Assembly: GCF_018687895.1 (NCBI RefSeq)
Contig: NZ_CP061307.1
Coordinates: 806,001 to 870,000 of the forward strand
DNA from: Polynucleobacter sp. JS-JIR-II-50
GTDB lineage: Bacteria > Pseudomonadota > Gammaproteobacteria > Burkholderiales > Burkholderiaceae
Length of the DNA stretch: 64,000 nt
Direction: 5' to 3'
In this document: piece after piece, positions 1-64,000 of the stretch
Numbering within the stretch: position 1 is the first letter of the stretch
Layout: each line of letters begins with the position of its first letter
Notes under the pieces: model-generated
Database searches by the model: none
The model's input: the letters and a program-made list of their open reading frames with translations, nothing else
What the model was told of the DNA's origin: nothing
Position numbers and translations under genes: made by a program

Positions 1-329
1 CTTGTTACGAAGTGTTGAATGAACTTGGCCTCCAGGATGATCCATTATTCAAGTTGGCCATGACTCTTGAGAAGATTGCTTTGGAAGATGACTATTTTGT
101 GAGTCGTAAGCTCTATCCAAACGTTGACTTCTACTCAGGCATCGTGCAACGTGCTTTAGGCATCCCAACAGAAATGTTCACCTGTATTTTTGCCTTGGCA
201 AGAACAGTAGGTTGGATTGCTCAGTGGGAGGAAATGATTACTGATCCTGAGTATAAAATTGGACGTCCACGTCAGTTGTACGTTGGCGAAACAGCGCGCA
301 AAGTTCCGAACATCTCAGTTCGTAAATAA
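1..329 (+). CDS. gltA: Citrate synthase, C-terminal part (cut by window edge)
   Basis: This is the last 108 codons of citrate synthase, which condenses acetyl-CoA and oxaloacetate in the TCA cycle. The reading frame is open from base 3. The segment NVDFYSG carries the catalytic Asp of the hexameric bacterial enzymes, and GRPRQLY near the end is the usual C-terminal Arg-containing motif. The remaining roughly three quarters lie upstream of the window. leuC follows after 17 bases. Identity is by motif recognition, so the type (hexameric GltA rather than methylcitrate synthase) is likely but not proven by this fragment. Confidence 0.93.
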
Positions 330-346
330 GGTATTTAAGGTCTCTC

Positions 347-1756
347 ATGTCTCGTACGCTTTATGACAAATTGTGGGATGACCACGTTGTTTACTCTGAA
401 GAAGATGGCACAGCCACGATTTATATCGATCGTCAGCTGCTGCATGAGGTAACTAGTCCTCAGGCATTTGAAGGGTTGAATTTGGCTGGCCGTCCAGTTT
501 GGCGCATCTCCGCTAATTTGGCTGTTTCTGATCACAACGTACCAACGACTGATCGCTCCGAAGGAATTACTGATCCGATATCCAAGTTGCAAGTAGATAC
601 TTTGGATCAAAACTGCGATGCCTTTGGGATTACCCAATACAAGATGAATGACACCCGCCAAGGGATTGTTCATGTCATTGGACCTGAGCAGGGTGCAACT
701 TTGCCTGGCATGACCGTGGTTTGCGGCGACTCTCATACCAGCACCCATGGCGCCTTTGGTGCTCTGGCATTCGGTATTGGCACCTCTGAAGTTGAGCATG
801 TCTTAGCAACACAAACTTTGCTGATGAAAAAAAGCAAGAACATGTTGGTGCGCGTAGATGGCCGATTACAACCTGGCTCAACAGCAAAAGATATCGTCTT
901 AGCAGTGATCGGTAAGATTGGAACAGCTGGTGGCACTGGTTACACCATTGAGTTTGCTGGCGAAGCCATTCGCAACCTTTCAATGGAAGGTCGTATGACT
1001 ATCTGCAATATGGCGATTGAAGCTGGCGCTCGCGCTGGTTTAGTTGCTGTAGATGAAACTACGATTGAATATATTCAGGGTCGTCCATATGCGCCCAAGG
1101 GCCCGGCGATGTTGCAGGCATTGCAATATTGGAGAACCTTGCATTCAGATCCTGATGCAAAGTTTGATGCCGTAGTTGAATTGCGTGCAGAAGAAATCGC
1201 TCCACAGGTTACCTGGGGAACTTCACCGGAAATGGTGCTTGCGATTAGTGAGCGTGTTCCTGATCCAGAAAAAGAGCGTGATCCAAACAAGCGTTCAGCA
1301 ATGGAGCGTGCCTTGGAGTACATGAACCTTACACCAAACACGCCTCTAAGCAGTATCTCTGTGGATAAAGTATTTATCGGCTCATGCACTAACAGTCGCA
1401 TTGAAGATATGCGTGCTGCTGCTAAGGTTGTAGATCGCTTAGGTAAAAAAGTTTCCGCCAATGTGAAGTTGGCATTAGTTGTTCCTGGCTCTGGTTTGGT
1501 AAAAGCCCAAGCAGAGCGTGAAGGCTTGGATCGTATATTCAAGGCTGCTGGCTTTGAATGGCGTGAACCTGGTTGCTCTATGTGCTTGGCCATGAATGCA
1601 GATCGCTTGGAGCCGGGAGAGCGTTGCGCCTCAACATCGAATCGTAACTTCGAAGGTCGTCAAGGCAATGGTGGTCGCACACATTTAGTTAGCCCTGCCA
1701 TGGCAGCTGCTGCGGCGATCGAAGGTCACTTTGTTGACGTACGTAAGATTTCATAA
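347..1756 (+). CDS. leuC: 3-isopropylmalate dehydratase large subunit LeuC
   Basis: The large subunit of isopropylmalate isomerase interconverts 2- and 3-isopropylmalate in leucine biosynthesis with LeuD. The 469-residue length is normal. The three 4Fe-4S cysteines of the aconitase family are visible: Cys347 in GSCTNSR and Cys410 and Cys413 in [14 protein letters not shown] near residue 130 is another family signature. It heads a leuC-lipoprotein-leuD-leuB-asd run on the plus strand. The ATG start follows gltA closely and nothing in frame argues for another. Confidence 0.98.
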
Positions 1757-1768
1757 GGAAACTCATCA

Positions 1769-1972
1769 ATGAAATTTTCTTCACTCTCTTTAATTTCTAG
1801 ACTCGCAATGATTGGCATCGCTGGAATCATTATTTCTGCATGCAGCAGTACCATGGAAGGTGTTGGTAAAGACTTGCAGAACATGGGAACCTCAATGGGC
1901 GGATCAAGCAACACGCAAAATAATCAATCTCAAACCAAGGGTAAGGATGTTGTTGTTACCCCTGTGAAGTAA
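1769..1972 (+). CDS. Small entericidin-like lipoprotein
   Basis: A 67-residue protein begins with a basic and hydrophobic signal sequence and a lipobox ISAC at about residues 22-25, so the mature lipid-anchored peptide is only some 43 residues. The mature part (CSSTMEGVGKDLQNMG) resembles the entericidin EcnA/EcnB family, small envelope lipoproteins of poorly defined role. It sits 12 bases after leuC and 33 bases before leuD, within the leucine operon. Preceding AAGGAA is a good ribosome site. The family match is by eye; the lipoprotein nature is clear from sequence. Confidence 0.8.
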   Translation: MKFSSLSLISRLAMIGIAGIIISACSSTMEGVGKDLQNMGTSMGGSSNTQNNQSQTKGKDVVVTPVK

Positions 1973-2005
1973 AACATTTAGAGTAAATAGAGTAAAAGTC
2001 GAATC

Positions 2006-2653
2006 ATGGAAAAATTTACGGTATACAAAGGTTTAGTTGCTCCGCTTAATCGCGAGAACGTGGATACCGATGCCATTATTCCGAAGCAGTTTCTAAAATC
2101 AATCAAGAAGACTGGCTTTGGTCAAAATCTGTTTGATGAATGGCGCTACCTCGATCATGGTGAGCCTGGTCAAGATTGCAGTACGCGTCCCATTAACCCG
2201 GACTTTGTTCTCAATCAACCACGCTACAAAGGTGCTGGCATTCTGTTGGCTCGCAAGAACTTTGGTTGCGGCAGTTCCCGTGAGCATGCTCCCTGGGCCT
2301 TGGATCAATTTGGCTTTAGAGCGGTGATTGCACCTAGTTTTGCAGATATTTTCTACAACAACTGCTTCAAAAACGGTGTTTTGCCGATTGTTTTGACTGA
2401 AATGCAGGTTGACCATCTTTTTAACGAAACCCAAGCGTTTAACGGCTATCAATTAACAATCGATCTAGCAGCACAGCAGGTTATTGCCCCTGATGGCACT
2501 GCTTATAGCTTCGAAGTAGCCCCTTTTAGAAAGTATTGCCTTCTTAACGGCTTAGACGATATTGGCCTAACCCTGCAACATGCAGATAAAATCAAGGCTT
2601 ATGAAGCCGAGCGCATTCTAAAAATGCCTTGGCTTGCGACACAATTGCCGTAA
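2006..2653 (+). CDS. leuD: 3-isopropylmalate dehydratase small subunit LeuD
   Basis: The swivel-domain subunit of isopropylmalate isomerase, partner of LeuC. The 215-residue length fits. [14 protein letters not shown] near residue 18 and [13 protein letters not shown] near residue 86 are family signatures; the latter contains active-site residues contributed by the small subunit. It is separated from leuC only by the small lipoprotein gene and is followed by leuB after 23 bases, so the three leucine genes are very probably co-transcribed. Confidence 0.98.
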
Positions 2654-2676
2654 TTTCGTTGATTTAAAGGCCTTTC

Positions 2677-3747
2677 ATGAAAATTGCAGTTCTACCGGGC
2701 GATGGTATCGGCCCGGAAATCGTTGCACAAGCCGTTCGGGTGCTTCAAGCACTTGGCCCTCAGTTTGATTTAGAAGAAGCTCCCGTAGGCGGAGCGGCTT
2801 ATGACGTCGCTGGACATCCTTTACCACCCGCCACCTTAGAGCTCGCTAAAAAAGCGGATGCTATCTTGTTTGGTGCGGTAGGCGATTGGAAATACGACAC
2901 ACTTGCGCGCGAGCTGCGCCCCGAACAAGCAATTTTGGGTTTGCGTAAACACCTCGAGTTATTTGCTAACTTCAGGCCTGCCATTTGTTACCCAGAGCTC
3001 ACTGCTGCATCAAGTCTTAAGCCAGAAATCATTGGTGGCTTGGATATCTTGATTGTGCGTGAGCTCAATGGTGATATTTACTTTGGTCAGCCACGCGGTA
3101 TTCGTACTTCTGAGTTGCCGCTGTTTAAAGGTGCGCGCGAAGGTTTTGACACCATGCATTACAGCGAACCTGAAGTAGAGCGCATTGGACATGTTGCTTT
3201 TGAAGCAGCACGCAAGCGCGGTAAAAAAGTGTGCAGCGTAGACAAGGCAAACGTATTAGAGACTTCTCAGCTTTGGCGTGAAGTCATGATTCGGGTTTCT
3301 AAAGGCTATCCAGATGTTGAGTTATCCCATATGTATGTGGATAACGCTGCGATGCAGTTGGTTAAAGCGCCTAAAGCATTTGATGTAGTGGTAACTGGCA
3401 ATCTGTTTGGTGACATCTTGTCTGATGAAGCTGCGATGCTGACTGGCTCTATCGGCATGTTGCCATCTGCATCTTTAGATAAGAACAATAAGGGCTTGTA
3501 TGAGCCTAGCCATGGTTCTGCGCCGGATATCGCTGGTAAGGGTATCGCCAATCCATTGGCAACCATTTTGTCTGCGGCGATGATGTTGCGTTATTCATTA
3601 GGTATGCCTGCAGAAGCAGATCGCATTGAAAAAGCAGTGCAGAAAGTCTTAGCGCAAGGTTTAAGAACAGCAGATATCTATACCGAAGGCACGAAAAAAG
3701 TATCAACGGTTGAAATGGGCGATGCTGTAGTTGCAGCGCTTGCGTAA
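2677..3747 (+). CDS. leuB: 3-isopropylmalate dehydrogenase LeuB
   Basis: NAD-dependent oxidative decarboxylation of 3-isopropylmalate to 2-oxoisocaproate, the third leucine-specific step. The 356-residue length is typical. It starts [15 protein letters not shown], a hallmark of the family. [10 protein letters not shown] around residue 190 and [15 protein letters not shown] around residue 240 supply catalytic Lys and metal-binding Asp residues, and the NAD loop [14 protein letters not shown] follows. Fourth gene of the leu-asd run. Confidence 0.98.
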
Positions 3748-3793
3748 TAAATTCACTAGAAGCAAATCAAACACATTCACTAGATAGTTCATC

Positions 3794-4951
3794 ATGGCAA
3801 ATACAAAAACACCTTTGGTTGGTTTAGTTGGCTGGCGCGGTATGGTTGGTAGCGTTCTCATGGAGCGTATGCTTGCTGAAAAAGATTTCGATCTGATTGA
3901 ACCTGTATTTTTTAGTACCAGCCAAGCGGGTGGCGAAGTACCTTTGCTCAATGGTCAAAAAGTGACTAAGAGCGAAAGCACTTTGCAAGATGCGAATGAC
4001 ATCAAAGCATTGTCACGTTGTGACATCATTTTGACTTGCCAGGGTGGTGACTACACCAATGACATCTTCCCTAAGTTGCGTGCAGCAGGGTGGAATGGTC
4101 ACTGGATTGATGCTGCTAGTGCATTGCGTATGAAGGATGACGCAGTTTTAGTTTTAGATCCGGTTAATCGTCCGGTGATTGATAAAGCTTTAGCTGCTGG
4201 TGGGAAGAATTGGATCGGTGCTAATTGCACTGTGAGCTTGATGATGATGGCTATGGGTGGCTTGGTTAAGGCTGACATGGTTGAGTGGATCAGCGCGATG
4301 ACTTATCAAGCAGCTTCTGGTGCTGGTGCTCAAAATATGCGTGAGCTATTACTGCAGATGGGTGCTTTGCGTGACAGCGTAGCTACTGAGTTAGCTGATC
4401 CATCTTCTTGGATCTTGGACATTGATCGTAAGGTTACTGAGACATTGCGTTCTGCCGATTTCCCGAAAAAGAATTTCCGTAATACTGCCTTAGCGGGTAG
4501 TTTGATTCCTTGGATCGACGTGCCTGTTGAGAATGGCCAAACTAAAGAAGAGTGGAAGGGTGGCGCTGAGTTCAATAAGATCCTAGGTCGACCTGCATTC
4601 CGCACACCTGGCAGCATTCCAATCGATGGTTTGTGTGTTCGTGTAGGTGCGATGCGTTGCCATTCACAAGGTTTGACTGTGAAGCTCAAAAAAGATATTC
4701 CACTCAAAGAGATCGAGGCGATTCTGGCTGCAGATAATCAGTGGGTAAAAGTAGTTCCGAATGATCGTGAAACTACAGAGCGTGATTTATCTCCTGCTGC
4801 TGTCAGCGGTACATTGACTGTACCTATTGGCCGTTTGCATAAGATGGCAATGGGCCCAGAGTATTTGGGCGCATTTACTGTTGGCGACCAACTCTTGTGG
4901 GGCGCAGCTGAGCCATTGCGCCGCATGCTTCGCATTCTGCTTGAGAAGTAA
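3794..4951 (+). CDS. asd: Aspartate-semialdehyde dehydrogenase
   Basis: NADPH-dependent reduction of aspartyl phosphate to aspartate semialdehyde, feeding lysine/diaminopimelate, methionine and threonine synthesis. The 385-residue length and N-terminal [14 protein letters not shown] place it in the proteobacterial Asd group. The catalytic cysteine is Cys145 in GANCTVSLM, followed by the [12 protein letters not shown] segment. The gene lies 46 bases after leuB and is followed 10 bases later by fimV, an order common in Burkholderiales. Confidence 0.98.
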
Positions 4952-4961
4952 TTTCTCTTTT

Positions 4962-6344
4962 ATGTTTCGTATTGGTCAACTAGGCTTAAAGCTACTTTGT
5001 GTTGTTCTGCTTAGTTGGTCATCTATCGCTGGTGCGATTAGCTTAGGCGCTCCTCAACTTCAGTCCCGCCCCGGCGAGCCACTGCGTGTAGAGATCCCAG
5101 TTCGAGTTGGTGCAGATGAGCAAGGTGCTTTATCTAGCCTGAATGTGACAATGCCTAATAAGGCATCTTATGAGCGCTTAGGCATTTCACAAAAGATTCT
5201 TGAGCTCAATCCGCAGGCAATGGTGTATCGCAATCGTCAAGAGCAACTGATGGTTTTGGTAGAGACAGTCAATTCTGTACCAATGACTGATGATCCATTC
5301 TTAGATGTACTAGTTAATCTCAATTGGTCTAGCGGTAGTCTTACTAAGGCATTCACATTGTTACTTGGTGATGTGCAGAAGATCACCGTAAAGTCGGGGC
5401 AGTCCTTATCTGAAATAGCTGCCATCATGGCGCCCCAATTGGATGGTGCTACCTTAGATCAAACCATGATGGCCTTGTATAGGGCCAACCCCGATGCGTT
5501 TGCTAGCGGTAGCATCAATCGCTTGGGCGCCGGGGCTGAGTTGTCCAAACCTAGTCTGGCGCTGCTGCGCTCTATTAGTCCGGCAGAGGCAAATCAGTTT
5601 GTAGCAGATGCTAACGAAGAGTGGCGAGCAGAACATGGCGAAAAAGAAGCGGGCACTGCTAATGGAAAATCAGGTAATCCTAAAACAGGGGAAGTTGTTC
5701 CCAAGGATCGACTGAAGATTGGTTCAAGCACTGATGGCAACGATCAAGAGCGTCGCTACACTGAAGAGTTGGTTGCTCAAGAGAAGATGTTGGAGCAGAC
5801 TAAAGCTCGGGTTGCTGAGCTAGAAAAGAATATTGCTGACTTACAGAGACTCCTAGATAAATCTAAGGAGAAGAAGGCGGTCGACAGCAATTTTGGCTTA
5901 GGTGGATTTGGTCCGGCTATTCTGGCTATTGGTTTGATTGGCTTGACAGGTTTATTGCTCTGGGGATTAGCCCGCAATGCGCGTCGCTCAGAAGCGCCAA
6001 GCTTTCATGCTGATACACAGCATGTTGCTAAAAATGAGAAACCTGCAGCCAGCTCTCATTTTGAAATGCCGGCTCGTGCAAAGGCATTGTTTGATGGTAT
6101 TGATCTCGATCTTTCAAAGCCTATAAAAGATGTACCTGTAATACCAAGCGCTCCTGTAGCCAATCCTTTGGCCGATACCTTACGCGTGAAATTGAATCTA
6201 GCGCGCGCTTACATTACGATCGAAGATTTCTCTGCAGCTAAGAAGTCTTTGGATGAAGTGCTTCGTATCAGTAATTCTGTCGATCCAGCGATCACCATTG
6301 AAGCGCAGGGCTTGTTGACAGAAATTTCGCATCGCAATACCTAA
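4962..6344 (+). CDS. fimV: FimV-like LysM/TPR inner-membrane protein
   Basis: A 460-residue FimV/HubP-type polar organiser, linked in other bacteria to type IV pili and pole identity. The open frame extends back into asd, but ATG at 4962 gives a proper signal sequence (MFRIGQLGLKLL...AGA) and avoids overlap. The N-terminal FimV domain begins ISLGAPQLQSRPGEPL, then a LysM-like segment (VKSGQSLSEIAAIM), a coiled coil (about residues 265-305), a transmembrane helix (about 315-335) and a short C-terminal TPR-like part. It is shorter than the acidic, 900-residue FimV of Pseudomonas, lacking the long acidic stretch. Confidence 0.85.
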   Translation: MFRIGQLGLKLLCVVLLSWSSIAGAISLGAPQLQSRPGEPLRVEIPVRVGADEQGALSSLNVTMPNKASYERLGISQKILELNPQAMVYRNRQEQLMVLVETVNSVPMTDDPFLDVLVNLNWSSGSLTKAFTLLLGDVQKITVKSGQSLSEIAAIMAPQLDGATLDQTMMALYRANPDAFASGSINRLGAGAELSKPSLALLRSISPAEANQFVADANEEWRAEHGEKEAGTANGKSGNPKTGEVVPKDRLKIGSSTDGNDQERRYTEELVAQEKMLEQTKARVAELEKNIADLQRLLDKSKEKKAVDSNFGLGGFGPAILAIGLIGLTGLLLWGLARNARRSEAPSFHADTQHVAKNEKPAASSHFEMPARAKALFDGIDLDLSKPIKDVPVIPSAPVANPLADTLRVKLNLARAYITIEDFSAAKKSLDEVLRISNSVDPAITIEAQGLLTEISHRNT

Positions 6345-6347
6345 ACC

Positions 6348-7199
6348 ATGCGCATAGCCCTTGGCCTTCAGTATGACGGCAGCCCCTATTCAGGCTGGCA
6401 AACCCAAGTAAATCACAACACAGTACAAGATGAATTAGAAAAGGCGATTTCTGCCTTTGTTGGTGAGCAGGCTTGTGCGGAATATCCTATCCATACAATT
6501 ACCGCAGGTAGAACTGACACTGGCGTTCATGCCTTAGGACAGGTTGTGCATTTCGATACCAATGTTGAGCGTGAAGACTTTTCATGGGTAAGGGGGGTGA
6601 ACTCATTCTTACCTTCATCGATTGTGGTGAACTGGGCAAAGCCGGTTTCCGATCAGTTCAGTGCGCGCTTCTCCGCGTATGAGCGTGAATATATTTATGC
6701 CTTGCAAGCGGGACCTTGTCGTTCGCCGATGTCGCACTCACGCGCAGGTTACTTACTGGTCCCACCAAATCAATGGCTTGATGTGGAAGCCATGAAAAAA
6801 TCAGCAGAGTGCCTGATTGGCGAACACGACTTCAGTTCTTTTCGCTCATCCGAGTGCCAAAGTAAAACACCGGTAAAAACGATTTACTCCATTGAGGTTA
6901 TTTCTGAGCAACCATGGCTGTATTTCCGAATTCGGGGAAATGCCTTTTTGCATCACATGATCCGCAATGTGGTCGGCTGTTTTTTGCAAATTGGTCAGGG
7001 TAGACAAAAGCCGGAGTGGATGGCCGAAGTCCTGGCTGCTAAGAATAGGCAAATCGCCGCTCCTACTTTTATGGCCGATGGCCTATATTTGGCTAAAATT
7101 ACTTACCCAGACGAATTTGCTATTCCACAGCCATGGCTTGAAAACTCTTGGCTGCCTGCCAAGGTCATCGGGAAACAAAATAAAGAGCAAGGGAAATAA
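6348..7199 (+). CDS. truA: tRNA pseudouridine(38-40) synthase TruA
   Basis: Isomerises uridines 38-40 in the anticodon stem-loop of tRNAs. At 283 residues it has the usual size. The catalytic Asp57 lies in [10 protein letters not shown], and the N-terminal [14 protein letters not shown] and the later [10 protein letters not shown] motif are characteristic. It starts three bases after the fimV stop, so the two genes are probably translationally linked. trpF follows. Confidence 0.97.
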
Positions 7200-7224
7200 A
7201 GGCCCCAGGCTTTATCATTCATTT

Positions 7225-7902
7225 ATGGGCTTACTGACATATTCTCCGGGCCGAACTAGGGTCAAAATCTGCGGCTTAAAGACAGCTGCTGACATCGATT
7301 CTGCTGTTTCTGCGGGAGTGGATGCTGTTGGCTTCGTCTTTTATCCCCCTAGCGTGCGGGCTGTAAGCCCTAATATCGCTGCGCAGCTCATTTCTAGGCT
7401 TCCTGCGGGGGTAGATGCCGTTGGATTGGTTGTAAACGCTACAGATGAGCAATTTGCAGCAATTCGGGCTGCTGCCTCGATCACCTTATGGCAGTTTCAT
7501 GGGGATGAGACCCCAGAGCGCTGCGCCCAGCTTGCTGCAGGCGAGCCTTGGATGAAGGCCGCTCGTGTAGGAACTGGCTTCGCTTTTGACGATTTTTCCC
7601 TACAATATGGGGATGCAAACGCTTTTCTGCTGGATGCCCTGGTTGAGGGATATGGTGGCGGAGGCGTTCCTTTTGATTGGCAAGGGATTCCACAGACATG
7701 GGTAAGCGAAAACGCGCCTCGGGTCGTTTTGAGTGGTGGATTGAACACGCACAACGTGGGCGAGGCTATTGCACGCCTGCATCCTTGCGCGGTTGACGTC
7801 AGTAGTGGCGTAGAAAGCAGCAGGGGTGTTAAGGATCCTGCGCTCATGGCCCAATTTGTTCAAGCAGTGCGCGCAGCGGATGCCAAAGCATCATCCCAAT
7901 AA
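7225..7902 (+). CDS. trpF: Phosphoribosylanthranilate isomerase TrpF
   Basis: Amadori rearrangement of phosphoribosylanthranilate in tryptophan synthesis. The frame is open far back inside truA; the ATG at 7225 is chosen because the TIM-barrel fold starts soon after it (RVKICGLKTAADID, with the general base Cys16) and the length becomes 225 residues, normal for TrpF. The glycine-rich phosphate loop GYGGGGVPFDW and LSGGLNTHNV with the following VDVSSGVE are present. trpB follows after 30 bases. trpF with trpBA but without trpEGDC is the normal split arrangement in this group. Confidence 0.95.
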   Translation: MGLLTYSPGRTRVKICGLKTAADIDSAVSAGVDAVGFVFYPPSVRAVSPNIAAQLISRLPAGVDAVGLVVNATDEQFAAIRAAASITLWQFHGDETPERCAQLAAGEPWMKAARVGTGFAFDDFSLQYGDANAFLLDALVEGYGGGGVPFDWQGIPQTWVSENAPRVVLSGGLNTHNVGEAIARLHPCAVDVSSGVESSRGVKDPALMAQFVQAVRAADAKASSQ

Positions 7903-7932
7903 TTTGCTATAGATAAATCAAAAGAGGTAGCT

Positions 7933-9126
7933 ATGTACGACAAGCCAGATGCACGAGGACACTTCGGTCCTTACGGCGGCGTGTTTGTTTCTGAGACATT
8001 GATGTTTGCCTTAGATGAGCTTAAAGAAGCTTATGCAAAGTATCAACACGATCCAGAATTCATTGAAGAGTTTCATTACGAGCTCAAACATTTTGTTGGT
8101 AGACCTTCACCGGTTTATCACGCTAAGCGTTGGAGCGAAATGCTGGGTGGCGCACAAATCTATCTGAAACGAGAAGATTTAAATCACACTGGCGCACACA
8201 AGATTAATAACGTGATTGGTCAAGCGATGTTGGCCAAGCGCATGGGTAAGCCTCGCATTATTGCGGAGACAGGAGCAGGGCAGCACGGTGTTGCTACAGC
8301 AACGATCTGCGCTCGCTTTGGCTTAGACTGCACGGTCTATCAAGGCTCTGTGGACGTAGCCCGTCAGGCGCAAAACGTATTCCGCATGAAGTTACTTGGC
8401 GCAAAGGTAGTTCCAGTGGAATCTGGTACCAAGACTTTGAAAGATGCGCTCAATGAAGCGATGCGCGATTGGGTTACCAACGTGGATAACACTTTCTACA
8501 TCATTGGCACTGTCGCAGGACCACATCCTTATCCAATGATGGTGAGAGATTTTCAGAGCGTGATTGGTGAAGAGTGCAAAGTGCAGATGCCAGAGATGAC
8601 TGGTCGTCAGCCTGACTATGTTTTAGCTTGTGTTGGCGGCGGCTCTAATGCGATGGGCATTTTTTACCCTTACATTGATTTCCCGGAAGTGAAACTGGTT
8701 GGTGTCGAAGCTGCAGGACATGGTTTGGGTAGTGGCTTGCATTCAGCAGCCTTATGCGTTGGAACACCTGGCGTGTTGCACGGCAACCGTACTTATTTAT
8801 TGCAAGACAAGAATGGCCAGATCTCTGAAACACATTCTGTTTCTGCTGGTATGGACTATCCCGGTGTTGGTCCTGAACATGCATGGTTAAAAGATTCTGG
8901 TCGCGCAGACTATGTGGCGATTACAGATGAAGAGGCGCTCCAAGCATTCCATGATTGCTGCCAGATTGAAGGTATCATTCCTGCGCTTGAGTCTTCTCAT
9001 GCCATTGCCTATGCCTGTAAGCTTGCTAAGACCTTGCCAAAAGACAAGACCATCCTGGTCAACCTCTCTGGTCGTGGTGACAAGGATATGCATACCGTTG
9101 CACAGGCAACAGGTTCAGAAGGTTAA
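7933..9126 (+). CDS. trpB: Tryptophan synthase beta chain
   Basis: PLP-dependent condensation of indole and serine to tryptophan. The 397-residue length is right. The PLP lysine is Lys90 in HTGAHKINN; the phosphate-binding [10 protein letters not shown] and the C-terminal LSGRGDKD segment are present. The N-terminus [15 protein letters not shown] is typical of the TrpB1 class that pairs with TrpA, whose gene follows 22 bases later. A good ribosome site (AGAGGT) precedes the ATG. Confidence 0.99.
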
Positions 9127-9148
9127 GAATTACTTTTAAGAAATACTT

Positions 9149-9946
9149 ATGTCAAAAATTACTGCGCTCTTCAAGGAGCTAAAAGCAACAGGCAAAAAAG
9201 GATTGATCCCTTTTATTACTGCAGGCGATCCAGATCCTAAACAAACCGTTGAACTCATGCATGCATTAGTTCGCGGCGGTTCGAGTGTGATTGAGTTAGG
9301 TGTGCCATTTTCAGATCCAATGGCTGATGGTCCTGTCATTCAGAGATCATCGGAACGCGCACTGACTCAAGGTGTCACTTTGCATAGCTGCTTAGAGATG
9401 GTGAAAGAATTCCGCAAGCTGGATGCCAATACACCAGTTGTTTTGATGGGTTATGCAAACCCAGTTGAGCAAATGGGAGCAGAGCGTTTTGCAACCGAAG
9501 CAAAGGCTGCTGGTGTCGACGGTGTTCTCGTAGTGGATTACCCACCAGAAGAGTGTGTGGACTTTGCCGCTCGTATGCGCGTTGCCGGCATTGACCCGAT
9601 TTTCTTATTAGCGCCTACTTCATCACATGAGCGCATTAAAGAGGCGGCCAAAATAGCTTCTGGTTATATCTATTACGTTTCTATGAGAGGGGTTACTGGC
9701 GCCTCTAACCTCAATACGCAGGATGTGGCCAGCATCATCCCGAAAATTCGTGAAGAGACGGATATTCCGATCGCTGTCGGCTTTGGTATTAGTGATGCAG
9801 CTAGCGCCAAAGCGGTATCAGTCAGTGCTGATGCGGTTGTCATCGGCAGCCGAATTATTCGTCTTTTGGAGGATGCGCCCCCTGGGCAGGCGGTACAATC
9901 ACTGGAAACCTTCATTCGTGAGATACGCGACGCATTGGATAGCTAA
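9149..9946 (+). CDS. trpA: Tryptophan synthase alpha chain
   Basis: Cleaves indole-3-glycerol phosphate to indole and glyceraldehyde 3-phosphate, passing indole to TrpB. Catalytic residues Glu49 and Asp60 stand in [14 protein letters not shown] at exactly the positions of the enterobacterial enzyme. SMRGVTG and the phosphate-binding VGFGISDA are also present. The gene has 265 residues and is followed six bases later by accD, so biosynthetic and lipid genes share a transcript. Confidence 0.98.
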
Positions 9947-9952
9947 AAACTG

Positions 9953-10840
9953 ATGAGCTGGATAGATAAATTACTCCCACCCCAAATTCAACATACTGAT
10001 CCTGCAAATCGCAAGTCAGTACCTGAGGGATTGTGGGTCAAGTGCCCCAGTTGTGAAACTGTTTTGTACAGCACTGACATTGAAGCCAATTTATCGGTAT
10101 GCCCAAAATGTAGTCATCACATGCGTATCGGAGCGCGTCTGCGCTTAGACAGCTTGCTAGATGAAAAAGGCCGCTACGAAATCGGTGCTGATATCTATCC
10201 AACTGACCCGCTGAAATTTAAAGACTCTAAAAAATACCCAGATCGCATTAAAGAAGCGAATGATGCTTCTGGTGAATCTGAGGCCCTCATTGTGATGGGT
10301 GGCAAGATTGAAGCTATTCCTGTAGTGGCTGCTTGTTTCGAATTTCAATACATGGGTGGTTCGATGGGCTCAGTAGTGGGTGAGCGTTTTGCCCGCGGAG
10401 TACAAGAGGCAATTAATAAGAAGTGCGCTTTCATTTGTGTCACTGCTACTGGCGGTGCGCGTATGCAAGAAAGCTTGTTATCCCTTTTCCAAATGGCGAA
10501 GACTAACTCGATGTTGACCTTGTTAGCTAAAAAAGGCTTGCCTTATATCAGCGTGCTTACTGACCCTACGATGGGTGGTATTTCTGCCAGCTTTGCCTTC
10601 ATGGGTGATGTAGTGATGGCCGAACCAAAAGCGTTAATTGGTTTTGCTGGCCCACGCGTGATTGAACAAACTGTTCGCGAAAAATTGCCTGAAGGATTCC
10701 AGAGATCTGAGTTCCTGATGCAAAAGGGCGGTATTGACATGATTGTTGATCGTCGTCAGATGCGCAGTGAAATTGCGCGTTTACTTGCTTTGTTGCAAAA
10801 GCTTCCTGAGCCTGCTATCGCGGGTAGCGCAGTCGTTTAA
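9953..10840 (+). CDS. accD: Acetyl-CoA carboxylase carboxyltransferase subunit beta
   Basis: Beta subunit of the carboxyltransferase that makes malonyl-CoA for fatty-acid synthesis. The N-terminal zinc ribbon is complete: Cys31, Cys34, Cys50 and Cys53 in two CPxC pairs. The crotonase-like carboxyltransferase domain contains [18 protein letters not shown] and [14 protein letters not shown]. The length of 295 residues is usual. AccD-FolC is a conserved neighbour pair in proteobacteria. Confidence 0.98.
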
Positions 10841-10844
10841 GCGC

Positions 10845-12170
10845 TTGAGCTCAGCACACCAAGCCCCCATATTATTTTCTAGCCTAGAGGCTTGGCTTAG
10901 CCACCTCGAGACTGCGCACCCTGTTGGTATAGATATGGGGCTTGAGCGCATCAATCGCGTGAAGGCTGCATTAGATCTCCATTTTGATTGCCCAGTGATT
11001 ACGGTTGCCGGTACAAATGGCAAAGGATCTACCTGTGCATTTCTGGAGAGCATTCTGTTGGCTTCTGGCTATAGAGTCGGTTGCCATACCTCTCCACATT
11101 TACTCAAATTCAATGAGCGTGCGCGTATCAATGGTGAAGATGTCAAAGACAATCTCTTGCTTGAACATTTTGCTGCCGTTGAAAATGCTCGCGTGAGCCT
11201 GGTCGATGCTCCGACCTTAACGTATTTTGAGTTCACTACTTTAGCCATCATGCACCTGTTTGCTAAGTCCAATTTGGATGCAGTTGTCTTGGAAGTGGGT
11301 ATGGGTGGTCGCTTAGATGCTGTCAACATCGTTGACGCCGATTGCGCAATTGTGACTAGTATCGATATTGATCATGCGGATTTTTTGGGTGGCACACGCG
11401 AAGCTATTGGCCTAGAAAAGGCGGGTATTTTCCGTCCAGGACATATCGCGGTGTGTGGCGATCCTGTACCGCCACAATCATTGATTGACCATGCTGAAAA
11501 GCTTGGCTGTGATCTCTGGTTGCAGGGGCGCGATTACAACTTCCAGGGTGATAAGCAGCAATGGGGTTGGGCAGGGCGCAAAAAGCGCTTTAGTGGCCTT
11601 GGCTACCCAGCGCTGCGGGGTGCCAATCAGATTCTGAATGCCTCGGCAGTAATAGCTGCCTTGATGGCCTTACATCAACGTCTGCCTGTGAGCGCCCAGG
11701 ACATTCGCAATGGCTTTGCTTTGGTTGAGCTACCAGGCCGGTTCCAGGTTCTCCCGGGTCAGCCTACCGTGGTATTGGATGTTGCTCACAATCCCCATGC
11801 TGCTGCTACCTTGGCTCAGGGGCTCGATAAGATGGGTTACCACCCCTACACCTATGCCATTTTTGGAGCTATGGCTGACAAGGATATTGAGGGGGTGATT
11901 AAACCCCTCTTAAACATCGTAGATTTCTGGTTTTGTACCGATTTACCGACCCCCAGAGCTGCCAGTGCTAAGGCCGTGGCCGAGAAGCTTGAGGCTATGG
12001 GCGTAAAGCCTAAAAATGGGGCGGATGGGGGTATTGAGTGCTTCCCAGAACCTGCTTTAGCGTATCAAAAAGCGCTATCTTTGGCGGGTGAGGGTGATAG
12101 AATTGTGACCTTCGGATCCTTCTATACCGTTGCAGGCGTAATGACTTACCGAAACAACCAGGCCCACTGA
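10845..12170 (+). CDS. folC: Folylpolyglutamate/dihydrofolate synthase FolC
   Basis: ATP-dependent addition of glutamate to dihydropteroate and tetrahydrofolate. The P-loop VAGTNGKGST, ATP-grasp-like DIDHADFLG and the C-terminal VLDVAHNPHAA motif are present. The start is uncertain: the frame is open back to 10743 inside accD, but no ATG exists near the expected N-terminus. TTG at 10845, four bases after the accD stop, gives 441 residues and places SLEAWLSHLE at the normal distance from the end. An upstream TTG or GTG inside accD is possible. Confidence 0.92.
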   Translation: MSSAHQAPILFSSLEAWLSHLETAHPVGIDMGLERINRVKAALDLHFDCPVITVAGTNGKGSTCAFLESILLASGYRVGCHTSPHLLKFNERARINGEDVKDNLLLEHFAAVENARVSLVDAPTLTYFEFTTLAIMHLFAKSNLDAVVLEVGMGGRLDAVNIVDADCAIVTSIDIDHADFLGGTREAIGLEKAGIFRPGHIAVCGDPVPPQSLIDHAEKLGCDLWLQGRDYNFQGDKQQWGWAGRKKRFSGLGYPALRGANQILNASAVIAALMALHQRLPVSAQDIRNGFALVELPGRFQVLPGQPTVVLDVAHNPHAAATLAQGLDKMGYHPYTYAIFGAMADKDIEGVIKPLLNIVDFWFCTDLPTPRAASAKAVAEKLEAMGVKPKNGADGGIECFPEPALAYQKALSLAGEGDRIVTFGSFYTVAGVMTYRNNQAH

Positions 12171-12173
12171 TCC

Positions 12174-12998
12174 ATGATTCGTTTACCAAGCTTTTTTAAG
12201 CGAAAAACCCAGTCTGATGACCTTGAGATAGGTTCAAGGGGTAGTCGCACCGCCAAACGAGCAGCCCCACGCAGTTTTCAGCGTGCAGCAGAAGCTGAAG
12301 AACTTGCCCTCACAGAAGATCCAGAACAGCAAAGAGCGCGTCATCGTCTGATTGGTGCTGCTGTCCTCGTATTAATTGCTGTTATTGGCTTACCCCGTAT
12401 TTTGGATAATAAACCAAAGGCATCATCTAACGACATCGCAGTAAACATTGTTACCAGCTTACCTATTCCGGGTGCCGAACCAAAGGCTGAAGAAAAGCCG
12501 AAGGTAGAGGCTCCCGTTGAGTCTGCTAAAGAAACTCCTAAATCTGCAGTTGTGCCCCCAGCAGAGGCAAAAGCAGAGCCCAAGACTGAAGTTAAAGCAG
12601 AAATAAAAACAGAAACCAAGCCAACAGCACCTGTTGCAAATAAATCCGCAACATTAGGATTGGCAGCTGGTGAAGAGGTCGTTGCTGCTACCGCTACTAA
12701 AGTAGAACCTAAGTCTAAGACGGATGATGCTGCCAAACTTGCCGCTTCGAATGGTTCAGGTAAATACGTTATTCAGATTGGCGCTTTTGCATCTGAGGCG
12801 AATGTAAAGGCCTTGTCCGCAAGACTCAAAAATCAAAACATTCCTAGTTATGTCTTGAATAAGGCGGGTGCTGATGGCGGCAAGATTTTCCTTGTGCGCG
12901 CAGGGCCCTTTACCGATAAAGATGCTGCAGAAGCAGCGGAAAAGAAAATTAAGGCGATGGGACTTTCGCCAAGACTCGTCGAGTCCGGTAAACAGTAA
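12174..12998 (+). CDS. SPOR-domain membrane protein (DedD-like)
   Basis: A 274-residue cell-division-type protein. A basic cytoplasmic N-terminus (about 1-55) precedes one transmembrane helix (HRLIGAAVLVLIAVIGL, about 57-73). A long Lys/Glu/Pro/Ala-rich periplasmic linker (about 100-190) follows, and the protein ends in a SPOR domain (about 195-272, starting KYVIQIGAFASEANVKAL) of the kind that binds denuded septal peptidoglycan. It lies between folC and cvpA, where DedD-type genes usually sit. The division role is inferred from family and context. Confidence 0.85.
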   Translation: MIRLPSFFKRKTQSDDLEIGSRGSRTAKRAAPRSFQRAAEAEELALTEDPEQQRARHRLIGAAVLVLIAVIGLPRILDNKPKASSNDIAVNIVTSLPIPGAEPKAEEKPKVEAPVESAKETPKSAVVPPAEAKAEPKTEVKAEIKTETKPTAPVANKSATLGLAAGEEVVAATATKVEPKSKTDDAAKLAASNGSGKYVIQIGAFASEANVKALSARLKNQNIPSYVLNKAGADGGKIFLVRAGPFTDKDAAEAAEKKIKAMGLSPRLVESGKQ

Positions 12999-13564
12999 TG
13001 GAATACTTGTCCACCCTCAAGCTAACATCGGTGGATTACTTCACCCTAGTTGTGCTCTTGGTTTCTGCGTTGGTAGGCATCTCGCGCGGTTTATTTAAAG
13101 AGGTGCTTGCTTTAGCCTCTTGGTTCGCGGCTGCTTGGGTTGCTTATCACTACAGTAACTACCTCTCAACCGAGTGGCTCTCGACATTTCATTTGGATGA
13201 ATTGCTGAGTCTTGGTGTGAGCTTCATCATTTTATTTGTATTAACCCTGATCATCTGCGGTCTGTTTGGTGGAGTGGTGCAGAAGATTATTTTGTCAGTA
13301 GGTCTTAGTCTCACTGACCGTTTTTTGGGTTTGATATTTGGTGTGATCCGTGGCGGTTTGGTCATAGTAGTATTGGCTACCTTGGCTGCGCTCACACCCA
13401 TTCCGCAAAGTATGGCCTGGAAGAATGCTATTACCAGACCAGCAATTGATATGGCAACCGGTTTAATAAAAAGTTGGCTTCCTGCCGACTGGGCTAAACA
13501 ATTAGGTGATGCAATGCCTAAAGTTACCCCTACCATTACTCCTAAATTAACAATAGGAATCTAG
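12998..13564 (+). CDS. cvpA: CvpA family membrane protein
   Basis: A 188-residue inner-membrane protein with about four hydrophobic helices. The opening segment (YFTLVVLLVSALVGISRGLFKE) matches the CvpA family, named for colicin V production but found widely beside purF. Its start overlaps the stop of the SPOR gene by one base (ATGG/TAATG arrangement), and purF follows five bases after it. Its biochemical role is not established; envelope homeostasis has been proposed for the family. Confidence 0.92.
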   Translation: MEYLSTLKLTSVDYFTLVVLLVSALVGISRGLFKEVLALASWFAAAWVAYHYSNYLSTEWLSTFHLDELLSLGVSFIILFVLTLIICGLFGGVVQKIILSVGLSLTDRFLGLIFGVIRGGLVIVVLATLAALTPIPQSMAWKNAITRPAIDMATGLIKSWLPADWAKQLGDAMPKVTPTITPKLTIGI

Positions 13565-13568
13565 AGAT

Positions 13569-15107
13569 ATGTGCGGCGTCGTCGGAACTGTTTCCCACTC
13601 ACCAGTAAATCAACTTCTCTATGATGCGCTGCTGCTTTTGCAGCATCGCGGACAGGATGCGGCAGGTATTGCAACGATGAACGGTAACTCGTTCACGATG
13701 CATAAAGCTAATGGCTTGGTACGAGATGTATTTAGAACTCGTAATATGCGTAGCTTGGTTGGTAACGCTGGCATTGGCCAAGTGCGTTATCCAACTGCGG
13801 GTTCTGCAAGTAGCGAAGAAGAAGCGCAACCTTTTTATGTAAGTGCTCCTTACGGCATTATCTTGGCGCATAACGGCAACCTGACTAACGCACCAAGTCT
13901 GCGTGTGGAGATGGCCTATCGTGACCGTCGTCATATTAATACCAGCTCTGATACTGAAGTATTGCTTAACGTATTGGCTGATGAACTTCAAAAAGAAACT
14001 AATAGTGCAGCCCTAGATGAGGGCGCGATGTTTAACGCTGTTACAGGTGTAACCAATCGCGTTAAAGGTTCGTATGCAGTAGTTTCTTTAATAGCAGGTT
14101 ATGGCTTATTGGCATTCCGTGATCAGTACGGTATTCGTCCTTTATGTATCGGCCGTATCGATACTCCTCAAGGTCCTGAGTGGATGATTGCATCTGAGTC
14201 TGTAGCGCTCGAAGGCTTAGGTTTTACCTTCGTTCGTGACGTTCATCCAGGCGAAGCAATTTATATCGACTTGGATGGCAATTTCTATTCACGTCAATGC
14301 GTACCGAATGCAGTGTTAACACCTTGCATTTTTGAGTACGTCTATATGGCCCGTCCAGACTCAACCATTGACGGTGTGACTGTCTACAACGTGCGTATGC
14401 GTATGGGCGATTACTTGGCTGAGAAGATCCGCAAAGAGACTAATGTCGATGAAATCGATGTGGTGATGCCGATTCCGGATTCCAGCCGTCCAGCAGCTAT
14501 GCAGGTAGCAAAGAAATTGGGGGTGGATTACCGTGAAGGCTTCTTTAAGAATCGTTATATTGGCCGTACATTCATCATGCCAGGCCAGGCTGTTCGTAAG
14601 AAGTCTGTTCGTCAAAAACTCAATGCCATGCGTATTGAATTTAAAGACAAGACAGTATTGATTGTGGATGACTCCATTGTTCGTGGCACAACCTCATTTG
14701 AGATTGTGCAGATGGCTCGTGAATCCGGTGCGAAAAAGGTGATCTTTGCATCTGCTGCGCCTCCAGTGCGTTTCCCGAATGTTTACGGTATTGATATGCC
14801 AACGCGCAGCGAATTAGTAGCCTATGGGCGTACCGATGAAGAAATCAACAAGATGATTGGTGCTGATCAGCTCATCTACCAAAGCGTAGAAGACATGAAG
14901 CAGGCAGTGAGGGATATCAACCCCGATATCAAGAACTTTGAAGCATCTTGCTTTGATGGCTTCTATATTACGGGTGACATTACCGAGTCCTATCTTGATG
15001 CGTTGGAGGCCGCTAGAAATACCTCTGACGCGAAGGCTGATCGTCAGAAGGATTCGAGCGACTTCGCCCGTTCACAGCTCCACCTGCATTTGGCCACCGA
15101 AGACTAA
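13569..15107 (+). CDS. purF: Amidophosphoribosyltransferase PurF
   Basis: First committed step of purine synthesis: glutamine-dependent conversion of PRPP to phosphoribosylamine. The protein starts MCGVVGTVSH, so Cys2 becomes the N-terminal nucleophile of the glutaminase domain without a propeptide. The phosphoribosyltransferase half has the PRPP loop VLIVDDSIVRGTTS (about residues 360-373). At 512 residues it has normal length. An inverted repeat follows the stop (see 15118-15143). Confidence 0.98.
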   Translation: MCGVVGTVSHSPVNQLLYDALLLLQHRGQDAAGIATMNGNSFTMHKANGLVRDVFRTRNMRSLVGNAGIGQVRYPTAGSASSEEEAQPFYVSAPYGIILAHNGNLTNAPSLRVEMAYRDRRHINTSSDTEVLLNVLADELQKETNSAALDEGAMFNAVTGVTNRVKGSYAVVSLIAGYGLLAFRDQYGIRPLCIGRIDTPQGPEWMIASESVALEGLGFTFVRDVHPGEAIYIDLDGNFYSRQCVPNAVLTPCIFEYVYMARPDSTIDGVTVYNVRMRMGDYLAEKIRKETNVDEIDVVMPIPDSSRPAAMQVAKKLGVDYREGFFKNRYIGRTFIMPGQAVRKKSVRQKLNAMRIEFKDKTVLIVDDSIVRGTTSFEIVQMARESGAKKVIFASAAPPVRFPNVYGIDMPTRSELVAYGRTDEEINKMIGADQLIYQSVEDMKQAVRDINPDIKNFEASCFDGFYITGDITESYLDALEAARNTSDAKADRQKDSSDFARSQLHLHLATED

Positions 15108-15117
15108 AAAGCGACAG

Positions 15118-15143
15118 GAATTTGCCTCACTCGAGGCAAATTC
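15118..15143. terminator. Strong hairpin between purF and metZ
   Basis: A perfect 11-base inverted repeat (GAATTTGCCTC / GAGGCAAATTC) is separated by a four-base loop. No T tract follows, so it is either a Rho-independent terminator of weak type, an mRNA-stabilising element, or both. It lies 10 bases after the purF stop and 24 bases before metZ. Confidence 0.5.
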
Positions 15144-15167
15144 GTAATTCGGTGTCAAAATAGCAGT

Positions 15168-16376
15168 ATGAAGAGCAAAACTATCCGTAAAAAACCCGAT
15201 TTTTCTAAGCTAGCGCTCGAGACCTTAGCGGTTCGCGCTGGTACTCGTCGCACTGCTGAATACCAAGAGCATTCAGAGGCAATGTTTCTGACATCCAGCT
15301 TCTGTTTTGATAGTGCAGAGTTAGCTGCTGATGGTTTTGCACATGCTGACCAAGGCTTTATCTATTCTCGCTTTACTAATCCAACCGTAAGCATGTTCCA
15401 GGATCGCTTGGCTGCCCTAGAGGGTGGTGAGGCTTGTATTGCTACCGCTTCCGGAATGTCTGCCATTCTGACAATGGCAATGGCTCATTTACAAGCAGGT
15501 GATCACGTGGTTTGCTCACGCTCGGTATTTGGTGCAACGATTCAGTTGTTCACCAATATTTTGGGTCGCTTTGGCATCACAACCACTTATGCTGATTTGA
15601 CTGATACCAAATCATGGCAGGCTGCTGTGCAACCCAATACCAAACTCTTTTATCTAGAGACGCCATCCAATCCTTTAACTGAGATTGCTGATATCAGAGC
15701 GATTTCAAAGATTGCTAAAAAAGCAGGTGCCTTATTCGCGGTGGATAACTGCTTCTGTACGCCTGCTTTGCAAAAACCATTGGCGCTTGGTGCTGATGTG
15801 GTGATTCATTCAGCCACTAAGTACTTAGATGGACAAGGCCGAGTAGTGGGTGGAGCAATTGTGGGTAGCAATGATTTCATCATGGGCAAAGTCTTCCCCT
15901 ACGTGCGAACTGCAGGCCCAACGCTATCCGCATTCAATGCCTGGGTCTTCCTCAAAGGCCTCGAGACTTTAGAGCTTCGCATGAAGCAGCAGAGTCAGAA
16001 TGCGCTTGCCTTGGCTCAATGGCTTGAGAAGCAATCTGGAGTAGAGCGCGTTTACCATCCTGGCCTGAAATCGCATCCTCAGCATGCGTTGGCAATGCGC
16101 CAGCAAAAAGAGGGTGGGGCGATTGTGTCTTTCACCTTGAAGGGTGGCAAGAAAGCTGCGTTCAAACTGATTAACCAAACTAAGCTTTGCTCGATTACTG
16201 CAAACTTGGGTGATACCCGCACGACTATTACTCACCCAGCTACAACAACGCATTGCCGTGTGACGCCTGAGGCTCGTAAAGCTGCAGGTATTTCTGATGG
16301 CTTGGTACGCATTGCAGTTGGCCTTGAAAACATTAACGACTTAAAGAATGACCTCGTTGGTGGACTCAAAAAATAA
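15168..16376 (+). CDS. metZ: O-succinylhomoserine sulfhydrylase MetZ
   Basis: A PLP enzyme of the Cys/Met metabolism family that makes homocysteine from O-succinylhomoserine and sulfide. The PLP lysine is Lys218 in HSATKYLDGQGR, a spelling that favours MetZ over MetB or MetC. EHSEAMFLTSSF near the N-terminus and FIYSRFTNPTV are further family signs. At 402 residues it is of normal size. metZ next to purF is conserved in Burkholderiales. It is the last core biosynthetic gene before the sulfur block. Confidence 0.93.
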   Translation: MKSKTIRKKPDFSKLALETLAVRAGTRRTAEYQEHSEAMFLTSSFCFDSAELAADGFAHADQGFIYSRFTNPTVSMFQDRLAALEGGEACIATASGMSAILTMAMAHLQAGDHVVCSRSVFGATIQLFTNILGRFGITTTYADLTDTKSWQAAVQPNTKLFYLETPSNPLTEIADIRAISKIAKKAGALFAVDNCFCTPALQKPLALGADVVIHSATKYLDGQGRVVGGAIVGSNDFIMGKVFPYVRTAGPTLSAFNAWVFLKGLETLELRMKQQSQNALALAQWLEKQSGVERVYHPGLKSHPQHALAMRQQKEGGAIVSFTLKGGKKAAFKLINQTKLCSITANLGDTRTTITHPATTTHCRVTPEARKAAGISDGLVRIAVGLENINDLKNDLVGGLKK

Positions 16377-16398
16377 TCAAGTTCATCAGGATAGGTCT

Positions 16399-17016
16399 AT
16401 GAGTTTCGCGGATGCCACCCAGTTTTGGAACGAACGCTTTGATAAAGAAGAGTTCATTTTTGGCAAAGAGCCTAACGAGTATCTTGTTGAGAAAACAAAG
16501 CAATATCTAAAGCCCAAAGATAAGGTTCTCTGTATTGCTGACGGCGAAGGTCGCAATGGCGTCTGGCTTGCTAAGCAAGGCATGCAGGTTATTGGATTTG
16601 ATGCGTCTGATATCGCGCTTGCTAAAGCAAAGCAGTTTGCCAAAGATAATCAAGTGCAAGTTGAGTATTCCTTCTCTGATACCGATAGCTATGCGTGGCA
16701 AGAAAATACTTATGATGCGGTGATAGGTATCTTCATTCAATTTTCCGATCCAGCAATGCGCGCTAGAATCTTTGAGCAAGCTTATAAGGCAACAAAGCCC
16801 GGCGGCATCTTCATTCTTCAGGGCTATACCCCTAAGCAACTAGATTACAAAACTGGCGGCCCATCATTAATAGAGCATCTCTATACAGAAGAGTTAATTA
16901 GAGATCTCGCCAAATACTTTGAAATTCTTGAGCTTGTAAGTTACGAGAAAGAGCTTTCTGAGGGCCCGCGCCACACTGGCATGTCTGCAATATTGGGATT
17001 GGTTGCTAAGAAGTGA
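16399..17016 (+). CDS. Class I SAM-dependent methyltransferase (TehB/TPMT-like)
   Basis: A 205-residue methyltransferase. The start ATG at 16399 has an AGGATAGG ribosome site; the frame is open further upstream into metZ. Motif I is VLCIADGEGRNGVWLA, motif II is VIGFDASDIALAKA, and motif IV is YDAVIGIF, arranged as in tellurite-resistance TehB and thiopurine methyltransferases, small enzymes that often methylate sulfur, selenium or tellurium compounds. The substrate cannot be read from the sequence. It stands at the border of the sulfur block and directly before the FNR-like gene. Confidence 0.8.
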   Translation: MSFADATQFWNERFDKEEFIFGKEPNEYLVEKTKQYLKPKDKVLCIADGEGRNGVWLAKQGMQVIGFDASDIALAKAKQFAKDNQVQVEYSFSDTDSYAWQENTYDAVIGIFIQFSDPAMRARIFEQAYKATKPGGIFILQGYTPKQLDYKTGGPSLIEHLYTEELIRDLAKYFEILELVSYEKELSEGPRHTGMSAILGLVAKK

Positions 17017-17026
17017 CGGCTTTCCT

Positions 17027-17743
17027 ATGAAGACTATTGAAATAAAAAGCGCATGGCAGGGTAATAGTGACTGTAATGCTTGTTCCATCCGGAGCTCCGC
17101 ACTCTTTGCCGAATTAAATGAAGAAGATTTTTCCAAGATTCATTCGCCAATTGATGATCTACGATATGAAGCAAATACAGGGATTTATACACAGGGAGAT
17201 TCTGCTGAGCATTTATTTACCTTGCGTGAAGGTTATATAAAGCTATTGCATATCAATTCCGATGGCTCTACTAGAATAGTCCGATTAGTAATGCCGGGTG
17301 ATTTATTCGGAATGGAGGCTTTGTTGGGTAAGAGTTATGCTCATTCAGCCACTGCTTTATCAAACATCCATTTATGCCGCATACCCAAAGCCATTATTTC
17401 TAGTTTGGGAGAAGAGTCGCCACGCTTGCATAGGCAGATTGTGAAGAAATGGGGTGAGGCACTGGCTCAATCAGAATCTTGGTTTTCTGAAATTAATACC
17501 GGAAGAATTGAAATTCGTTTGGCTAGATTTTTCTTGCGAATTGCTAAAGTTTCTGGCGATATGGCAGTTGCACCACTCTTTAAAAGAGAGGACATGGGCT
17601 TAATGATGGATGTGAAGTTTGAGACTATTAGCAGGGCGCTTGCGTCTATGGCTGAGCAAGGCTTAATTTCGAATATTAGTAGGCTGAGTATTCAGGTGCC
17701 AAGTATGAACCGTTTAAAAAAGTTTTCACAAGAAGGCTCTTGA
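17027..17743 (+). CDS. FNR-like Crp/Fnr family transcription regulator
   Basis: A 238-residue regulator with an N-terminal cysteine patch (Cys16, Cys19), a cyclic-nucleotide-type beta barrel (about 25-125) and a C-terminal winged helix. The recognition helix contains ETISR at 199-203, the same residues that read TTGAT in E. coli FNR. Cys117 aligns with FNR Cys122, but the residue aligning with FNR Cys29 is Ala25, so one usual iron-sulfur ligand is missing unless another residue substitutes. The ATG at 17027 is preferred; an in-frame TTG lies at 17003. Two FNR-type boxes occur downstream at 20805 and 23006. Oxygen or redox sensing is inferred. Confidence 0.85.
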   Translation: MKTIEIKSAWQGNSDCNACSIRSSALFAELNEEDFSKIHSPIDDLRYEANTGIYTQGDSAEHLFTLREGYIKLLHINSDGSTRIVRLVMPGDLFGMEALLGKSYAHSATALSNIHLCRIPKAIISSLGEESPRLHRQIVKKWGEALAQSESWFSEINTGRIEIRLARFFLRIAKVSGDMAVAPLFKREDMGLMMDVKFETISRALASMAEQGLISNISRLSIQVPSMNRLKKFSQEGS

Positions 17744-17754
17744 TTGCTGAATAC

Positions 17755-17790
17755 AAATAAAAAAGACTGCCGAAGCAGTCTTTTTTATTT
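17755..17790. terminator. Bidirectional Rho-independent terminator
   Basis: A perfect 16-base inverted repeat centred on the loop CGAA, with a GC-rich core (GACTGC/GCAGTC) flanked by A and T tracts on the two sides. It can end the FNR-like gene on the plus strand and the convergent HiPIP gene on the minus strand. Confidence 0.92.
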
Positions 17791-17801
17791 GAAGTACTTA
17801 A

Positions 17802-18110
17802 TTACGCTTTCTTAGCGTAAGCGGAGCACCAGCCTTTACCAGAAACTTGTTTACCAGCAAACAATGAGCAACCGCCAGCAGCCGCATCAGCTTTGCCTTG
17901 GAATAATGCACAGTTGCTACATTGTTGTCCGGCAGCATACTTAGCGTATTTGGCCTTATCGACAGTTGTTGCATTCGCTTTGTAACCCAAAGCAGCAGCC
18001 TGCGGATCAGTTTCTGCAACCATTGCTTGAGCTTGAACTTTACCGTTCAATGCCAAAGTACAGGCACCAGCAGCAGACAAAATCATAAATTGGCGACGAC
18101 TATTTTTCAT
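17802..18110 (-). CDS. High-potential iron-sulfur protein (HiPIP)
   Basis: A 102-residue exported protein with a twin-arginine-type signal (NSRRQFMILSAAGA) and a 75-residue mature domain. The four cluster cysteines are Cys64, Cys67, Cys81 and Cys95, with the HiPIP spacing C-x2-C-x13-C-x13-C. HiPIPs are periplasmic one-electron carriers that feed terminal oxidases or reaction centres and can accept electrons from tetrathionate-forming thiosulfate dehydrogenases in some sulfur oxidisers. The gene is alone on the minus strand beside the FNR-like gene and near tsdBA, which suggests a role in carrying electrons from sulfur oxidation. Confidence 0.95.
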   Translation of the reverse strand: MKNSRRQFMILSAAGACTLALNGKVQAQAMVAETDPQAAALGYKANATTVDKAKYAKYAAGQQCSNCALFQGKADAAAGGCSLFAGKQVSGKGWCSAYAKKA

Positions 18111-18222
18111 AAATACTCCAGTGTTTTGATGAATAAAAAGCTTAAAAAACTAGCTATAGGCGATATTAAAGGGGATAACACCATCAACAATAGGGGTTTC
18201 TCAGTATTAAGTTTAGGCTAAC

Positions 18223-18260
18223 TTGGGCTCACACTACGTAAATATGCATAAATACGTATA
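18223..18260 (+). promoter_or_regulatory. Candidate promoter and SoxR-type operator of the rhodanese gene
   Basis: TTGGGC (18223-18228) and CATAAA (18247-18252) form a plausible sigma-70 promoter with an 18-base spacer. Over the -10 lies ATATGCATAAATACGTATA (18242-18260), which matches the palindrome in front of soxR at 15 of 19 positions (compare 30562-30580). This suggests the same ArsR-family repressor controls both places. The site is a weaker dyad than the soxR one. Confidence 0.45.
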
Positions 18261-18311
18261 GAAGCATTTAAAACGGTGTTCCAAGTAAAAAAATAATACA
18301 AAGAGGGTTTT

Positions 18312-18896
18312 ATGAAAAAGTTTCTTTCTCTTGGTCTGATGTTGTTTTCAGGCGTCGCAGCAGCTCAATCTGGAGCGCCAGCAAGCCCTGAATTGCTGCA
18401 AATTATCGATAAGTCTACTAATTTTGTTGTTAAGACATCTAAGGGTCCAATTGAAATTACTCGCGTAATGACGCCTTGCGCCAAAAATAAAGGTTGGTTA
18501 CAGCCATTAATCCCAATTAAGGGCGTTACCCCAGTTGATGAGATTGATGTTCTCAATGCCTTGAATGACAAGGACTCGCTCGTGGTAGATATGCGCGTAG
18601 TGGATGATCGCGTAAAAGGTACTATTCCTGGGTCAATAGGCATTCCTTACACAGAGGTAGCAATGCGTATGGACGAGTTGGGTTGTAAAAAGCCTGCCGC
18701 AGGCTCAACTAAATGGGATTGCTCCAAAGCAAAGAAGGTTTATGCATTCTGTAACGGCCCTGTTTGCCCACAAAGCCCAATGGCAATGGCTGCCATGACT
18801 CGTGATGGCTTCCCTGCAACCAAGATCTACTACTATCGCGGCGGCATGTTGGACTGGGACGCTCTTGGATTAACAACAGTAAAGGGCGAGTTCTAA
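18312..18896 (+). CDS. Periplasmic single-domain rhodanese
   Basis: A 194-residue exported sulfurtransferase. A signal peptide (about 1-18, ending AAAQS) is followed by a segment of unknown function (about 20-85) and a rhodanese domain (about 85-190). The active-site loop is FCNGPVCPQSP with catalytic Cys147 and a second Cys152; a CDC25-like short loop is absent. Rhodaneses move sulfane sulfur as a cysteine persulfide. The gene is single, preceded by an AGAGGG ribosome site and a SoxR-type operator, and followed by a terminator. The role in sulfane-sulfur handling is inferred from motif and context. Confidence 0.85.
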   Translation: MKKFLSLGLMLFSGVAAAQSGAPASPELLQIIDKSTNFVVKTSKGPIEITRVMTPCAKNKGWLQPLIPIKGVTPVDEIDVLNALNDKDSLVVDMRVVDDRVKGTIPGSIGIPYTEVAMRMDELGCKKPAAGSTKWDCSKAKKVYAFCNGPVCPQSPMAMAAMTRDGFPATKIYYYRGGMLDWDALGLTTVKGEF

Positions 18897-18918
18897 AACT
18901 TTCTCATTCTTAGATATT

Positions 18919-18946
18919 AAAAAGGGAGCCTAGGCTCCCTTTTTTT
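18919..18946. terminator. Bidirectional Rho-independent terminator
   Basis: Inverted repeat AAAAAGGGAGCC / GGCTCCCTTTTT with a minimal loop and T tracts outside on both strands. It lies between the rhodanese gene (plus) and the convergent tsdA gene (minus). Confidence 0.92.
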
Positions 18947-18965
18947 ACGATGCTATAAATGAAGA

Positions 18966-19916
18966 CTATTTAACACCTTTACCTATAAGTACACCGTCAA
19001 CAACTGAGCCATACAGGTTTACGCCATCATCAGCATGGAATCTTTTGCGAGTTTTTTCAATATCCCCATCAATTATGCGTGGGTCTTGGGGGCGTTCATG
19101 CATATTTATAAAAGCAGCAACATCCCAGGACTCCACGTCGGTTAAGGTTTCGCCTCGACCTAAAGGCATATTGTGTTGTATGAATCCAGCCGCAGTATTG
19201 ATGCGATGCATGCCTGCTCCCCAGTTATAAGAATTCTTACCCCAGAGAGGAGGGAAAACATAGGTTGCTCCCACTTTTTGTCCTTCGCCGTTTGATCCGT
19301 GGCAGATTTGGCATTGCTTTTCATAAACCACTTTTCCACGAGCAATGTCATAACCACCTTTAGGGGGAGGAGGTTCATCGAAACCTCGTCCTGGGAGTGC
19401 TTTTCCAACAGGCGCACCAGTTGATAGCCAATAAGAATAAGCCGTTAGGGCTAAGATAACTTCACTATCAGCTGACGGCGGAGTTCCGTTCATACTGAAG
19501 GTAAAGCAACCTTGAAGCCTCTCGGCATAGGTATTCACTTTATTATTTTTCTTGCGGTAAGCAGGATACATAGGATACGCAGCCCACATTGGAGAAGAAT
19601 TTGCAAGACGCCCTCTATCAATATGACAATTCACGCAATTCATCTCATTGCCAACGAATTGGGGTGCCAGTGCTTTTGTATTTACAAAGATAGCCTCTCC
19701 GCGCCGAACTAATTCGCCAAAGGCATTATTTTGTAATTCGGAGTCTGATGGGGGAATGAAGTATTGTGTTTTTCCAACCTTGTGGGTATTTGAGGGAATT
19801 TGGGATTGATCCTCTAGTTTTGACTTGTCCACTGCAAACGTACCTGGTGAGCTAAGGAGCAGGCATAAGGCTACTAAACTGCCAATTGAAATTTTCATAG
19901 TTGTATTTTTATTCAT
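18966..19916 (-). CDS. tsdA: Dihaem thiosulfate dehydrogenase TsdA
   Basis: A 316-residue exported dihaem cytochrome that oxidises two thiosulfates to tetrathionate, or reverses the reaction. A signal peptide spans about 1-28. Haem motifs are CVNCH (94-98) and CQICH (202-206). Cys137 in ERLQGCFTFSMNG matches the cysteine that ligates the active-site haem in characterised TsdA, which separates TsdA from ordinary dihaem cytochromes. The start at 19916 is backed by AAGGAC upstream; an in-frame ATG six codons later is less favoured. It follows tsdB by 14 bases, the tsdBA order seen in several sulfur oxidisers. Confidence 0.9.
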   Translation of the reverse strand: MNKNTTMKISIGSLVALCLLLSSPGTFAVDKSKLEDQSQIPSNTHKVGKTQYFIPPSDSELQNNAFGELVRRGEAIFVNTKALAPQFVGNEMNCVNCHIDRGRLANSSPMWAAYPMYPAYRKKNNKVNTYAERLQGCFTFSMNGTPPSADSEVILALTAYSYWLSTGAPVGKALPGRGFDEPPPPKGGYDIARGKVVYEKQCQICHGSNGEGQKVGATYVFPPLWGKNSYNWGAGMHRINTAAGFIQHNMPLGRGETLTDVESWDVAAFINMHERPQDPRIIDGDIEKTRKRFHADDGVNLYGSVVDGVLIGKGVK

Positions 19917-19930
19917 GCGATGTCCTTAAA

Positions 19931-20665
19931 TTACCTGAGCCTGTGCTGGGATTCATCAAAAGGTTCTGTTGCATCGCCCAAATTTCCAAAGTACTCCGAA
20001 ACAGCTTTAATTTGCGCATCAGTAAGGCTGGCGGCTATATGTTGCATTAACCCATTGGGATCATTGCTTCTCGTAGGTGGTACCCCCTTTTTATTGGCAG
20101 CAGTGGGCTTTTCTGCCTTCCAGGCCTTAAGTTGATTTTCTAGGTACAACGGAGATTGACCGGCCAATGGAGGGAAAGAATCACCAACACCAACGCCGTC
20201 TGGACCATGACATAAAGTGCATTCAGGAATATTTTTACTCCATTCGCCACGCAGAGCAATCCATGCGCCAGTACCGGGAACGGGGAGTCCGGTTTGTTTA
20301 GTATTTACATTAACTTTTGGTCGCTTAGAGTAAGCATTAGCCACTGCAATAATTTCCTCGTTTGTTAGTGCTGAAGAAATGCCTTGCATCAGAGAATTTT
20401 TTCGACTGCCTGACTTAAAGTCATATAGTTGCTTTTCAATGTACGCTGCAGGTAATCCTGCAAGCCGCGGAAATCCCGCTGATGGCATGCCTTTGCCATC
20501 TGGGGCATGGCAACTAATACAGGGCATCGCAGCAGGATTTGCTCCACCATGAACCATGATCGTTTCACCGTCTAAGGCAAACGAAAGAGTTGGCATGATC
20601 ATGCATAAGTACGCGATGTACTTTGAGGTGCGTATAAATAGTGTAGATGTCATGTTCATTATCAA
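19931..20665 (-). CDS. tsdB: Dihaem cytochrome c4-like electron acceptor TsdB
   Basis: A 244-residue exported cytochrome of the c4 family with two similar halves. Haems are CISCH (49-53) and CTLCH (149-153), each followed by the Gly-rich GKG or GVG segment and a later Met (SLMQG, GLMQH) that is the likely sixth ligand. TsdB is known as the electron acceptor encoded just before tsdA in some bacteria, and this gene has exactly that position. The start is uncertain: ATG triplets occur at codons 1, 3 and 5 and no clear ribosome site precedes them. The signal peptide probably ends near residue 30. Confidence 0.85.
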   Translation of the reverse strand: MIMNMTSTLFIRTSKYIAYLCMIMPTLSFALDGETIMVHGGANPAAMPCISCHAPDGKGMPSAGFPRLAGLPAAYIEKQLYDFKSGSRKNSLMQGISSALTNEEIIAVANAYSKRPKVNVNTKQTGLPVPGTGAWIALRGEWSKNIPECTLCHGPDGVGVGDSFPPLAGQSPLYLENQLKAWKAEKPTAANKKGVPPTRSNDPNGLMQHIAASLTDAQIKAVSEYFGNLGDATEPFDESQHRLR

Positions 20666-20704
20666 AATCAGAAAGACTCAATTGGTGGAATAGCGCGACC
20701 CATG

Positions 20705-20728
20705 TTGGGAATAAATCATCATTCCCAA
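20705..20728. promoter_or_regulatory. Inverted repeat in the tsdBA / five-haem divergent region
   Basis: A perfect 8-base inverted repeat TTGGGAAT-N8-ATTCCCAA. It sits 40 bases upstream of tsdB and about 170 bases upstream of the five-haem gene. Spacing by about one and a half helical turns fits a dimeric regulator; it could also form a hairpin in a transcript. The binding protein is unknown. Confidence 0.4.
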
Positions 20729-20804
20729 GGATTTCAACGGACCTTGTAATTGTGCATGAGTTTATTTTCAATTTGCTATCTTGAGACTTAAAAACAAACT
20801 AGAT

Positions 20805-20818
20805 TTGATCTATGTCAA
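20805..20818. promoter_or_regulatory. FNR-type box in the tsdBA / five-haem divergent region
   Basis: TTGAT-CTAT-GTCAA matches the FNR consensus TTGAT-N4-ATCAA at nine of ten defined bases. It lies about 80 bases before the five-haem gene and 140 bases before tsdB. The FNR-like regulator encoded at 17027 has the ETISR recognition residues needed for this sequence. Confidence 0.55.
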
Positions 20819-20832
20819 GTTGCCGATATGGG

Positions 20833-20856
20833 TTTACCCCATACTGAGTGGGTAAA
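20833..20856 (+). promoter_or_regulatory. Inverted repeat before the five-haem gene
   Basis: TTTACCC and GGGTAAA form a 7-base inverted repeat with a 10-base gap, about 40 bases before the start codon. It may be an operator or a hairpin in the 5' leader. No further evidence for either. Confidence 0.25.
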
Positions 20857-20896
20857 GAGCAATTGGACTCATTGCGATCAAGATACTCAGGGCTAT

Positions 20897-22918
20897 ATGA
20901 TGCGATTCTTTAAGACTATTATTTTTTGTGTTGCATTTAGCCATAGTTTTTTCTCCTTCGCAGTGGACAATTCGAGCTCAACAGAGTCTTCCATAAAGCG
21001 GGGTGAATATTTATCGCACCTTGGCGACTGTGTTGCATGTCATACCGAAAAGGGTGGCAAAGTAATGGCTGGTGGCTTGGAGCTAAAAACACCTTTCGGC
21101 GCATTGTATTCAACAAACATTACGCCTGATAAAAAGACTGGAATTGGTGGGTATAGTTTTGAACAATTCGATAAGGCTATGAGAAGGGGTGTTACCGCTG
21201 ATGGCCATAATTTATATCCCGCTATGCCGTACCCATCCTATTCAAAAATGTCTGTCGAGGATATGCAGTCACTCTATCAGCATCTAATGCATGGTGTATT
21301 GCCCGTAGAAAAAGTGAATATCCAAAGTCAGATGAAATGGCCATACAACATGCGTTGGGGCCTAAGCTTTTGGAATATTCTCTTTGGCGGCAGTAAGCCT
21401 TATCAACCAGAGGCAAGTCAAACCCAACAATGGAATCGTGGTGCATATATTGTTCAAGGCATGGGTCATTGTGGGTCGTGTCATACCCCTAGAGGTCTTT
21501 TGTTCCAAGAAAAGGCAATGAGTCAGGCCGGATCAAATGGTAAGTATTTTTTGTCTGGATCTACGGTTGATAGTTGGCATGCAGTGAATCTCCGTAATTT
21601 ATGGACGCCACCAGAAATCGTAGCGTTCCTGAAAACTGGTAGAAATCAACATGCAACCGCATATGGAACAATGACTGAAGTCATTGGTTTAAGCACACAA
21701 CATTTCACTGATGAAGATCTTACTGCAATTGCTGTGTATCTTAAATCACTGAGTCTAGACGAGAGCAATCAGGCCCAGCCAATAATAGCTTTGGAAAAAT
21801 CGCAGCTATATAAGTCTAAAAATGGTTTGGCTTATGTGCAATTTTGTTCCACCTGTCATCGAAATGACGGGAAAGGGGTTTCAAAGATATTTCCTCCTTT
21901 GGCTGGTAACAAATCAATTCTTTCTGACGACCCAACTTCAGTAATTCACGTTGTTTTGAGCGGTTGGAAATCAGCGGCAACAAAAACAAACCATCGCATC
22001 GTTGGTATGCCCGAATATGGTTCACTCGGAGATGAGGAGTTGGCGGGAATTATTACCTTCATACGTTCTTCATGGGGGAATTCTGCACCTGAGGTTTCAG
22101 TTAATCAGGTTAAGGCAGTTCGGGCACAGCTAAATTTAACTTCACAAGATAGCTCTAAATTTGTAACGCCTCGATTTTCAAATATGCTAGAAAAATCAAA
22201 CTCAGGGCAGCTGGTTTACGGTATGCGCCTAATGGCAGAGACGGGTACTTTGCTTCCTGATCACGTTGGCAACAGCCTTAACTGCAGTAGCTGCCATACC
22301 AATGCTGGAACTGTAGCGAATGCATCCCCATTTGTTGGTGTAGCGGCACAGTTTCCTGCTTATGCCCCACGCGCGGGAAAAATCATTGATCTTGAGGATC
22401 GAATTAATGGATGCTTTAAACGATCGATGAACGGTAAGGCGTTAGAAAAGGATTCGGCTGAAATGAAGGCAATGGTCGCCTACATGAAGTGGGTTAACGG
22501 GCCTTATAAAAAGGATGAGCAGATTCCAGGAAGAGGTATTGGGAAAATTGATAAAACGCTACTCCCAAATATTGAAAATGGCAGGGTGATTTACCAAGCG
22601 CAATGTGCTGTTTGCCATGGGTCTAATGGAGAAGGCGTAAAACAATCTGATGGTCGGTATGTGTTTCCAATGGTGTGGGGTGATGAGTCCTTCAATTTAG
22701 GCGCTGGAATGGCGCGCACTTTTACTGCTGCGGCATTTATCAAGCAAAACATGCCGATGGGTCACAACACCAAATTTCCTTTAGGGCAGGGAGGTAGTTT
22801 AGGTGATCAGGAAGCTCTTGATGTTGCTGAGTACTTTGCTCATATGGCTCGCCCAGACTTTATTGGTAAGGATAAGGACTGGCCTAATGGCGGCAAGCCC
22901 AAAGATGCGCGCTATTAA
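20897..22918 (+). CDS. Five-haem cytochrome c with C-terminal TsdA-like domain
   Basis: A 673-residue exported protein with five haem motifs: CVACH (45-49), CGSCH (192-196), CSTCH (317-321), CSSCH (463-467) and CAVCH (570-574). The first three, with LGDCVACHTEKGG, NITPDKKTGIGGYS and GHCGSCHTPRG, match the three-haem cytochrome subunit of membrane alcohol/gluconate dehydrogenases. The last two with Cys506 in INGCFKRSMNG match TsdA, including its haem-ligating cysteine. The frame opens at 20828, but ATG at 20897 (or 20900) starts a clean signal peptide and has AGGG upstream. It looks like a thiosulfate dehydrogenase with built-in electron acceptor. Activity is inference. Confidence 0.85.
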   Translation: MMRFFKTIIFCVAFSHSFFSFAVDNSSSTESSIKRGEYLSHLGDCVACHTEKGGKVMAGGLELKTPFGALYSTNITPDKKTGIGGYSFEQFDKAMRRGVTADGHNLYPAMPYPSYSKMSVEDMQSLYQHLMHGVLPVEKVNIQSQMKWPYNMRWGLSFWNILFGGSKPYQPEASQTQQWNRGAYIVQGMGHCGSCHTPRGLLFQEKAMSQAGSNGKYFLSGSTVDSWHAVNLRNLWTPPEIVAFLKTGRNQHATAYGTMTEVIGLSTQHFTDEDLTAIAVYLKSLSLDESNQAQPIIALEKSQLYKSKNGLAYVQFCSTCHRNDGKGVSKIFPPLAGNKSILSDDPTSVIHVVLSGWKSAATKTNHRIVGMPEYGSLGDEELAGIITFIRSSWGNSAPEVSVNQVKAVRAQLNLTSQDSSKFVTPRFSNMLEKSNSGQLVYGMRLMAETGTLLPDHVGNSLNCSSCHTNAGTVANASPFVGVAAQFPAYAPRAGKIIDLEDRINGCFKRSMNGKALEKDSAEMKAMVAYMKWVNGPYKKDEQIPGRGIGKIDKTLLPNIENGRVIYQAQCAVCHGSNGEGVKQSDGRYVFPMVWGDESFNLGAGMARTFTAAAFIKQNMPMGHNTKFPLGQGGSLGDQEALDVAEYFAHMARPDFIGKDKDWPNGGKPKDARY

Positions 22919-23005
22919 TTGGTGGCATCCATCTGTAATTGAGGGCCATTTATTAAAATCTTGATTGCAGATGTCCAAACCATAAAGATCTGAATCTACT
23001 ATTTA

Positions 23006-23019
23006 TTGATGTGGATCAA
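23006..23019. promoter_or_regulatory. Perfect FNR-type box before the YeeE/BigR operon
   Basis: TTGAT-GTGG-ATCAA is a full match to the FNR consensus. Its centre lies about 72 bases before the transcription start predicted from the promoter at 23050-23078, close to the -71.5 position used by class I FNR/CRP activation. The likely binder is the FNR-like protein encoded at 17027. Confidence 0.65.
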
Positions 23020-23049
23020 ATTTGCCCCCTGTTATCGGTCCTAGTAGGC

Positions 23050-23102
23050 TTGACATACCAATTCTAATTAAATAATATATAATAAAATATATTATTTAAT
23101 TA
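23050..23102 (+). promoter_or_regulatory. Promoter overlapped by an AT-only palindrome (BigR-type operator)
   Basis: TTGACA (23050-23055, full -35 consensus) and TAATAT (23073-23078) are separated by 17 bases. A perfect inverted repeat with 16-base arms, 23065-23080 and 23087-23102, and a six-base gap covers the -10 and the likely start point. Every base of the arms is A or T. Occupancy would block RNA polymerase. BigR/SqrR/YgaV-type ArsR repressors use AT-rich palindromes at this kind of position, and such a gene (26104) lies in the operon driven by this promoter. Confidence 0.75.
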
Positions 23103-23121
23103 TTAAATGAGGTCTACCAAG

Positions 23122-23649
23122 ATGGTTAATAAAGTAGCATTGGCTAAACCAGCGCCATATATGAACCCGCTTTTAGCGGGAATTCTTTTGGGGATGGTTC
23201 TATTAGCGACATTTGTGGTCACTGGACATGGACTTGGAGCAACAGGCTTTACGACACGCTTAACTGCATGGGTTGGAATGTATGTCGCACCTGTTGCAAC
23301 AAATTCAAATAATTACTTGGGAGGAATGATTGAAGAAGGTAAGCCATTAAATGCATGGATTACTTGGCAAGTCATGGGCGTAGCTCTCGGAGCACTTGCA
23401 TCTGCATTTTTTGCGCACAGAATTCAATTCAAGATGGATGGCGCAAAGTTTTTAGGCGGATCTAAGCGTCCATGGACAGCTCTTTTTGGTGGCGCGCTTG
23501 CAGGCTTTGGTGCAAGGGTTGCGGCAGGATGTACTAGTGGCCTAGGCTTATCTGGTGCCGCGGTGCTAAGTTTGGCTGGATTTACATTCCTGGGAACATT
23601 CTTTGCGGTAGGTTTATTGACAAGCCTTTTCTTGAAAGAGGAGAAATGA
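23122..23649 (+). CDS. YeeE/YedE family transporter, first half (PmpA-like)
   Basis: A 175-residue inner-membrane protein with about four helices and the conserved AGCTSGLGLSG segment, whose cysteine is thought to relay thiosulfate or sulfane sulfur in TsuA-type transporters. ATG at 23122 is preferred to 23107 because GAGG lies nine bases before it and the earlier ATG directly abuts the operator. The second half is encoded two bases after its stop. The pair is the PmpAB-like split form of the YeeE/YedE (DUF395) family. The substrate is inferred. Confidence 0.85.
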   Translation: MVNKVALAKPAPYMNPLLAGILLGMVLLATFVVTGHGLGATGFTTRLTAWVGMYVAPVATNSNNYLGGMIEEGKPLNAWITWQVMGVALGALASAFFAHRIQFKMDGAKFLGGSKRPWTALFGGALAGFGARVAAGCTSGLGLSGAAVLSLAGFTFLGTFFAVGLLTSLFLKEEK

Positions 23650-23650
23650 G

Positions 23651-24217
23651 ATGAGTGAAATTCTTTCAGGGCTCCTATTAGGGGCTGGATTTGGTTTTGT
23701 ATTGGAGCGTGCCGGTTTTGGTAATCCAAATAAATTAACTGGTCAATTTCGTTTAACTGATTGGTCTGTGTTTAAGGTGATGTTCACTGCCATTGTTTTT
23801 GCGGCTGTGGGGCTATTGATTTTGGAGCGATTTGGGTTTGTTGATGCTGGCAGTTTATTCGTGCCGCCGGCATTTCTGGGGGCTGCTGCCTTGGGCGGGG
23901 CTTTGGTTGGGGCTGGTTTTGCTATTGGTGGCTATTGTCCGGGAACCTCTGTGGTGGGGTTGATGTCTGGACGCATTGATGCGGCGATATTTCTACTTGG
24001 TTTATTGCTTGGTACGGTGCTATTTGCTGGAATTTACCCAACTATCGAGTTCGTAACGACTTTAGGCGAGTATGCAAAAGCAGATGCATTGCCTGATGCT
24101 TTCAATATCTCGAGCTTATCTATTGATATTGGCATGATCGTTGCTGCAATCGTTGTATTTATCTTGGGCTCTTGGATGGAAAGGAAATCTAAAGGCCCTG
24201 TGAGTTCACAAGTTTAA
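23651..24217 (+). CDS. YeeE/YedE family transporter, second half (PmpB-like)
   Basis: A 188-residue inner-membrane protein with about five helices. GFVLERAGFGNPNKLTGQF near the N-terminus and the conserved IGGYCPGTSVVGL segment (cysteine near residue 98) mark the second half of the YeeE/YedE family. An identical arrangement of two half-size proteins is repeated at 40598-41477 in the sox cluster. Probably forms a heterodimer with the preceding gene product to pass thiosulfate or persulfide sulfur inward. Confidence 0.85.
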   Translation: MSEILSGLLLGAGFGFVLERAGFGNPNKLTGQFRLTDWSVFKVMFTAIVFAAVGLLILERFGFVDAGSLFVPPAFLGAAALGGALVGAGFAIGGYCPGTSVVGLMSGRIDAAIFLLGLLLGTVLFAGIYPTIEFVTTLGEYAKADALPDAFNISSLSIDIGMIVAAIVVFILGSWMERKSKGPVSSQV

Positions 24218-24235
24218 TTTTTCAAAAGGAAAGAT

Positions 24236-24469
24236 ATGTCTAAGAAATCTTCAGTAGCTGCATTGGCAATGGCCCTAGCTGGTATAGCATCAGCTCCACT
24301 CGCCCATTCGGCAGACGCCCCTGCGAATCCGGCAAGTGCGGAGCAAAAGAATCCCTGTGGTCCTAAAAAAGAAGCTACCAATCCTTGTGGCCCAGCTAAG
24401 AAGAAAGCAGCAAACCCATGTGGACCTGCAAATCCTTGCGGCCCCAAAAAGCGTAAAGCTGCAGAGTAA
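24236..24469 (+). CDS. Small exported protein with four NPCGP repeats
   Basis: A 77-residue product with a signal peptide (about 1-26, ending AHSA) and a lysine-rich mature part of about 50 residues carrying NPCGP four times, cysteines at 41, 51, 62 and 68. Spacers are variable (KKEAT, AKKKAA, A). There is no CxxC or CxxCH, so simple haem or ferredoxin use is excluded. Exposed cysteines in a basic flexible peptide could hold metal ions or persulfide sulfur, or be modified after translation; none of this can be decided from sequence. An AAGGAAAG ribosome site precedes ATG. It lies within the BigR-regulated operon. Confidence 0.85.
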   Translation: MSKKSSVAALAMALAGIASAPLAHSADAPANPASAEQKNPCGPKKEATNPCGPAKKKAANPCGPANPCGPKKRKAAE

Positions 24470-24478
24470 TTTTCAAAA

Positions 24479-25105
24479 ATGCTTACCCAATCTAATCTCT
24501 GGCTAGCCGCTCAAGAGCTGGCAAATATTCAGATGCGTTATGCAGACACTGGCCGCACTCTGAATGAGGCTGCTTTAGGCGGTGCAAGAGATTTTATGGA
24601 GTGGCAGCATTACCCAAATAATGATTTGGCTGATGAGCAAAGTGGGTATGAGTTTTATTACCACGCCCATTCCGCTGATGAAATGCCTCGTGAGGAGCAT
24701 GGGCACTTTCATGTAATTAAACGAGAAAGTAATACGTTTCATCATCTTATTGCCATTGCCTTAAATCAACGAGGTTTGCCGGTGCGTCTATTTACCACCA
24801 ATCAGTGGGTAACTGGCGAGGAAATGGCTGAATCAAAGCTTGCCATTAAGTCCCTTGAAGAATTTCGGATGGTAGTTAAGGGTCGCATGGCTCCAGTTGC
24901 TAAGTGGGTGGGCGCATTGATTCAGTTATTTGCTGTCGAGATTGACGAATTGATTTTAGGGCGAGATCAAAAGATTGCGCAGCTAGCGGCTAATCGAGGA
25001 GATCGAGAGCTGGTCCTGAATTCTAGAAAGCATCACGTATTAACGGAGTGCAAGATAGATTTGATGGAGCGTCTTTCTGAGCATTTATCAGTTGTAAATT
25101 CATAG
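24479..25105 (+). CDS. Uncharacterised cytoplasmic protein (DUF6969-like)
   Basis: A 208-residue protein without signal or membrane segments. A histidine-rich stretch (EFYYHAHSADEMPREEHGHFHVI, here cited in parts: YYHAHSADE at about 59-67 and EEHGHFHV at about 72-79) followed by NTFHHLIAIA could bind a metal. Residues 100-130 (LPVRLFTTNQWVTGEEM) look like a conserved core. I associate it from memory with the uncharacterised DUF6969 family; no function is known to me. It starts nine bases after the NPCGP gene and precedes the rhodanese gene by 10 bases, so the three are expected to act together. Confidence 0.75.
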   Translation: MLTQSNLWLAAQELANIQMRYADTGRTLNEAALGGARDFMEWQHYPNNDLADEQSGYEFYYHAHSADEMPREEHGHFHVIKRESNTFHHLIAIALNQRGLPVRLFTTNQWVTGEEMAESKLAIKSLEEFRMVVKGRMAPVAKWVGALIQLFAVEIDELILGRDQKIAQLAANRGDRELVLNSRKHHVLTECKIDLMERLSEHLSVVNS

Positions 25106-25115
25106 AGGAGTGGAA

Positions 25116-26093
25116 ATGAAAAAGATCCAATGGTTTTTAGTAATTGCATTAGCGGCATTAACAACTTTAGCTCACGCAATTAATTTGCCTGGCCCCGTTG
25201 TAAGCGCTGATTGGCTGACTAATAATATGTCTGAAGTCCAGATTATTGAAGTCAGAACTGATTTGGCAAGCTACCTCAGGAACCCAGAATTTGATACTGA
25301 CAAAAAAACGGGTAAAAAATCCTTGGTAGAAGTCGGTGGCCATATTACGAATTCCTCTCTCCTAGACTTCAAAAAAGTGCGCGTAGAACGTCTCGTAGAT
25401 GGTAAAAAAATTAAGTTTCTGATTCCAGAAAAAGCGGACTTTGAGAAGTTGGTTCAATCTTTGGGTATCAATTCTGATAAGCCAATTATTCTCGTGCCTA
25501 TTGGACAAGATATGTCTGATATTGATGAAGCCCTAAGAACCTATTGGTCGTTTAAGGTGTATGGCGAAGATCAAGTTGCCGTATTGGATGGTGGTATTGC
25601 CGGTTGGTTAAGCGAAGGGCGTGAATTTACTATAGCCAGTTCGCAAAAAACTGCTGGCAACTGGGCATCAAAGGCCTATCGCAAGGATTTGATTGCCAGT
25701 TCGGATGATGTGGCTGCTGCTTCTAAAGCGGGTAAGCCGCAGCTATTGGATGCCCGTCAGCCTGCTCAATATTTGGGCCTTACAAAACGTCCAGATGTTG
25801 TGACTTTTGGCCATATTGCTCATTCAAAAGAATTGGCGCCCGAATTATTGGCAAAGCCAAGTAATGGTGCATTGTATTTCTGGCAGAAAAATACTTATGA
25901 CGCATTAATGGCGGCTAATGGTTTAAGCATCAAAGGACCAACTATTGCGTATTGCAATACTGGCCATTTGGCAGCTGGAGGCTGGTTTGTCATGTCTGAA
26001 TTAGTGGGCAATAAATCAACTAAGTTATATGACGGCTCCCTATATCTTTGGACTCTTGAGGGTCGTCCTTTGGTCGGTATGCCATTAAATTAA
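25116..26093 (+). CDS. Periplasmic two-domain sulfurtransferase (rhodanese)
   Basis: A 325-residue exported protein of the thiosulfate/mercaptopyruvate sulfurtransferase type. The signal peptide spans about 1-21 (LTTLAHA). The N-terminal rhodanese domain (about 25-185) lacks the catalytic cysteine (VPIGQDMSD at the loop). The C-terminal domain (about 195-325) carries Cys280 in IAYCNTGHLAAGG. ATG at 25116 has GAGGAG just upstream and is preferred to GTG at 25110. The inactive-active domain pair is normal for the family. The CNTGH loop differs from the CRxGxT of SseA, so the substrate is open. Confidence 0.9.
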   Translation: MKKIQWFLVIALAALTTLAHAINLPGPVVSADWLTNNMSEVQIIEVRTDLASYLRNPEFDTDKKTGKKSLVEVGGHITNSSLLDFKKVRVERLVDGKKIKFLIPEKADFEKLVQSLGINSDKPIILVPIGQDMSDIDEALRTYWSFKVYGEDQVAVLDGGIAGWLSEGREFTIASSQKTAGNWASKAYRKDLIASSDDVAAASKAGKPQLLDARQPAQYLGLTKRPDVVTFGHIAHSKELAPELLAKPSNGALYFWQKNTYDALMAANGLSIKGPTIAYCNTGHLAAGGWFVMSELVGNKSTKLYDGSLYLWTLEGRPLVGMPLN

Positions 26094-26103
26094 TTATTTC
26101 AAC

Positions 26104-26421
26104 ATGAACACACTCGATATCAATATCAACCTCAAAAAGATGCAAGCATCAGCAGATGATGCTTGCCGTTTAATGAAGGTTCTCTCCAATCGAGATCGCA
26201 TGATGTTGCTTTGTCAGATTGGCCAGGGTGAAAAATGTGTAAGTGAGCTTGAGGAATGTCTCGATATTCACCAGCCAACTCTTTCGCAGCAATTAACGGT
26301 ATTGCGCAATGAAAAGCTGGTGGAGACTAGAAGGGAGGGTAAGCAAATTTATTACTCTCTTTCGAGTCATGTAGCTTTAGCTGTAATGGATGTGTTGTAT
26401 CAAAATTACTGCAGTAAATAA
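26104..26421 (+). CDS. bigR: ArsR-family repressor of BigR/SqrR type
   Basis: A 105-residue winged-helix repressor. The recognition helix QPTLSQQLTVLR and wing ETRREGKQIYYSL closely resemble BigR. The two sensing cysteines of that group are present: Cys37 in LLCQIGQGE and Cys103 in the C-terminal QNYCSK. In characterised members these form a disulfide or tetrasulfide bridge when persulfide is present, releasing DNA. Extra cysteines stand at 21, 45 and 52. The AT-only palindrome over the operon promoter at 23065-23102 is the likely binding site, giving negative autoregulation. The gene symbol reflects type, not proven orthology. Confidence 0.88.
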   Translation: MNTLDININLKKMQASADDACRLMKVLSNRDRMMLLCQIGQGEKCVSELEECLDIHQPTLSQQLTVLRNEKLVETRREGKQIYYSLSSHVALAVMDVLYQNYCSK

Positions 26422-26438
26422 CCAAAAGGGGTCTTAAT

Positions 26439-26657
26439 ATGAAATGCAATGTCGGTAGTGTTGATCGTATGTTACGTATGGTGGTTGGTCTGGTATTAAT
26501 TGGTCTAGCTGTAACGGGAACTGTTGGTGTATGGGGTTGGATTGGTGTGGTGCCGCTTGCAACAGGGCTATTTAGATTTTGCCCAGCGTACCCACTTTTA
26601 GGAATTAATACTTGCGGTACCGATTCTTCTTGTGGCGGTGGCGGTTGTTGTAAATAA
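26439..26657 (+). CDS. DUF2892 small membrane protein with Cys-rich tail
   Basis: A 72-residue protein starting MKCNVGSVDRMLRM, the typical opening of DUF2892 proteins, which often accompany or are fused to rhodaneses (for example YgaP). Two transmembrane helices (about 12-30 and 32-48) are followed by FCPAYPLLGINTCG and a C-terminal tail with further cysteines (SSCGGGGCCK). It is the last gene of the BigR operon, before a hairpin terminator. A role in membrane-associated sulfane-sulfur transfer is inferred from the family. Confidence 0.88.
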   Translation: MKCNVGSVDRMLRMVVGLVLIGLAVTGTVGVWGWIGVVPLATGLFRFCPAYPLLGINTCGTDSSCGGGGCCK

Positions 26658-26676
26658 GTTTTGTTTCATCTTTGCG

Positions 26677-26708
26677 GATAAAAGCTAACTTATTGGTTGG
26701 CTTTTATC
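26677..26708 (+). terminator. Terminator of the YeeE-BigR operon
   Basis: A 13-base stem (GATAAAAGCTAAC / GTTGGCTTTTATC, one G-T pair) with a six-base loop, 19 bases after the DUF2892 gene. The T-rich side is inside the stem, and only short T runs follow. Confidence 0.65.
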
Positions 26709-26806
26709 TTCATCGGATTGAACCTAAGCGGTCTAAAACGCAGGATTAAGTAGTTTTCAGAGGTAAATCTTTATAGGCCAATTCTTTTTAGGTATAAAAT
26801 CGCGCC

Positions 26807-27160
26807 ATGCGATCCCGAAATAGATCTCTCGTGATTCTTATTTGCCTTTTCTTGATTTCATTCAAGGTTGCGGCTGGCAGCGTTTTTATCGATGCTGCTA
26901 TTGAGCGTGCTCAAATGCATCAAACATCATTTTCCACTTTTATTTCTGACCATAGTCATGTAAGCAATGATACTAATGATGGTCAACAGGAATCTCGCAC
27001 ACTTTTTTTAATGAGCCATGTAACGGCAAATATTAGCGAGATCCAAATTGCTATTTTTCATCCACCGCTAAGTGCCCTTAAATTTACCTTGGCAAACGAT
27101 GTTTTATTTACGCAAAACTTTCCCGATTCAGCATTTAAGCCACCCAAGGCCCAGGCCTAA
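26807..27160 (+). CDS. Small exported protein of unknown function
   Basis: A 117-residue product with a signal peptide (about 1-23, ending VAAGS) and a mature part lacking cysteines. The C-terminal DSAFKPPKAQA recalls the PPxA-ending small proteins found next to heavy-metal efflux genes in Burkholderiales, but no efflux genes are near. A TATAAA -10 at 26793-26798 with TTTATA at 26770-26775 (17-base spacer) lies so close to ATG that the mRNA may be leaderless, or the true start is GTG at 26831. Its function is unknown. Confidence 0.6.
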   Translation: MRSRNRSLVILICLFLISFKVAAGSVFIDAAIERAQMHQTSFSTFISDHSHVSNDTNDGQQESRTLFLMSHVTANISEIQIAIFHPPLSALKFTLANDVLFTQNFPDSAFKPPKAQA

Positions 27161-27173
27161 TATTTTTTAGGTA

Positions 27174-27196
27174 GGACGTGCTTTAGAGGCATGTCC
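27174..27196 (+). terminator. Hairpin, possible terminator
   Basis: GGACGTGC / GCATGTCC stem of eight pairs (one G-T) with a seven-base loop, 13 bases after the small exported protein gene. The T tract is short, so termination is only likely. Confidence 0.5.
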
Positions 27197-27244
27197 CTTT
27201 GCTATTTGGCTACTTACTTGTAGCCATACATGGGAAATCTCATC

Positions 27245-27736
27245 ATGTTTAAATTTGTAAAAATATTGCCATTGGCATTATTGGTTTTATTTATTTCCGC
27301 CTGCAGTAGCGTTAAGTTAGATGACGCCAACGGCGTCGCTACTGTTAACGCTGGAGGCTCTTCTACTTACGATCCTATTAGCGATCCGAAGTCTAGCGTT
27401 TATGGCAAGCGTTCAATCTATTTTGAGTTTGATAGCTATACCGTTGACCCAAAATATGTTTCAACAATCTCCGCACATGCTTCTTACTTAAAGGCATTTC
27501 AAAAGCAAAAAGCTTTTGTGATAATCCAGGGAAATACCGATGATCGTGGAACTACCGAGTACAACCTTGCGCTAGGTCAAAAACGATCAGAAGCCGTTAA
27601 GAAAGCGCTACTTGCTCAAGGCGTGAGCGAATCTCAGTTAGAGGCGGTAAGCTTTGGAAAAGAGAAGCCAGCCAACCCAAATCAGACAGAGGCGGCGTTT
27701 AAAGAAAATCGACGCGCTGATTTTGTCTATCAATAA
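27245..27736 (+). CDS. Pal-like OmpA-domain lipoprotein
   Basis: A 163-residue outer-membrane lipoprotein. ATG at 27245 is preferred because it begins the signal peptide (MFKFVKILPLALLVLFISAC), whose lipobox is ISAC; the frame opens at 27230. The C-terminal OmpA/Pal domain (about 60-163) shows IYFEFDSYTV, GNTDDRGTTEYNLALGQKR and ENRRADFVYQ, the peptidoglycan-binding Asp and Arg motif. It is not next to tolB or other tol genes, so it may be an additional Pal paralogue rather than the main Pal. Confidence 0.88.
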   Translation: MFKFVKILPLALLVLFISACSSVKLDDANGVATVNAGGSSTYDPISDPKSSVYGKRSIYFEFDSYTVDPKYVSTISAHASYLKAFQKQKAFVIIQGNTDDRGTTEYNLALGQKRSEAVKKALLAQGVSESQLEAVSFGKEKPANPNQTEAAFKENRRADFVYQ

Positions 27737-27751
27737 CTAATGGGCTACTCA

Positions 27752-28273
27752 ATGAAAAACATCTTTAAATTAAGTTTGATAGGAATTGCATTCCTTAGTG
27801 GATGTGCGACAAATGTTGCACCCAATAATCCAGTTCAAGTTGCTAAAGCTCCACTACCAATGATAGCAATGGCTCCAGACCACTCAGGGTCTGTAGCCAA
27901 GCGACTTAATGATTGTATTATGCGAAGCAATCAAAGTGCTGACGCATTGTTAGTAGATGCCCAGATTATTGCCGTTACCAGAAATAACTCTCATGCAAAG
28001 GTACTTTTTAGTTCGGCGGATAAATTAACCGATCAGCAGGCCAAGGCATTAACGAGCTATTTGTCTGAAGCAAATTCCTGTCGGCCGATTGCTTTGGAGG
28101 GCTTAGGCTCCGAAAAGACTGCAGTTTACGAGGATTTCTTTAAAAAGATTGACGGTGTCTATGCCGATCTTATAGCCAGAAAGATCACTATTGGGGTGGC
28201 CAATCAAGAAAGGCAATTACTCATTCAAGATGCCCATATGAAGAAATTGGCGCTTCAATCTAAAAAAAATTAG
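27752..28273 (+). CDS. Lipoprotein of unknown function
   Basis: A 173-residue lipoprotein with lipobox LSGC near residue 20. ATG at 27752 starts the signal peptide (MKNIFKLSLIGIAFL); ATG at 27740 is an alternative. The mature part contains a pair of cysteines (NDCIMRS, EANSCRP) and a helical C-terminal half (about 105-173) but no motif I recognise. It lies 15 bases after the Pal-like gene and 12 bases before the zinc-ribbon gene, suggesting one transcript. Confidence 0.75.
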   Translation: MKNIFKLSLIGIAFLSGCATNVAPNNPVQVAKAPLPMIAMAPDHSGSVAKRLNDCIMRSNQSADALLVDAQIIAVTRNNSHAKVLFSSADKLTDQQAKALTSYLSEANSCRPIALEGLGSEKTAVYEDFFKKIDGVYADLIARKITIGVANQERQLLIQDAHMKKLALQSKKN

Positions 28274-28285
28274 TGGGATTAAATT

Positions 28286-28591
28286 ATGGCTAGATATAAA
28301 TTTGTGTGCCGCTCTTGTAAGTTTGAATGCATTAGCGGCATAGGCAAAGAGGTTGGGCTTCACTCTTCGAGGGTGGCAATGGTTTGTAAGACCTGCTCAA
28401 CGATTGATGCATATACTGTAGCTCATCCAGGGAGCATCAACACTGAAATTAGCATGCCACCGGTTTGTACCAGTTGCCACTCTAGTGATCATCTGTTGGA
28501 GTGGGACGGTCTTACTTGCCCACATTGCAATATGGGTATGAGAGCTTTGGGTGGGGATGTTGATGCTGAGAGGCCTTTTAAATATTGGTAA
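28286..28591 (+). CDS. Small zinc-ribbon protein
   Basis: A 101-residue cytoplasmic protein with four CxxC-type pairs: CRSC, CKTC, CTSC and CPHC. This suggests two zinc ribbons, one at about 8-38 and one at about 72-94. It ends DAERPFKYW. No catalytic motif is seen. It is the third gene after the Pal-like and lipoprotein genes. The function is unknown; zinc binding is inferred from the cysteines. Confidence 0.75.
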   Translation: MARYKFVCRSCKFECISGIGKEVGLHSSRVAMVCKTCSTIDAYTVAHPGSINTEISMPPVCTSCHSSDHLLEWDGLTCPHCNMGMRALGGDVDAERPFKYW

Positions 28592-28684
28592 TCAAGGGTA
28601 AGTGCGAATACAGGGCTTTCTAATGGATGTTAGATTGGAGCCTTAAATTCTATGCCGAGATTGTTAGAGGCTGGAGGAGACACC

Positions 28685-28706
28685 AAACCACCCTCGGGTG
28701 GTTTTT
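28685..28706. terminator. Bidirectional terminator
   Basis: Stem AACCACCC / GGGTGGTT with a two-base loop (effectively four) and a T tract following on the plus strand. It separates the zinc-ribbon gene from the convergent modC-like gene. Confidence 0.8.
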
Positions 28707-28729
28707 CTTATTTGTTGATTCGCTGTAGA

Positions 28730-29839
28730 TTAACGATCAATAAATCGCCTTGGGTCGTTGATGGGGCGTAATGGCATGATGTGAATCTGATTGCCATCTA
28801 ATTCAATATGTAATTTACTGCCTATTTCCATGTTGAGTCTTTTCACTTCAGAAGACGAGGCAACCCACTCAAGTTTGTGTGTACTACTCTGAATTTGTAG
28901 CTGAACTACTGCAATTTGACCTAAGCTGCTCATTGCTGCCACCGAAGCAGGAATACTTGTAGCGGTTGCTGTGCTGTGAATGCTTAATCCATCTTGCGGA
29001 ATAACCCATGCTACTTGTGCGTTTGGCGGGATCTTGCCTTTATCGGCTACGGTGAAAGTTTTTTCACAGCCCTCCCAGGAGAGGTTGCCCGCATTAAATA
29101 TTCCATGGAACATATTATTAATGCCAACCAACTCGGCTACACGTGAGTTTCTGGGTCTTTGGAACAGCACTTGAGGCGCAGCAGTTTGTAGGCTTATGCC
29201 ATTGTCAATTACAGTAATGCGATCAGCAAGTAGATCCGCCTCACGTAAATCATGGGTAACAAGCAAAATAGGAATATTTAAGTCCTTGCGTAAATCTGCA
29301 AGAGTTTTATATAGACTCTGACGGGTTGGCGCATCGACTGCTGAGAACGGTTCATCAAGCAATAAGATCTTAGGTTGTCGGGCTAATGCGCGAGCAAGTG
29401 CCACACGTTGCTGCTGCCCACCAGAGAGCTGGTTTGGAAAGCGGTGGGCTAGTTCAGCAATTCCCATGCGGCTCAGCCAATCTTGAGCAATCAATCTTCG
29501 CTCTGCGACTTTTTTTGCTGAATTCTGCAAGGGAATGAGGACATTCTCAATAGCAGAAAGATGTGGGAAGAGGGCATATTGCTGAAATAAGAATCCGCAA
29601 GATCGTTGTGCTGGCGGCAGGTTCTGTATAACGCCCGTTATTTCGTTAGCTTCAAACCAAGTTTGACCATCGCATTCAATTTTTCCGGCCTTAGATTGAC
29701 TTAGTCCAGCAATCGTTCTCAGCGTGCTAGTTTTGCCGCTACCAGATGGGCCAACCAGGGCATGTAATTGACCTGCCGCACATTCAAGTGTGATCTGAAG
29801 TGGGTTTGGAAGGGTTTGGCTGATTTTTAGCTTCAGCAT
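28730..29839 (-). CDS. modC: Molybdate-type ABC transporter ATPase (ModC-like)
   Basis: A 369-residue ABC ATPase. Walker A is [10 protein letters not shown] (about 33-42), the signature is LSGGQQQR (about 139-146), Walker B is [13 protein letters not shown] and the switch His is in [11 protein letters not shown]. The C-terminal part (about 285-360) looks like a TOBE ligand domain, as in ModC. Its start overlaps the stop of the permease gene at base 29839. No binding-protein gene accompanies it. Molybdate is favoured because the partner resembles ModB and soxCD, a molybdoenzyme, lies upstream; sulfate or thiosulfate uptake cannot be excluded. Confidence 0.82.
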
Positions 29840-30492
29840 CAGGAGTTACCTCGGCTTGAGCGGTGTAAGCCTTTACCAAAGACGCCATAGGAAAGTGCAA
29901 TCGCGATGAGGGATATTCCAAGCAGTAATGAGGCCAAAGCACCTGCGCCAGAGGTATCAAAGCTTTGAACCTTGTCATAAATTGCGATTGATACGGTTTT
30001 AGTTTCCCCTGGAATAGCCCCTCCCACCATTAGCACGACCCCAAACTCCCCGAGAGTATGGGCAAATGTTAAAACTACCGCACTGGTAATGCCGCGCCAA
30101 GCTAGAGGTAGCTCAATTAGTCGAAAGATCTGCCATTTCGAGAGTCCGCTGACCTGAGCCGCTTCTCTAATATCTGGGTTGATGGCTTCAAATGCGCGCT
30201 GAATAGGCTGAATGGCAAATGGGAGGTTCACTATGAGGGAGGCAATCAGGATTCCCGCAAAGGAAAACACCAAAGGGACTCCAAATATGCTTTTGCCGCC
30301 CAGCCCCACTAGTAGGTAGTAGCCCAGCACGGTTGGCGGTAAGACTAGGGGAAGGGCTAGTCCAGCTTCAATCCAAGGCTTGCTTCTATTAAGGCTTAGC
30401 AGGGAATATGCCACCCAGATCCCAAAAGGGATGATGATGGCTAAAGTCCACAGTGCAAGCTTTAGTGAGAGAAGTATTGCGTCCGTATCCAT
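29839..30492 (-). CDS. modB: Molybdate-type ABC transporter permease (ModB-like)
   Basis: A 217-residue inner-membrane permease with about five helices. LPLVLPPTVLGYYLL near residue 50 is the ModB-type motif, and the coupling loop EAAQVSGLSKWQIFRLIELPLAWRGI (given in parts: EAAQVSGLS at about 133-141) contacts the ATPase. GEFGVVLMVGGAIPGETKT is also typical of ModB. It is translationally coupled to the ATPase gene. The modA gene normally found upstream is missing; soxR on the other strand occupies that place. Confidence 0.85.
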   Translation of the reverse strand: MDTDAILLSLKLALWTLAIIIPFGIWVAYSLLSLNRSKPWIEAGLALPLVLPPTVLGYYLLVGLGGKSIFGVPLVFSFAGILIASLIVNLPFAIQPIQRAFEAINPDIREAAQVSGLSKWQIFRLIELPLAWRGITSAVVLTFAHTLGEFGVVLMVGGAIPGETKTVSIAIYDKVQSFDTSGAGALASLLLGISLIAIALSYGVFGKGLHRSSRGNS

Positions 30493-30514
30493 TGATTGAT
30501 TGTATTGCTAAGCA

Positions 30515-30535
30515 ATATAGGGTATCTCACTATAT
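30515..30535. promoter_or_regulatory. Possible operator before modBC
   Basis: ATATAG-N9-CTATAT, a six-base inverted repeat 23 bases upstream of modB. It resembles ModE sites in being an AT-rich dyad with TATA cores, but the spacing and flanks are not an exact ModE consensus, and no modE gene is in the window. Confidence 0.3.
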
Positions 30536-30559
30536 CGAATTTAGCCCATGCGGAGTCAA

Positions 30560-30583
30560 ATATATGCGCATATACGCATATAT
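30560..30583. promoter_or_regulatory. Palindromic operator before soxR
   Basis: ATATATGCG-N6-CGCATATAT is a perfect inverted repeat with nine-base arms, 18 bases before the soxR start. An ArsR-family repressor gene follows directly, so autoregulation is the natural reading. A related sequence lies before the rhodanese gene (18242-18260). Confidence 0.7.
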
Positions 30584-30600
30584 ATAAGGCATCGATTTAA

Positions 30601-30936
30601 GTGAAATCCAGGGTTCAAAAAGCGACAAAAAATCTCACTCCAAAACAGATGGAGAAGGTCTTTTCGCAGGTTGCCGCGTATTTCAACGTTCTTTCTGAAC
30701 CAGCACGCTTACGCATCATGTACGCAGTTTGTAATGGTGAAAAATCCGTCTCTGAGGTAGTGGAGATGTGTGGCACAAGCCAGGCCAATGTATCCAGACA
30801 TTTACTAGCTCTTCATAAAGCCGGAATTCTAATGAGGCGAAAAGAGGGTGTGACGGTTTATTACTCGATTGCGGATAATGCAACCGTTGAGATGTGCCAG
30901 ACAGTCTGCGCAAAGATTGCTGAAGGTATTCATTAA
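30601..30936 (+). CDS. soxR: ArsR-family sox repressor SoxR
   Basis: A 111-residue winged-helix repressor heading the sox cluster. The recognition helix is SQANVSRHLLALHKA and the wing MRRKEGVTVYYSI. Cys44 (AVCNGEKSV) and Cys103 (TVCAKI), with Cys99 nearby, stand where persulfide-responsive SoxR/BigR proteins have their sensor pair. This is the ArsR-type SoxR of sulfur oxidisers, not the MerR-type SoxR of redox stress. The start codon is GTG at 30601; no ATG lies upstream in frame after the operator. soxC follows 34 bases later. Confidence 0.87.
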   Translation: MKSRVQKATKNLTPKQMEKVFSQVAAYFNVLSEPARLRIMYAVCNGEKSVSEVVEMCGTSQANVSRHLLALHKAGILMRRKEGVTVYYSIADNATVEMCQTVCAKIAEGIH

Positions 30937-30970
30937 GTTTTTATAGATTAACTTGTTAAGCAGAGGTCAA

Positions 30971-32371
30971 ATGACTAAGAAGCAAATTGAATTGAGTGCT
31001 GAGGATATCTCCGCGGTTGAGAAGTCTGCTAATAGAGCTCGCCTTGTTAAGGCGCCAGAGCACTTTATTTCTCAGGAATTAATTGCCGACATTAATGCCA
31101 ATGGCCTGGATGAGAGTCGTCGCGGTTTTTTGCGTAAAGGCTTTTTATCAGCGGTAGGTGGTGCTGCCGCTGGCTTGGCTGCGCCGATGGCTTTTGCTGC
31201 TGGAGAAGGTGACCCAGCAATCTTAGAGAAGCAAGAGTGGCAAACCACTTTAGGTAAGAACGTTGCCACTATGCCTTATGGCGTTCCATCTATTTATGAA
31301 TCTAATCTTATTCGTCGTGAATCACCTGGCTTAACGCGCGTTTCTGCAGCATCAGTTGCATTTACTCCATTGCAGGGATTGTTTGGAACTATCACTCCAA
31401 ATGGTTTGCACTTTGAGCGTCATCATCAAGGTTGGTACAACCTCAACCCTGAAACCCATCGACTCATGGTGAATGGTTTGGTGAAGAACGCTCGCGTCTT
31501 TACGATGAATGATTTGATGAGATTACCTTCAGTTTCGCGTACGCACTTTATTGAGTGTGGCGCTAATACTGGCTTAGAGTGGGGTAACGTAGCTGTACCA
31601 ACAGTGCAGTACACCCACGGTATGCTTTCTTGCTGTGAGTTTACTGGCGTACCTCTCAAAGTATTACTTGAAGAATGCGGCGCTGATTTGAAAAAAGGTA
31701 AGTTCATGCTTGCTGAGGGCGGCGATGGTTCTGGCATGACGCGCACCATCAATCTAGAAAGCTGCTTAGAAGACACAATCGTTGCCTGGAGCATGAACGG
31801 TGAAATGTTGCGCCCGGAAAACGGCTTCCCATTGCGTCTAGTGGTTCCTGGTGTGCAGGGCGTCAGCTGGGTGAAGTGGTTGCGTCGCCTAGAGGTTGGC
31901 GATATGCCTTGGAATGCGAAAGATGAAGCTGTTCACTATATTGAGCTCATGCCAGATGGCATGCACCGTCAATACGCATCCATTCAAGAATGTAAGTCAG
32001 TCATAACCACCCCTTCTGGCGGCCAGCAATTGCTAGATAAAGGCTTCTATAACGTGAGTGGCATGGCTTGGTCTGGTCGTGGCAAGATTAAACGCGTTGA
32101 CGTTTCTTTTGATGGCGGCAATAACTGGCGAACTGCACGTTTAGAGACTCCGGTGCTTACTAAATCCATTACCCGTTTCAATATAGATTGGGTATGGGAT
32201 GGTTCGCCCGCAATCTTGCAATCGAGAGCTGTAGATGACACTGGCTATATTCAGCCTTCAATTAAGGTCTTGCGTGATGTGCGTGGTAATCGCTCGATTT
32301 ATCACAACAATGCAATTCAGTCATGGAAATTGGATTCAAACGGTGAGGTGAGTAATGTACAAGTTGGATAA
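30971..32371 (+). CDS. soxC: Sulfane dehydrogenase molybdenum subunit SoxC
   Basis: The 466-residue molybdopterin subunit of SoxCD, which oxidises the sulfane sulfur on SoxY-cysteine-S-thiosulfonate. It has an unusually long N-terminal region before the twin-arginine signal (SRRGFLRKGFLS at about 49-60). The Mo-ligating cysteine is Cys196 in HFIECGANTG. VPGVQGVSWVKWLRRLEV and the C-terminal dimerisation domain (VDVSFDGGNNWRTARLE) are typical of the sulfite-oxidase superfamily. ATG at 30971 has AGAGG upstream; the frame opens at 30953. Its end overlaps soxD by 17 bases. Confidence 0.96.
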   Translation: MTKKQIELSAEDISAVEKSANRARLVKAPEHFISQELIADINANGLDESRRGFLRKGFLSAVGGAAAGLAAPMAFAAGEGDPAILEKQEWQTTLGKNVATMPYGVPSIYESNLIRRESPGLTRVSAASVAFTPLQGLFGTITPNGLHFERHHQGWYNLNPETHRLMVNGLVKNARVFTMNDLMRLPSVSRTHFIECGANTGLEWGNVAVPTVQYTHGMLSCCEFTGVPLKVLLEECGADLKKGKFMLAEGGDGSGMTRTINLESCLEDTIVAWSMNGEMLRPENGFPLRLVVPGVQGVSWVKWLRRLEVGDMPWNAKDEAVHYIELMPDGMHRQYASIQECKSVITTPSGGQQLLDKGFYNVSGMAWSGRGKIKRVDVSFDGGNNWRTARLETPVLTKSITRFNIDWVWDGSPAILQSRAVDDTGYIQPSIKVLRDVRGNRSIYHNNAIQSWKLDSNGEVSNVQVG

Positions 32372-33443
32372 ATTATTTGCTCGCGTAACTGTTGCAGCTT
32401 TAGCAGCCTTATCAATTCAATTTGCTTATGCGCAAAATACTCAGGGCTCTGCTAAGTTTCCGGGGATTGGCCGCAACGCCACTCCAGCCGAGGTTATGGC
32501 TTGGGATATCGATGTGCGCCCAGACTTTAAGGGGTTACCTAAAGGATCTGGCTCGGTAGAGCAGGGTCAAGCTATTTGGGAATCTAAATGCGCTAGCTGT
32601 CATGGTGTCTTTGGTGAGTCTAATGAAATCTTTACGCCGATTGCAGGTGGAACTACTGTTGATGATGTAAAGACGGGTAAGGTTGCCTCTTTAGCTGATC
32701 GTAAGCAACCTCAGCGTACTACCTTGATGAAGGTACCAAGCGTTTCTACTTTGTGGGACTACATCTATCGGGCTATGCCTTGGAATGCGCCGAGATCTTT
32801 AACGCCAGACGATACTTATGCTCTGGTTGCATTTATTTTGAGTTTGGGTGAAATTGTTCCAGATGATTTTGTATTGAGCAATACCAATATTGCCGACGTA
32901 CAGAAGAAGATGCCTAACCGCAATGGAATGACGCGTAACCATGGCTTCTGGAGTGTGAACGGCAAACCCGATGTCAATGGCTCATCTTGCATGAATAATT
33001 GCGTGAAGTTTGTACAAATTGGCTCTACGCTTCCAGACTTCGCTAGAAATGCTCACGGCAATATTGCAGAGCAAAATCGCCTCTATGGCCCATATCGTGG
33101 ATCAGACTCAACCAAGCCGCCGCTTGATAAACTGCCAGGCACATCAGGTGAGGGGCTCGCACATGCCTCTGATACTCATGCTGCAAGCACAAAGGGTCCT
33201 GCAGCGCTGTTTAAGAATGAAAACTGCTCGGCATGCCATGCCCCAAATGCGAAATTGGTTGGCCCATCAATTGCCGATATAGCAGCTAAATATAAGGGGC
33301 AGAGTGGGGCTCAAGAAAAGCTGATGGCTAAGGTCAAAAATGGGGGATCGGGGGTGTGGGGAGCGATCCCAATGCCGCCACAGTCCCAGTTATCCGATGA
33401 GGACAGGGCGACTCTAGTACGCTGGGTACTTACCGGACAATAG
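32355..33443 (+). CDS. soxD: Sulfane dehydrogenase dihaem subunit SoxD
   Basis: The 362-residue cytochrome partner of SoxC. Signal peptide about 1-26. Haem 1 is CASCH (79-83) in the SoxD-type N-terminal domain (FPGIGRNATPAEV, DIDVRPDFKGLP), and haem 2 is CSACH (291-295) in a small c-551-like C-terminal domain with Met ligand in IPMPPQSQLSDED. Between them lies a SoxD-specific segment with GSSCMNNC. The start overlaps soxC, indicating translational coupling. The presence of soxCD predicts complete oxidation of thiosulfate to sulfate without sulfur globules. Confidence 0.95.
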   Translation: MYKLDKLFARVTVAALAALSIQFAYAQNTQGSAKFPGIGRNATPAEVMAWDIDVRPDFKGLPKGSGSVEQGQAIWESKCASCHGVFGESNEIFTPIAGGTTVDDVKTGKVASLADRKQPQRTTLMKVPSVSTLWDYIYRAMPWNAPRSLTPDDTYALVAFILSLGEIVPDDFVLSNTNIADVQKKMPNRNGMTRNHGFWSVNGKPDVNGSSCMNNCVKFVQIGSTLPDFARNAHGNIAEQNRLYGPYRGSDSTKPPLDKLPGTSGEGLAHASDTHAASTKGPAALFKNENCSACHAPNAKLVGPSIADIAAKYKGQSGAQEKLMAKVKNGGSGVWGAIPMPPQSQLSDEDRATLVRWVLTGQ

Positions 33444-33510
33444 TTTTACAGAGGGTTTTTTGAAATACCGCTATATTTGAGACTAAGAGTGGATTATTAA
33501 AGGAGTTTTT

Positions 33511-33963
33511 ATGAATCAGCAGCGACGCAGTTTATTGAAATACTCAGCCGTTTTCGGCTTAATGGCTTCTGCGGGTCTTATCAGCGTAGCCCAAGCTCAA
33601 GAGTGGAATAAAGCCGCTTTTGAAGGTAAGAGCCTAGATGATGTGTTCAAGATCTTGGGTGCGGGTAGCCCAGACAAATCTAGTGCAGTTACCTTGAATG
33701 CTCCGGATATCGCAGAAAATGGTGCGGTCGTTCCAGTTGGAATTGTCACAACCCTTAAAGCAGAGCAAATGGCAATTTTGGTTGAGAAAAACCCAAGCGC
33801 CTTAGCTGCGCAATTCTATATTCCAGCTGGTACTGAGCCTTTTGTTACTACTCGTATCAAGATGGGTCAAACCTCTAATGTGTATGCCTTGGTAAAAGCC
33901 GATGGCAAATGGAGTATGGCTGTTAAGGAAGTAAAAGTAACTTTGGGTGGTTGTGGCGGTTAA
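33511..33963 (+). CDS. soxY: Sulfur carrier protein SoxY
   Basis: The 150-residue periplasmic carrier to which intermediates are bound during thiosulfate oxidation. A twin-arginine-like signal (QQRRSLLKYSAVFG) is followed by the SoxY fold and the mobile C-terminal arm ending LGGCGG, with carrier cysteine Cys148. An AAGGAG ribosome site precedes ATG. soxZ follows 55 bases later; the two proteins form the SoxYZ heterodimer. Confidence 0.97.
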   Translation: MNQQRRSLLKYSAVFGLMASAGLISVAQAQEWNKAAFEGKSLDDVFKILGAGSPDKSSAVTLNAPDIAENGAVVPVGIVTTLKAEQMAILVEKNPSALAAQFYIPAGTEPFVTTRIKMGQTSNVYALVKADGKWSMAVKEVKVTLGGCGG

Positions 33964-34018
33964 TTAACCCCAGCCCAAATAAAACCATTAATTAATTACT
34001 AGATTACAAGAGGAAGAT

Positions 34019-34327
34019 ATGTCTGATCCAATGCGCGTAAGAGCGGCCGAAAACGGCGGAATTGTGGATGTAAAAATTTTGATGAAGCACGATATGGAAT
34101 CTGGTCAGCGTAAAGATGCTGCTGGTAAAACGATTCCTGCGTGGCACATTACTACTATCAATGTCAAAGCTAACGGTAAAGATGTATTGAATGGTCAGTT
34201 TGGCCCTGCGGTTTCTAAGGATCCATTCTTGAACTTCAAATACAAGGGCGCCAAAGGTGACAAGATTGTGGTGAGTTGGGTTGATAGCAAAGGTGACAAG
34301 CGCACCGACGAAGCAACAGCTTCTTAA
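34019..34327 (+). CDS. soxZ: Sulfur carrier subunit SoxZ
   Basis: A 102-residue protein without signal peptide, exported with SoxY by hitch-hiking in known systems. It starts MSDPMRVRA and contains VDVKILMKHDMESGQRKD and the immunoglobulin-like fold typical of SoxZ. A GAGGAAG ribosome site lies upstream. It stabilises SoxY and presents its carrier arm to SoxAX, SoxB and SoxCD. Confidence 0.97.
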   Translation: MSDPMRVRAAENGGIVDVKILMKHDMESGQRKDAAGKTIPAWHITTINVKANGKDVLNGQFGPAVSKDPFLNFKYKGAKGDKIVVSWVDSKGDKRTDEATAS

Positions 34328-34383
34328 TTTGCAGGTTGAATCAATAAATCTTTACCATCTAGTGTGTTTTGAAAGGGTTGCAA

Positions 34384-35199
34384 ATGCAGCGTAAATTTAC
34401 ATTAGGGCTAGCCTCAGGAATGGCGGCTGCTTTATTAATGGTCTCATCTTCTGTATCAGCGCAAAATAGTGCTACAGACGATATTGCAAAATATCGCGAG
34501 ATGATTGCTGATGGCAACCCTTCAGAGCTTTACGAGGCAGCTGGTGAGGAGTTGTGGAAAAAGCCTGCTGGCCCTAAGAACGCTACTTTAGAAAAGTGTG
34601 ATTTAGGTTTGGGGCCAGGTGTAGTAAAGGGTGCTGCAGCTCAGTTACCGCGTTACTTTAAAGACACCAATAAGGTTCAAGATCTCGAATCCCGTTTAAT
34701 GACTTGTATGCAGAAGCTACAGGGCCGTGATCCGCAAGAGATGATTGATGCCCCGTTTCAAAAGGGCCCTAAGAAGGATATGGAGGCCATTGTTGCTTAC
34801 GTAGTCACCTTGTCTAAAGGCGACAAAATTAAGGTGAGCACAGCGCATCCGAAAGAAAAAGAAATGTATGAGCTCGGTAAGCGTGCATTTTTCTTCCAAG
34901 GCGGCCCAATGGATTTCTCATGTGCCTCATGCCATGGTGAAGATGGTAAGCGTATCCGCTTGCAAGACTTGCCGAACATCACCACTCAAAAGGGCGCTGC
35001 CTTAGGCTGGGGTTACTGGCCCGCATATCGTGTATCGAGTGGGCAGTTCTGGACGATGCAGCAACGTTTAAATGATTGCTATCGTCAGCAACGTTTCCCG
35101 TTCCCAATTTATGCCTCTGATGTAACGATTGCTTTATCCATGTATATGGCTAAGAACGCTAATGGCGGCACAGTTGAAACCCCTGGCTTAAAGCGCTAA
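34384..35199 (+). CDS. soxA: L-cysteine S-thiosulfotransferase haem subunit SoxA
   Basis: A 271-residue exported c-type cytochrome that with SoxX attaches thiosulfate to SoxY. ATG at 34384 follows AAGGG; the frame opens at a TTG at 34369. Signal peptide about 1-26. Only one haem motif remains, CASCH (180-184). At the place of the other haem Cys72 and Cys108 stand alone without CxxCH, as in single-haem SoxA proteins where they form a disulfide. The active-site cysteine, found as persulfide in known SoxA, is Cys232 in RLNDCYRQQR. Confidence 0.95.
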   Translation: MQRKFTLGLASGMAAALLMVSSSVSAQNSATDDIAKYREMIADGNPSELYEAAGEELWKKPAGPKNATLEKCDLGLGPGVVKGAAAQLPRYFKDTNKVQDLESRLMTCMQKLQGRDPQEMIDAPFQKGPKKDMEAIVAYVVTLSKGDKIKVSTAHPKEKEMYELGKRAFFFQGGPMDFSCASCHGEDGKRIRLQDLPNITTQKGAALGWGYWPAYRVSSGQFWTMQQRLNDCYRQQRFPFPIYASDVTIALSMYMAKNANGGTVETPGLKR

Positions 35200-35218
35200 C
35201 GGATAAGAGATAGAGACT

Positions 35219-35857
35219 ATGAACATGAAGAATATAAAATCCCTCTTAGCTATTAGCTGTTTTGCTTTGGCTTCAGTAGTGATGCATGGCAATGTAATGG
35301 CGCAACAAGCCAATGATCCTAAATTCAACAAAATGATGAAGGATGGCTTTAAGGCTGATGGCATAGCTGGCCTAGACCGAATTCAGCAAGATGAAACCCA
35401 AAAGTTTTGTTCTGACCCTGTATTTGCTAATAGCAAGCAGGGTGAAAAGATGCGTGAAAAGATTCAGAAAATGAATATGGACAGCATTAAGCAGCCGTCC
35501 GATGGCAAGTACATCGGCGACTGGAAGAAGGGCGAGGCGATTGCGCAGAGCGGTCGTGGCGCTACCTGGACTGATAAAGCCGACACCGTCATAGGTGGTG
35601 GCTGCTACAACTGTCACCAAATCGATCCTAAAGAAATTTCCTATGGAAATATTGGCCCATCTTTAACGGGTTATGGAAAGATGCGCGGGTATTCCCAAGA
35701 AGTGGTGACCTATACCTGGAATCGTATTAATAATTCCAAGGCTTACAACGCATGCAGCAACATGCCGCGATTTGCGCATTTCAAGCTCTTAAATGAGCAG
35801 CAGATTCAGGATGTGATGGCATTGCTGCTTGATCCTGCCTCACCAGTCAATAAATAA
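35219..35857 (+). CDS. soxX: L-cysteine S-thiosulfotransferase subunit SoxX
   Basis: The 212-residue monohaem partner of SoxA. Signal peptide about 1-28. The haem motif is CYNCH (129-133), and the likely Met ligand is in SNMPRFAHF. The N-terminal extension (about 30-110) with FCSDPVF puts it in the larger, type II class of SoxX. It lies 19 bases after soxA. ATG at 35219 is used; ATG two codons later is equally possible. Confidence 0.95.
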   Translation: MNMKNIKSLLAISCFALASVVMHGNVMAQQANDPKFNKMMKDGFKADGIAGLDRIQQDETQKFCSDPVFANSKQGEKMREKIQKMNMDSIKQPSDGKYIGDWKKGEAIAQSGRGATWTDKADTVIGGGCYNCHQIDPKEISYGNIGPSLTGYGKMRGYSQEVVTYTWNRINNSKAYNACSNMPRFAHFKLLNEQQIQDVMALLLDPASPVNK

Positions 35858-35866
35858 GTAATAAAG

Positions 35867-35888
35867 ACAGGCCGACAGGCCTGTTTTC
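35867..35888 (+). terminator. Hairpin between soxX and soxB
   Basis: ACAGGC / GCCTGT stem with a six-base loop followed by TTTTC, nine bases after soxX. It may attenuate transcription or protect the upstream mRNA and so change the SoxAX to SoxB ratio. Confidence 0.5.
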
Positions 35889-35902
35889 ACAAAGGGAATG
35901 TT

Positions 35903-37633
35903 ATGTCTTTAAGTCGTCGCGATTTTCTACAGGCCTTAGCTATTGCATCTGCAGGCGGAATGAGCTTGCAATCAAACTTTGTTAATGCACAAAGTACTGC
36001 GCAAAAATTCTATGACTTGCCTAAATTTGGTAATGTTCACTTTTTACACTTTACAGATTGTCATGCCCAACTATTGCCAATTTATTTTCGTGAGCCCAAT
36101 GTAAACCTTGGCATCGGTGCGCAGGAAGGTAAGACCCCACACTTGGTTGGCGAATATTTCTTGAAGGCCAATGGCATTGCACCCGGTACGCGCGATGCTC
36201 ATGCCTTTACCTATTTAGACTATGTTGCTGCCGCACAAAACTACGGCAAGATGGGCGGATTTGCCCATATGGCTTCGTTGATTAAGCAAATGAAAGCAAG
36301 TCGCCCTGGCGCTTTATTGCTTGATGGTGGTGATACTTGGCAAGGCTCAGGAACGGCACTGTGGACCAATGGGCAGGACATGGTTGATGCCGCTCTTGCC
36401 CTGGGTGTTGATGTGATGACGCCCCATTGGGAAATGACTCTTGGCGAAAAGCGCGTTATGGAGATCGTCAATGGCGATTTCAAAGGCAAGGTGTCCTTTA
36501 TTGCGCAAAATATTAAGACGGCTGACTTTGGTGACATGGTCTTTAACCCATACGTCATGAAAGTTCAGAATGGCGTACAGGTAGCCATCATTGGACAAGC
36601 CTTCCCGTATACGCCGATTGCAAATCCCCGCTACTTCACTCCCGATTGGACCTTTGGTATTCAAGAAGAGAATATGCAAAAGACCATTGATGAGGTGAGG
36701 GCCAAGGGTGCAAAGGTGGTTGTGCTTCTGTCCCATAACGGCATGGATGTAGATTTGAAGATGGCCTCCCGCGTACGCGGACTGGATGCTATTTTGGGTG
36801 GACACACCCATGATGGCGTGCCTATTCCGGTGAAGGTGAAGAATGCAGGCGGTGTAACTTTGGTTACCAACGCTGGGTCTAATAGTAAGTTCTTAGGGGT
36901 GCTGGATTTTGATGTGAAGGGTGGCAAGCCAATAGATTTCCGCTACAAGCTATTCCCGATTTTCTCCAATATGATTCCAGCGGATCCAACGATGAATAAG
37001 TTAATCGCTAAAGTCAGGGCTCCGTATGAAGCCAAGCTCAATGAGAAGTTAGCAACTACAGAGGGGCTCTTGTATCGCCGTGGTAACTTTAACGGTAGCT
37101 TTGATCAACTTATCTTGGATGGATTGATGGCACAGAAGAATGCAGAGATTGCCTTCTCGCCAGGCTTCCGTTGGGGTACCAGCTTATTGCCTGGTCAACC
37201 CATTACGCGTGAAAATCTTTTAGATCAAACCGCGATTACCTACCCATACACTACCGTTACCAATATGAGCGGTGAAACAATCAAAACTATTCTTGAGGAC
37301 GTTGCTGATAACTTGTTTAATCCAGATCCGTATTACCAGCAGGGTGGTGACATGGTCCGCGTCGGTGGAATGCAATACACCATTGATCCAGCACAAACCG
37401 CTGGTAAACGTATTTCGGATATGCGCTTAAATGGTAAGGCCATTGATGCAAGCAAAACCTACAAAGTAGCTGGTTGGGCACCAGTCAGTGAAGAGGCGAA
37501 AAATGCAGGCGGCGAAGCAATTTGGGATGTCATGGAGCGCCACTTGCGCGATGTCAAGGTCGTTAAAGCGGTTAAGCTCAATGAGCCAATCATTAAAGGC
37601 GTTTCAAATAACCCTGGCATGGCTCCAATCTAA
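35903..37633 (+). CDS. soxB: SoxB, thiosulfohydrolase
   Basis: The 576-residue dimanganese hydrolase that releases sulfate from SoxY-bound intermediates. It has a twin-arginine signal (SRRDFLQALAIASAGG at about 4-19). The 5'-nucleotidase-like metallophosphatase core shows HFTDCHAQL, LLDGGDTWQGSG, LSHNGMDVD and LGGHTHDGVP, which supply the metal ligands. The C-terminal substrate domain includes GMQYTIDP. Length is normal for SoxB. A GGGAATG ribosome context precedes ATG. Confidence 0.97.
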   Translation: MSLSRRDFLQALAIASAGGMSLQSNFVNAQSTAQKFYDLPKFGNVHFLHFTDCHAQLLPIYFREPNVNLGIGAQEGKTPHLVGEYFLKANGIAPGTRDAHAFTYLDYVAAAQNYGKMGGFAHMASLIKQMKASRPGALLLDGGDTWQGSGTALWTNGQDMVDAALALGVDVMTPHWEMTLGEKRVMEIVNGDFKGKVSFIAQNIKTADFGDMVFNPYVMKVQNGVQVAIIGQAFPYTPIANPRYFTPDWTFGIQEENMQKTIDEVRAKGAKVVVLLSHNGMDVDLKMASRVRGLDAILGGHTHDGVPIPVKVKNAGGVTLVTNAGSNSKFLGVLDFDVKGGKPIDFRYKLFPIFSNMIPADPTMNKLIAKVRAPYEAKLNEKLATTEGLLYRRGNFNGSFDQLILDGLMAQKNAEIAFSPGFRWGTSLLPGQPITRENLLDQTAITYPYTTVTNMSGETIKTILEDVADNLFNPDPYYQQGGDMVRVGGMQYTIDPAQTAGKRISDMRLNGKAIDASKTYKVAGWAPVSEEAKNAGGEAIWDVMERHLRDVKVVKAVKLNEPIIKGVSNNPGMAPI

Positions 37634-37653
37634 TTATTTACACGAGAATCAGC

Positions 37654-38091
37654 ATGAAAAAACTACTTTCTATTATTACTGCTTTAGTGCTGACATTGGG
37701 ATTTTGCTCGGTTGTTTCAGCTCAATCTTCTGGCCCTACTAAAGTGGTTTATCACATTGATGATGCAGAAACTCAAGGTCTAAAAGGACTGCGCAACATT
37801 CGTAATCATTTGGATACTTCTCCCAATACCATCATCATCGTTGTGACCCATGCCAATGGCGTTGACATGTTGATGGAAGGCGCCAAGGATAAGAAAAATA
37901 ATGTGGAATATGCGCCGTTGGTTGGGGCTCTTAAATCTCGTGGCGTGAAGTTTGAAGTGTGCGAGATTACCTTAAAAAATCGTAACTTGAAAAAAGATCA
38001 GTTCACACTCGATGCGGATTTCACGCCATCAGGCGTAGTGCGAGTTGCGGACTTGCAATATAAAGATGGTTTTGCCTACATAAAGCCTTAA
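37654..38091 (+). CDS. Periplasmic DsrE-like protein
   Basis: A 145-residue exported protein of the DsrE/DsrF-like fold. The signal peptide spans about 1-23. The mature domain starts KVVYHIDDAETQGLKGLRNI, a pattern seen in many periplasmic DsrE-like proteins next to sox genes. One cysteine (Cys109 region, FEVCEITLKNR) stands at the position that binds sulfur in the TusD/DsrE family. It is 20 bases after soxB. A role in sulfane-sulfur carriage is likely but unproven. Confidence 0.85.
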   Translation: MKKLLSIITALVLTLGFCSVVSAQSSGPTKVVYHIDDAETQGLKGLRNIRNHLDTSPNTIIIVVTHANGVDMLMEGAKDKKNNVEYAPLVGALKSRGVKFEVCEITLKNRNLKKDQFTLDADFTPSGVVRVADLQYKDGFAYIKP

Positions 38092-38101
38092 GCAGGACAT
38101 C

Positions 38102-39055
38102 ATGCATTGCTTTAAAAGTCTTGTAGGGATCCTTTTGGGATCCCTTGTTTTTTTCAGTGTTGCTTTTGGGCAAAGTAATGCCCCTGATTCAGTCCTCTTA
38201 AAACCTGTGCAGGTAGCGCCGCATACCTATTTTGTCCAGGGCTTTCCGGAGATGGGGAGTAGCGTTAATCAGAACTTCATATCCAATGCGGGCTTTGTTG
38301 TAACGCCAGGTGGGGTCGTAGTAGTTGATGCTCTGGGATCGCCTATTCTTGCTCAAAAGTTGATTGCCGAAATCAAAAAGATTACCTCACAAAAAGTAGT
38401 TGCACTTATTGTTAGTCACTATCATGCAGATCATGTGTACGGACTGCAAGAATTTAAAAAAATTGGTGCGAAGATTTATGCGCAAGGTGAAGGGCGAAAC
38501 TATCTTTCCTCAGAAACAGCAAAGCAGCGTTTAATTGCGTCTAGAATTGATTTCGCTCCCTGGGTAAATGAAAATACCAAGCTCATTTCTGCTGATGTAT
38601 GGATTGATCAGAAATCAAAATTGACGATTGGTGGCGTTGATTTCTTTATCAGCAGGGTTGGTCCTGCCCATGCTCCTGAAGATCTGATAGTGTATGTGCC
38701 GTCTGAGAAGGTGCTTTTTGCTGGAGATCTGGTGTTTCGAGGCCGCATTCCCTTTGTTGGAAATGCAGACAGCAAGGGATGGCTGGCGGCTTTGGACGAG
38801 ATAGAAAGGTTGAGCCCCAATATCGTCATACCAGGTCATGGCGGCTATTCTGTGAAACCAGCCGAAGATATTGCCTTCACCAGGAATTACTTGAAATACT
38901 TGCGTGAATCTATGTCCAAAGCTGCTGTCAATATGGACCCTTTCGAGGATGCGTACAAGCAGGCTGATTGGTCTGAATACGAGGGAATGCCACTCTTTAG
39001 AGCCGCAAACCGCATGAATGCCTTTAATGTCTACCTGTCCATACAGGCAGAGTAG
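38102..39055 (+). CDS. Metallo-beta-lactamase-fold hydrolase (SoxH-like)
   Basis: A 317-residue exported metallo-beta-lactamase-fold protein. The signal peptide spans about 1-23. The metal site is SHYHADHVYGL (about 101-111), with GPAHAPEDL, FAGDLVFRGR and PGHGG further on. It resembles SoxH and quinoprotein-relay MBL proteins (QuiP type) that often stand in sox clusters. Persulfide dioxygenase activity is unlikely because those enzymes are cytoplasmic and iron-dependent with a different C-terminus. The substrate is unknown. Confidence 0.85.
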   Translation: MHCFKSLVGILLGSLVFFSVAFGQSNAPDSVLLKPVQVAPHTYFVQGFPEMGSSVNQNFISNAGFVVTPGGVVVVDALGSPILAQKLIAEIKKITSQKVVALIVSHYHADHVYGLQEFKKIGAKIYAQGEGRNYLSSETAKQRLIASRIDFAPWVNENTKLISADVWIDQKSKLTIGGVDFFISRVGPAHAPEDLIVYVPSEKVLFAGDLVFRGRIPFVGNADSKGWLAALDEIERLSPNIVIPGHGGYSVKPAEDIAFTRNYLKYLRESMSKAAVNMDPFEDAYKQADWSEYEGMPLFRAANRMNAFNVYLSIQAE

Positions 39056-39113
39056 GGCAATTTCGGTCATTGGGCCTTAAAATAGAGGATTAATGCTAAA
39101 TCCTTGATTTGTA

Positions 39114-39431
39114 ATGAAAATGATGTTTCTCCGATCCACTGCTGTAATCGTATTGAGTGCACTCATTAGTGCGCCTGCGCTTGCTACTCCGGATTTAGCG
39201 AATGGTAAAACGATTGATCAGCAAAAGTGCTATGCCTGCCATGCCAAGAAAACGGGCTTTGGAAATGGCGACATGATCTACACCCGCTCGGATGGCAAGG
39301 TAAAAACCCTGGCCGATTTGAAGAAGATGGTCTCACTCTGTAATGCAGAACTTCGTCTTGATTTATTTCCCGAAGATGAGGTGGATGTGACAGCTTTTCT
39401 GAACAAGCAGTTTTATAAATTTAAACCTTAA
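39114..39431 (+). CDS. Small monohaem cytochrome c
   Basis: A 105-residue exported cytochrome with a signal peptide (about 1-24, PALA) and one haem motif CYACH (39-43). The rest is short, with TRSDGKVKTLADLKKMVSLCNAE; no clear Met ligand follows in the usual place, so the sixth ligand may differ. It lies between soxH-like and a YeeE/YedE gene 20 bases later. It may accept electrons from SoxAX or SoxCD; this is inferred from position. Confidence 0.85.
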   Translation: MKMMFLRSTAVIVLSALISAPALATPDLANGKTIDQQKCYACHAKKTGFGNGDMIYTRSDGKVKTLADLKKMVSLCNAELRLDLFPEDEVDVTAFLNKQFYKFKP

Positions 39432-39451
39432 TTTTTCAAGACACAGTCGCT

Positions 39452-40573
39452 ATGGATGTTGTAGATATCAATTCTTTAAGTAAGTCTGTCCTCTGGGCAA
39501 CCTTTGTTATTACCTTTTTCTTGGGCGCAGTCATGCAAAGGACTGGATTTTGTAGCATGGGAGCAGTATCTGATGTCTTCATCATGTCTAGTTGGGATCG
39601 TTTAAAGCAATGGTTCTTGGCCATTGGGGTTGCCATTATTGGCTTTACCTTAATGTCTTATTTCGGCTTAATTGATCCCCTGAAGAGTATGTATACCGGT
39701 AATAAATTCTTATGGCTCTCCACTATTGTGGGTAGTGTTATGTTTGGCTTCGGGATGGTTTTAGCCTCAGGTTGTGGCAGCAAGACATTGATCCGTATCG
39801 GTGGCGGCAATTTAAAGTCACTGATCGTCTTTATGGTGCTGGGTTTAACTGCTTACATGACATTGCGTGGGTTCTTGGGCGTGATTCGCATTAATACTCT
39901 AGATACTTTTTTCATAGCCTTTAATACCCCGCAAGACTTACCCAGTTTGTTGAGTGCGCCTCTTGGTATTGCGCGTCCAATTCTTCATTTGGCCTTAGGC
40001 TTAATTATTGGCTCTGCATTTATTGCTTATGCCCTTGCGAGCAAAGTATTTTGGACTGCTGAGAATCTATTTGCAGGCATAGCGGTTGGATTGGCAATCT
40101 GTGCAGTATGGTGGGTATCTGGCAATCTAGGCTTTGTTGCTGAAGATCCCAATACTTTAGAGGAAGTATTTTTGGTCACTAACTCTGGCCGTATGGAGAG
40201 CTTATCTTTTGTAGCTCCTTATGCGTATTCACTTGACTGGCTCATGATGTATAGCGATACGTCTAAAGTGCTGACCGTTGGCATTATGGCTGTTCTAGGA
40301 ATGATTCTGGGTTCTGCTGCAGTCTCAATTGCGACGAAATCATTTCGCTGGGAATCCTTTCGCAATTCTGAAGACACGGCCAATCATTTGGTTGGCGGTG
40401 CATTGATGGGCTTTGGTGGCGTCACTGCTTTAGGTTGTACAGTAGGGCAGGGCTTAAGCGGTATTTCTACCCTAGCTCTCGGTTCATTGCTGGCTTTACC
40501 AGGATTTATTTTTGGGGCTTATTTAGGTCTGCGTTACTTACAGGTACGTCTTGCGCCTAACCCTTGCAGCTAA
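39452..40573 (+). CDS. YeeE/YedE family transporter, full length (SoxT/TsuA-like)
   Basis: A 373-residue membrane protein with about nine helices and the internal repeat of the YeeE/YedE family. Three conserved cysteine segments are visible: MQRTGFCSMGAVSD, ASGCGSKTLIRIG and ALGCTVGQGLSGIS. In characterised TsuA such cysteines relay thiosulfate through the channel. Its place at the end of the sox cluster fits the SoxT-type proteins. It is followed by two half-length relatives. Confidence 0.85.
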   Translation: MDVVDINSLSKSVLWATFVITFFLGAVMQRTGFCSMGAVSDVFIMSSWDRLKQWFLAIGVAIIGFTLMSYFGLIDPLKSMYTGNKFLWLSTIVGSVMFGFGMVLASGCGSKTLIRIGGGNLKSLIVFMVLGLTAYMTLRGFLGVIRINTLDTFFIAFNTPQDLPSLLSAPLGIARPILHLALGLIIGSAFIAYALASKVFWTAENLFAGIAVGLAICAVWWVSGNLGFVAEDPNTLEEVFLVTNSGRMESLSFVAPYAYSLDWLMMYSDTSKVLTVGIMAVLGMILGSAAVSIATKSFRWESFRNSEDTANHLVGGALMGFGGVTALGCTVGQGLSGISTLALGSLLALPGFIFGAYLGLRYLQVRLAPNPCS

Positions 40574-40597
40574 TTTTATAAGTTGATAGATTAAATA

Positions 40598-41035
40598 ATG
40601 CAAATTGACTGGTTCTCATTTACACCGATTCCCTCTTTACTAGGGGGAATGATTCTTGGGGTTGCTGCAGCTCTTTACGTATTACTTCATGGGCGCATCC
40701 TGGGAATCAGCGGTATTGTTTCTGGTTTATTGCATCCAAAATTAACGGACACCGCATGGCGTCTGATTTTGGTTTTAGGTTTGGTGTCAGCTCCATTTAT
40801 GGCGGCACTGTTTTTTGGAATATTCCCCGTTGTAGAGATTGAGTCTGATTGGATTGCGATTGTGATTGCAGGCATTTTGGTTGGCTTTGGGGCCCACTAC
40901 GGTTCAGGCTGCACCAGCGGCCATGGGATATGCGGACTCTCGCGTTTATCCCCGCGCTCCCTCGTTGCCACTTGCGCCTTTATGTTTGCCGGCTTCGTGA
41001 CTGTTTTTATTCTTCGTCATTTGATCGGAGTCTAA
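40598..41035 (+). CDS. YeeE/YedE family transporter, first half (PmpA-like)
   Basis: A 145-residue protein with four helices. [16 protein letters not shown] and [20 protein letters not shown] are diagnostic for the first half of the split YeeE/YedE proteins. The stop overlaps the start of the next gene (TAAGATGA), so the two halves are translated together. It is a second copy of the arrangement at 23122-24217 but a different sequence subtype. Confidence 0.88.
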
Positions 41036-41036
41036 G

Positions 41037-41477
41037 ATGAAAAAACATTTTGGCCTTTTGAGTCAGTATGCAATTGGCGTACTGTTTGGTTGGGGTTTGA
41101 TCATCTCGGGTATGAGTAATCCCCAGAAGGTATTGGGATTTTTAGATCTAACAGGCCTTTGGGATCCTTCCTTAATGTTTGTGATGTTAGGTGCGGTAAT
41201 GGTTGGGCTTGGCGGGTTTTATGTGGTTAGCAAGAGGACTGAAGCATTTTTTGGCGGCGCCTTGCATATCCCAACCCGTAGAGATATCACGAAGCCCCTC
41301 ATCATTGGCAGCCTCATTTTTGGCGCAGGCTGGGGAATTGCTGGGTTTTGCCCTGGTCCAGCCTTGGTTGCCTTGGGTGCCGGGCACCTAAAGGCATTGG
41401 TATTTGTTGTTGCTATGCTTGTGGGCATGGAAATCAGCGAGCGTTTCTTCTCGGCTCATAAAAAGGCTTCCAACTAA
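41037..41477 (+). CDS. YeeE/YedE family transporter, second half (PmpB-like)
   Basis: A 146-residue membrane protein with about four helices. It contains GWGLIISGMSNPQKVLGFLD, and GIAGFCPGPALVALG with the conserved cysteine. Pairs with the preceding gene product. This is the last gene of the sulfur block before the DUF442 protein gene. Confidence 0.88.
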   Translation: MKKHFGLLSQYAIGVLFGWGLIISGMSNPQKVLGFLDLTGLWDPSLMFVMLGAVMVGLGGFYVVSKRTEAFFGGALHIPTRRDITKPLIIGSLIFGAGWGIAGFCPGPALVALGAGHLKALVFVVAMLVGMEISERFFSAHKKASN

Positions 41478-41538
41478 GTCCGATAAGCCTGATTTAAAAT
41501 CAAACCCTATTACTTCATTATTCAATGTAGAGGGTTTC

Positions 41539-41883
41539 ATGAGTCTTCCTATTTCCTGTCATAGCGATCAGTTCGGTACCATCGGTCAGATCGACGCCAG
41601 TCATTTAGCTGAAATTGCAGCACAAGGCTATAAGAGTGTGATTAATAACCGTCCTGATGGTGAGGGTGGTCCAGATCAGCCAACTAACGCCAGTATTCAA
41701 GCTGAAGCAGAAAAGTTAGGGTTGAATTACGCATACCTACCGGTTGTGCCTAGTGCAATCAACGTTGATCAAGTAAGAGAGATGGCCCGTTTATTGAGGA
41801 CCATGCCTGGCCCTGTATTAGCATTTTGTCGCTCGGGTGCTCGCTCAACGAATCTGTATCAACTTTCATTACAAGTGAAATAG
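41539..41883 (+). CDS. DUF442 / TIGR01244-type phosphatase-like protein
   Basis: A 114-residue cytoplasmic protein of the family that is fused to metallo-beta-lactamase domains in Blh and described as a sulfur transferase or tyrosine-phosphatase-like fold. The P-loop is FCRSGARST, a Cys-x5-Arg signature. GYKSVINNRPDGEGG near residue 34 is typical. ATG at 41539 has AGAGGG upstream; the open frame begins inside the preceding gene. It stands alone between the sulfur block and housekeeping genes, and may take part in persulfide handling or not. Confidence 0.82.
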   Translation: MSLPISCHSDQFGTIGQIDASHLAEIAAQGYKSVINNRPDGEGGPDQPTNASIQAEAEKLGLNYAYLPVVPSAINVDQVREMARLLRTMPGPVLAFCRSGARSTNLYQLSLQVK

Positions 41884-41899
41884 GAAGTTACTGGCCCTC

Positions 41900-42319
41900 A
41901 TGCGCATCACCATCCCCGAAGAAAGAAAATTGGTTCATGAAATGATCATGCCCATTCGTTGGGGCGATATGGATGCGTATGGGCATGTCAACAATACCGT
42001 GTACTTTAGGTATATGGAGCAGGCTCGCTGCGAATGGATCACATCTTTAGGTTATGACGTTGCTCCTGGTCGTGAGTCCATGTTGATGATTAATGGCTTT
42101 TGTAATTTCTTTCAACAACTCACTTATCCAGGTGAATTAATCCTCAAGACTTCGATTGGTGCTGTTGGTAGAACCAGTCTAGATCTCTACACCAGCATGG
42201 CGTTGACTACTGCGCCTGAGGTGGAGGCTGCTATCGGTGGAGCAACCATGGTGTGGGTCGATCTCACTACGAACACATCAGCGCCTTGGCCTGAGCATGT
42301 TTTGCAACAGTTGCGCTAG
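41900..42319 (+). CDS. Acyl-CoA thioesterase, hotdog fold (YbgC/4HBT-like)
   Basis: A 139-residue hotdog-fold thioesterase. The motif RWGDMDAYGHVNNTVYFRYMEQAR (seen in parts: MDAYGHVNN at about 23-31) has the catalytic Asp and the helix of the 4-hydroxybenzoyl-CoA thioesterase group. It starts 17 bases after the DUF442 gene and precedes mnmH by six bases. The natural acyl-CoA is not known. Confidence 0.88.
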   Translation: MRITIPEERKLVHEMIMPIRWGDMDAYGHVNNTVYFRYMEQARCEWITSLGYDVAPGRESMLMINGFCNFFQQLTYPGELILKTSIGAVGRTSLDLYTSMALTTAPEVEAAIGGATMVWVDLTTNTSAPWPEHVLQQLR

Positions 42320-42325
42320 TCTGTC

Positions 42326-43399
42326 GTGCAGCCGATTAATCCTCACATCTTAAAATCTGATCAATTTTTATCTGAGCTAGATCAGTTTGATCTTGTGATT
42401 GACGTCAGGTCACCCGCTGAATTTGCCCTTGATCATATTCCGGGGGCAGTAAATTACCCTGTTCTGAACAATGAGGAGCGCGCCACTATTGGCACGCTCT
42501 ACAAACAAGAGTCGCCCTTTGCAGCAAAAAAACTGGGTGCGGCGTTGGTCTCTAAAAATATTGCTGCGCACCTAGAAAACCATTTTCTGGAATTCCCACG
42601 TGAGTGGCGCCCATTAATTTATTGCTGGCGCGGTGGCGAACGTAGCGGGGCGTTTACTCACATCCTCAATCGCATTGGTTGGAAAGCCAAGCAGCTCGAG
42701 GGCGGGTATCAGGGCTTCAGAAGAACCGTGATTGATGGTCTTGATTATGCTGCAACACAATTTACATTCCAGGTAATCTGTGGAATGACGGGTAGCGGCA
42801 AAACAAAAGTGCTGCAAGAGATCGACGCTCTAGGCGCTCAGATTCTGGATCTAGAAGGTTTGGCTGTTCATCGTGGATCCGTATTAGGTAATGAGCCAAA
42901 TATCGAGCAGCCATCCCAAAAAGGTTTTGAGACTGCGCTTTGGAACGCGTTACGTTCGCTGGATCCAGCTAAGCCTGTATTTGTAGAGTCGGAAAGCAAG
43001 AAGGTTGGTGGCCTTCATGTGCCTGATGCTTTGATGGAAAAAATTCGTAATGGTGCTTGTATTGAATTGAGATCAAGTACTCAGACTCGCGTCTCTTGGT
43101 TGATCCGTGAATATCATCACTTCTTGACTGATACTGATAATTTCAAACAGAAACTGGCTTTGCTTACTGCGCATTATGGGAAGGTGCAGATCACTAAATG
43201 GAATGAAGCCATTGATGCAGGTAGTTTTCCGGAGTTAGTGGAAGAGTTATTGGTAAAGCATTATGACCCATCGTATCAATCTTCGATCGTACGGAATTTT
43301 CCTCAATACAAGATTGAAAATTTTGTACAGCTGGAGAATGATAGTGATGGGGCCTTTGCCAAAGCAGCAAAGGCCATCATTAGTAAGTCGGGTTCTTAG
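42326..43399 (+). CDS. mnmH: tRNA 2-selenouridine synthase MnmH
   Basis: A 357-residue enzyme (YbbB/SelU) that converts 2-thiouridine at wobble position 34 to 2-selenouridine via a geranylated intermediate. The N-terminal rhodanese domain (about 1-135) has catalytic Cys100 in [10 protein letters not shown], and the C-terminal domain has the P-loop [12 protein letters not shown] (about 151-162). The start is GTG at 42326, seven bases after the thioesterase stop. No selD is in the window, so the selenium donor must be encoded elsewhere if the selenation step operates. The gene converges with gcdH, overlapping it by four bases. Confidence 0.93.
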
Positions 43400-44580
43400 C
43401 TAAAAGCTTGAATACCGGTCTGCGCACGACCTAGAATCAAGGCGTGAATATCGTGAGTACCTTCATAGGTGTTGACTACCTCAAGATTCAGCATATGACG
43501 TACAACGCCATACTCATCAGAGATGCCGTTACCACCATGCATATCACGTGCCATGCGCGCGATGTCTAAAGACTTGCCGCAAGAGTTGCGTTTCATGATG
43601 GAGGTGATTTCTGGCGCTGCAATGCCTTCGTCTTTCATGCGACCTAAGCGCAAGCAACCTTGTAGGCCTAGAGTGATTTCAGTTTGCATGTCAGCCAATT
43701 TTTTCTGAATCAGTTGATTGGCGGCCAGCGGCTTACCAAACTGTTTGCGGTCCATGGTGTACTGGCGAGCAGCATACCAACACCACTCAGCGGCGCCTAG
43801 TGCACCCCAAGCAATACCGTAGCGAGCAGAGTTTAAGCAAGTGAAGGGGCCCTTCAAGCCCTCAACTTCAGGGAATTCATTTTCTGCTGGTACGAATACT
43901 TCGTCCATGACGATTTCACCAGTGATGGAGGCACGCAAACCCATCTTGCCGCTGATTTTTGGAGCGCTTAAGCCCTTCATGCCTTTTTCTAGGATGTAAC
44001 CGCGAATGATGCCTTCATCATTTTTCGCCCACACTACAAATACATCAGCAATCGGAGAGTTGGAAATCCACATCTTCGAACCCGTTAATGAAAATCCGCC
44101 AGGTACTTTTTTGGCCCGAGTAATCATGCCGCCTGCATCAGAGCCATAGTTTGGCTCCGTTAAACCAAAGCAACCAATCCATTCACCACTGGCTAATTTG
44201 GGAAGATACTTTTGTTTTTGTGCTTCGCTTCCAAATTCATTTATAGGAACCATGACTAAAGAGGACTGCACGCTCATCATGGAGCGATAGCCAGAATCTA
44301 CGCGTTCAATCTCGCGTGCAATTAAGCCGTAAGAGACATAGTTCAAGTTGGCTCCACCATACTGCTCAGGAATCGTGATGCCCAAGAGACCAAGCTCACC
44401 CATTTCGCGGAAGATGGCTGGGTCGGTTGTTTCGTTGCGATAAGCATCGTGAATGCGGGGCATCAGGCGCCCTTGAGCGTATTCAGCAGCCGCATCACGA
44501 ATCATGCGCTCCTCTTCGGTTAGCTGGGTATCGAGAAGAAGGGGGTCCGCCCAGTTAAAGCTAGCCTTACTTTTGCTCAT
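43396..44580 (-). CDS. gcdH: Glutaryl-CoA dehydrogenase-type acyl-CoA dehydrogenase
   Basis: A 394-residue FAD enzyme. [15 protein letters not shown] and [17 protein letters not shown] are acyl-CoA dehydrogenase signatures, and the catalytic Glu is in [16 protein letters not shown]. The N-terminus ([19 protein letters not shown]) and these motifs fit the glutaryl-CoA dehydrogenase branch, which oxidises and decarboxylates glutaryl-CoA to crotonyl-CoA in lysine and tryptophan breakdown. Electrons would go to ETF and then ETF-QO, encoded at 49062. It is divergent from yhhQ. Confidence 0.92.
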
Positions 44581-44623
44581 TGCTTTGTCATCCTATATTT
44601 CATTTTGTCTTGATTTTTAGCTG

Positions 44624-44645
44624 ATTCCTGCGAATTTTCAGGAAT
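44624..44645. promoter_or_regulatory. Inverted repeat between gcdH and yhhQ
   Basis: ATTCCTG-N8-CAGGAAT, a seven-base inverted repeat in the 110-base region between the divergent genes. It is a candidate operator for either gene. No preQ1-riboswitch-like structure was recognised before yhhQ. Confidence 0.35.
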
Positions 44646-44690
44646 ACAGATATTCTTATTTCTATTATCCATTTTTCTGGACTTCTGGAC

Positions 44691-45395
44691 TTGCCTAGAC
44701 CTCGCCACCGCTATTACGACCTGATTTTGGCTGCCTTTGTAGTGGTCTTGCTCTGCTCGAACTTCATTGGGGCCGGTAAAGCAGCCGTGGTTAATTTGCC
44801 TTACTTCGGGTCGGTACCATTTGGCGCTGGTATTTTGTTCTTCCCTATCTCTTATTTCTTCGGCGATATTCTGACTGAAGTCTATGGCTATGCCTATGAC
44901 CGTAGAGCGGTTTGGACTGGATTTGCTGCGCTTGCATTTGCGGCAATCATGGCGCAGATAGTGATTACTTTGCCGGTAGCGCCAGGCGCTTATATGTCTA
45001 ATTATCAGCAGGGGCTAGAGACTGTTTTTGGAAACTCATGGCGTATCGCCTTAGCTTCCATGTTCTCCTTTTGGTGCGGCAGTCTGACCAATAGCTATGT
45101 TCTGGCGAAGATGAAAATCATGACCCAAGGGCGCTTTCTCTGGACGCGTACTATTGGCTCGACAGCGGTAGGGGAGTTGGTCGACTCCTCTTTCTTCTAT
45201 ATGTTGGCCTTTTATGGCATTTGGCCAACCCATGAAGTCATTCAAGTAGCGCTGGCCCAGTATGTCCTCAAGACTACTTGGGAGGTTCTAGCAACCCCCA
45301 TGACCTATTGGGTTGTGAACTTCCTCAAGCACAAGGAAAACGAGGATTTTTACGATATTCACACGAATTTCACCCCATTTAGGGTCAAAGTCTAA
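44691..45395 (+). CDS. yhhQ: Queuosine precursor transporter YhhQ
   Basis: A 234-residue inner-membrane protein of the DUF165 (VUT family), which imports queuosine precursors such as preQ0 or preQ1. About six helices; FPISYFFGDILTEVYGY near residue 55 is the family signature, along with SFWCGSLTNSYVLAKMK and GELVDSSFFY. The start is TTG at 44691; no ATG exists near the expected N-terminus. It is divergent from gcdH. Confidence 0.92.
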   Translation: MPRPRHRYYDLILAAFVVVLLCSNFIGAGKAAVVNLPYFGSVPFGAGILFFPISYFFGDILTEVYGYAYDRRAVWTGFAALAFAAIMAQIVITLPVAPGAYMSNYQQGLETVFGNSWRIALASMFSFWCGSLTNSYVLAKMKIMTQGRFLWTRTIGSTAVGELVDSSFFYMLAFYGIWPTHEVIQVALAQYVLKTTWEVLATPMTYWVVNFLKHKENEDFYDIHTNFTPFRVKV

Positions 45396-45432
45396 GCAAG
45401 ACCACGGCTTCCTGCCAACAAAGACCTCTAAG

Positions 45433-45469
45433 CCGTTAAAATAACGGTCTTTGCCCCCAAATTCGGGGG
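45433..45469 (+). terminator. Two adjacent hairpins after yhhQ
   Basis: CCGTTA-N3-TAACGG (45433-45447) followed by TCTTTG, then CCCCC-N6-GGGGG (45454-45469). They lie between yhhQ and the ABC-F gene. The first may end yhhQ transcription, the second may be part of the ABC-F leader; neither has a strong T tract. Confidence 0.4.
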
Positions 45470-45508
45470 TAACTATTCAATTGAATTTCAGAAAGCTAGA
45501 AAACATCC

Positions 45509-47116
45509 GTGCTGTCAGCATCTAATATCACCATGCAGTTTGGGGCAAAGCCTCTATTTGAAAACATTTCCGTGAAGTTTGGCGGCGGTAATCGCTATGG
45601 CCTGATTGGCGCTAACGGTTGCGGTAAATCCACCTTCATGAAAATTTTAGGTGGCGAGCTAGAGCCAACGAGCGGTAACGTGAGTTTGGATCCTGGGATT
45701 CGTTTAGGTAAGTTGCGTCAAGATCAATTTGCTTACGAGGATGTGCGCGTACTCGACGTCGTGATGATGGGGCACGAAGAGATGTGGAAGGCTGCAGCTG
45801 AACGCGATGCTATCTACGCCAATCCAGATGCTACTGATGAAGATTACATGAAGGCTGCTGAGCTTGAAGGTAAGTACGCCGAATACGGTGGCTATACCGC
45901 AGAAGCAAAAGCAGGTGAGTTGTTGTTAGGCATTGGTATTCCTATTGATCAGCATAATGGCCTGATGAGCAATGTTGCTCCAGGGTGGAAGTTGCGTGTA
46001 TTGCTTGCGCAAGCATTGTTCTCCGATCCAGATGTATTACTGCTCGATGAGCCAACGAATAACTTGGATATTCACTCCATTCATTGGCTTGAAGACATCC
46101 TCAATCAAATTAAGAGCACCATCGTCATCATTTCCCATGATCGTCACTTCCTGAATGAAGTCTGTACGCATATGGCCGATATGGACTATGGCACTTTAAA
46201 AGTCTATCCAGGTAATTACGACTCTTACATGCTGGCTTCTGTACAGGCGAGAACACAGCAGCTGAGTAATAACGTGAAAGCCAAAGAAAAAATTGCTGAA
46301 TTAGCAGCTTTCGTGGCTCGCTTCTCTGCAAATGCTTCTAAAGCGCGTCAGGCGACTTCTCGTCAGAGGCAACTGGAGAAGATTGAAATTGTTGAAGTAA
46401 AGCCTTCATCACGTCAGAACCCATTTATTCGTTTTGATACTGAGAAAAAATTACATAATATGGCGGTAGAGTGCAATGCACTTACGAAAGCTTATGACCG
46501 CGTTATCTTTAAAAATTTCAAATTAGGCGTTCGCGCCGGTGAAAAGATTGCGATCATCGGCCAAAATGGTGCTGGTAAGACAACATTACTTAAAACCATT
46601 CTGAGCAAGCGCTTTGACGGCATTGCTGCGGATAGTGGTGATGTGAAATGGGCTGAGAATGCTAACGTCGGTGTAATGCCTCAAGACAACACCGAAATGT
46701 TTGCTAAAGATGAGCTGCTCATGGATTGGATGAATTGGTGGCGTAATACTGGTGACGATGATCAAGTAATCCGTGGCACATTGGGCCGCCTCTTATTCTC
46801 TGGTGATGATATTGGCAAGTCTGTCAAAGTCCTTTCTGGTGGTGAAAAGGGCCGCATGATCTGGGGCAAACTCATGCTCCAAAAATACAACGTCCTGGCA
46901 ATGGATGAGCCAACCAATCACATGGACATGGAGTCGATAGAGAGTTTGCAAATTGCGCTTGAGAAATACGATGGCACTTTGATTTTCGTATCCCATGACC
47001 GCGAGTTCGTATCCGCGTTGGCTAACCGCATCTTAGAAGTGAAGATGGATGGTACGGTGGTGGATTACTCTGGAACTTACGAAGAGTACCTACGCAGCCA
47101 AGAGTTGGCCGGCTAA
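45509..47116 (+). CDS. ybiT: ABC-F family ATPase, YbiT-type
   Basis: A 535-residue soluble protein with two ABC domains, expected to act at the ribosomal E site. Domain 1 has Walker [10 protein letters not shown] and Walker [13 protein letters not shown]; domain 2 has GQNGAGKTT and [12 protein letters not shown]. The linker between them (about 240-320, [19 protein letters not shown]) is the P-site tRNA interaction motif. The overall sequence follows E. coli YbiT closely ([20 protein letters not shown], cited in part), more than EttA or Uup. The start is GTG at 45509. Confidence 0.92.
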
Positions 47117-47145
47117 TGAAAGCCCAGTTGTAAGGCTGGTAATAA

Positions 47146-47173
47146 AAAATAAGCCCTTAAGTGGGCTTATTTT
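47146..47173. terminator. Bidirectional terminator
   Basis: Stem AAAATAAGCCC / GGGCTTATTTT, 11 base pairs with a six-base loop. It ends the ABC-F gene on the plus strand. The 3' end of the convergent DUF1289 gene reaches into it. Confidence 0.88.
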
Positions 47174-47420
47174 CTTTGGCTTGCCTCTGAAAGCGTGTCG
47201 CAGTACCTTCTGCACGAATACGTTTCCACACTGAATCCTTTTCTTCTTGAGAAAAGAATACCCAATTACTTACTTCACCTAAAGTGCGACCGCATCCTTG
47301 GCAGATCTCATCGTACAGTGTTGTGCAAACACCGATGCAGGGCGAGTCAGAGTCTGCATCCCCCGTGGAAAGGGAATGAGAGCCGTCTTGCACAATAGAT
47401 TTGATGTCTTCAGAATTCAT
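47157..47420 (-). CDS. DUF1289 family protein
   Basis: An 87-residue protein with the DUF1289 signature: PCIGVCTTLYDEICQGCGRTL, read in parts as CIGVC (about 27-31) and CQGCGRTLGEVSNW (about 40-53). The four cysteines could bind a metal or Fe-S cluster. The family is widespread in proteobacteria and has no firm function. Its start overlaps the stop of the GNAT gene by four bases, so it is the last gene of a gloA-GNAT-DUF1289 operon. Confidence 0.85.
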   Translation of the reverse strand: MNSEDIKSIVQDGSHSLSTGDADSDSPCIGVCTTLYDEICQGCGRTLGEVSNWVFFSQEEKDSVWKRIRAEGTATRFQRQAKENKPT

Positions 47421-48589
47421 GGCTGTACTTTAGACGATTTCAAAGGACTGTGCTCAGCAAGCTCATCAACATAAGCTCCGATCCCTTGATGTTCACGATC
47501 CAGGAAGTGTTTTACAGCTTTGGCAAACTGAGGATCTGCAATGAAATGGGCGGATTGAATGGTTGTTGGCAAGAAGCCGCGCGCCATCTTGTGTTCGCCT
47601 TGTGCACCACCTTCAAAGGTTTGAATCTGATTAGAGATGCAATATTCAATTGCTTGATAGTAGGCGGTTTCAAAGTGCAAGCAGGGTATATGTTCGATGG
47701 CACCCCAATATCTGCCATAAGCCTTAGAGCTTGCGAGGTCAACAACTAGCAAAGATGCTGCAATCGGATTTCCATTGCGCTCTGCAATGATGAGATGTAA
47801 GTTTTCAGGCATACGCTGTGCCCATAACTTCAAGAATGCCTCATTGAGATAGGGGCTCGATCCATGCTCTAAGTAAGTGTTTTCGTAACAGCGATAAAAG
47901 AATTCCCAATCAGCATTGGTTGAAGATATTCCTGGGACATGTCTAAAAGTAATTAGCTCTCGCGCCACCTGTTCTCGTTCGCGTCGAATATTCTTACGAC
48001 GCTTCATAGTGAGGGCTGCTAAAAATTGTTCGAAATTCTCAAAGCCTTGGTTATGCCAATGAAATTGCACCGAGTCTCGCAACATGAACCCTTGGTCCTC
48101 GAGCCCCTTTGCTTCTGAAGCATGGGGAAATAAAACATGTGCTGAAGATAGATTATTTTGTAAAACTAAAGTCTTCAAACCTGCAATTAATTGTTGTTGC
48201 ACTAAATCAGCAGCTACATTGCTCGCAATTAAAATCCTTGAGCCTTGAACGGGTGTAAACGGAATGGCACAAAGCGCTTTCGGAAAATACTGCATGCCTT
48301 GTTGCTCATAGGCCTGCGCCCAAGACCAGTCAAAGACAAATTCTCCGTAGGAGTGCTGCTTCAAATACAGGGGCATTACGCCAATGAGCTGGTCACCATC
48401 TTTTAGAAGTAGGTGAGCCACTTGCCACCCAGTATTGCCTCCAACGCAGCCAGTTTTCTCTAGCGTACTGAGAAACTCATGGCGAAGAAAGGGGCCTGCA
48501 TCATCAGGAAGTAGAGCATTCCACTTCTCTGGGGTGATATCGCTAAGGCGATCAACTATTTCTAATTGAAATGAATCGGGCTCTGCCAC
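47417..48589 (-). CDS. FemAB/GNAT-like acyltransferase (DUF482)
   Basis: A 390-residue protein of the PF04339 family, described as FemX-like or GNAT N-acyltransferase. FLRHEFLSTLEKTGCVG near the N-terminus, KRRKNIRREREQV near the middle and RGFLPTTIQSAHF near the end are typical. It has two tandem GNAT-like halves. The substrate is unknown; a link to peptidoglycan has been suggested from the FemAB relation only. It lies three bases after gloA. Confidence 0.87.
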   Translation of the reverse strand: MAEPDSFQLEIVDRLSDITPEKWNALLPDDAGPFLRHEFLSTLEKTGCVGGNTGWQVAHLLLKDGDQLIGVMPLYLKQHSYGEFVFDWSWAQAYEQQGMQYFPKALCAIPFTPVQGSRILIASNVAADLVQQQLIAGLKTLVLQNNLSSAHVLFPHASEAKGLEDQGFMLRDSVQFHWHNQGFENFEQFLAALTMKRRKNIRREREQVARELITFRHVPGISSTNADWEFFYRCYENTYLEHGSSPYLNEAFLKLWAQRMPENLHLIIAERNGNPIAASLLVVDLASSKAYGRYWGAIEHIPCLHFETAYYQAIEYCISNQIQTFEGGAQGEHKMARGFLPTTIQSAHFIADPQFAKAVKHFLDREHQGIGAYVDELAEHSPLKSSKVQP

Positions 48590-48591
48590 GA

Positions 48592-48978
48592 TTAACGCTG
48601 AATGAGCTCAATTTTGTAGCCATCAGGGTCGGTAACAAACGCAATAATGGTGTCACCGCCAGCTACTGGTCCAGCCTCACGGGTCACATTGCCGCCGGCC
48701 GTCTTGATGGCAGCACAAGCAGCATAGGCATCTGGAACCTCAATTGCAATGTGTCCATAGGCTGTGCCTAGGTCATAGGATTGAACGCCATGGTTGTAAG
48801 TCAGCTCAATCTCCGACTGGCCATCCCCATTCCCTTTACCGAAACCCACAAAAGCCAGCGAATATTTTTGTTCCGGACGTTCGGTAGTGCGTACTAAATT
48901 CATACCCAATATTTTGGTGTAGAAGTTGATTGAGCGATTTAGGTCGCCAACGCGAAGCATAGTATGTAGGATCATCAT
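48592..48978 (-). CDS. gloA: Lactoylglutathione lyase (glyoxalase I)
   Basis: A 128-residue metalloenzyme that converts the methylglyoxal-glutathione hemithioacetal to S-lactoylglutathione. It starts [20 protein letters not shown] with the first metal His, and contains [17 protein letters not shown] and [12 protein letters not shown], supplying the Glu and His ligands. Length matches the short nickel-type GloA. Two ATG codons open the frame. It is the first gene of the minus-strand operon with the GNAT and DUF1289 genes. Confidence 0.95.
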
Positions 48979-49018
48979 GGGTTAAATATAACGCTATTTA
49001 TTTATTCGTGTTGAGATG

Positions 49019-49045
49019 AAAAACCCCGGTATGGAACCGGGGTTT
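49019..49045 (-). terminator. Terminator of the ETF-QO gene
   Basis: Stem AAACCCCGGT / ACCGGGGTTT with a five-base loop; on the minus strand it is followed by a T tract. It lies 17 bases after the ETF-QO stop and before gloA. Confidence 0.9.
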
Positions 49046-49061
49046 GTTGTATTGCATTGCT

Positions 49062-50732
49062 TTACATGGATGCGTAGTTCGGTCCGCCGCCACCTTCAGG
49101 CGTAACCCAGACGATATTTTGAGTGGGATCTTTAATGTCGCAAGTTTTGCAATGCACACAGTTTTGCGAATTAATTTGCAAGCGAGCCTTACCATCGGTT
49201 TCGACAAACTCATATACGCCAGCAGGGCAGTAGCGTTGCTCGGGTCCTGCATAGGTTTCCAGGTTCACGCCCACAGGAATGGATTCATTCTTCAGTGTTA
49301 AATGAACTGGTTGATTTTCAGCATGATTGGTATTGGAAATAAATACTGAAGAGAGGCGGTCAAACGTAATCTTGCCATCTGGCTTAGGGTAGTCAATCGG
49401 CTTGTGTTGCGCTGCAGGCTCCAAACATTCATGGTCAGCATGTTTTAAATGCACGGTCCATGGCGTGTTGCCACCCAAAAGCTTTTGCTCTAATCCCACC
49501 ATCAGCGTGCCAACATAAAGTCCTTTTGACATCCATGGCTTGAAGTTGCGCGCTTGATTGAGTTCTGTATGCAGCCAACTATTTTGGAATGCGGTTGGGT
49601 ACGCAGACAAAACATCCTCAGAGCGATTCTCATTGATAGCAGCAACTGCTGCTTCAGCAGCAAGCATGCCAGTCTTAATTGCTGCATGACTTCCCTTGAT
49701 GCGAGATGCATTGAGGAAGCCAGCATCACAACCAATGAGTGCACCGCCAGGAAATACAGTCTTAGGAAGGCTATTTAAACCACCAGCAGTCAGTGCGCGT
49801 GCGCCATAAGAAATGCGTTTACCGCCTTCAAAAGTTTCACGAATCTTTGGATGTAATTTATAGCGTTGGAATTCTTCAAAAGGAGAGAGGTAGGGATTCT
49901 TATAAGACAAGCCCACCACTAATCCAACAGCAACCTTGTTATCACCTAAGTGATAGAGGAATGAGCCGCCATAGGTATCGCTCTCCAAAGGCCAGCCGGC
50001 GGTGTGCACTACAAGTCCAGGCTTACTCTTGGAGGGTTCAACCTCCCAAAGCTCTTTAATGCCAATGCCATAGCTTTGTGGGTCTGCATCCTTATCTAAT
50101 GCAAACTTAGCAATCAGTTGTTTGCCAAGATGGCCACGCGCGCCTTCGGCAAAGAGGGTGTACTTGCCGCGTAATTCCATGCCAAGCTGAAACTGATCCG
50201 TTGGATTGCCTTCTTTGTCTAAACCCATTGATCCAGTGATGACACCATGGACTGCGCCTTGCTCGTTGTAGAGAATTTCTGCGGCTGGAAAACCGGGGAA
50301 AATCTCAACGCCGAGATTCTCGGCTTGTTGTCCCAGCCAACGGGTCACGTTAGCAAGACTGACAATATAGTTGCCTTCATTTTTAAAGCAGTGCGGCAAC
50401 ATCCAGTTTGGAACTTGGTATGAGTTATCGCTGGTCAAGAATAGAAATTGATCTTGCGTGACGGGTGTATCGAGCGGTGCACCCAGCTCTTTCCAGTTGG
50501 GGAATAATTCAGTGAGTGCTTTGGGGTCCATGACGGCGCCAGAAAGAATGTGGGCTCCGATTTCAGAACCCTTTTCCAATACGCACACACTGATTTCTTT
50601 TCCTGAGGAGCTGGCTAATTGCTTGGCTTTAATGGCGGCCGACAAACCTGCGGGGCCACCCCCAACGATGACCAGGTCATAGTCCATAGAGTCTCTGGGA
50701 CCATATTGCTCTACCAACTCTGCAGAATTCAT
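49062..50732 (-). CDS. Electron transfer flavoprotein-ubiquinone oxidoreductase
   Basis: A 556-residue membrane-bound FAD and 4Fe-4S enzyme that passes electrons from acyl-CoA dehydrogenases, via ETF, to ubiquinone. The N-terminal dinucleotide fold is YDLVIVGGGPAGLSAA. The C-terminal ferredoxin-like part has YCPAGVYEF and CVHCKTCDIKDPTQNI, giving the four cluster cysteines. HILSGAVMDP and GDNKVAVGLVVGL are family signs. A GGAG ribosome site precedes ATG. It may serve gcdH, encoded 4.5 kb away. Confidence 0.97.
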   Translation of the reverse strand: MNSAELVEQYGPRDSMDYDLVIVGGGPAGLSAAIKAKQLASSSGKEISVCVLEKGSEIGAHILSGAVMDPKALTELFPNWKELGAPLDTPVTQDQFLFLTSDNSYQVPNWMLPHCFKNEGNYIVSLANVTRWLGQQAENLGVEIFPGFPAAEILYNEQGAVHGVITGSMGLDKEGNPTDQFQLGMELRGKYTLFAEGARGHLGKQLIAKFALDKDADPQSYGIGIKELWEVEPSKSKPGLVVHTAGWPLESDTYGGSFLYHLGDNKVAVGLVVGLSYKNPYLSPFEEFQRYKLHPKIRETFEGGKRISYGARALTAGGLNSLPKTVFPGGALIGCDAGFLNASRIKGSHAAIKTGMLAAEAAVAAINENRSEDVLSAYPTAFQNSWLHTELNQARNFKPWMSKGLYVGTLMVGLEQKLLGGNTPWTVHLKHADHECLEPAAQHKPIDYPKPDGKITFDRLSSVFISNTNHAENQPVHLTLKNESIPVGVNLETYAGPEQRYCPAGVYEFVETDGKARLQINSQNCVHCKTCDIKDPTQNIVWVTPEGGGGPNYASM

Positions 50733-50890
50733 TCAATTTCTCCGAAATTTCTTAAAAATGGGGCATTTAAGCCCTATTAGTTTAGTTCTAACTGACAAAA
50801 TCCGAATTAGTGCCAAGACCGCCTAGCCCACGGCGTCTTAAGCGTTATGATTGCTTTTTTACTCATTTTGGCAATATTAGGACAAAAGTT

Positions 50891-51592
50891 ATGAATAAAA
50901 CTTACCCATCTGCAGTAGATGCCCTGCGGGACATCTTAAAAGACGGACAAAAATTGGCCGTTGGCGGTTTTGGTCTTTGTGGCATTCCTGAGGCCTTGAT
51001 TCAGGCAGTTAAGGATCTGGGCGTCCAAAATCTCACTGCAATTGCTAACAACGCTGGAGTTGATGGCTTTGGTTTGGGTTTATTGCTCAATTCACGCCAG
51101 GTGAAAAAAATGGTTGCCTCATATGTGGGTGAGAACAAAGAATTTGAACGTCAGTTTTTAGCCGGCGAATTGGAGTTGGAATTCACGCCGCAAGGAACTT
51201 TGGCTGAAAAATTGCGTGCCGGTGGTTGTGGCATCCCTGCTTTTTATACCAAAACCGGTGTTGGTACTTTGGTTGCCGAGGGTAAGGAAGAAAAAGAATT
51301 CGATGGTGAGAAATACATCATGGAGCGTTCAATCGTCTCAGACATCTCTTTAGTAAAAGCTTGGAAGGCAGATAAGTCCGGTAACTTAGTCTATCGCTAC
51401 ACAGCACGAAACTTCAATCCAGTGGTGGCTATGGCTGGCAAGATCACCGTTGCTGAAGTAGAAGAGATTGTTGAGAACGGCAAACTCCATCCTGATGAGA
51501 TTCATACACCCGGTATTTATGTCCACCGTTTGGTTTTGCATAAAACACCAGAAAAGCGCATTGAACAGCGCACGATGACTGCAACAGCGTAA
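50891..51592 (+). CDS. scoA: 3-oxoacid CoA-transferase subunit A
   Basis: A 233-residue subunit of succinyl-CoA:3-ketoacid CoA-transferase, which activates acetoacetate. The open frame starts at 50810, but ATG at 50891 with AGGACA upstream gives the usual N-terminus; the family motif [14 protein letters not shown] follows. [12 protein letters not shown] and [16 protein letters not shown] are also typical. scoB follows 58 bases later. Confidence 0.93.
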
Positions 51593-51650
51593 TCCCCCGA
51601 ACACTAAAGCAATAGAACAGCAATAGAACAAAATACTTAGGAAGATCGAA

Positions 51651-52301
51651 ATGCCTTGGACTAGAGATGAGATGGCAGCGCGTGCTGCTAAAGAATTAAA
51701 AGATGGTTACTACGTGAACTTGGGCATTGGTATGCCTACTTTGGTTGCGAACCATGTACCTAAAGATATGGAAGTTTGGCTTCAGTCTGAAAATGGTTTG
51801 TTGGGTATTGGACCATTCCCAACTGAAGAAACCATTGATGCCGATCTAATCAATGCTGGTAAGCAAACCATTACGACTTTGCCTGGCTCATCGATTTTCT
51901 CTTCTGCCGATTCGTTTGGAATGATTCGTGGTGGAAAAATTAATATCGCGATCTTAGGTGCAATGCAAGTAAGCGAACATGGTGATTTAGCCAACTGGAT
52001 GATTCCAGGAAAAATGGTCAAGGGCATGGGCGGCGCAATGGATTTGGTGGCCGGTGTTAAGCATGTGGTTGTGCTGATGGAGCACGTTGCCAAGAAAAAA
52101 GATGGCACTGAAGAGCTCAAAATTTTGCCGCATTGCACATTGCCTTTAACGGGCGTAGGCGTTATTAGCCAGATCATTACCGATCTTTGTGTTCTTGACA
52201 TCACCCCTAAAGGTTTGAAATTAACTGAATTGGCTCCAGGCGTGACCAAAGAAGAGGTTATCGCTAAAACGGGAGCCCCTGTTGATACAACGGGTTTCTA
52301 A
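51651..52301 (+). CDS. scoB: 3-oxoacid CoA-transferase subunit B
   Basis: A 216-residue partner of ScoA. It contains the catalytic-glutamate motif [13 protein letters not shown] near residue 43 (SENG signature), [14 protein letters not shown], and [15 protein letters not shown]. The pair catalyses reversible CoA transfer between succinyl-CoA and acetoacetate or similar oxoacids. An AGGAAG ribosome site precedes ATG. Confidence 0.95.
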
Positions 52302-52336
52302 TCAGCGCCATCAATTAATGGAATAATGGGTTCACC

Positions 52337-54211
52337 ATGTCGGGCTCCCATCATTTCCATTCGAAGCCATCTAAACCCCATAATCAATCTGGGGTAGATC
52401 CTTCCCTGCATGCCCACAAGAAGGGTGATGCACGGCATACCCATAGCAAGCAAGCCTCTAATCAAAACCTACTCTTAATTGCCTTAGTCCTGACTTTAGG
52501 TTTTTCAGGGGTTGAGGGTGCCGCTGCTTATTTCGCCAATTCATTAGCGCTGATTTCTGATGCTGGTCACATGGTGACTGATGCTGCCGCTTTAGGTTTA
52601 GCGCTCCTAGCCCAAATTATTTCTCGCCGCCCACCATCTCCGAAGCATTCATTTGGTTTTGGGCGTGCTGAAGCGCTAGCAGCATTTGTTAATAGTATTG
52701 CGATGCTAGCTTTGGTGTTATGGATCGTCATCGAGGCGGTCAGTCGTTTTGCTAATCCCCATAAAGTGGATGGTTTGACTGTCACGGTTGTTGCTGCAAT
52801 CGGTCTTCTGATGAACATCGTTGTGGCATGGGTTTTGTCTCGCGATAAGCAAAGCGTGAATACCCGTGCAGCACTAGTCCACGTCATGGGCGATCTCTTG
52901 GGATCAGTTGCGGCATTGATTGCTGGTGTCGTGATTCAGCTTACCGGCTGGATGCCGATCGATGCCATTCTTTCTATTTTGGTATCGCTGCTTATTCTCA
53001 AGTCCACCATCTCCATTCTGCATGAGTCCTACCATTTTTTGATGGAGGGTGTGCCTCTTCATATTGACTACTTACAAGTGGGTACTGATTTAAGAAATAT
53101 TCCAGGCGTACTCGCGGTACATGATTTGCATGTGTGGGAAATGACCCCTAGCTTCCCAGCCTTGATTGGCCATATTGAAATCGCTGATATGCAGAAGTGG
53201 CCAGAAATTATGGCCAGAATCAATACGATGCTTTTGGATAAGTACGGCATCGATCATGTGACCTTGCAGCCTGAAGAGGTCGGTGATGACCACGATCATG
53301 AGCATGATCATCTCCATCATGAAATTCATAACGAAGCTCAGGCAGCAAATGTATTTCATGACGGCGATACCTTTTACGTAGAGTGCGCTAGTGGCGATTC
53401 CACGCATCGTATGGCCTATCACGCTTGGGGAAACCCTGGCAACAAAGTATTGCTGTGTGTTCACGGCCTAACAAGACGGGGCAGCGACTTTAAGACGCTT
53501 GCGCAGGCAATGTGCAAAGACTATTACGTAGTATGTCCAGACGTAGTTGGTAGGGGTGAATCGGATCGCTTAAGTAATCCAATGCTCTATGCTGTGCCAC
53601 AGTACGTTGCTGATATTGCTGCGTTAGTTAAGAAGCTTGGCGTTGCACAAGTGGATTGGCTGGGAACTTCAATGGGTGGCTTGATTGGCATGGTGTATGC
53701 CGCAATGCCAAACTCACCCATACGGAGAATGATCATCAATGATGTGGGTCCTAAGATTGAGCCAGAGGCAATCAAACGCTTAGGCTCTTACGTTGGTCAG
53801 CCATTTACTTTTTCAGATCGAAGTCACGCACTCCAGCGCTTGAATGAAATCTGCGCTACTTTTGGCGAGCACACTCCCGAAGAGTGGGAGATTTATAACG
53901 GCCCCATGTTAGTTCAGAAGAATGGTAAATGGATCATGCATTACGACCCGGATATCTCAGTGCCGTTTGCATCAGTAAACCCCATCATGGCTAAAGCAGG
54001 TGAGATGGCGATGTGGCATGCCTTCAAGCAAATTCATATTCCGATGTTGATTGTCCGAGGCGGTAACTCTGACTTACTTTCCGCTGCTACGGTTGCCGAG
54101 ATGTGCAAAGTCAATCCTTATGCGCGCAGTATTGAGATTCCCAATGTGGGACATGCACCCGCGTTTGTGAAACCCGAGCAGATTGCTTTAGCAAAAGAAT
54201 TTTTCAGTTAA
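52337..54211 (+). CDS. Cation diffusion facilitator fused to an alpha/beta hydrolase
   Basis: A 624-residue two-part protein. Residues 1-40 are His-rich. Residues about 45-310 form a CDF cation exporter of CzcD/ZitB type: six helices with HxxxD metal sites in SDAGHMVTDAAAL and HVMGDLLGS, then a short cytoplasmic domain. A His/Asp-rich linker (HDHEHDHLHHE, about 317-327) leads to an alpha/beta hydrolase (about 345-624) with VHGLTRRGSDF, nucleophile Ser445 in GTSMGGLIG and catalytic His606 in VGHAPAF. The reading frame is continuous and codon use looks even across the joint. Metal export is likely (zinc or similar); the hydrolase substrate is unknown. Confidence 0.88.
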   Translation: MSGSHHFHSKPSKPHNQSGVDPSLHAHKKGDARHTHSKQASNQNLLLIALVLTLGFSGVEGAAAYFANSLALISDAGHMVTDAAALGLALLAQIISRRPPSPKHSFGFGRAEALAAFVNSIAMLALVLWIVIEAVSRFANPHKVDGLTVTVVAAIGLLMNIVVAWVLSRDKQSVNTRAALVHVMGDLLGSVAALIAGVVIQLTGWMPIDAILSILVSLLILKSTISILHESYHFLMEGVPLHIDYLQVGTDLRNIPGVLAVHDLHVWEMTPSFPALIGHIEIADMQKWPEIMARINTMLLDKYGIDHVTLQPEEVGDDHDHEHDHLHHEIHNEAQAANVFHDGDTFYVECASGDSTHRMAYHAWGNPGNKVLLCVHGLTRRGSDFKTLAQAMCKDYYVVCPDVVGRGESDRLSNPMLYAVPQYVADIAALVKKLGVAQVDWLGTSMGGLIGMVYAAMPNSPIRRMIINDVGPKIEPEAIKRLGSYVGQPFTFSDRSHALQRLNEICATFGEHTPEEWEIYNGPMLVQKNGKWIMHYDPDISVPFASVNPIMAKAGEMAMWHAFKQIHIPMLIVRGGNSDLLSAATVAEMCKVNPYARSIEIPNVGHAPAFVKPEQIALAKEFFS

Positions 54212-54238
54212 TTAGTTCTTAATCACCCCTTATTGCCA

Positions 54239-56272
54239 ATGGCAAATGTCCCCAGCAATTCGACAAAAGAGTCAGTTTTCGTAGATGCCTGGTATGGTGA
54301 GCCGTCAGAATTGCACGCAGCCGGCGTATTGCAGGTATTACAGTCTCTCAATCTGGATGAGGCGACACTAATTGCTGCAAGCAATATTGCCCGCACCCAT
54401 GGCAAAGAAGCCCTCATAAAGCTCATTGGCGAAGAGTCCGCGAAACTGCTCATTGGATATCGCGGCTTACGACAAGCCCAAGCAAAGCTAGTCCGTGATG
54501 ATGGTGGCTTAAGTGTTACTGGCCAAGAAGAAATGTTGCGCAAAATGCTTTTGGCATTTGGCGATGATTTGCGGGTAGTTCTGATTTATCTCGCCTCCCG
54601 TCTGCAGACATTGCGCTGGATTACGCAAGAGAAGATCGAGATGCCCGCTGCCTGGGCTAAAGAGATCTTGAGCATCGATGCCTCATTGGCTAATCGATTG
54701 GGTATTTGGCAAATGAAGTGGGAGATGGAGGACTTAGCATTTCGAGCGCTCTCACCACAGACTTATCGTGATATTGCCAAGATGTTGGATGCTAAACGCA
54801 TTGAGCGCCAATCATTCATCGACCAAATCGTCTTGCAACTACAGCAAGAATTAAAGGCTGCGCAGATTGAGGGCGAAGTTCTTGGAAGACCAAAACATAT
54901 TTACAGCATCTGGAAAAAGATGGAAGGTAAATCATTAGACTTTGCCAATCTTTATGATGTCAGAGCATTTCGGGTATTGGTCGCCGATGTCAAATCTTGC
55001 TACGCTGTATTAGGCATCGTGCACAACGTTTGGCAGCCCGTACCCAGAGAATTTGATGATTACATTGCGCGCCCTAAGCCTAACGGTTATCAATCGTTGC
55101 ACACAGTAGTAATGAACGAAGACAGTACCGCATTTGAGATTCAAGTGCGCACACATGAAATGCATCAGCAGGCTGAATATGGTTTAGCTGCGCATTGGCG
55201 CTACAAGGAGGGTGCATATGTAGGTATGACCACACCCCCAAATCCTGCCAAAACAAATAAGCCAAGCGTTACTCACCAGCAAGGCACGCATAGCGCAGAG
55301 GTTGCCTACGAAAGGCAAATCGCTTGGGCTCGCCAGCTTATCTCTTGGAAAGAGGATGCTTGGGAGCAGCTTAAGCACCATGAGATTGATGACCATATTT
55401 ATGTTCTTACGCCTTTAGGGAAAGTGATTTCTTTAGAGAAGGGCTCAACGCCAATTGACTTTGCTTATGCGGTTCACACTAATCTTGGTCATCGTTGCCG
55501 GGGTGCGCGTGTAGATGGCGCAATGGTGCCGCTCGAGACAGCATTGAAGAACGGTCAAACCATTGAAATTATTGCTGTCAAACACGGTGGCCCATCACGC
55601 GATTGGATTAGCCCTGATAAGCACTATGTACGTTCACAAAGAGCACGCCAACGAGTACGTGCTTGGTTTAATGCACTTGATGATGAAGAGGCTGGGCAAT
55701 CTGGAAAAGCTGTAGAGGGTAGAGCTGAGGCAATCCCCGAATTAAAGACCCCATCCCCAATACCTGAAATTGTTTTACGCAATAGCAGTCATAAAGCGGG
55801 GCGAGGTGGCGATGTTTTAGTCGTTGGCGTGGATTCATTATTGACCCAGTTAGCGCGCTGCTGCCGACCTGTTCCACCAGACACTATTGCGGGATTTGTG
55901 ACTCAAGGTAGAGGTGTTTCAATTCACCGTCGCTCATGCAAAACCTTTAGAGGTTTGCTGGAGAGAGCGCCTGAGCGAGTCATTCAAACGGCTTGGACTG
56001 CTTCTGCTGCTGATCCTGTGGTCAATCAAGAGCAAAAACGCGTCTTTCCAGCTGATTTGGTGGTGACCGGCTTAGATCGCCCAGAGTTAATGCGGGAGCT
56101 CTTTGAAATTCTGACTAGGCAGGGGGTTCATGTGATTGATTTACGTAAATCAGCCAAAAAAGGTCTCGCCCAGATCCTTTTAACGATTGAAGTTAAGGAT
56201 TCTGAAGTGCTGAGAGTCGTGCAAAACAGCCTAGAAGAGGTCAAAGGGGTCACCCAAGTGCGCCGCCGGTGA
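54239..56272 (+). CDS. relA: RelA-type (p)ppGpp synthetase
   Basis: A 677-residue long Rel/SpoT-family protein. The N-terminal hydrolase domain is degenerate: no HD metal motif is visible in residues 30-200. The synthetase domain has DVRAFRVLV and PKPNGYQSLHT, and the EFDDY variant (ExDD) that marks RelA rather than bifunctional SpoT. TGS (IYVLTPLGKVISLEKGSTPIDFA, cited in part) and C-terminal zinc-finger-like RCCRPVPPD and ACT domains follow. ATG at 54239 is preferred to TTG at 54233. It should make ppGpp on stalled ribosomes. Confidence 0.95.
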   Translation: MANVPSNSTKESVFVDAWYGEPSELHAAGVLQVLQSLNLDEATLIAASNIARTHGKEALIKLIGEESAKLLIGYRGLRQAQAKLVRDDGGLSVTGQEEMLRKMLLAFGDDLRVVLIYLASRLQTLRWITQEKIEMPAAWAKEILSIDASLANRLGIWQMKWEMEDLAFRALSPQTYRDIAKMLDAKRIERQSFIDQIVLQLQQELKAAQIEGEVLGRPKHIYSIWKKMEGKSLDFANLYDVRAFRVLVADVKSCYAVLGIVHNVWQPVPREFDDYIARPKPNGYQSLHTVVMNEDSTAFEIQVRTHEMHQQAEYGLAAHWRYKEGAYVGMTTPPNPAKTNKPSVTHQQGTHSAEVAYERQIAWARQLISWKEDAWEQLKHHEIDDHIYVLTPLGKVISLEKGSTPIDFAYAVHTNLGHRCRGARVDGAMVPLETALKNGQTIEIIAVKHGGPSRDWISPDKHYVRSQRARQRVRAWFNALDDEEAGQSGKAVEGRAEAIPELKTPSPIPEIVLRNSSHKAGRGGDVLVVGVDSLLTQLARCCRPVPPDTIAGFVTQGRGVSIHRRSCKTFRGLLERAPERVIQTAWTASAADPVVNQEQKRVFPADLVVTGLDRPELMRELFEILTRQGVHVIDLRKSAKKGLAQILLTIEVKDSEVLRVVQNSLEEVKGVTQVRRR

Positions 56273-56290
56273 TAAACTCTATGGCTGTAT

Positions 56291-56367
56291 AGGCTCGTAG
56301 CTCAGCTGGTTAGAGCACCACCTTGACATGGTGGGGGTCGTTGGTTCGAGTCCAATCGAGCCTACCA
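56291..56367 (+). tRNA. tRNA-Val (GAC)
   Basis: A complete 77-base cloverleaf with encoded CCA. Acceptor AGGCTCG pairs with CGAGCCT; the D arm is GCTC/GAGC; the anticodon stem CCACC/GGTGG encloses TTGACAT with anticodon GAC; the T arm GTTGG/CCAAT encloses TTCGAGT. It lies 18 bases after relA. Confidence 0.95.
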
Positions 56368-56407
56368 ACGAATAAGACCCAAAAGAAGTGCTATTCATGG
56401 CTTCAAA

Positions 56408-56448
56408 GAGGCGCGGATGCCCAAAAGCTACCGCGCTTTCTTTTTGGG
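56408..56448 (+). promoter_or_regulatory. Overlapping alternative hairpins between tRNA-Val and thrS
   Basis: GCGCGG (56411-56416) can pair with CCGCGC (56431-56436), followed by TTTCTTTTT: a likely tRNA terminator. CCCAAAA (56420-56426), in the loop of that hairpin, can pair with TTTTGGG (56442-56448). The two pairings exclude each other in the simple nested form, so a read-through switch ahead of thrS is possible. Confidence 0.4.
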
Positions 56449-56491
56449 AAAGATGTCAGTAATGAAGTTCAGTAAATAAGATGGGGTCATC

Positions 56492-58414
56492 ATGCTTGTA
56501 GTTACTCTGCCCGATGGATCAAAACGTGAGTTTGAGGCACCAGTTCGCGTTGCTGATGTTGCGCAAAGCATCGGTAGCGGTCTTGCGAAAGCTGCCTTAG
56601 GCGGTATCGTCGATGGCAAGATGGTGGATACCAGTTTTGTGATTGATAAAGACAGTCAATTAGCCATTATCACTGACAAGAGTCCAGAGGCTCTTGAGAT
56701 TGTCCGTCACTCCACTGCTCACTTGTTGGCGTACGCCGTAAAAGAATTATTTCCAGAAGCACAAGTCACTATCGGTCCAGTAATCGAGAATGGTTTTTAC
56801 TATGACTTCTCTTATCACCGCCCTTTTACTCCCGACGACTTAGTCGCTTTAGAAAAGAAAATGACTGAGCTCGCTAAAAAAGATGAGCCAGTGACTCGCA
56901 CCGTAATGCCGCGCGATGACGCTGTAGAGTTTTTTAAGAAGCAGGGCGAAAACTACAAAGCAGAATTGATTGCCAGCATTCCGCAGGGTGAAGATGTTTC
57001 TTTGTATGCCGAAGGCAAGTTCACGGACTTATGCCGTGGCCCGCACGTGCCTTCTACCGGCAAGCTCAAGGTATTTAAGCTCATGAAGCTGGCTGGCGCT
57101 TACTGGCGTGGCGATAGCAAGAATGAGATGCTGCAGCGTATTTACGGCACCGCATGGTTACGTAAAGAAGATCAAGATGCTTACTTGCATATGCTCGAAG
57201 AGTCTGAGAAGCGCGATCACCGCCGCCTAGGTAAGCAACTGGATTTATTCCATTTTCAAGAAGAGGCGCCAGGTTTAATTTTCTGGCATCCAAAAGGCTG
57301 GTCCATTTGGCAAGAAGTTGAGCAATACATGCGTCGCGTGTATCAGCAAGAGGGCTACCAAGAAGTAAAAGCTCCGCAGATTTTGGATCGCGGCCTTTGG
57401 GAAAAATCAGGCCACTGGGAAAACTATAAAGAAAATATGTTCACGACGGAGTCGGAGAATCGCGCTTATGCATTAAAGCCGATGAACTGTCCTGGTCACG
57501 TACAAATTTATAACTCTGGCTTGCATAGCTATCGTGAGTTGCCATTACGTTTTGGTGAGTTTGGTCAATGTCACCGTAACGAACCATCAGGTGCATTGCA
57601 TGGTTTGATGCGCGTACGCGGCTTCACTCAAGACGACGGGCATATCTTCTGTACTGAAGATCAAATTCAATCAGAGGTTGCTGCTTTTGATAAAGCAGTG
57701 CGCGCTGTGTATCAAGATTTTGGGTTTACCGAGGTGGCAGTAAAGTTAGCCTTACGTCCCGCTAAGCGTGTAGGCGATGATGCTATTTGGGATAAAGCAG
57801 AAGAGGCTCTCCGTGGCGCCCTCAAGGCCTCAGGCCAGGAATGGGAAGAATTGCCAGGCGAGGGTGCTTTTTATGGTCCTAAGATCGAATATCACCTTAA
57901 AGACTCGATTGGCCGTACTTGGCAGTGCGGCACGATTCAAGTGGATTTCTCAATGCCGGCTCGATTGGGCGCTGAATATGTTGCCGAAGACAATACTCGC
58001 AAGACCCCAGTCATGCTCCATAGGGCAATTGTGGGCTCTTTAGAGCGTTTTATCGGCATTTTGATCGAAAATCACGCTGGAAACATGCCGGTTTGGCTAG
58101 CTCCAACCCAGGCTGTAGTGCTCAATATCTCTGGAAATTCTGCTGCATATGCACAAAAAGTGCAGCAATTACTGAAAAAACAAGGGTTTAGAGTTGAATC
58201 GGATTTGCGGAACGAGAAAATTACGTATAAAATACGCGAGCACGCATTACAGAAGACTCCATTTTTGCTAGTTGTAGGTGACAAAGAGTCTGAAAGCAAT
58301 ACGGTGGCCGTTCGTGCCCGTGGCGGAGTGGATTTAGGCGTAATGCCTCTTGATACCTTCGTTGCCCGACTCCAGCAGGATATATCCCAGAAAGTCGGAC
58401 CCGAGCTTAGCTAG
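56492..58414 (+). CDS. thrS: Threonyl-tRNA synthetase
   Basis: A 640-residue class II synthetase. TGS domain about 1-61, editing domain with [16 protein letters not shown] and [12 protein letters not shown], catalytic core with [10 protein letters not shown] (zinc cysteine) and [15 protein letters not shown], and C-terminal anticodon domain (about 535-640) with [14 protein letters not shown]. It heads the thrS-infC-rpmI-rplT-pheST order conserved in proteobacteria. Confidence 0.98.
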
Positions 58415-58456
58415 GGTTAGAACGGTTTTTATTGTTTTTTTAAAGGAATTAAGAAG

Positions 58457-58981
58457 ATCGCTACTGAAAAATTGCAGCGCATTAACCGGGAAATTACTGC
58501 TCCTGAAGTGCGTTTGATTGGAATTGATGGAGAGCCCATCGGTGTAGTTAAGTTGAGTGAAGCCTTGGCTTTGGCAGAAGAGAAAGAGACCGATTTGGTT
58601 GAAATTGCTCCGACGGCTGTGCCACCTGTAGTCCGTATCATGGACTTCGGCAAATTCAAATACCAAGAAGCCAAGCGGATGCATGAAGCTAAGCTGAAGC
58701 AAAAAGTCATTCAGGTGAAGGAAGTGAAGTTCCGCCCTGGTACTGATGATGGTGACTACGGTGTGAAGCTACGCAATCTAATCCGCTTTTTGGAAGATGG
58801 CGATAAGACAAAGATTACGCTGCGGTTTCGGGGTCGTGAAATGGCCCACCAAGAAATCGGAGTCAGAATGTTGGAGCGTTTGAAGTTGGATCTCGTTGAA
58901 TACGGCCAAGTCGAACAGTTTCCAAAGATGGAAGGTCGCCAGATGGTGATGGTATTGGCCCCCATCCGTAAGGCTAAGTAA
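58457..58981 (+). CDS. infC: Translation initiation factor IF-3, non-ATG start
   Basis: A 174-residue IF-3. No ATG or GTG lies near the N-terminus. The start is read as ATC at 58457 (ATC GCT ACT GAA), nine bases after AAAGGA, which gives the usual N-terminus [20 protein letters not shown] (cited in part). ATT at 58448 is in frame but too close to the ribosome site. Rare start codons are a known self-control device of infC, since IF-3 discriminates against them. The C-terminal domain has [11 protein letters not shown] and FRGREMAH. Confidence 0.95.
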
Positions 58982-59058
58982 CTAGGTTCTACCTGGTTCT
59001 TATGTAGGGAGGTATCGAAAGATATCGGTAGTTTGAAGTGCTTCTGGGTACAGGAAGA

Positions 59059-59073
59059 GTAACCGTCGGTTAC
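59059..59073 (+). other. Leader hairpin before rpmI
   Basis: GTAACC-N3-GGTTAC, a six-base-pair stem in the 127-base gap between infC and rpmI. This gap is where L20 binds to repress its own operon in E. coli, but no closer match to that pseudoknot was found. Confidence 0.3.
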
Positions 59074-59108
59074 CACCTATGTTGCACAAGTAATTGAAGG
59101 GGTGCTTT

Positions 59109-59306
59109 ATGCCCAAGATGAAGAGCAAGAGTAGCGCAAAAAAGCGCTTCACGGTTCGCGCAGGCGGAACGATTAAACGAGGACAGGCTTTCAAACGCCA
59201 CATCCTCACCAAGAAGACCACAAAGAATAAGCGTCACTTACGTGGTACCACCGAAGTTGCGAAAGCTGACGTTAAGTCAATTCGCTCCATGCTTCCATAC
59301 GCTTAA
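59109..59306 (+). CDS. rpmI: Ribosomal protein bL35
   Basis: A 65-residue, strongly basic protein that begins [14 protein letters not shown], diagnostic of bL35. ATG at 59109 has GAAGGGG upstream; the open frame extends five codons further up. rplT follows after 25 bases. Confidence 0.98.
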
Positions 59307-59331
59307 CCTCAGACTAGATTAGGAGAAATAA

Positions 59332-59697
59332 ATGCCAAGAGTCAAACGTGGGGTTACAGCAAGAGCCCGTCATAAGAAAATCACCGATGCCGCTACAGGT
59401 TACCGTGGCCGTCGTAAGAACGTATTCCGTATTGCTAAGCAAGCGGTTATGCGTGCTGGTCAATATGCCTATCGTGACCGTCGCAATAAGAAACGTGTAT
59501 TCCGCGCATTGTGGATTGCCCGTATCAACGCGGCAGTACGTCAGCATGACATGACCTATAGCGTATTCATGAATGGTATGAAGAAAGCTGCGATCGAACT
59601 CGACCGCAAAGTGCTTTCTGATATGGCCATTGCTGACAAAGCGGCTTTTGCTGCTTTGGTTACTCGGATTAAATCCGTAGTAAACGCTGCAGCTTAA
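59332..59697 (+). CDS. rplT: Ribosomal protein bL20
   Basis: A 121-residue basic protein that begins [17 protein letters not shown], diagnostic of bL20, with [16 protein letters not shown] in the middle. It binds 23S rRNA early in assembly and represses its own operon in other bacteria. An AGGAGAAA ribosome site precedes ATG. Confidence 0.98.
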
Positions 59698-59722
59698 TCT
59701 TAGTTTTCTAAACTAAGCTGCA

Positions 59723-60769
59723 ATGGTTTCTCTCGACCACATTGTCGAGGATGCTAAACGTGATTTCCTCGGAGCTGCCGATGCGGCAGCTCTTGAGGAC
59801 GCGAAAGCCAAGTATCTCGGTAAGTCAGGTGTTCTCACTGAGCGTTTAAAAGCGCTTGGTGGAATGTCGCCTGATGAACGCAAGAGTGCTGGCGCCCAAA
59901 TTAATCAAATCAAAACCCAAGTAGAAGCTGCATTACAAGAGCGCCGCCAAGCTTTGGCTGATGCTGTCTTGTTGCAACGTCTTGCAGCGGAGTCTATCGA
60001 TGTTTCTTTGCCCGGCCGTGGCCAAGCAGTAGGTAGCTTGCATCCTGTGATGCGCACCTGGGAACGTGTTGAAGAGATCTTCCGCTCCATTGGTTTTGAT
60101 GTAGCAGATGGCCCTGAGATTGAAACCGATTGGTTTAATTTCACCGCCTTAAATAGTCCTGAGAATCATCCTGCACGCTCAATGCAGGACACCTTTTATA
60201 TCGATGGTAAAGATGCTCATGGGAAGCCTTTGCTATTGCGTACACATACCAGCCCCATTCAGGTTCGGTATGCCAGTGAGCATGTTAAGAAATACGCTAA
60301 TGCAGATGTAATGCCGCCAATCAAAGTGATTGCGCCAGGCAGAACCTACCGCGTAGATAGTGATGCAACGCATTCGCCGATGTTCCATCAGGTTGAAGGC
60401 TTGTGGATTGCTGAGAGTGTTTCCTTTGCAGACCTTAAAGGTGTTTATACAGATTTCTTAAGAACCTTCTTCGAAACGAATGCATTGCAAGTTCGCTTCC
60501 GTCCCTCCTATTTCCCATTCACAGAACCTTCTGCTGAAATTGATATGGCCTTCGGTAGCGGTAAGCTTGCCGGCCGTTGGTTAGAAATCTCCGGAGCAGG
60601 GCAGGTTCATCCAAACGTCTTGCGTAATATGGGTATCGACCCAGAGCGCTATACCGGCTTCGCATTTGGATCTGGTCTAGAGCGCTTAACGATGCTGCGT
60701 TACGGTGTAGAAGACTTGCGCCTCTTCTTTGAAAACGATCTGCGTTTCTTAGCGCAGTTCCCTGCATAA
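59723..60769 (+). CDS. pheS: Phenylalanyl-tRNA synthetase alpha subunit
   Basis: The 348-residue catalytic subunit. N-terminal coiled coil about 1-90 ([19 protein letters not shown]), then the class II core with [21 protein letters not shown] (in parts), [22 protein letters not shown] and the motif-3 [15 protein letters not shown]. pheT follows after 24 bases. Confidence 0.98.
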
Positions 60770-60793
60770 CCAAATCATTAATTAGATACCGCT

Positions 60794-63250
60794 ATGCAAT
60801 TTTCTGAATCTTGGCTTCGTCAGTATGTAAACCCATCACTCGATAGTGATGCGCTTGGTCATGCAATGACAATGGCTGGTTTAGAAGTTGAAGAGCAGCA
60901 TTCAGTAGCACCTGCATTTACTAAGATCGTGATTGCGCAGATATTGTCCGCGGAGCAACATCCTGATGCAGACCGTTTACGTGTTTGTAAAGTAGACGCT
61001 GGTACTGGTCAAGAGTTACAAATTGTTTGTGGTGCGCCCAATGCGCGTGCCGGGATCAAGATTCCGTGCGCGATGGTTGGTGCTGAATTGCCTCCTGCTG
61101 AAGCCGGCGGCAAGCCATTCATGATCAAAGTAGGCAAGCTGCGCGGTGTTGAAAGCCAAGGTATGTTGTGCTCTGGTCGTGAGCTCGGTTTGGGAGATGA
61201 TCACGAAGGCATCTTAGAGTTACCGGCGGATGCGCCAGTTGGAAAAGATATTCGTGAATATCTGGATCTTGATGATCAAATCTTTGTTATTAAATTAACT
61301 CCAAATAAAGCCGATTGCCTCTCTTTGATGGGCATGGCAAGAGAAGTTTCCGCGATTACTGGTGCGGCACTGTGTGCTCCCAAGTGGACTCCACCAGTAG
61401 TATCAATTGACGACAAGCGCAAAGTTACCGTAGAAGATAAAGAACTCTGTGGACGTTTTGCTGGTCGTGTGATTCGTGGTGTAAATCCACAAGCTAAAAC
61501 GCCTGACTGGATTGTGCAGCGTTTATCGCGTGCCGGTCAAAGAAGTATTTCTGCATTAGTAGATCTCTCTAACTACGTCATGCTAGAGATGGGTCAACCT
61601 ACGCACGTGTTTGATATTGATAAATTGAATGGCGATATCACTGTTCGTTGGGCTAAAGCAGGTGAAACGCTTGAATTATTAAATGGTCAGACCGTCACTT
61701 TGCAGGGGCCCGACTCTGCAGGCAAGATGCAGGAAGCTGGCGTGGTTGCTGATCAGAATGGCCCGGTAGCTCTTGCAGGAATCATGGGCGGCAATCATTG
61801 CGCCGTATCCGATAACACTCAGAATATCTATGTTGAAGCTGCTTATTGGCTACCATCAGCTATTCAGGGGCGTGCGCGTCGCTTTAATTTCAGCACCGAT
61901 GCAGCTCATCGCTTTGAGCGCGGTGTAGATCCACAAAATACGGTTAATTGTCTAGAGTATCTCAGCGCCTTAATCATTGGGGTATGTGGTGGTCAAGCTG
62001 GTCCAGTAGATGATCAGGTTTTGAATACGCCAGAGCGTAAGCCAGTCAAAATGCGTTTGGCTAGAGCAGAAAAAGTGATTGGTATTCCACTAACAATTGA
62101 CGTCGTTACTGATGTATTTCAGCGCCTTGGTTTTGAGTTTAAGCAAGAGGGTGATGCATTTGTCGTAACACCCCCAAGCTATCGTTTCGATATTGAGATC
62201 GAAGAAGATTTGATTGAAGAAGTCGCACGCATGTATGGCTTTGAAAATATTCCGGATCAACCGCCAGTAGCCTCATTGAAGATGAGTGCTAAACCAGAAG
62301 CAAAACGGGGTGTTCATTTATTGCGCCAGCGTTTGGCTCTCCAAGGTTATCAAGAGGCGGTAAATTTTGGTTTCACGGATCTCGAAAGTGAAAAGCGTTT
62401 AACTGGCGCCACTGAAAAAGACATCATTGCAGTGCTAAATCCTATTGCCGGTCAATACGGTGTGATGCGTAGCACGTTATGGGGTGGCTTGTTAAATAAC
62501 CTCAAGGCTAATTTGAATCGCGGAGCAGGGCGCGTACGTTTGTTTGAGACTGGCCGCGTATTTAAGCGCGATCCTAATGTTCAAGAAGAAGCTGGCAAAG
62601 TAGCCGGTTTCCAGCAGCCACAAAAGATTGGTGGCCTTGCTTACGGTGCATTTGTTCCGGAGCAATGGGCCAATGCAACCCGTGCGGTTGATTTCTTTGA
62701 CGTTAAAGGTGATCTTGAACGTGTTTTAGATCCCCTGCATTTCGTAACAGAAGCTGCGCAACATCCAGCCTTGCATCCAGGTCGCAGTGCGAGGATATTC
62801 TTGACTACAGCCAAGAATCGCATTGAAGTAGGATTCATCGGAGAGCTTCATCCCGGTTTGCAACAGGCTTACGAGTTACCGCAGGCACCTGTTTTATTTG
62901 AATTAGACCTAGCTCCTATTTGTGAACTTGGCTTGCCGGCGCCTGAGGAGTTGAGTAAATTCCCCGCAGTGCAACGTGATTTGGCATTGGTTGTGAAGCA
63001 TAGCGTCTCTGCACAGTCTCTGTTAGATGCCATGGCCGCTAGCAAACAAAATTTTGTGCGTAATATTGAGCTCTTTGATGAGTTCAAGCCTAAGGCTGGT
63101 TCAAGCAGTATGGCGGATGATGAGAAGAGTTTGGCTTTCCGAGTAACCCTCTTAAACTCTAATGAGACATTGCAGGATCCCCAAATTGATGCGGTAATGG
63201 CTACTTTATTGGGCGCAGTTGAGAAAAAGTGCGCAGCCCGTTTGCGCTAG
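60794..63250 (+). CDS. pheT: Phenylalanyl-tRNA synthetase beta subunit
   Basis: The 818-residue beta subunit. N-terminal domain MQFSESWLRQYVNP, EMAP-like tRNA-binding domain (about 40-150), B3/B4 editing domain with VDLSNYVMLEMGQPTHVFD (in parts), B5 domain, and C-terminal ferredoxin-fold anticodon-binding domain (about 725-818, FPAVQRDLALVV). Full length and intact. Confidence 0.98.
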   Translation: MQFSESWLRQYVNPSLDSDALGHAMTMAGLEVEEQHSVAPAFTKIVIAQILSAEQHPDADRLRVCKVDAGTGQELQIVCGAPNARAGIKIPCAMVGAELPPAEAGGKPFMIKVGKLRGVESQGMLCSGRELGLGDDHEGILELPADAPVGKDIREYLDLDDQIFVIKLTPNKADCLSLMGMAREVSAITGAALCAPKWTPPVVSIDDKRKVTVEDKELCGRFAGRVIRGVNPQAKTPDWIVQRLSRAGQRSISALVDLSNYVMLEMGQPTHVFDIDKLNGDITVRWAKAGETLELLNGQTVTLQGPDSAGKMQEAGVVADQNGPVALAGIMGGNHCAVSDNTQNIYVEAAYWLPSAIQGRARRFNFSTDAAHRFERGVDPQNTVNCLEYLSALIIGVCGGQAGPVDDQVLNTPERKPVKMRLARAEKVIGIPLTIDVVTDVFQRLGFEFKQEGDAFVVTPPSYRFDIEIEEDLIEEVARMYGFENIPDQPPVASLKMSAKPEAKRGVHLLRQRLALQGYQEAVNFGFTDLESEKRLTGATEKDIIAVLNPIAGQYGVMRSTLWGGLLNNLKANLNRGAGRVRLFETGRVFKRDPNVQEEAGKVAGFQQPQKIGGLAYGAFVPEQWANATRAVDFFDVKGDLERVLDPLHFVTEAAQHPALHPGRSARIFLTTAKNRIEVGFIGELHPGLQQAYELPQAPVLFELDLAPICELGLPAPEELSKFPAVQRDLALVVKHSVSAQSLLDAMAASKQNFVRNIELFDEFKPKAGSSSMADDEKSLAFRVTLLNSNETLQDPQIDAVMATLLGAVEKKCAARLR

Positions 63251-63303
63251 GTTTAATATTAGGCATAAATTAAATAATTAATTAGTTACCAAAGAGACAA
63301 GCA

Positions 63304-63627
63304 ATGACTGAATTGATTTCTAATGATACCGTTACCAAGAATGAACTTTCTGAAGCTCTGTTTGATCAGGTTGGCCTGAATAAGCGCGAAGCAAAAGATA
63401 TGATTGATGCTTTCTTTGATCGTGTTGGCCAATCTCTTGAAGCAGGCGTAGAAGTTAAGATTTCTGGTTTTGGTAACTTCCAGTTGCGCAATAAATCGGC
63501 TCGTCCTGGCCGAAATCCAAAGACAGGTCAAATGATTCCGATTGCAGCTAGACGCGTAGTTACATTTCACGCAAGTCAAAAGCTTAAAGATGTAGTGGAG
63601 TCACATGCTCGAGAAAACCGAGTTTGA
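63304..63627 (+). CDS. ihfA: Integration host factor alpha subunit
   Basis: A 107-residue DNA-bending protein. [24 protein letters not shown] (in parts) and [21 protein letters not shown], with the DNA-intercalating Pro in RNPKTG, mark the HU/IHF fold; the position after pheT marks it as IhfA. The merR gene overlaps its end by 23 bases. Confidence 0.96.
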
Positions 63628-63955
63628 TGCTAGCTCAGCGCTGCTGAGCTCTCAACTTCCCCCGATACCAGCAAAGCGCTACTTCACTATTGGTGAGGTT
63701 GCCGATCTTTGTGGCGTTCGCTCTCACGTTCTTCGTTATTGGGAGCAGGAGTTTACTCAACTCAGCCCCCAGAAGCGCAGGGGTAACCGTCGCTACTATC
63801 AGCATCATGAAGTTGTCTTGATCAGAAAGATTCGCTCTCTCCTCTATGAAGAGGGTTTTACGATCAGCGGTGCCCGCAATCGCCTTGAAGAGGCTCGCGG
63901 CGACCTGCGTCTACGCGAAGAATTGCAAGCGGTTCTGCAGATTCTCTCTAAATAG
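63605..63955 (+). CDS. MerR-family transcription regulator
   Basis: A 116-residue regulator with an N-terminal extension (about 1-22) and a MerR winged helix ([24 protein letters not shown] in parts: about 27-50, then [25 protein letters not shown]). There is no sensor domain beyond a short helix ([14 protein letters not shown]). This small MerR protein after ihfA is conserved in many proteobacteria. Its targets are unknown. The start overlaps ihfA by 23 bases. Confidence 0.92.
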
Positions 63956-63979
63956 TTACTGCTACAATTTTGCTTTCGT

Positions 63980-64000
63980 CGGGGCGTAGCGCAGCCTGGT
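63980..64000 (+). tRNA. tRNA-Pro, 5' end only (cut by window edge)
   Basis: The last 21 bases, starting CGGGGCGTAGCGCAGCC, are the acceptor strand and D arm typical of proteobacterial tRNA-Pro, which also commonly follows ihfA-merR. The anticodon is outside the window, so the amino acid is assigned from the 5' sequence only. Confidence 0.8.

Follow-up and report, generated by a model that had tools for sequence, protein, structure and literature searches.

A predicted five-haem fusion of an AdhB-type cytochrome module with a TsdA domain, probably a self-wired enzyme of thiosulfate and tetrathionate conversion

Introduction

TsdA enzymes make or use tetrathionate, and to our knowledge their wiring to the respiratory chain is known for only a few of them. 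AdhB-type triheme cytochrome subunits serve a flavin or quinoprotein large subunit. In the 64,000-nucleotide stretch of the Polynucleobacter sp. JS-JIR-II-50 genome analysed here (the window), one gene appears to encode both, and a preliminary description had called its product a dehydrogenase cytochrome subunit fused to a TsdA-like domain. This locus raises the question of what such a protein does, how its electrons travel, and whether the combination occurs elsewhere.

Results

A single reading frame encodes five haem-binding motifs

The features of the gene and of its predicted product are the following:

20897..22918, + strand: gene for the five-haem AdhB-TsdA fusion (673 aa), with another possible ATG start further upstream, at 20828
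20897..20962, + strand: signal-peptide-like start, residues 1-22, with a putative cleavage site
20966..22135, + strand: triheme AdhB-type module, residues 24-413
21029..21043, + strand: haem 1 CxxCH, residues 45-49
21470..21484, + strand: haem 2 CxxCH, residues 192-196
21845..21859, + strand: haem 3 CxxCH, residues 317-321
22154..22864, + strand: diheme TsdA module, residues 420-656
22283..22297, + strand: haem 4 CxxCH, residues 463-467, for the catalytic haem in the TsdA domain
22412..22414, + strand: Cys506, axial ligand at the catalytic haem, aligned with Cys123 of Allochromatium vinosum TsdA
22604..22618, + strand: haem 5 CxxCH, residues 570-574, for the electron-transfer haem in the TsdA domain
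22865..22915, + strand: conserved C-terminal tail (KDWP..KP.DARY), residues 657-673, common to standalone relatives

Translation of 20897-22918 yielded 673 aa without an internal stop and confirmed the five CxxCH motifs in one continuous frame (starting at residues 45, 192, 317, 463, and 570) to which the preliminary description had drawn attention. Possible ATG start codons lie at 20897, at 20900, and upstream at 20828, the last of which would give 696 aa; since a signal-peptide-like stretch then stands first, translation probably starts at 20897 or 20900 rather than at 20828. The six-frame list contains no other ORF of at least 90 aa across the gene, and the single antisense frame examined over it has many stops. 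A chance run of motifs or a frame artefact was ruled out, because the N-terminal part matches AdhB-type subunits (E 3.8e-104), the second part matches TsdA (E 1.9e-54), and five motifs are present in 111 of the 120 homologues among the matches listed.

An AdhB-type triheme module precedes a TsdA domain

The first three haems had been likened to those of alcohol or gluconate dehydrogenase cytochrome subunits and the last two assigned to a TsdA-like domain, and both assignments held. Profile and predicted fold identify an AdhB/gluconate-dehydrogenase-type triheme module, whose three c-type domains follow the AdhB order and fold in sequence and model, while the last two haems belong to a TsdA domain by profile, fold, and active-site residues. 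This second part comprises two c-type haem domains, the first of the SoxA/TsdA type. The domain borders lie at about 24-413 and 420-656 instead of the 1-440 and 440-673 first proposed. The structure model, built from a mixed alignment, has a pLDDT of 88 and contains no haem; it replaced a weaker earlier model from 87 fusions alone (pLDDT 72.1, pTM 0.68). In the SoxA family test (NCBIfam TIGR04484), the fusion scored 66.4 bits, below the cut-off of 110, and the window's own SoxA 255.7 bits.

With the four best-matching solved dehydrogenase subunits, the AdhB part shares 33-42% identity, and the fusion could thus still be a subunit of an alcohol- or sugar-type dehydrogenase, with the TsdA part as a mere appendage. 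We regard this as highly improbable: no dehydrogenase large subunit was found among the 19 window neighbours scanned, the TsdA active site is kept throughout, and the AdhB-TsdA link is not limited to one clade.

The TsdA active site is conserved

The nearest solved relative of the C-terminal domain is A. vinosum TsdA (PDB 4v2k, 4wq7, and others), which shares its fold and catalytic residues. In the accessible text of PMC4423706, the residues named for that enzyme are His80, Arg109, Arg119, Cys123, Ser127, His191, Gly221, Arg224, and Met236; their counterparts in the alignment are, in the same order, H467, R492, R502, C506, S510, H574, G604, R607, and M619. The haem-ligating Cys506, predicted earlier from the motif INGCFKRSMNG, is indeed kept, as seen in the alignment and in an overlay of the model on TsdA. 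Among 87 fusions, eight of these nine active-site and haem residues are invariant, including the substrate residues and Cys ligand (R492, R502, S510, and C506, for Arg109, Arg119, Ser127, and Cys123), and R607 is kept in at least 90%. According to the same source, as far as its accessible text goes, Ser127 is invariant in TsdA and absent in SoxA (PMC4423706).

A. vinosum TsdA differs in having no fused wire and in its haem-2 pocket, where it has a Lys and the fusion has Asn618, directly before Met619. A short insert after Met619 lies opposite an eight-residue gap in A. vinosum TsdA, to which the DARY tail does not align. Three methionines of the AdhB module (Met110, Met259, and Met371) do not vary among the 87 fusions and, judged by position, are probable sixth haem ligands.

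In our preferred reading, the fusion is probably a self-wired enzyme of the periplasm, both thiosulfate dehydrogenase and tetrathionate reductase, and most likely converts thiosulfate and tetrathionate into each other. Thiosulfate would be bound at Arg492, Arg502, and Ser510, and at haem 4 (His467/Cys506) two thiosulfate ions would be joined to tetrathionate via a Cys506 S-thiosulfonate, as in TsdA, the second thiosulfate freeing tetrathionate from the thiosulfonate. The two electrons would pass from haem 4 to haem 5 (His574/Met619) and on to the three AdhB-type haems, a module that would stand in for TsdB and would deliver them to a soluble carrier (for instance the nearby HiPIP, or a cytochrome) or to the quinone or oxidase side. 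Both the reaction and its direction are inferred, as are the sequence of electron transfer and the terminal partner.

The sequence leaves the direction of catalysis unfixed, which counts against the preferred reading. Tetrathionate reduction is a serious rival to thiosulfate oxidation. The fusion would then work in vivo as a tetrathionate reductase, the AdhB module drawing electrons from quinol or a cytochrome at low oxygen and passing them via haem 5 to haem 4. K616-x-N618-M619 has the spacing that the accessible text of PMC5146829 gives for Lys252, Asn254, and Met255 in TsdA of C. jejuni, a tetrathionate reductase; against this, Marichromatium purpuratum TsdBA, named a thiosulfate dehydrogenase, has the same Asn-Met pair in its haem-2 pocket. 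We consider this reductive role possible, if rather unlikely, and return to it with the regulatory evidence below.

The gene lies among genes of sulfur metabolism

The following features of the window are relevant to the fusion:

17802..18110, - strand: high-potential iron-sulfur protein (HiPIP), possible electron carrier
18966..19916, - strand: second TsdA, of the M. purpuratum TsdBA type
19931..20665, - strand: tsdB-like diheme cytochrome, divergent from the fusion
20805..20818, + strand: FNR-like box TTGATCTATGTCAA (one mismatch), between tsdB and the fusion; candidate only
23006-23019: perfect FNR-like box upstream of the YeeE-type genes
23107..24217, + strand: two YeeE/YedE-type (Sulf_transp) genes, 23107-23649 and 23651-24217
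30953..37633, + strand: sox cluster, with soxC at 30953, a cytochrome c (soxD by position) at 32355, soxY at 33511, soxA at 34369, soxX at 35219, and soxB at 35903

Two further observations concern this region. In L143 and L144, which are near relatives, a DUF6969 gene (24479-25105 in the window) likewise accompanies the genes for YeeE and rhodanese. Genes for an ABC transporter ATPase and permease precede soxC (28730-30492), and the ORFs listed next to them include none for a binding protein.

The fusion recurs in many Proteobacteria

A search with residues 425-673 gave 995 matches within the allowed length range among 5.8 billion proteins. Among the 120 matches listed, those with other than five CxxCH motifs have four (3 proteins) or three (6 proteins); sources given by name are, among others, Azospira, Zoogloea, Methylobacter, Xanthobacter, Ideonella, Sulfuriferula, Fluviibacter, and Ciceribacter. 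Among the 80 loci kept from genome contigs, at least 21 encode full-length fusions. In the order sample, 22 of 399 genomes have a full-length fusion and 3 a partial one; in the genus sample, the fusion occurs in 7 of 186 genomes, and in a class-wide sample of 369 genomes, the window's own genome has the sole full fusion. On plasmids, the query is covered to 80% or more in 11 records; three come from Cupriavidus metallidurans, among them pMOL30 of the laboratory strain CH34. No sulfur gene lies near the homolog on pMOL30, which counts against our preferred reading.

A general mutual exclusion of fusion and TsdA was ruled out, as both occur in six of the seven fusion genomes of the window's genus; TsdA is therefore not replaced there, another point against this reading. 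The two do exclude each other in genus g491, and among nine f284 genomes six have the fusion (five full, one cut by the contig end) and none a separate TsdA match (E 1e-40).

Four relatives (P0165, P0191, P0156, and P0172) are shorter, with one extra cytochrome domain before TsdA. Because P0165 and P0191 begin with a signal-like stretch, some of the four may be real three-haem variants and not fragments.

AdhB and TsdA were most simply joined twice

Quick trees were built for the TsdA and AdhB domains. The TsdA-domain tree has two main sides, each with a starred value of 100: one of the TsdBA type (the window's second TsdA, Zoogloea, S. stutzeri, and M. purpuratum), the other holding A. vinosum TsdA, standalone DARY-tail proteins, and the fusions; the tree has no known root and no SoxA row, and A. 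vinosum TsdA is a long branch in it. Twenty-nine of 30 fusions fall into one clade, with four one-haem forms and P0224, while the L039 fusion, from a Xanthobacteraceae MAG, is placed among standalone proteins. The same 29 form a clade in the AdhB tree (starred value 99), with L039 outside; the starred branches of that tree alone require just one change.

A single clade of all fusions was ruled out by an AU test on the TsdA domain (35 rows, namely 30 fusions, four one-haem forms, and P0224, against 29; REF_AvTsdA, REF_MpTsdBA, and L137 left out as long branches), with a p value of 0.0047 that is weakened by the choice of the tested group after viewing the first tree. Most simply, then, AdhB and TsdA were joined twice, with tree counts equally compatible with one old fusion and later losses.

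At five loci (L136; L138-L140, which are near copies; and L196), two separate genes side by side encode an AdhB-type triheme protein and a TsdA with the DARY tail. In the phylum sample, 36 of 398 genomes had a match at E 1e-30, and of the ten genes nearest to the query domain (at least 245 bits), five are fused, four stand beside an AdhB gene, and one is alone on a short contig. Because of these unfused pairs and of the fused or adjacent genes among the nearest in the phylum sample, the AdhB-TsdA link looks functional and no accident of one lineage.

Loss of the AdhB membrane helix was dropped as a special trait of the fusion, since 21 of 24 AdhB-only relatives with printed tails are also without a long tail, which is present in three relatives from acetic acid bacteria. 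At the L039 locus (L039:8073-13689), Tsd and binding protein genes precede the fusion, and it is followed by the gene of a 5'-nucleotidase that shares 25% identity with SoxB of the window.

Fusion loci share a Tsd and binding-protein context

A set of 25 markers was used to search 47 fusion loci from outside the window; the fusion loci include near copies (the window, L143, and L144), and L041 and L188 are very probably one contig counted twice. Flanks reached up to 10 kb, with some short contigs; those of one control set were mostly 10 kb, and those of the other about 1.5 kb. A sulfur marker (Tsd, orphan binding protein, TsdB+TsdA, YeeE, DsrE, or sox) was present in 21 of the 47. Another 25, some on short contigs, carry no marker besides the fusion, six Pseudomonas loci included, which also speaks against the preferred reading; L141 has only HiPIP and regulators. 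A relative of the L023 binding protein (SBP_bac_11), whose nearest solved relatives bind sulfate, occurs in 16 loci, eight of which also have a relative of the L023 Tsd gene, and TsdB+TsdA occurs in four. Tsd, the L023-type binding protein, and TsdB were found in none of 64 AdhB control loci; the sole TsdA match among these controls, L173, comes from G991 and is an unfused AdhB+TsdA pair.

The L023 Tsd gene scores 386 bits against NCBIfam NF052225 'thiosulfate dehydrogenase' (cut-off 300). Its name, size, and neighbouring sbp suggest that NF052225 is the Tsd of the tsd-sbp-doxDA clusters described in A. ferrooxidans, as given in the accessible part of a review (PMC6335251). Tsd passes the cut-off in 17 of the 399 order genomes, in 6 of 22 genomes with a full-length fusion and in 11 of 377 others (Fisher p 1e-4, a value that ignores kinship). 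The 17 Tsd loci have the binding protein in 15 cases, the fusion in four (one cut by the contig end), and TsdB+TsdA in five. In L207, L215, L216, L217, and L218, Tsd, orphan binding protein, TsdB, and TsdA stand in one gene row, and in L186, L187, L188, L221, L023, L037, L039, and L135 the slot of TsdB+TsdA in Tsd rows is taken by the fusion.

To us, these loci represent a single type of operon whose redox module can be exchanged; it is no rule, given that 8 of the 17 Tsd loci have neither fusion nor TsdB+TsdA within the stretch fetched, which counts against the preferred reading as well. The wiring role first proposed for the N-terminal module gains from the existence of unfused AdhB+TsdA neighbours and from the position of either the fusion or TsdB+TsdA next to Tsd. 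A wider reading, which we put forward tentatively, is that thiosulfate and tetrathionate are handled by a modular system of the periplasm, with the fusion as one of its plug-ins: the haem-free Tsd and the orphan binding protein, of the sulfate/molybdate type, are constant and the redox module (AdhB-TsdA, TsdB+TsdA, or DoxDA) is swapped; the fusion would be the missing electron acceptor of Tsd or its tetrathionate-side partner and may reach the quinone pool via its AdhB part.

The arrangement of Tsd, binding protein, and fusion in 8 of the 47 loci (one contig counted twice) would also suit a TsdA domain with another sulfane or thiosulfonate substrate, or a protein that mainly accepts electrons from a separate enzyme such as the haem-free Tsd. 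All catalytic residues for thiosulfate are kept, though, and 39 of the 47 loci, like the window, have no Tsd nearby, so that we judge this improbable. The window also has no L023-type binding protein, and its own genome has no Tsd, which is a further point against the preferred reading.

Regulation candidates hint at low oxygen

Each of the seven genomes of the genus that carry the fusion has an FNR-like box upstream of it; the box is perfect in two (G026 and G1201), has one mismatch in three (the window, G019, and G035), and has two mismatches in two (G011 and G1235). When the single bases of six of the upstream stretches were shuffled, 7-26 of 1000 shuffles produced a box with no more than one mismatch. 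TtrS/TtrR-like two-component genes, below NCBIfam cut-offs, were found near 5 of 55 fusion loci (L231:8087-10533, L232:8051-10479, L035:11940-14500, L029:7345-9746, and L178:231-2548), and a match to the sensor part of TtrS in none of 59 AdhB controls. Boxes and neighbours favour the reductase alternative, against which several facts weigh: FNR-like boxes are not enriched across the whole window (6 found, 4.2 expected); the sensors, though best matched by TtrS, score 325-334 bits, far below the cut-off of 750, and FixJ is a better match to the regulators than TtrR; in L178, about 6 kb separate the genes from the fusion; in one control (L088), the kinase part and the regulator are matched; and Tsd, sox, and YeeE genes also accompany fusion loci. 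Taken together, boxes and TtrS/TtrR-like neighbours hint at low-oxygen control, with which both catalytic directions are compatible.

Discussion

Like M. purpuratum TsdBA (PDB 5lo9), the fusion has c-type electron-transfer domains followed by a TsdA domain in a single chain. That enzyme has a fused di-haem acceptor, according to the accessible text of PMC6879331, of the TsdB type (cytochrome c4-like diheme), whereas the acceptor of the fusion would be an AdhB-type triheme module. In every sequence feature tested the five-haem protein agrees with TsdA, but it is no TsdBA, its predicted acceptor coming from a different family. Residues 24-413, with three haems, resemble AdhB-type subunits such as those of G. 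oxydans alcohol dehydrogenase (8gy2_B) and fructose dehydrogenase (7w2j_C); unlike these, the fusion has its partner, TsdA, in the same chain and belongs to a separate clade of the AdhB tree. As in tsd-sbp-doxDA of A. ferrooxidans, tsd and sbp stand beside a thiosulfate redox module in some fusion loci, DoxDA there being replaced by the fusion or TsdB+TsdA here, as far as the accessible part of the review describes that cluster (PMC6335251), and the window differs in having neither Tsd nor binding protein.

In the literature searched, seen partly in extract and largely outside subscription papers, we found no account of an AdhB-TsdA fusion. The design nevertheless recurs in many Proteobacteria, plasmids included, and appears to have been overlooked; in several lineages, TsdA is coupled to the type of wire that serves the oxidation of sugars and alcohols. 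For Sideroxydans lithotrophicus ES-1, the accessible text of PMC8788666 gives tetrathionate as the sole thiosulfate product, yet tsdAB was not upregulated and its expression was not high. In such cases, tetrathionate formation without tsdAB induction could be due to a gene for the fusion or for Tsd.

Relatives of the fusion carry public names such as 'c-type cytochrome' and 'alcohol dehydrogenase cytochrome c subunit precursor'. These names hide the fusion, and therefore thiosulfate/tetrathionate metabolism may be missed in genome surveys. The homolog on pMOL30 (RMET_RS30050; L230:5764-8016), annotated just as 'c-type cytochrome', adjoins a recombinase gene and lies about 5 kb from czcN.
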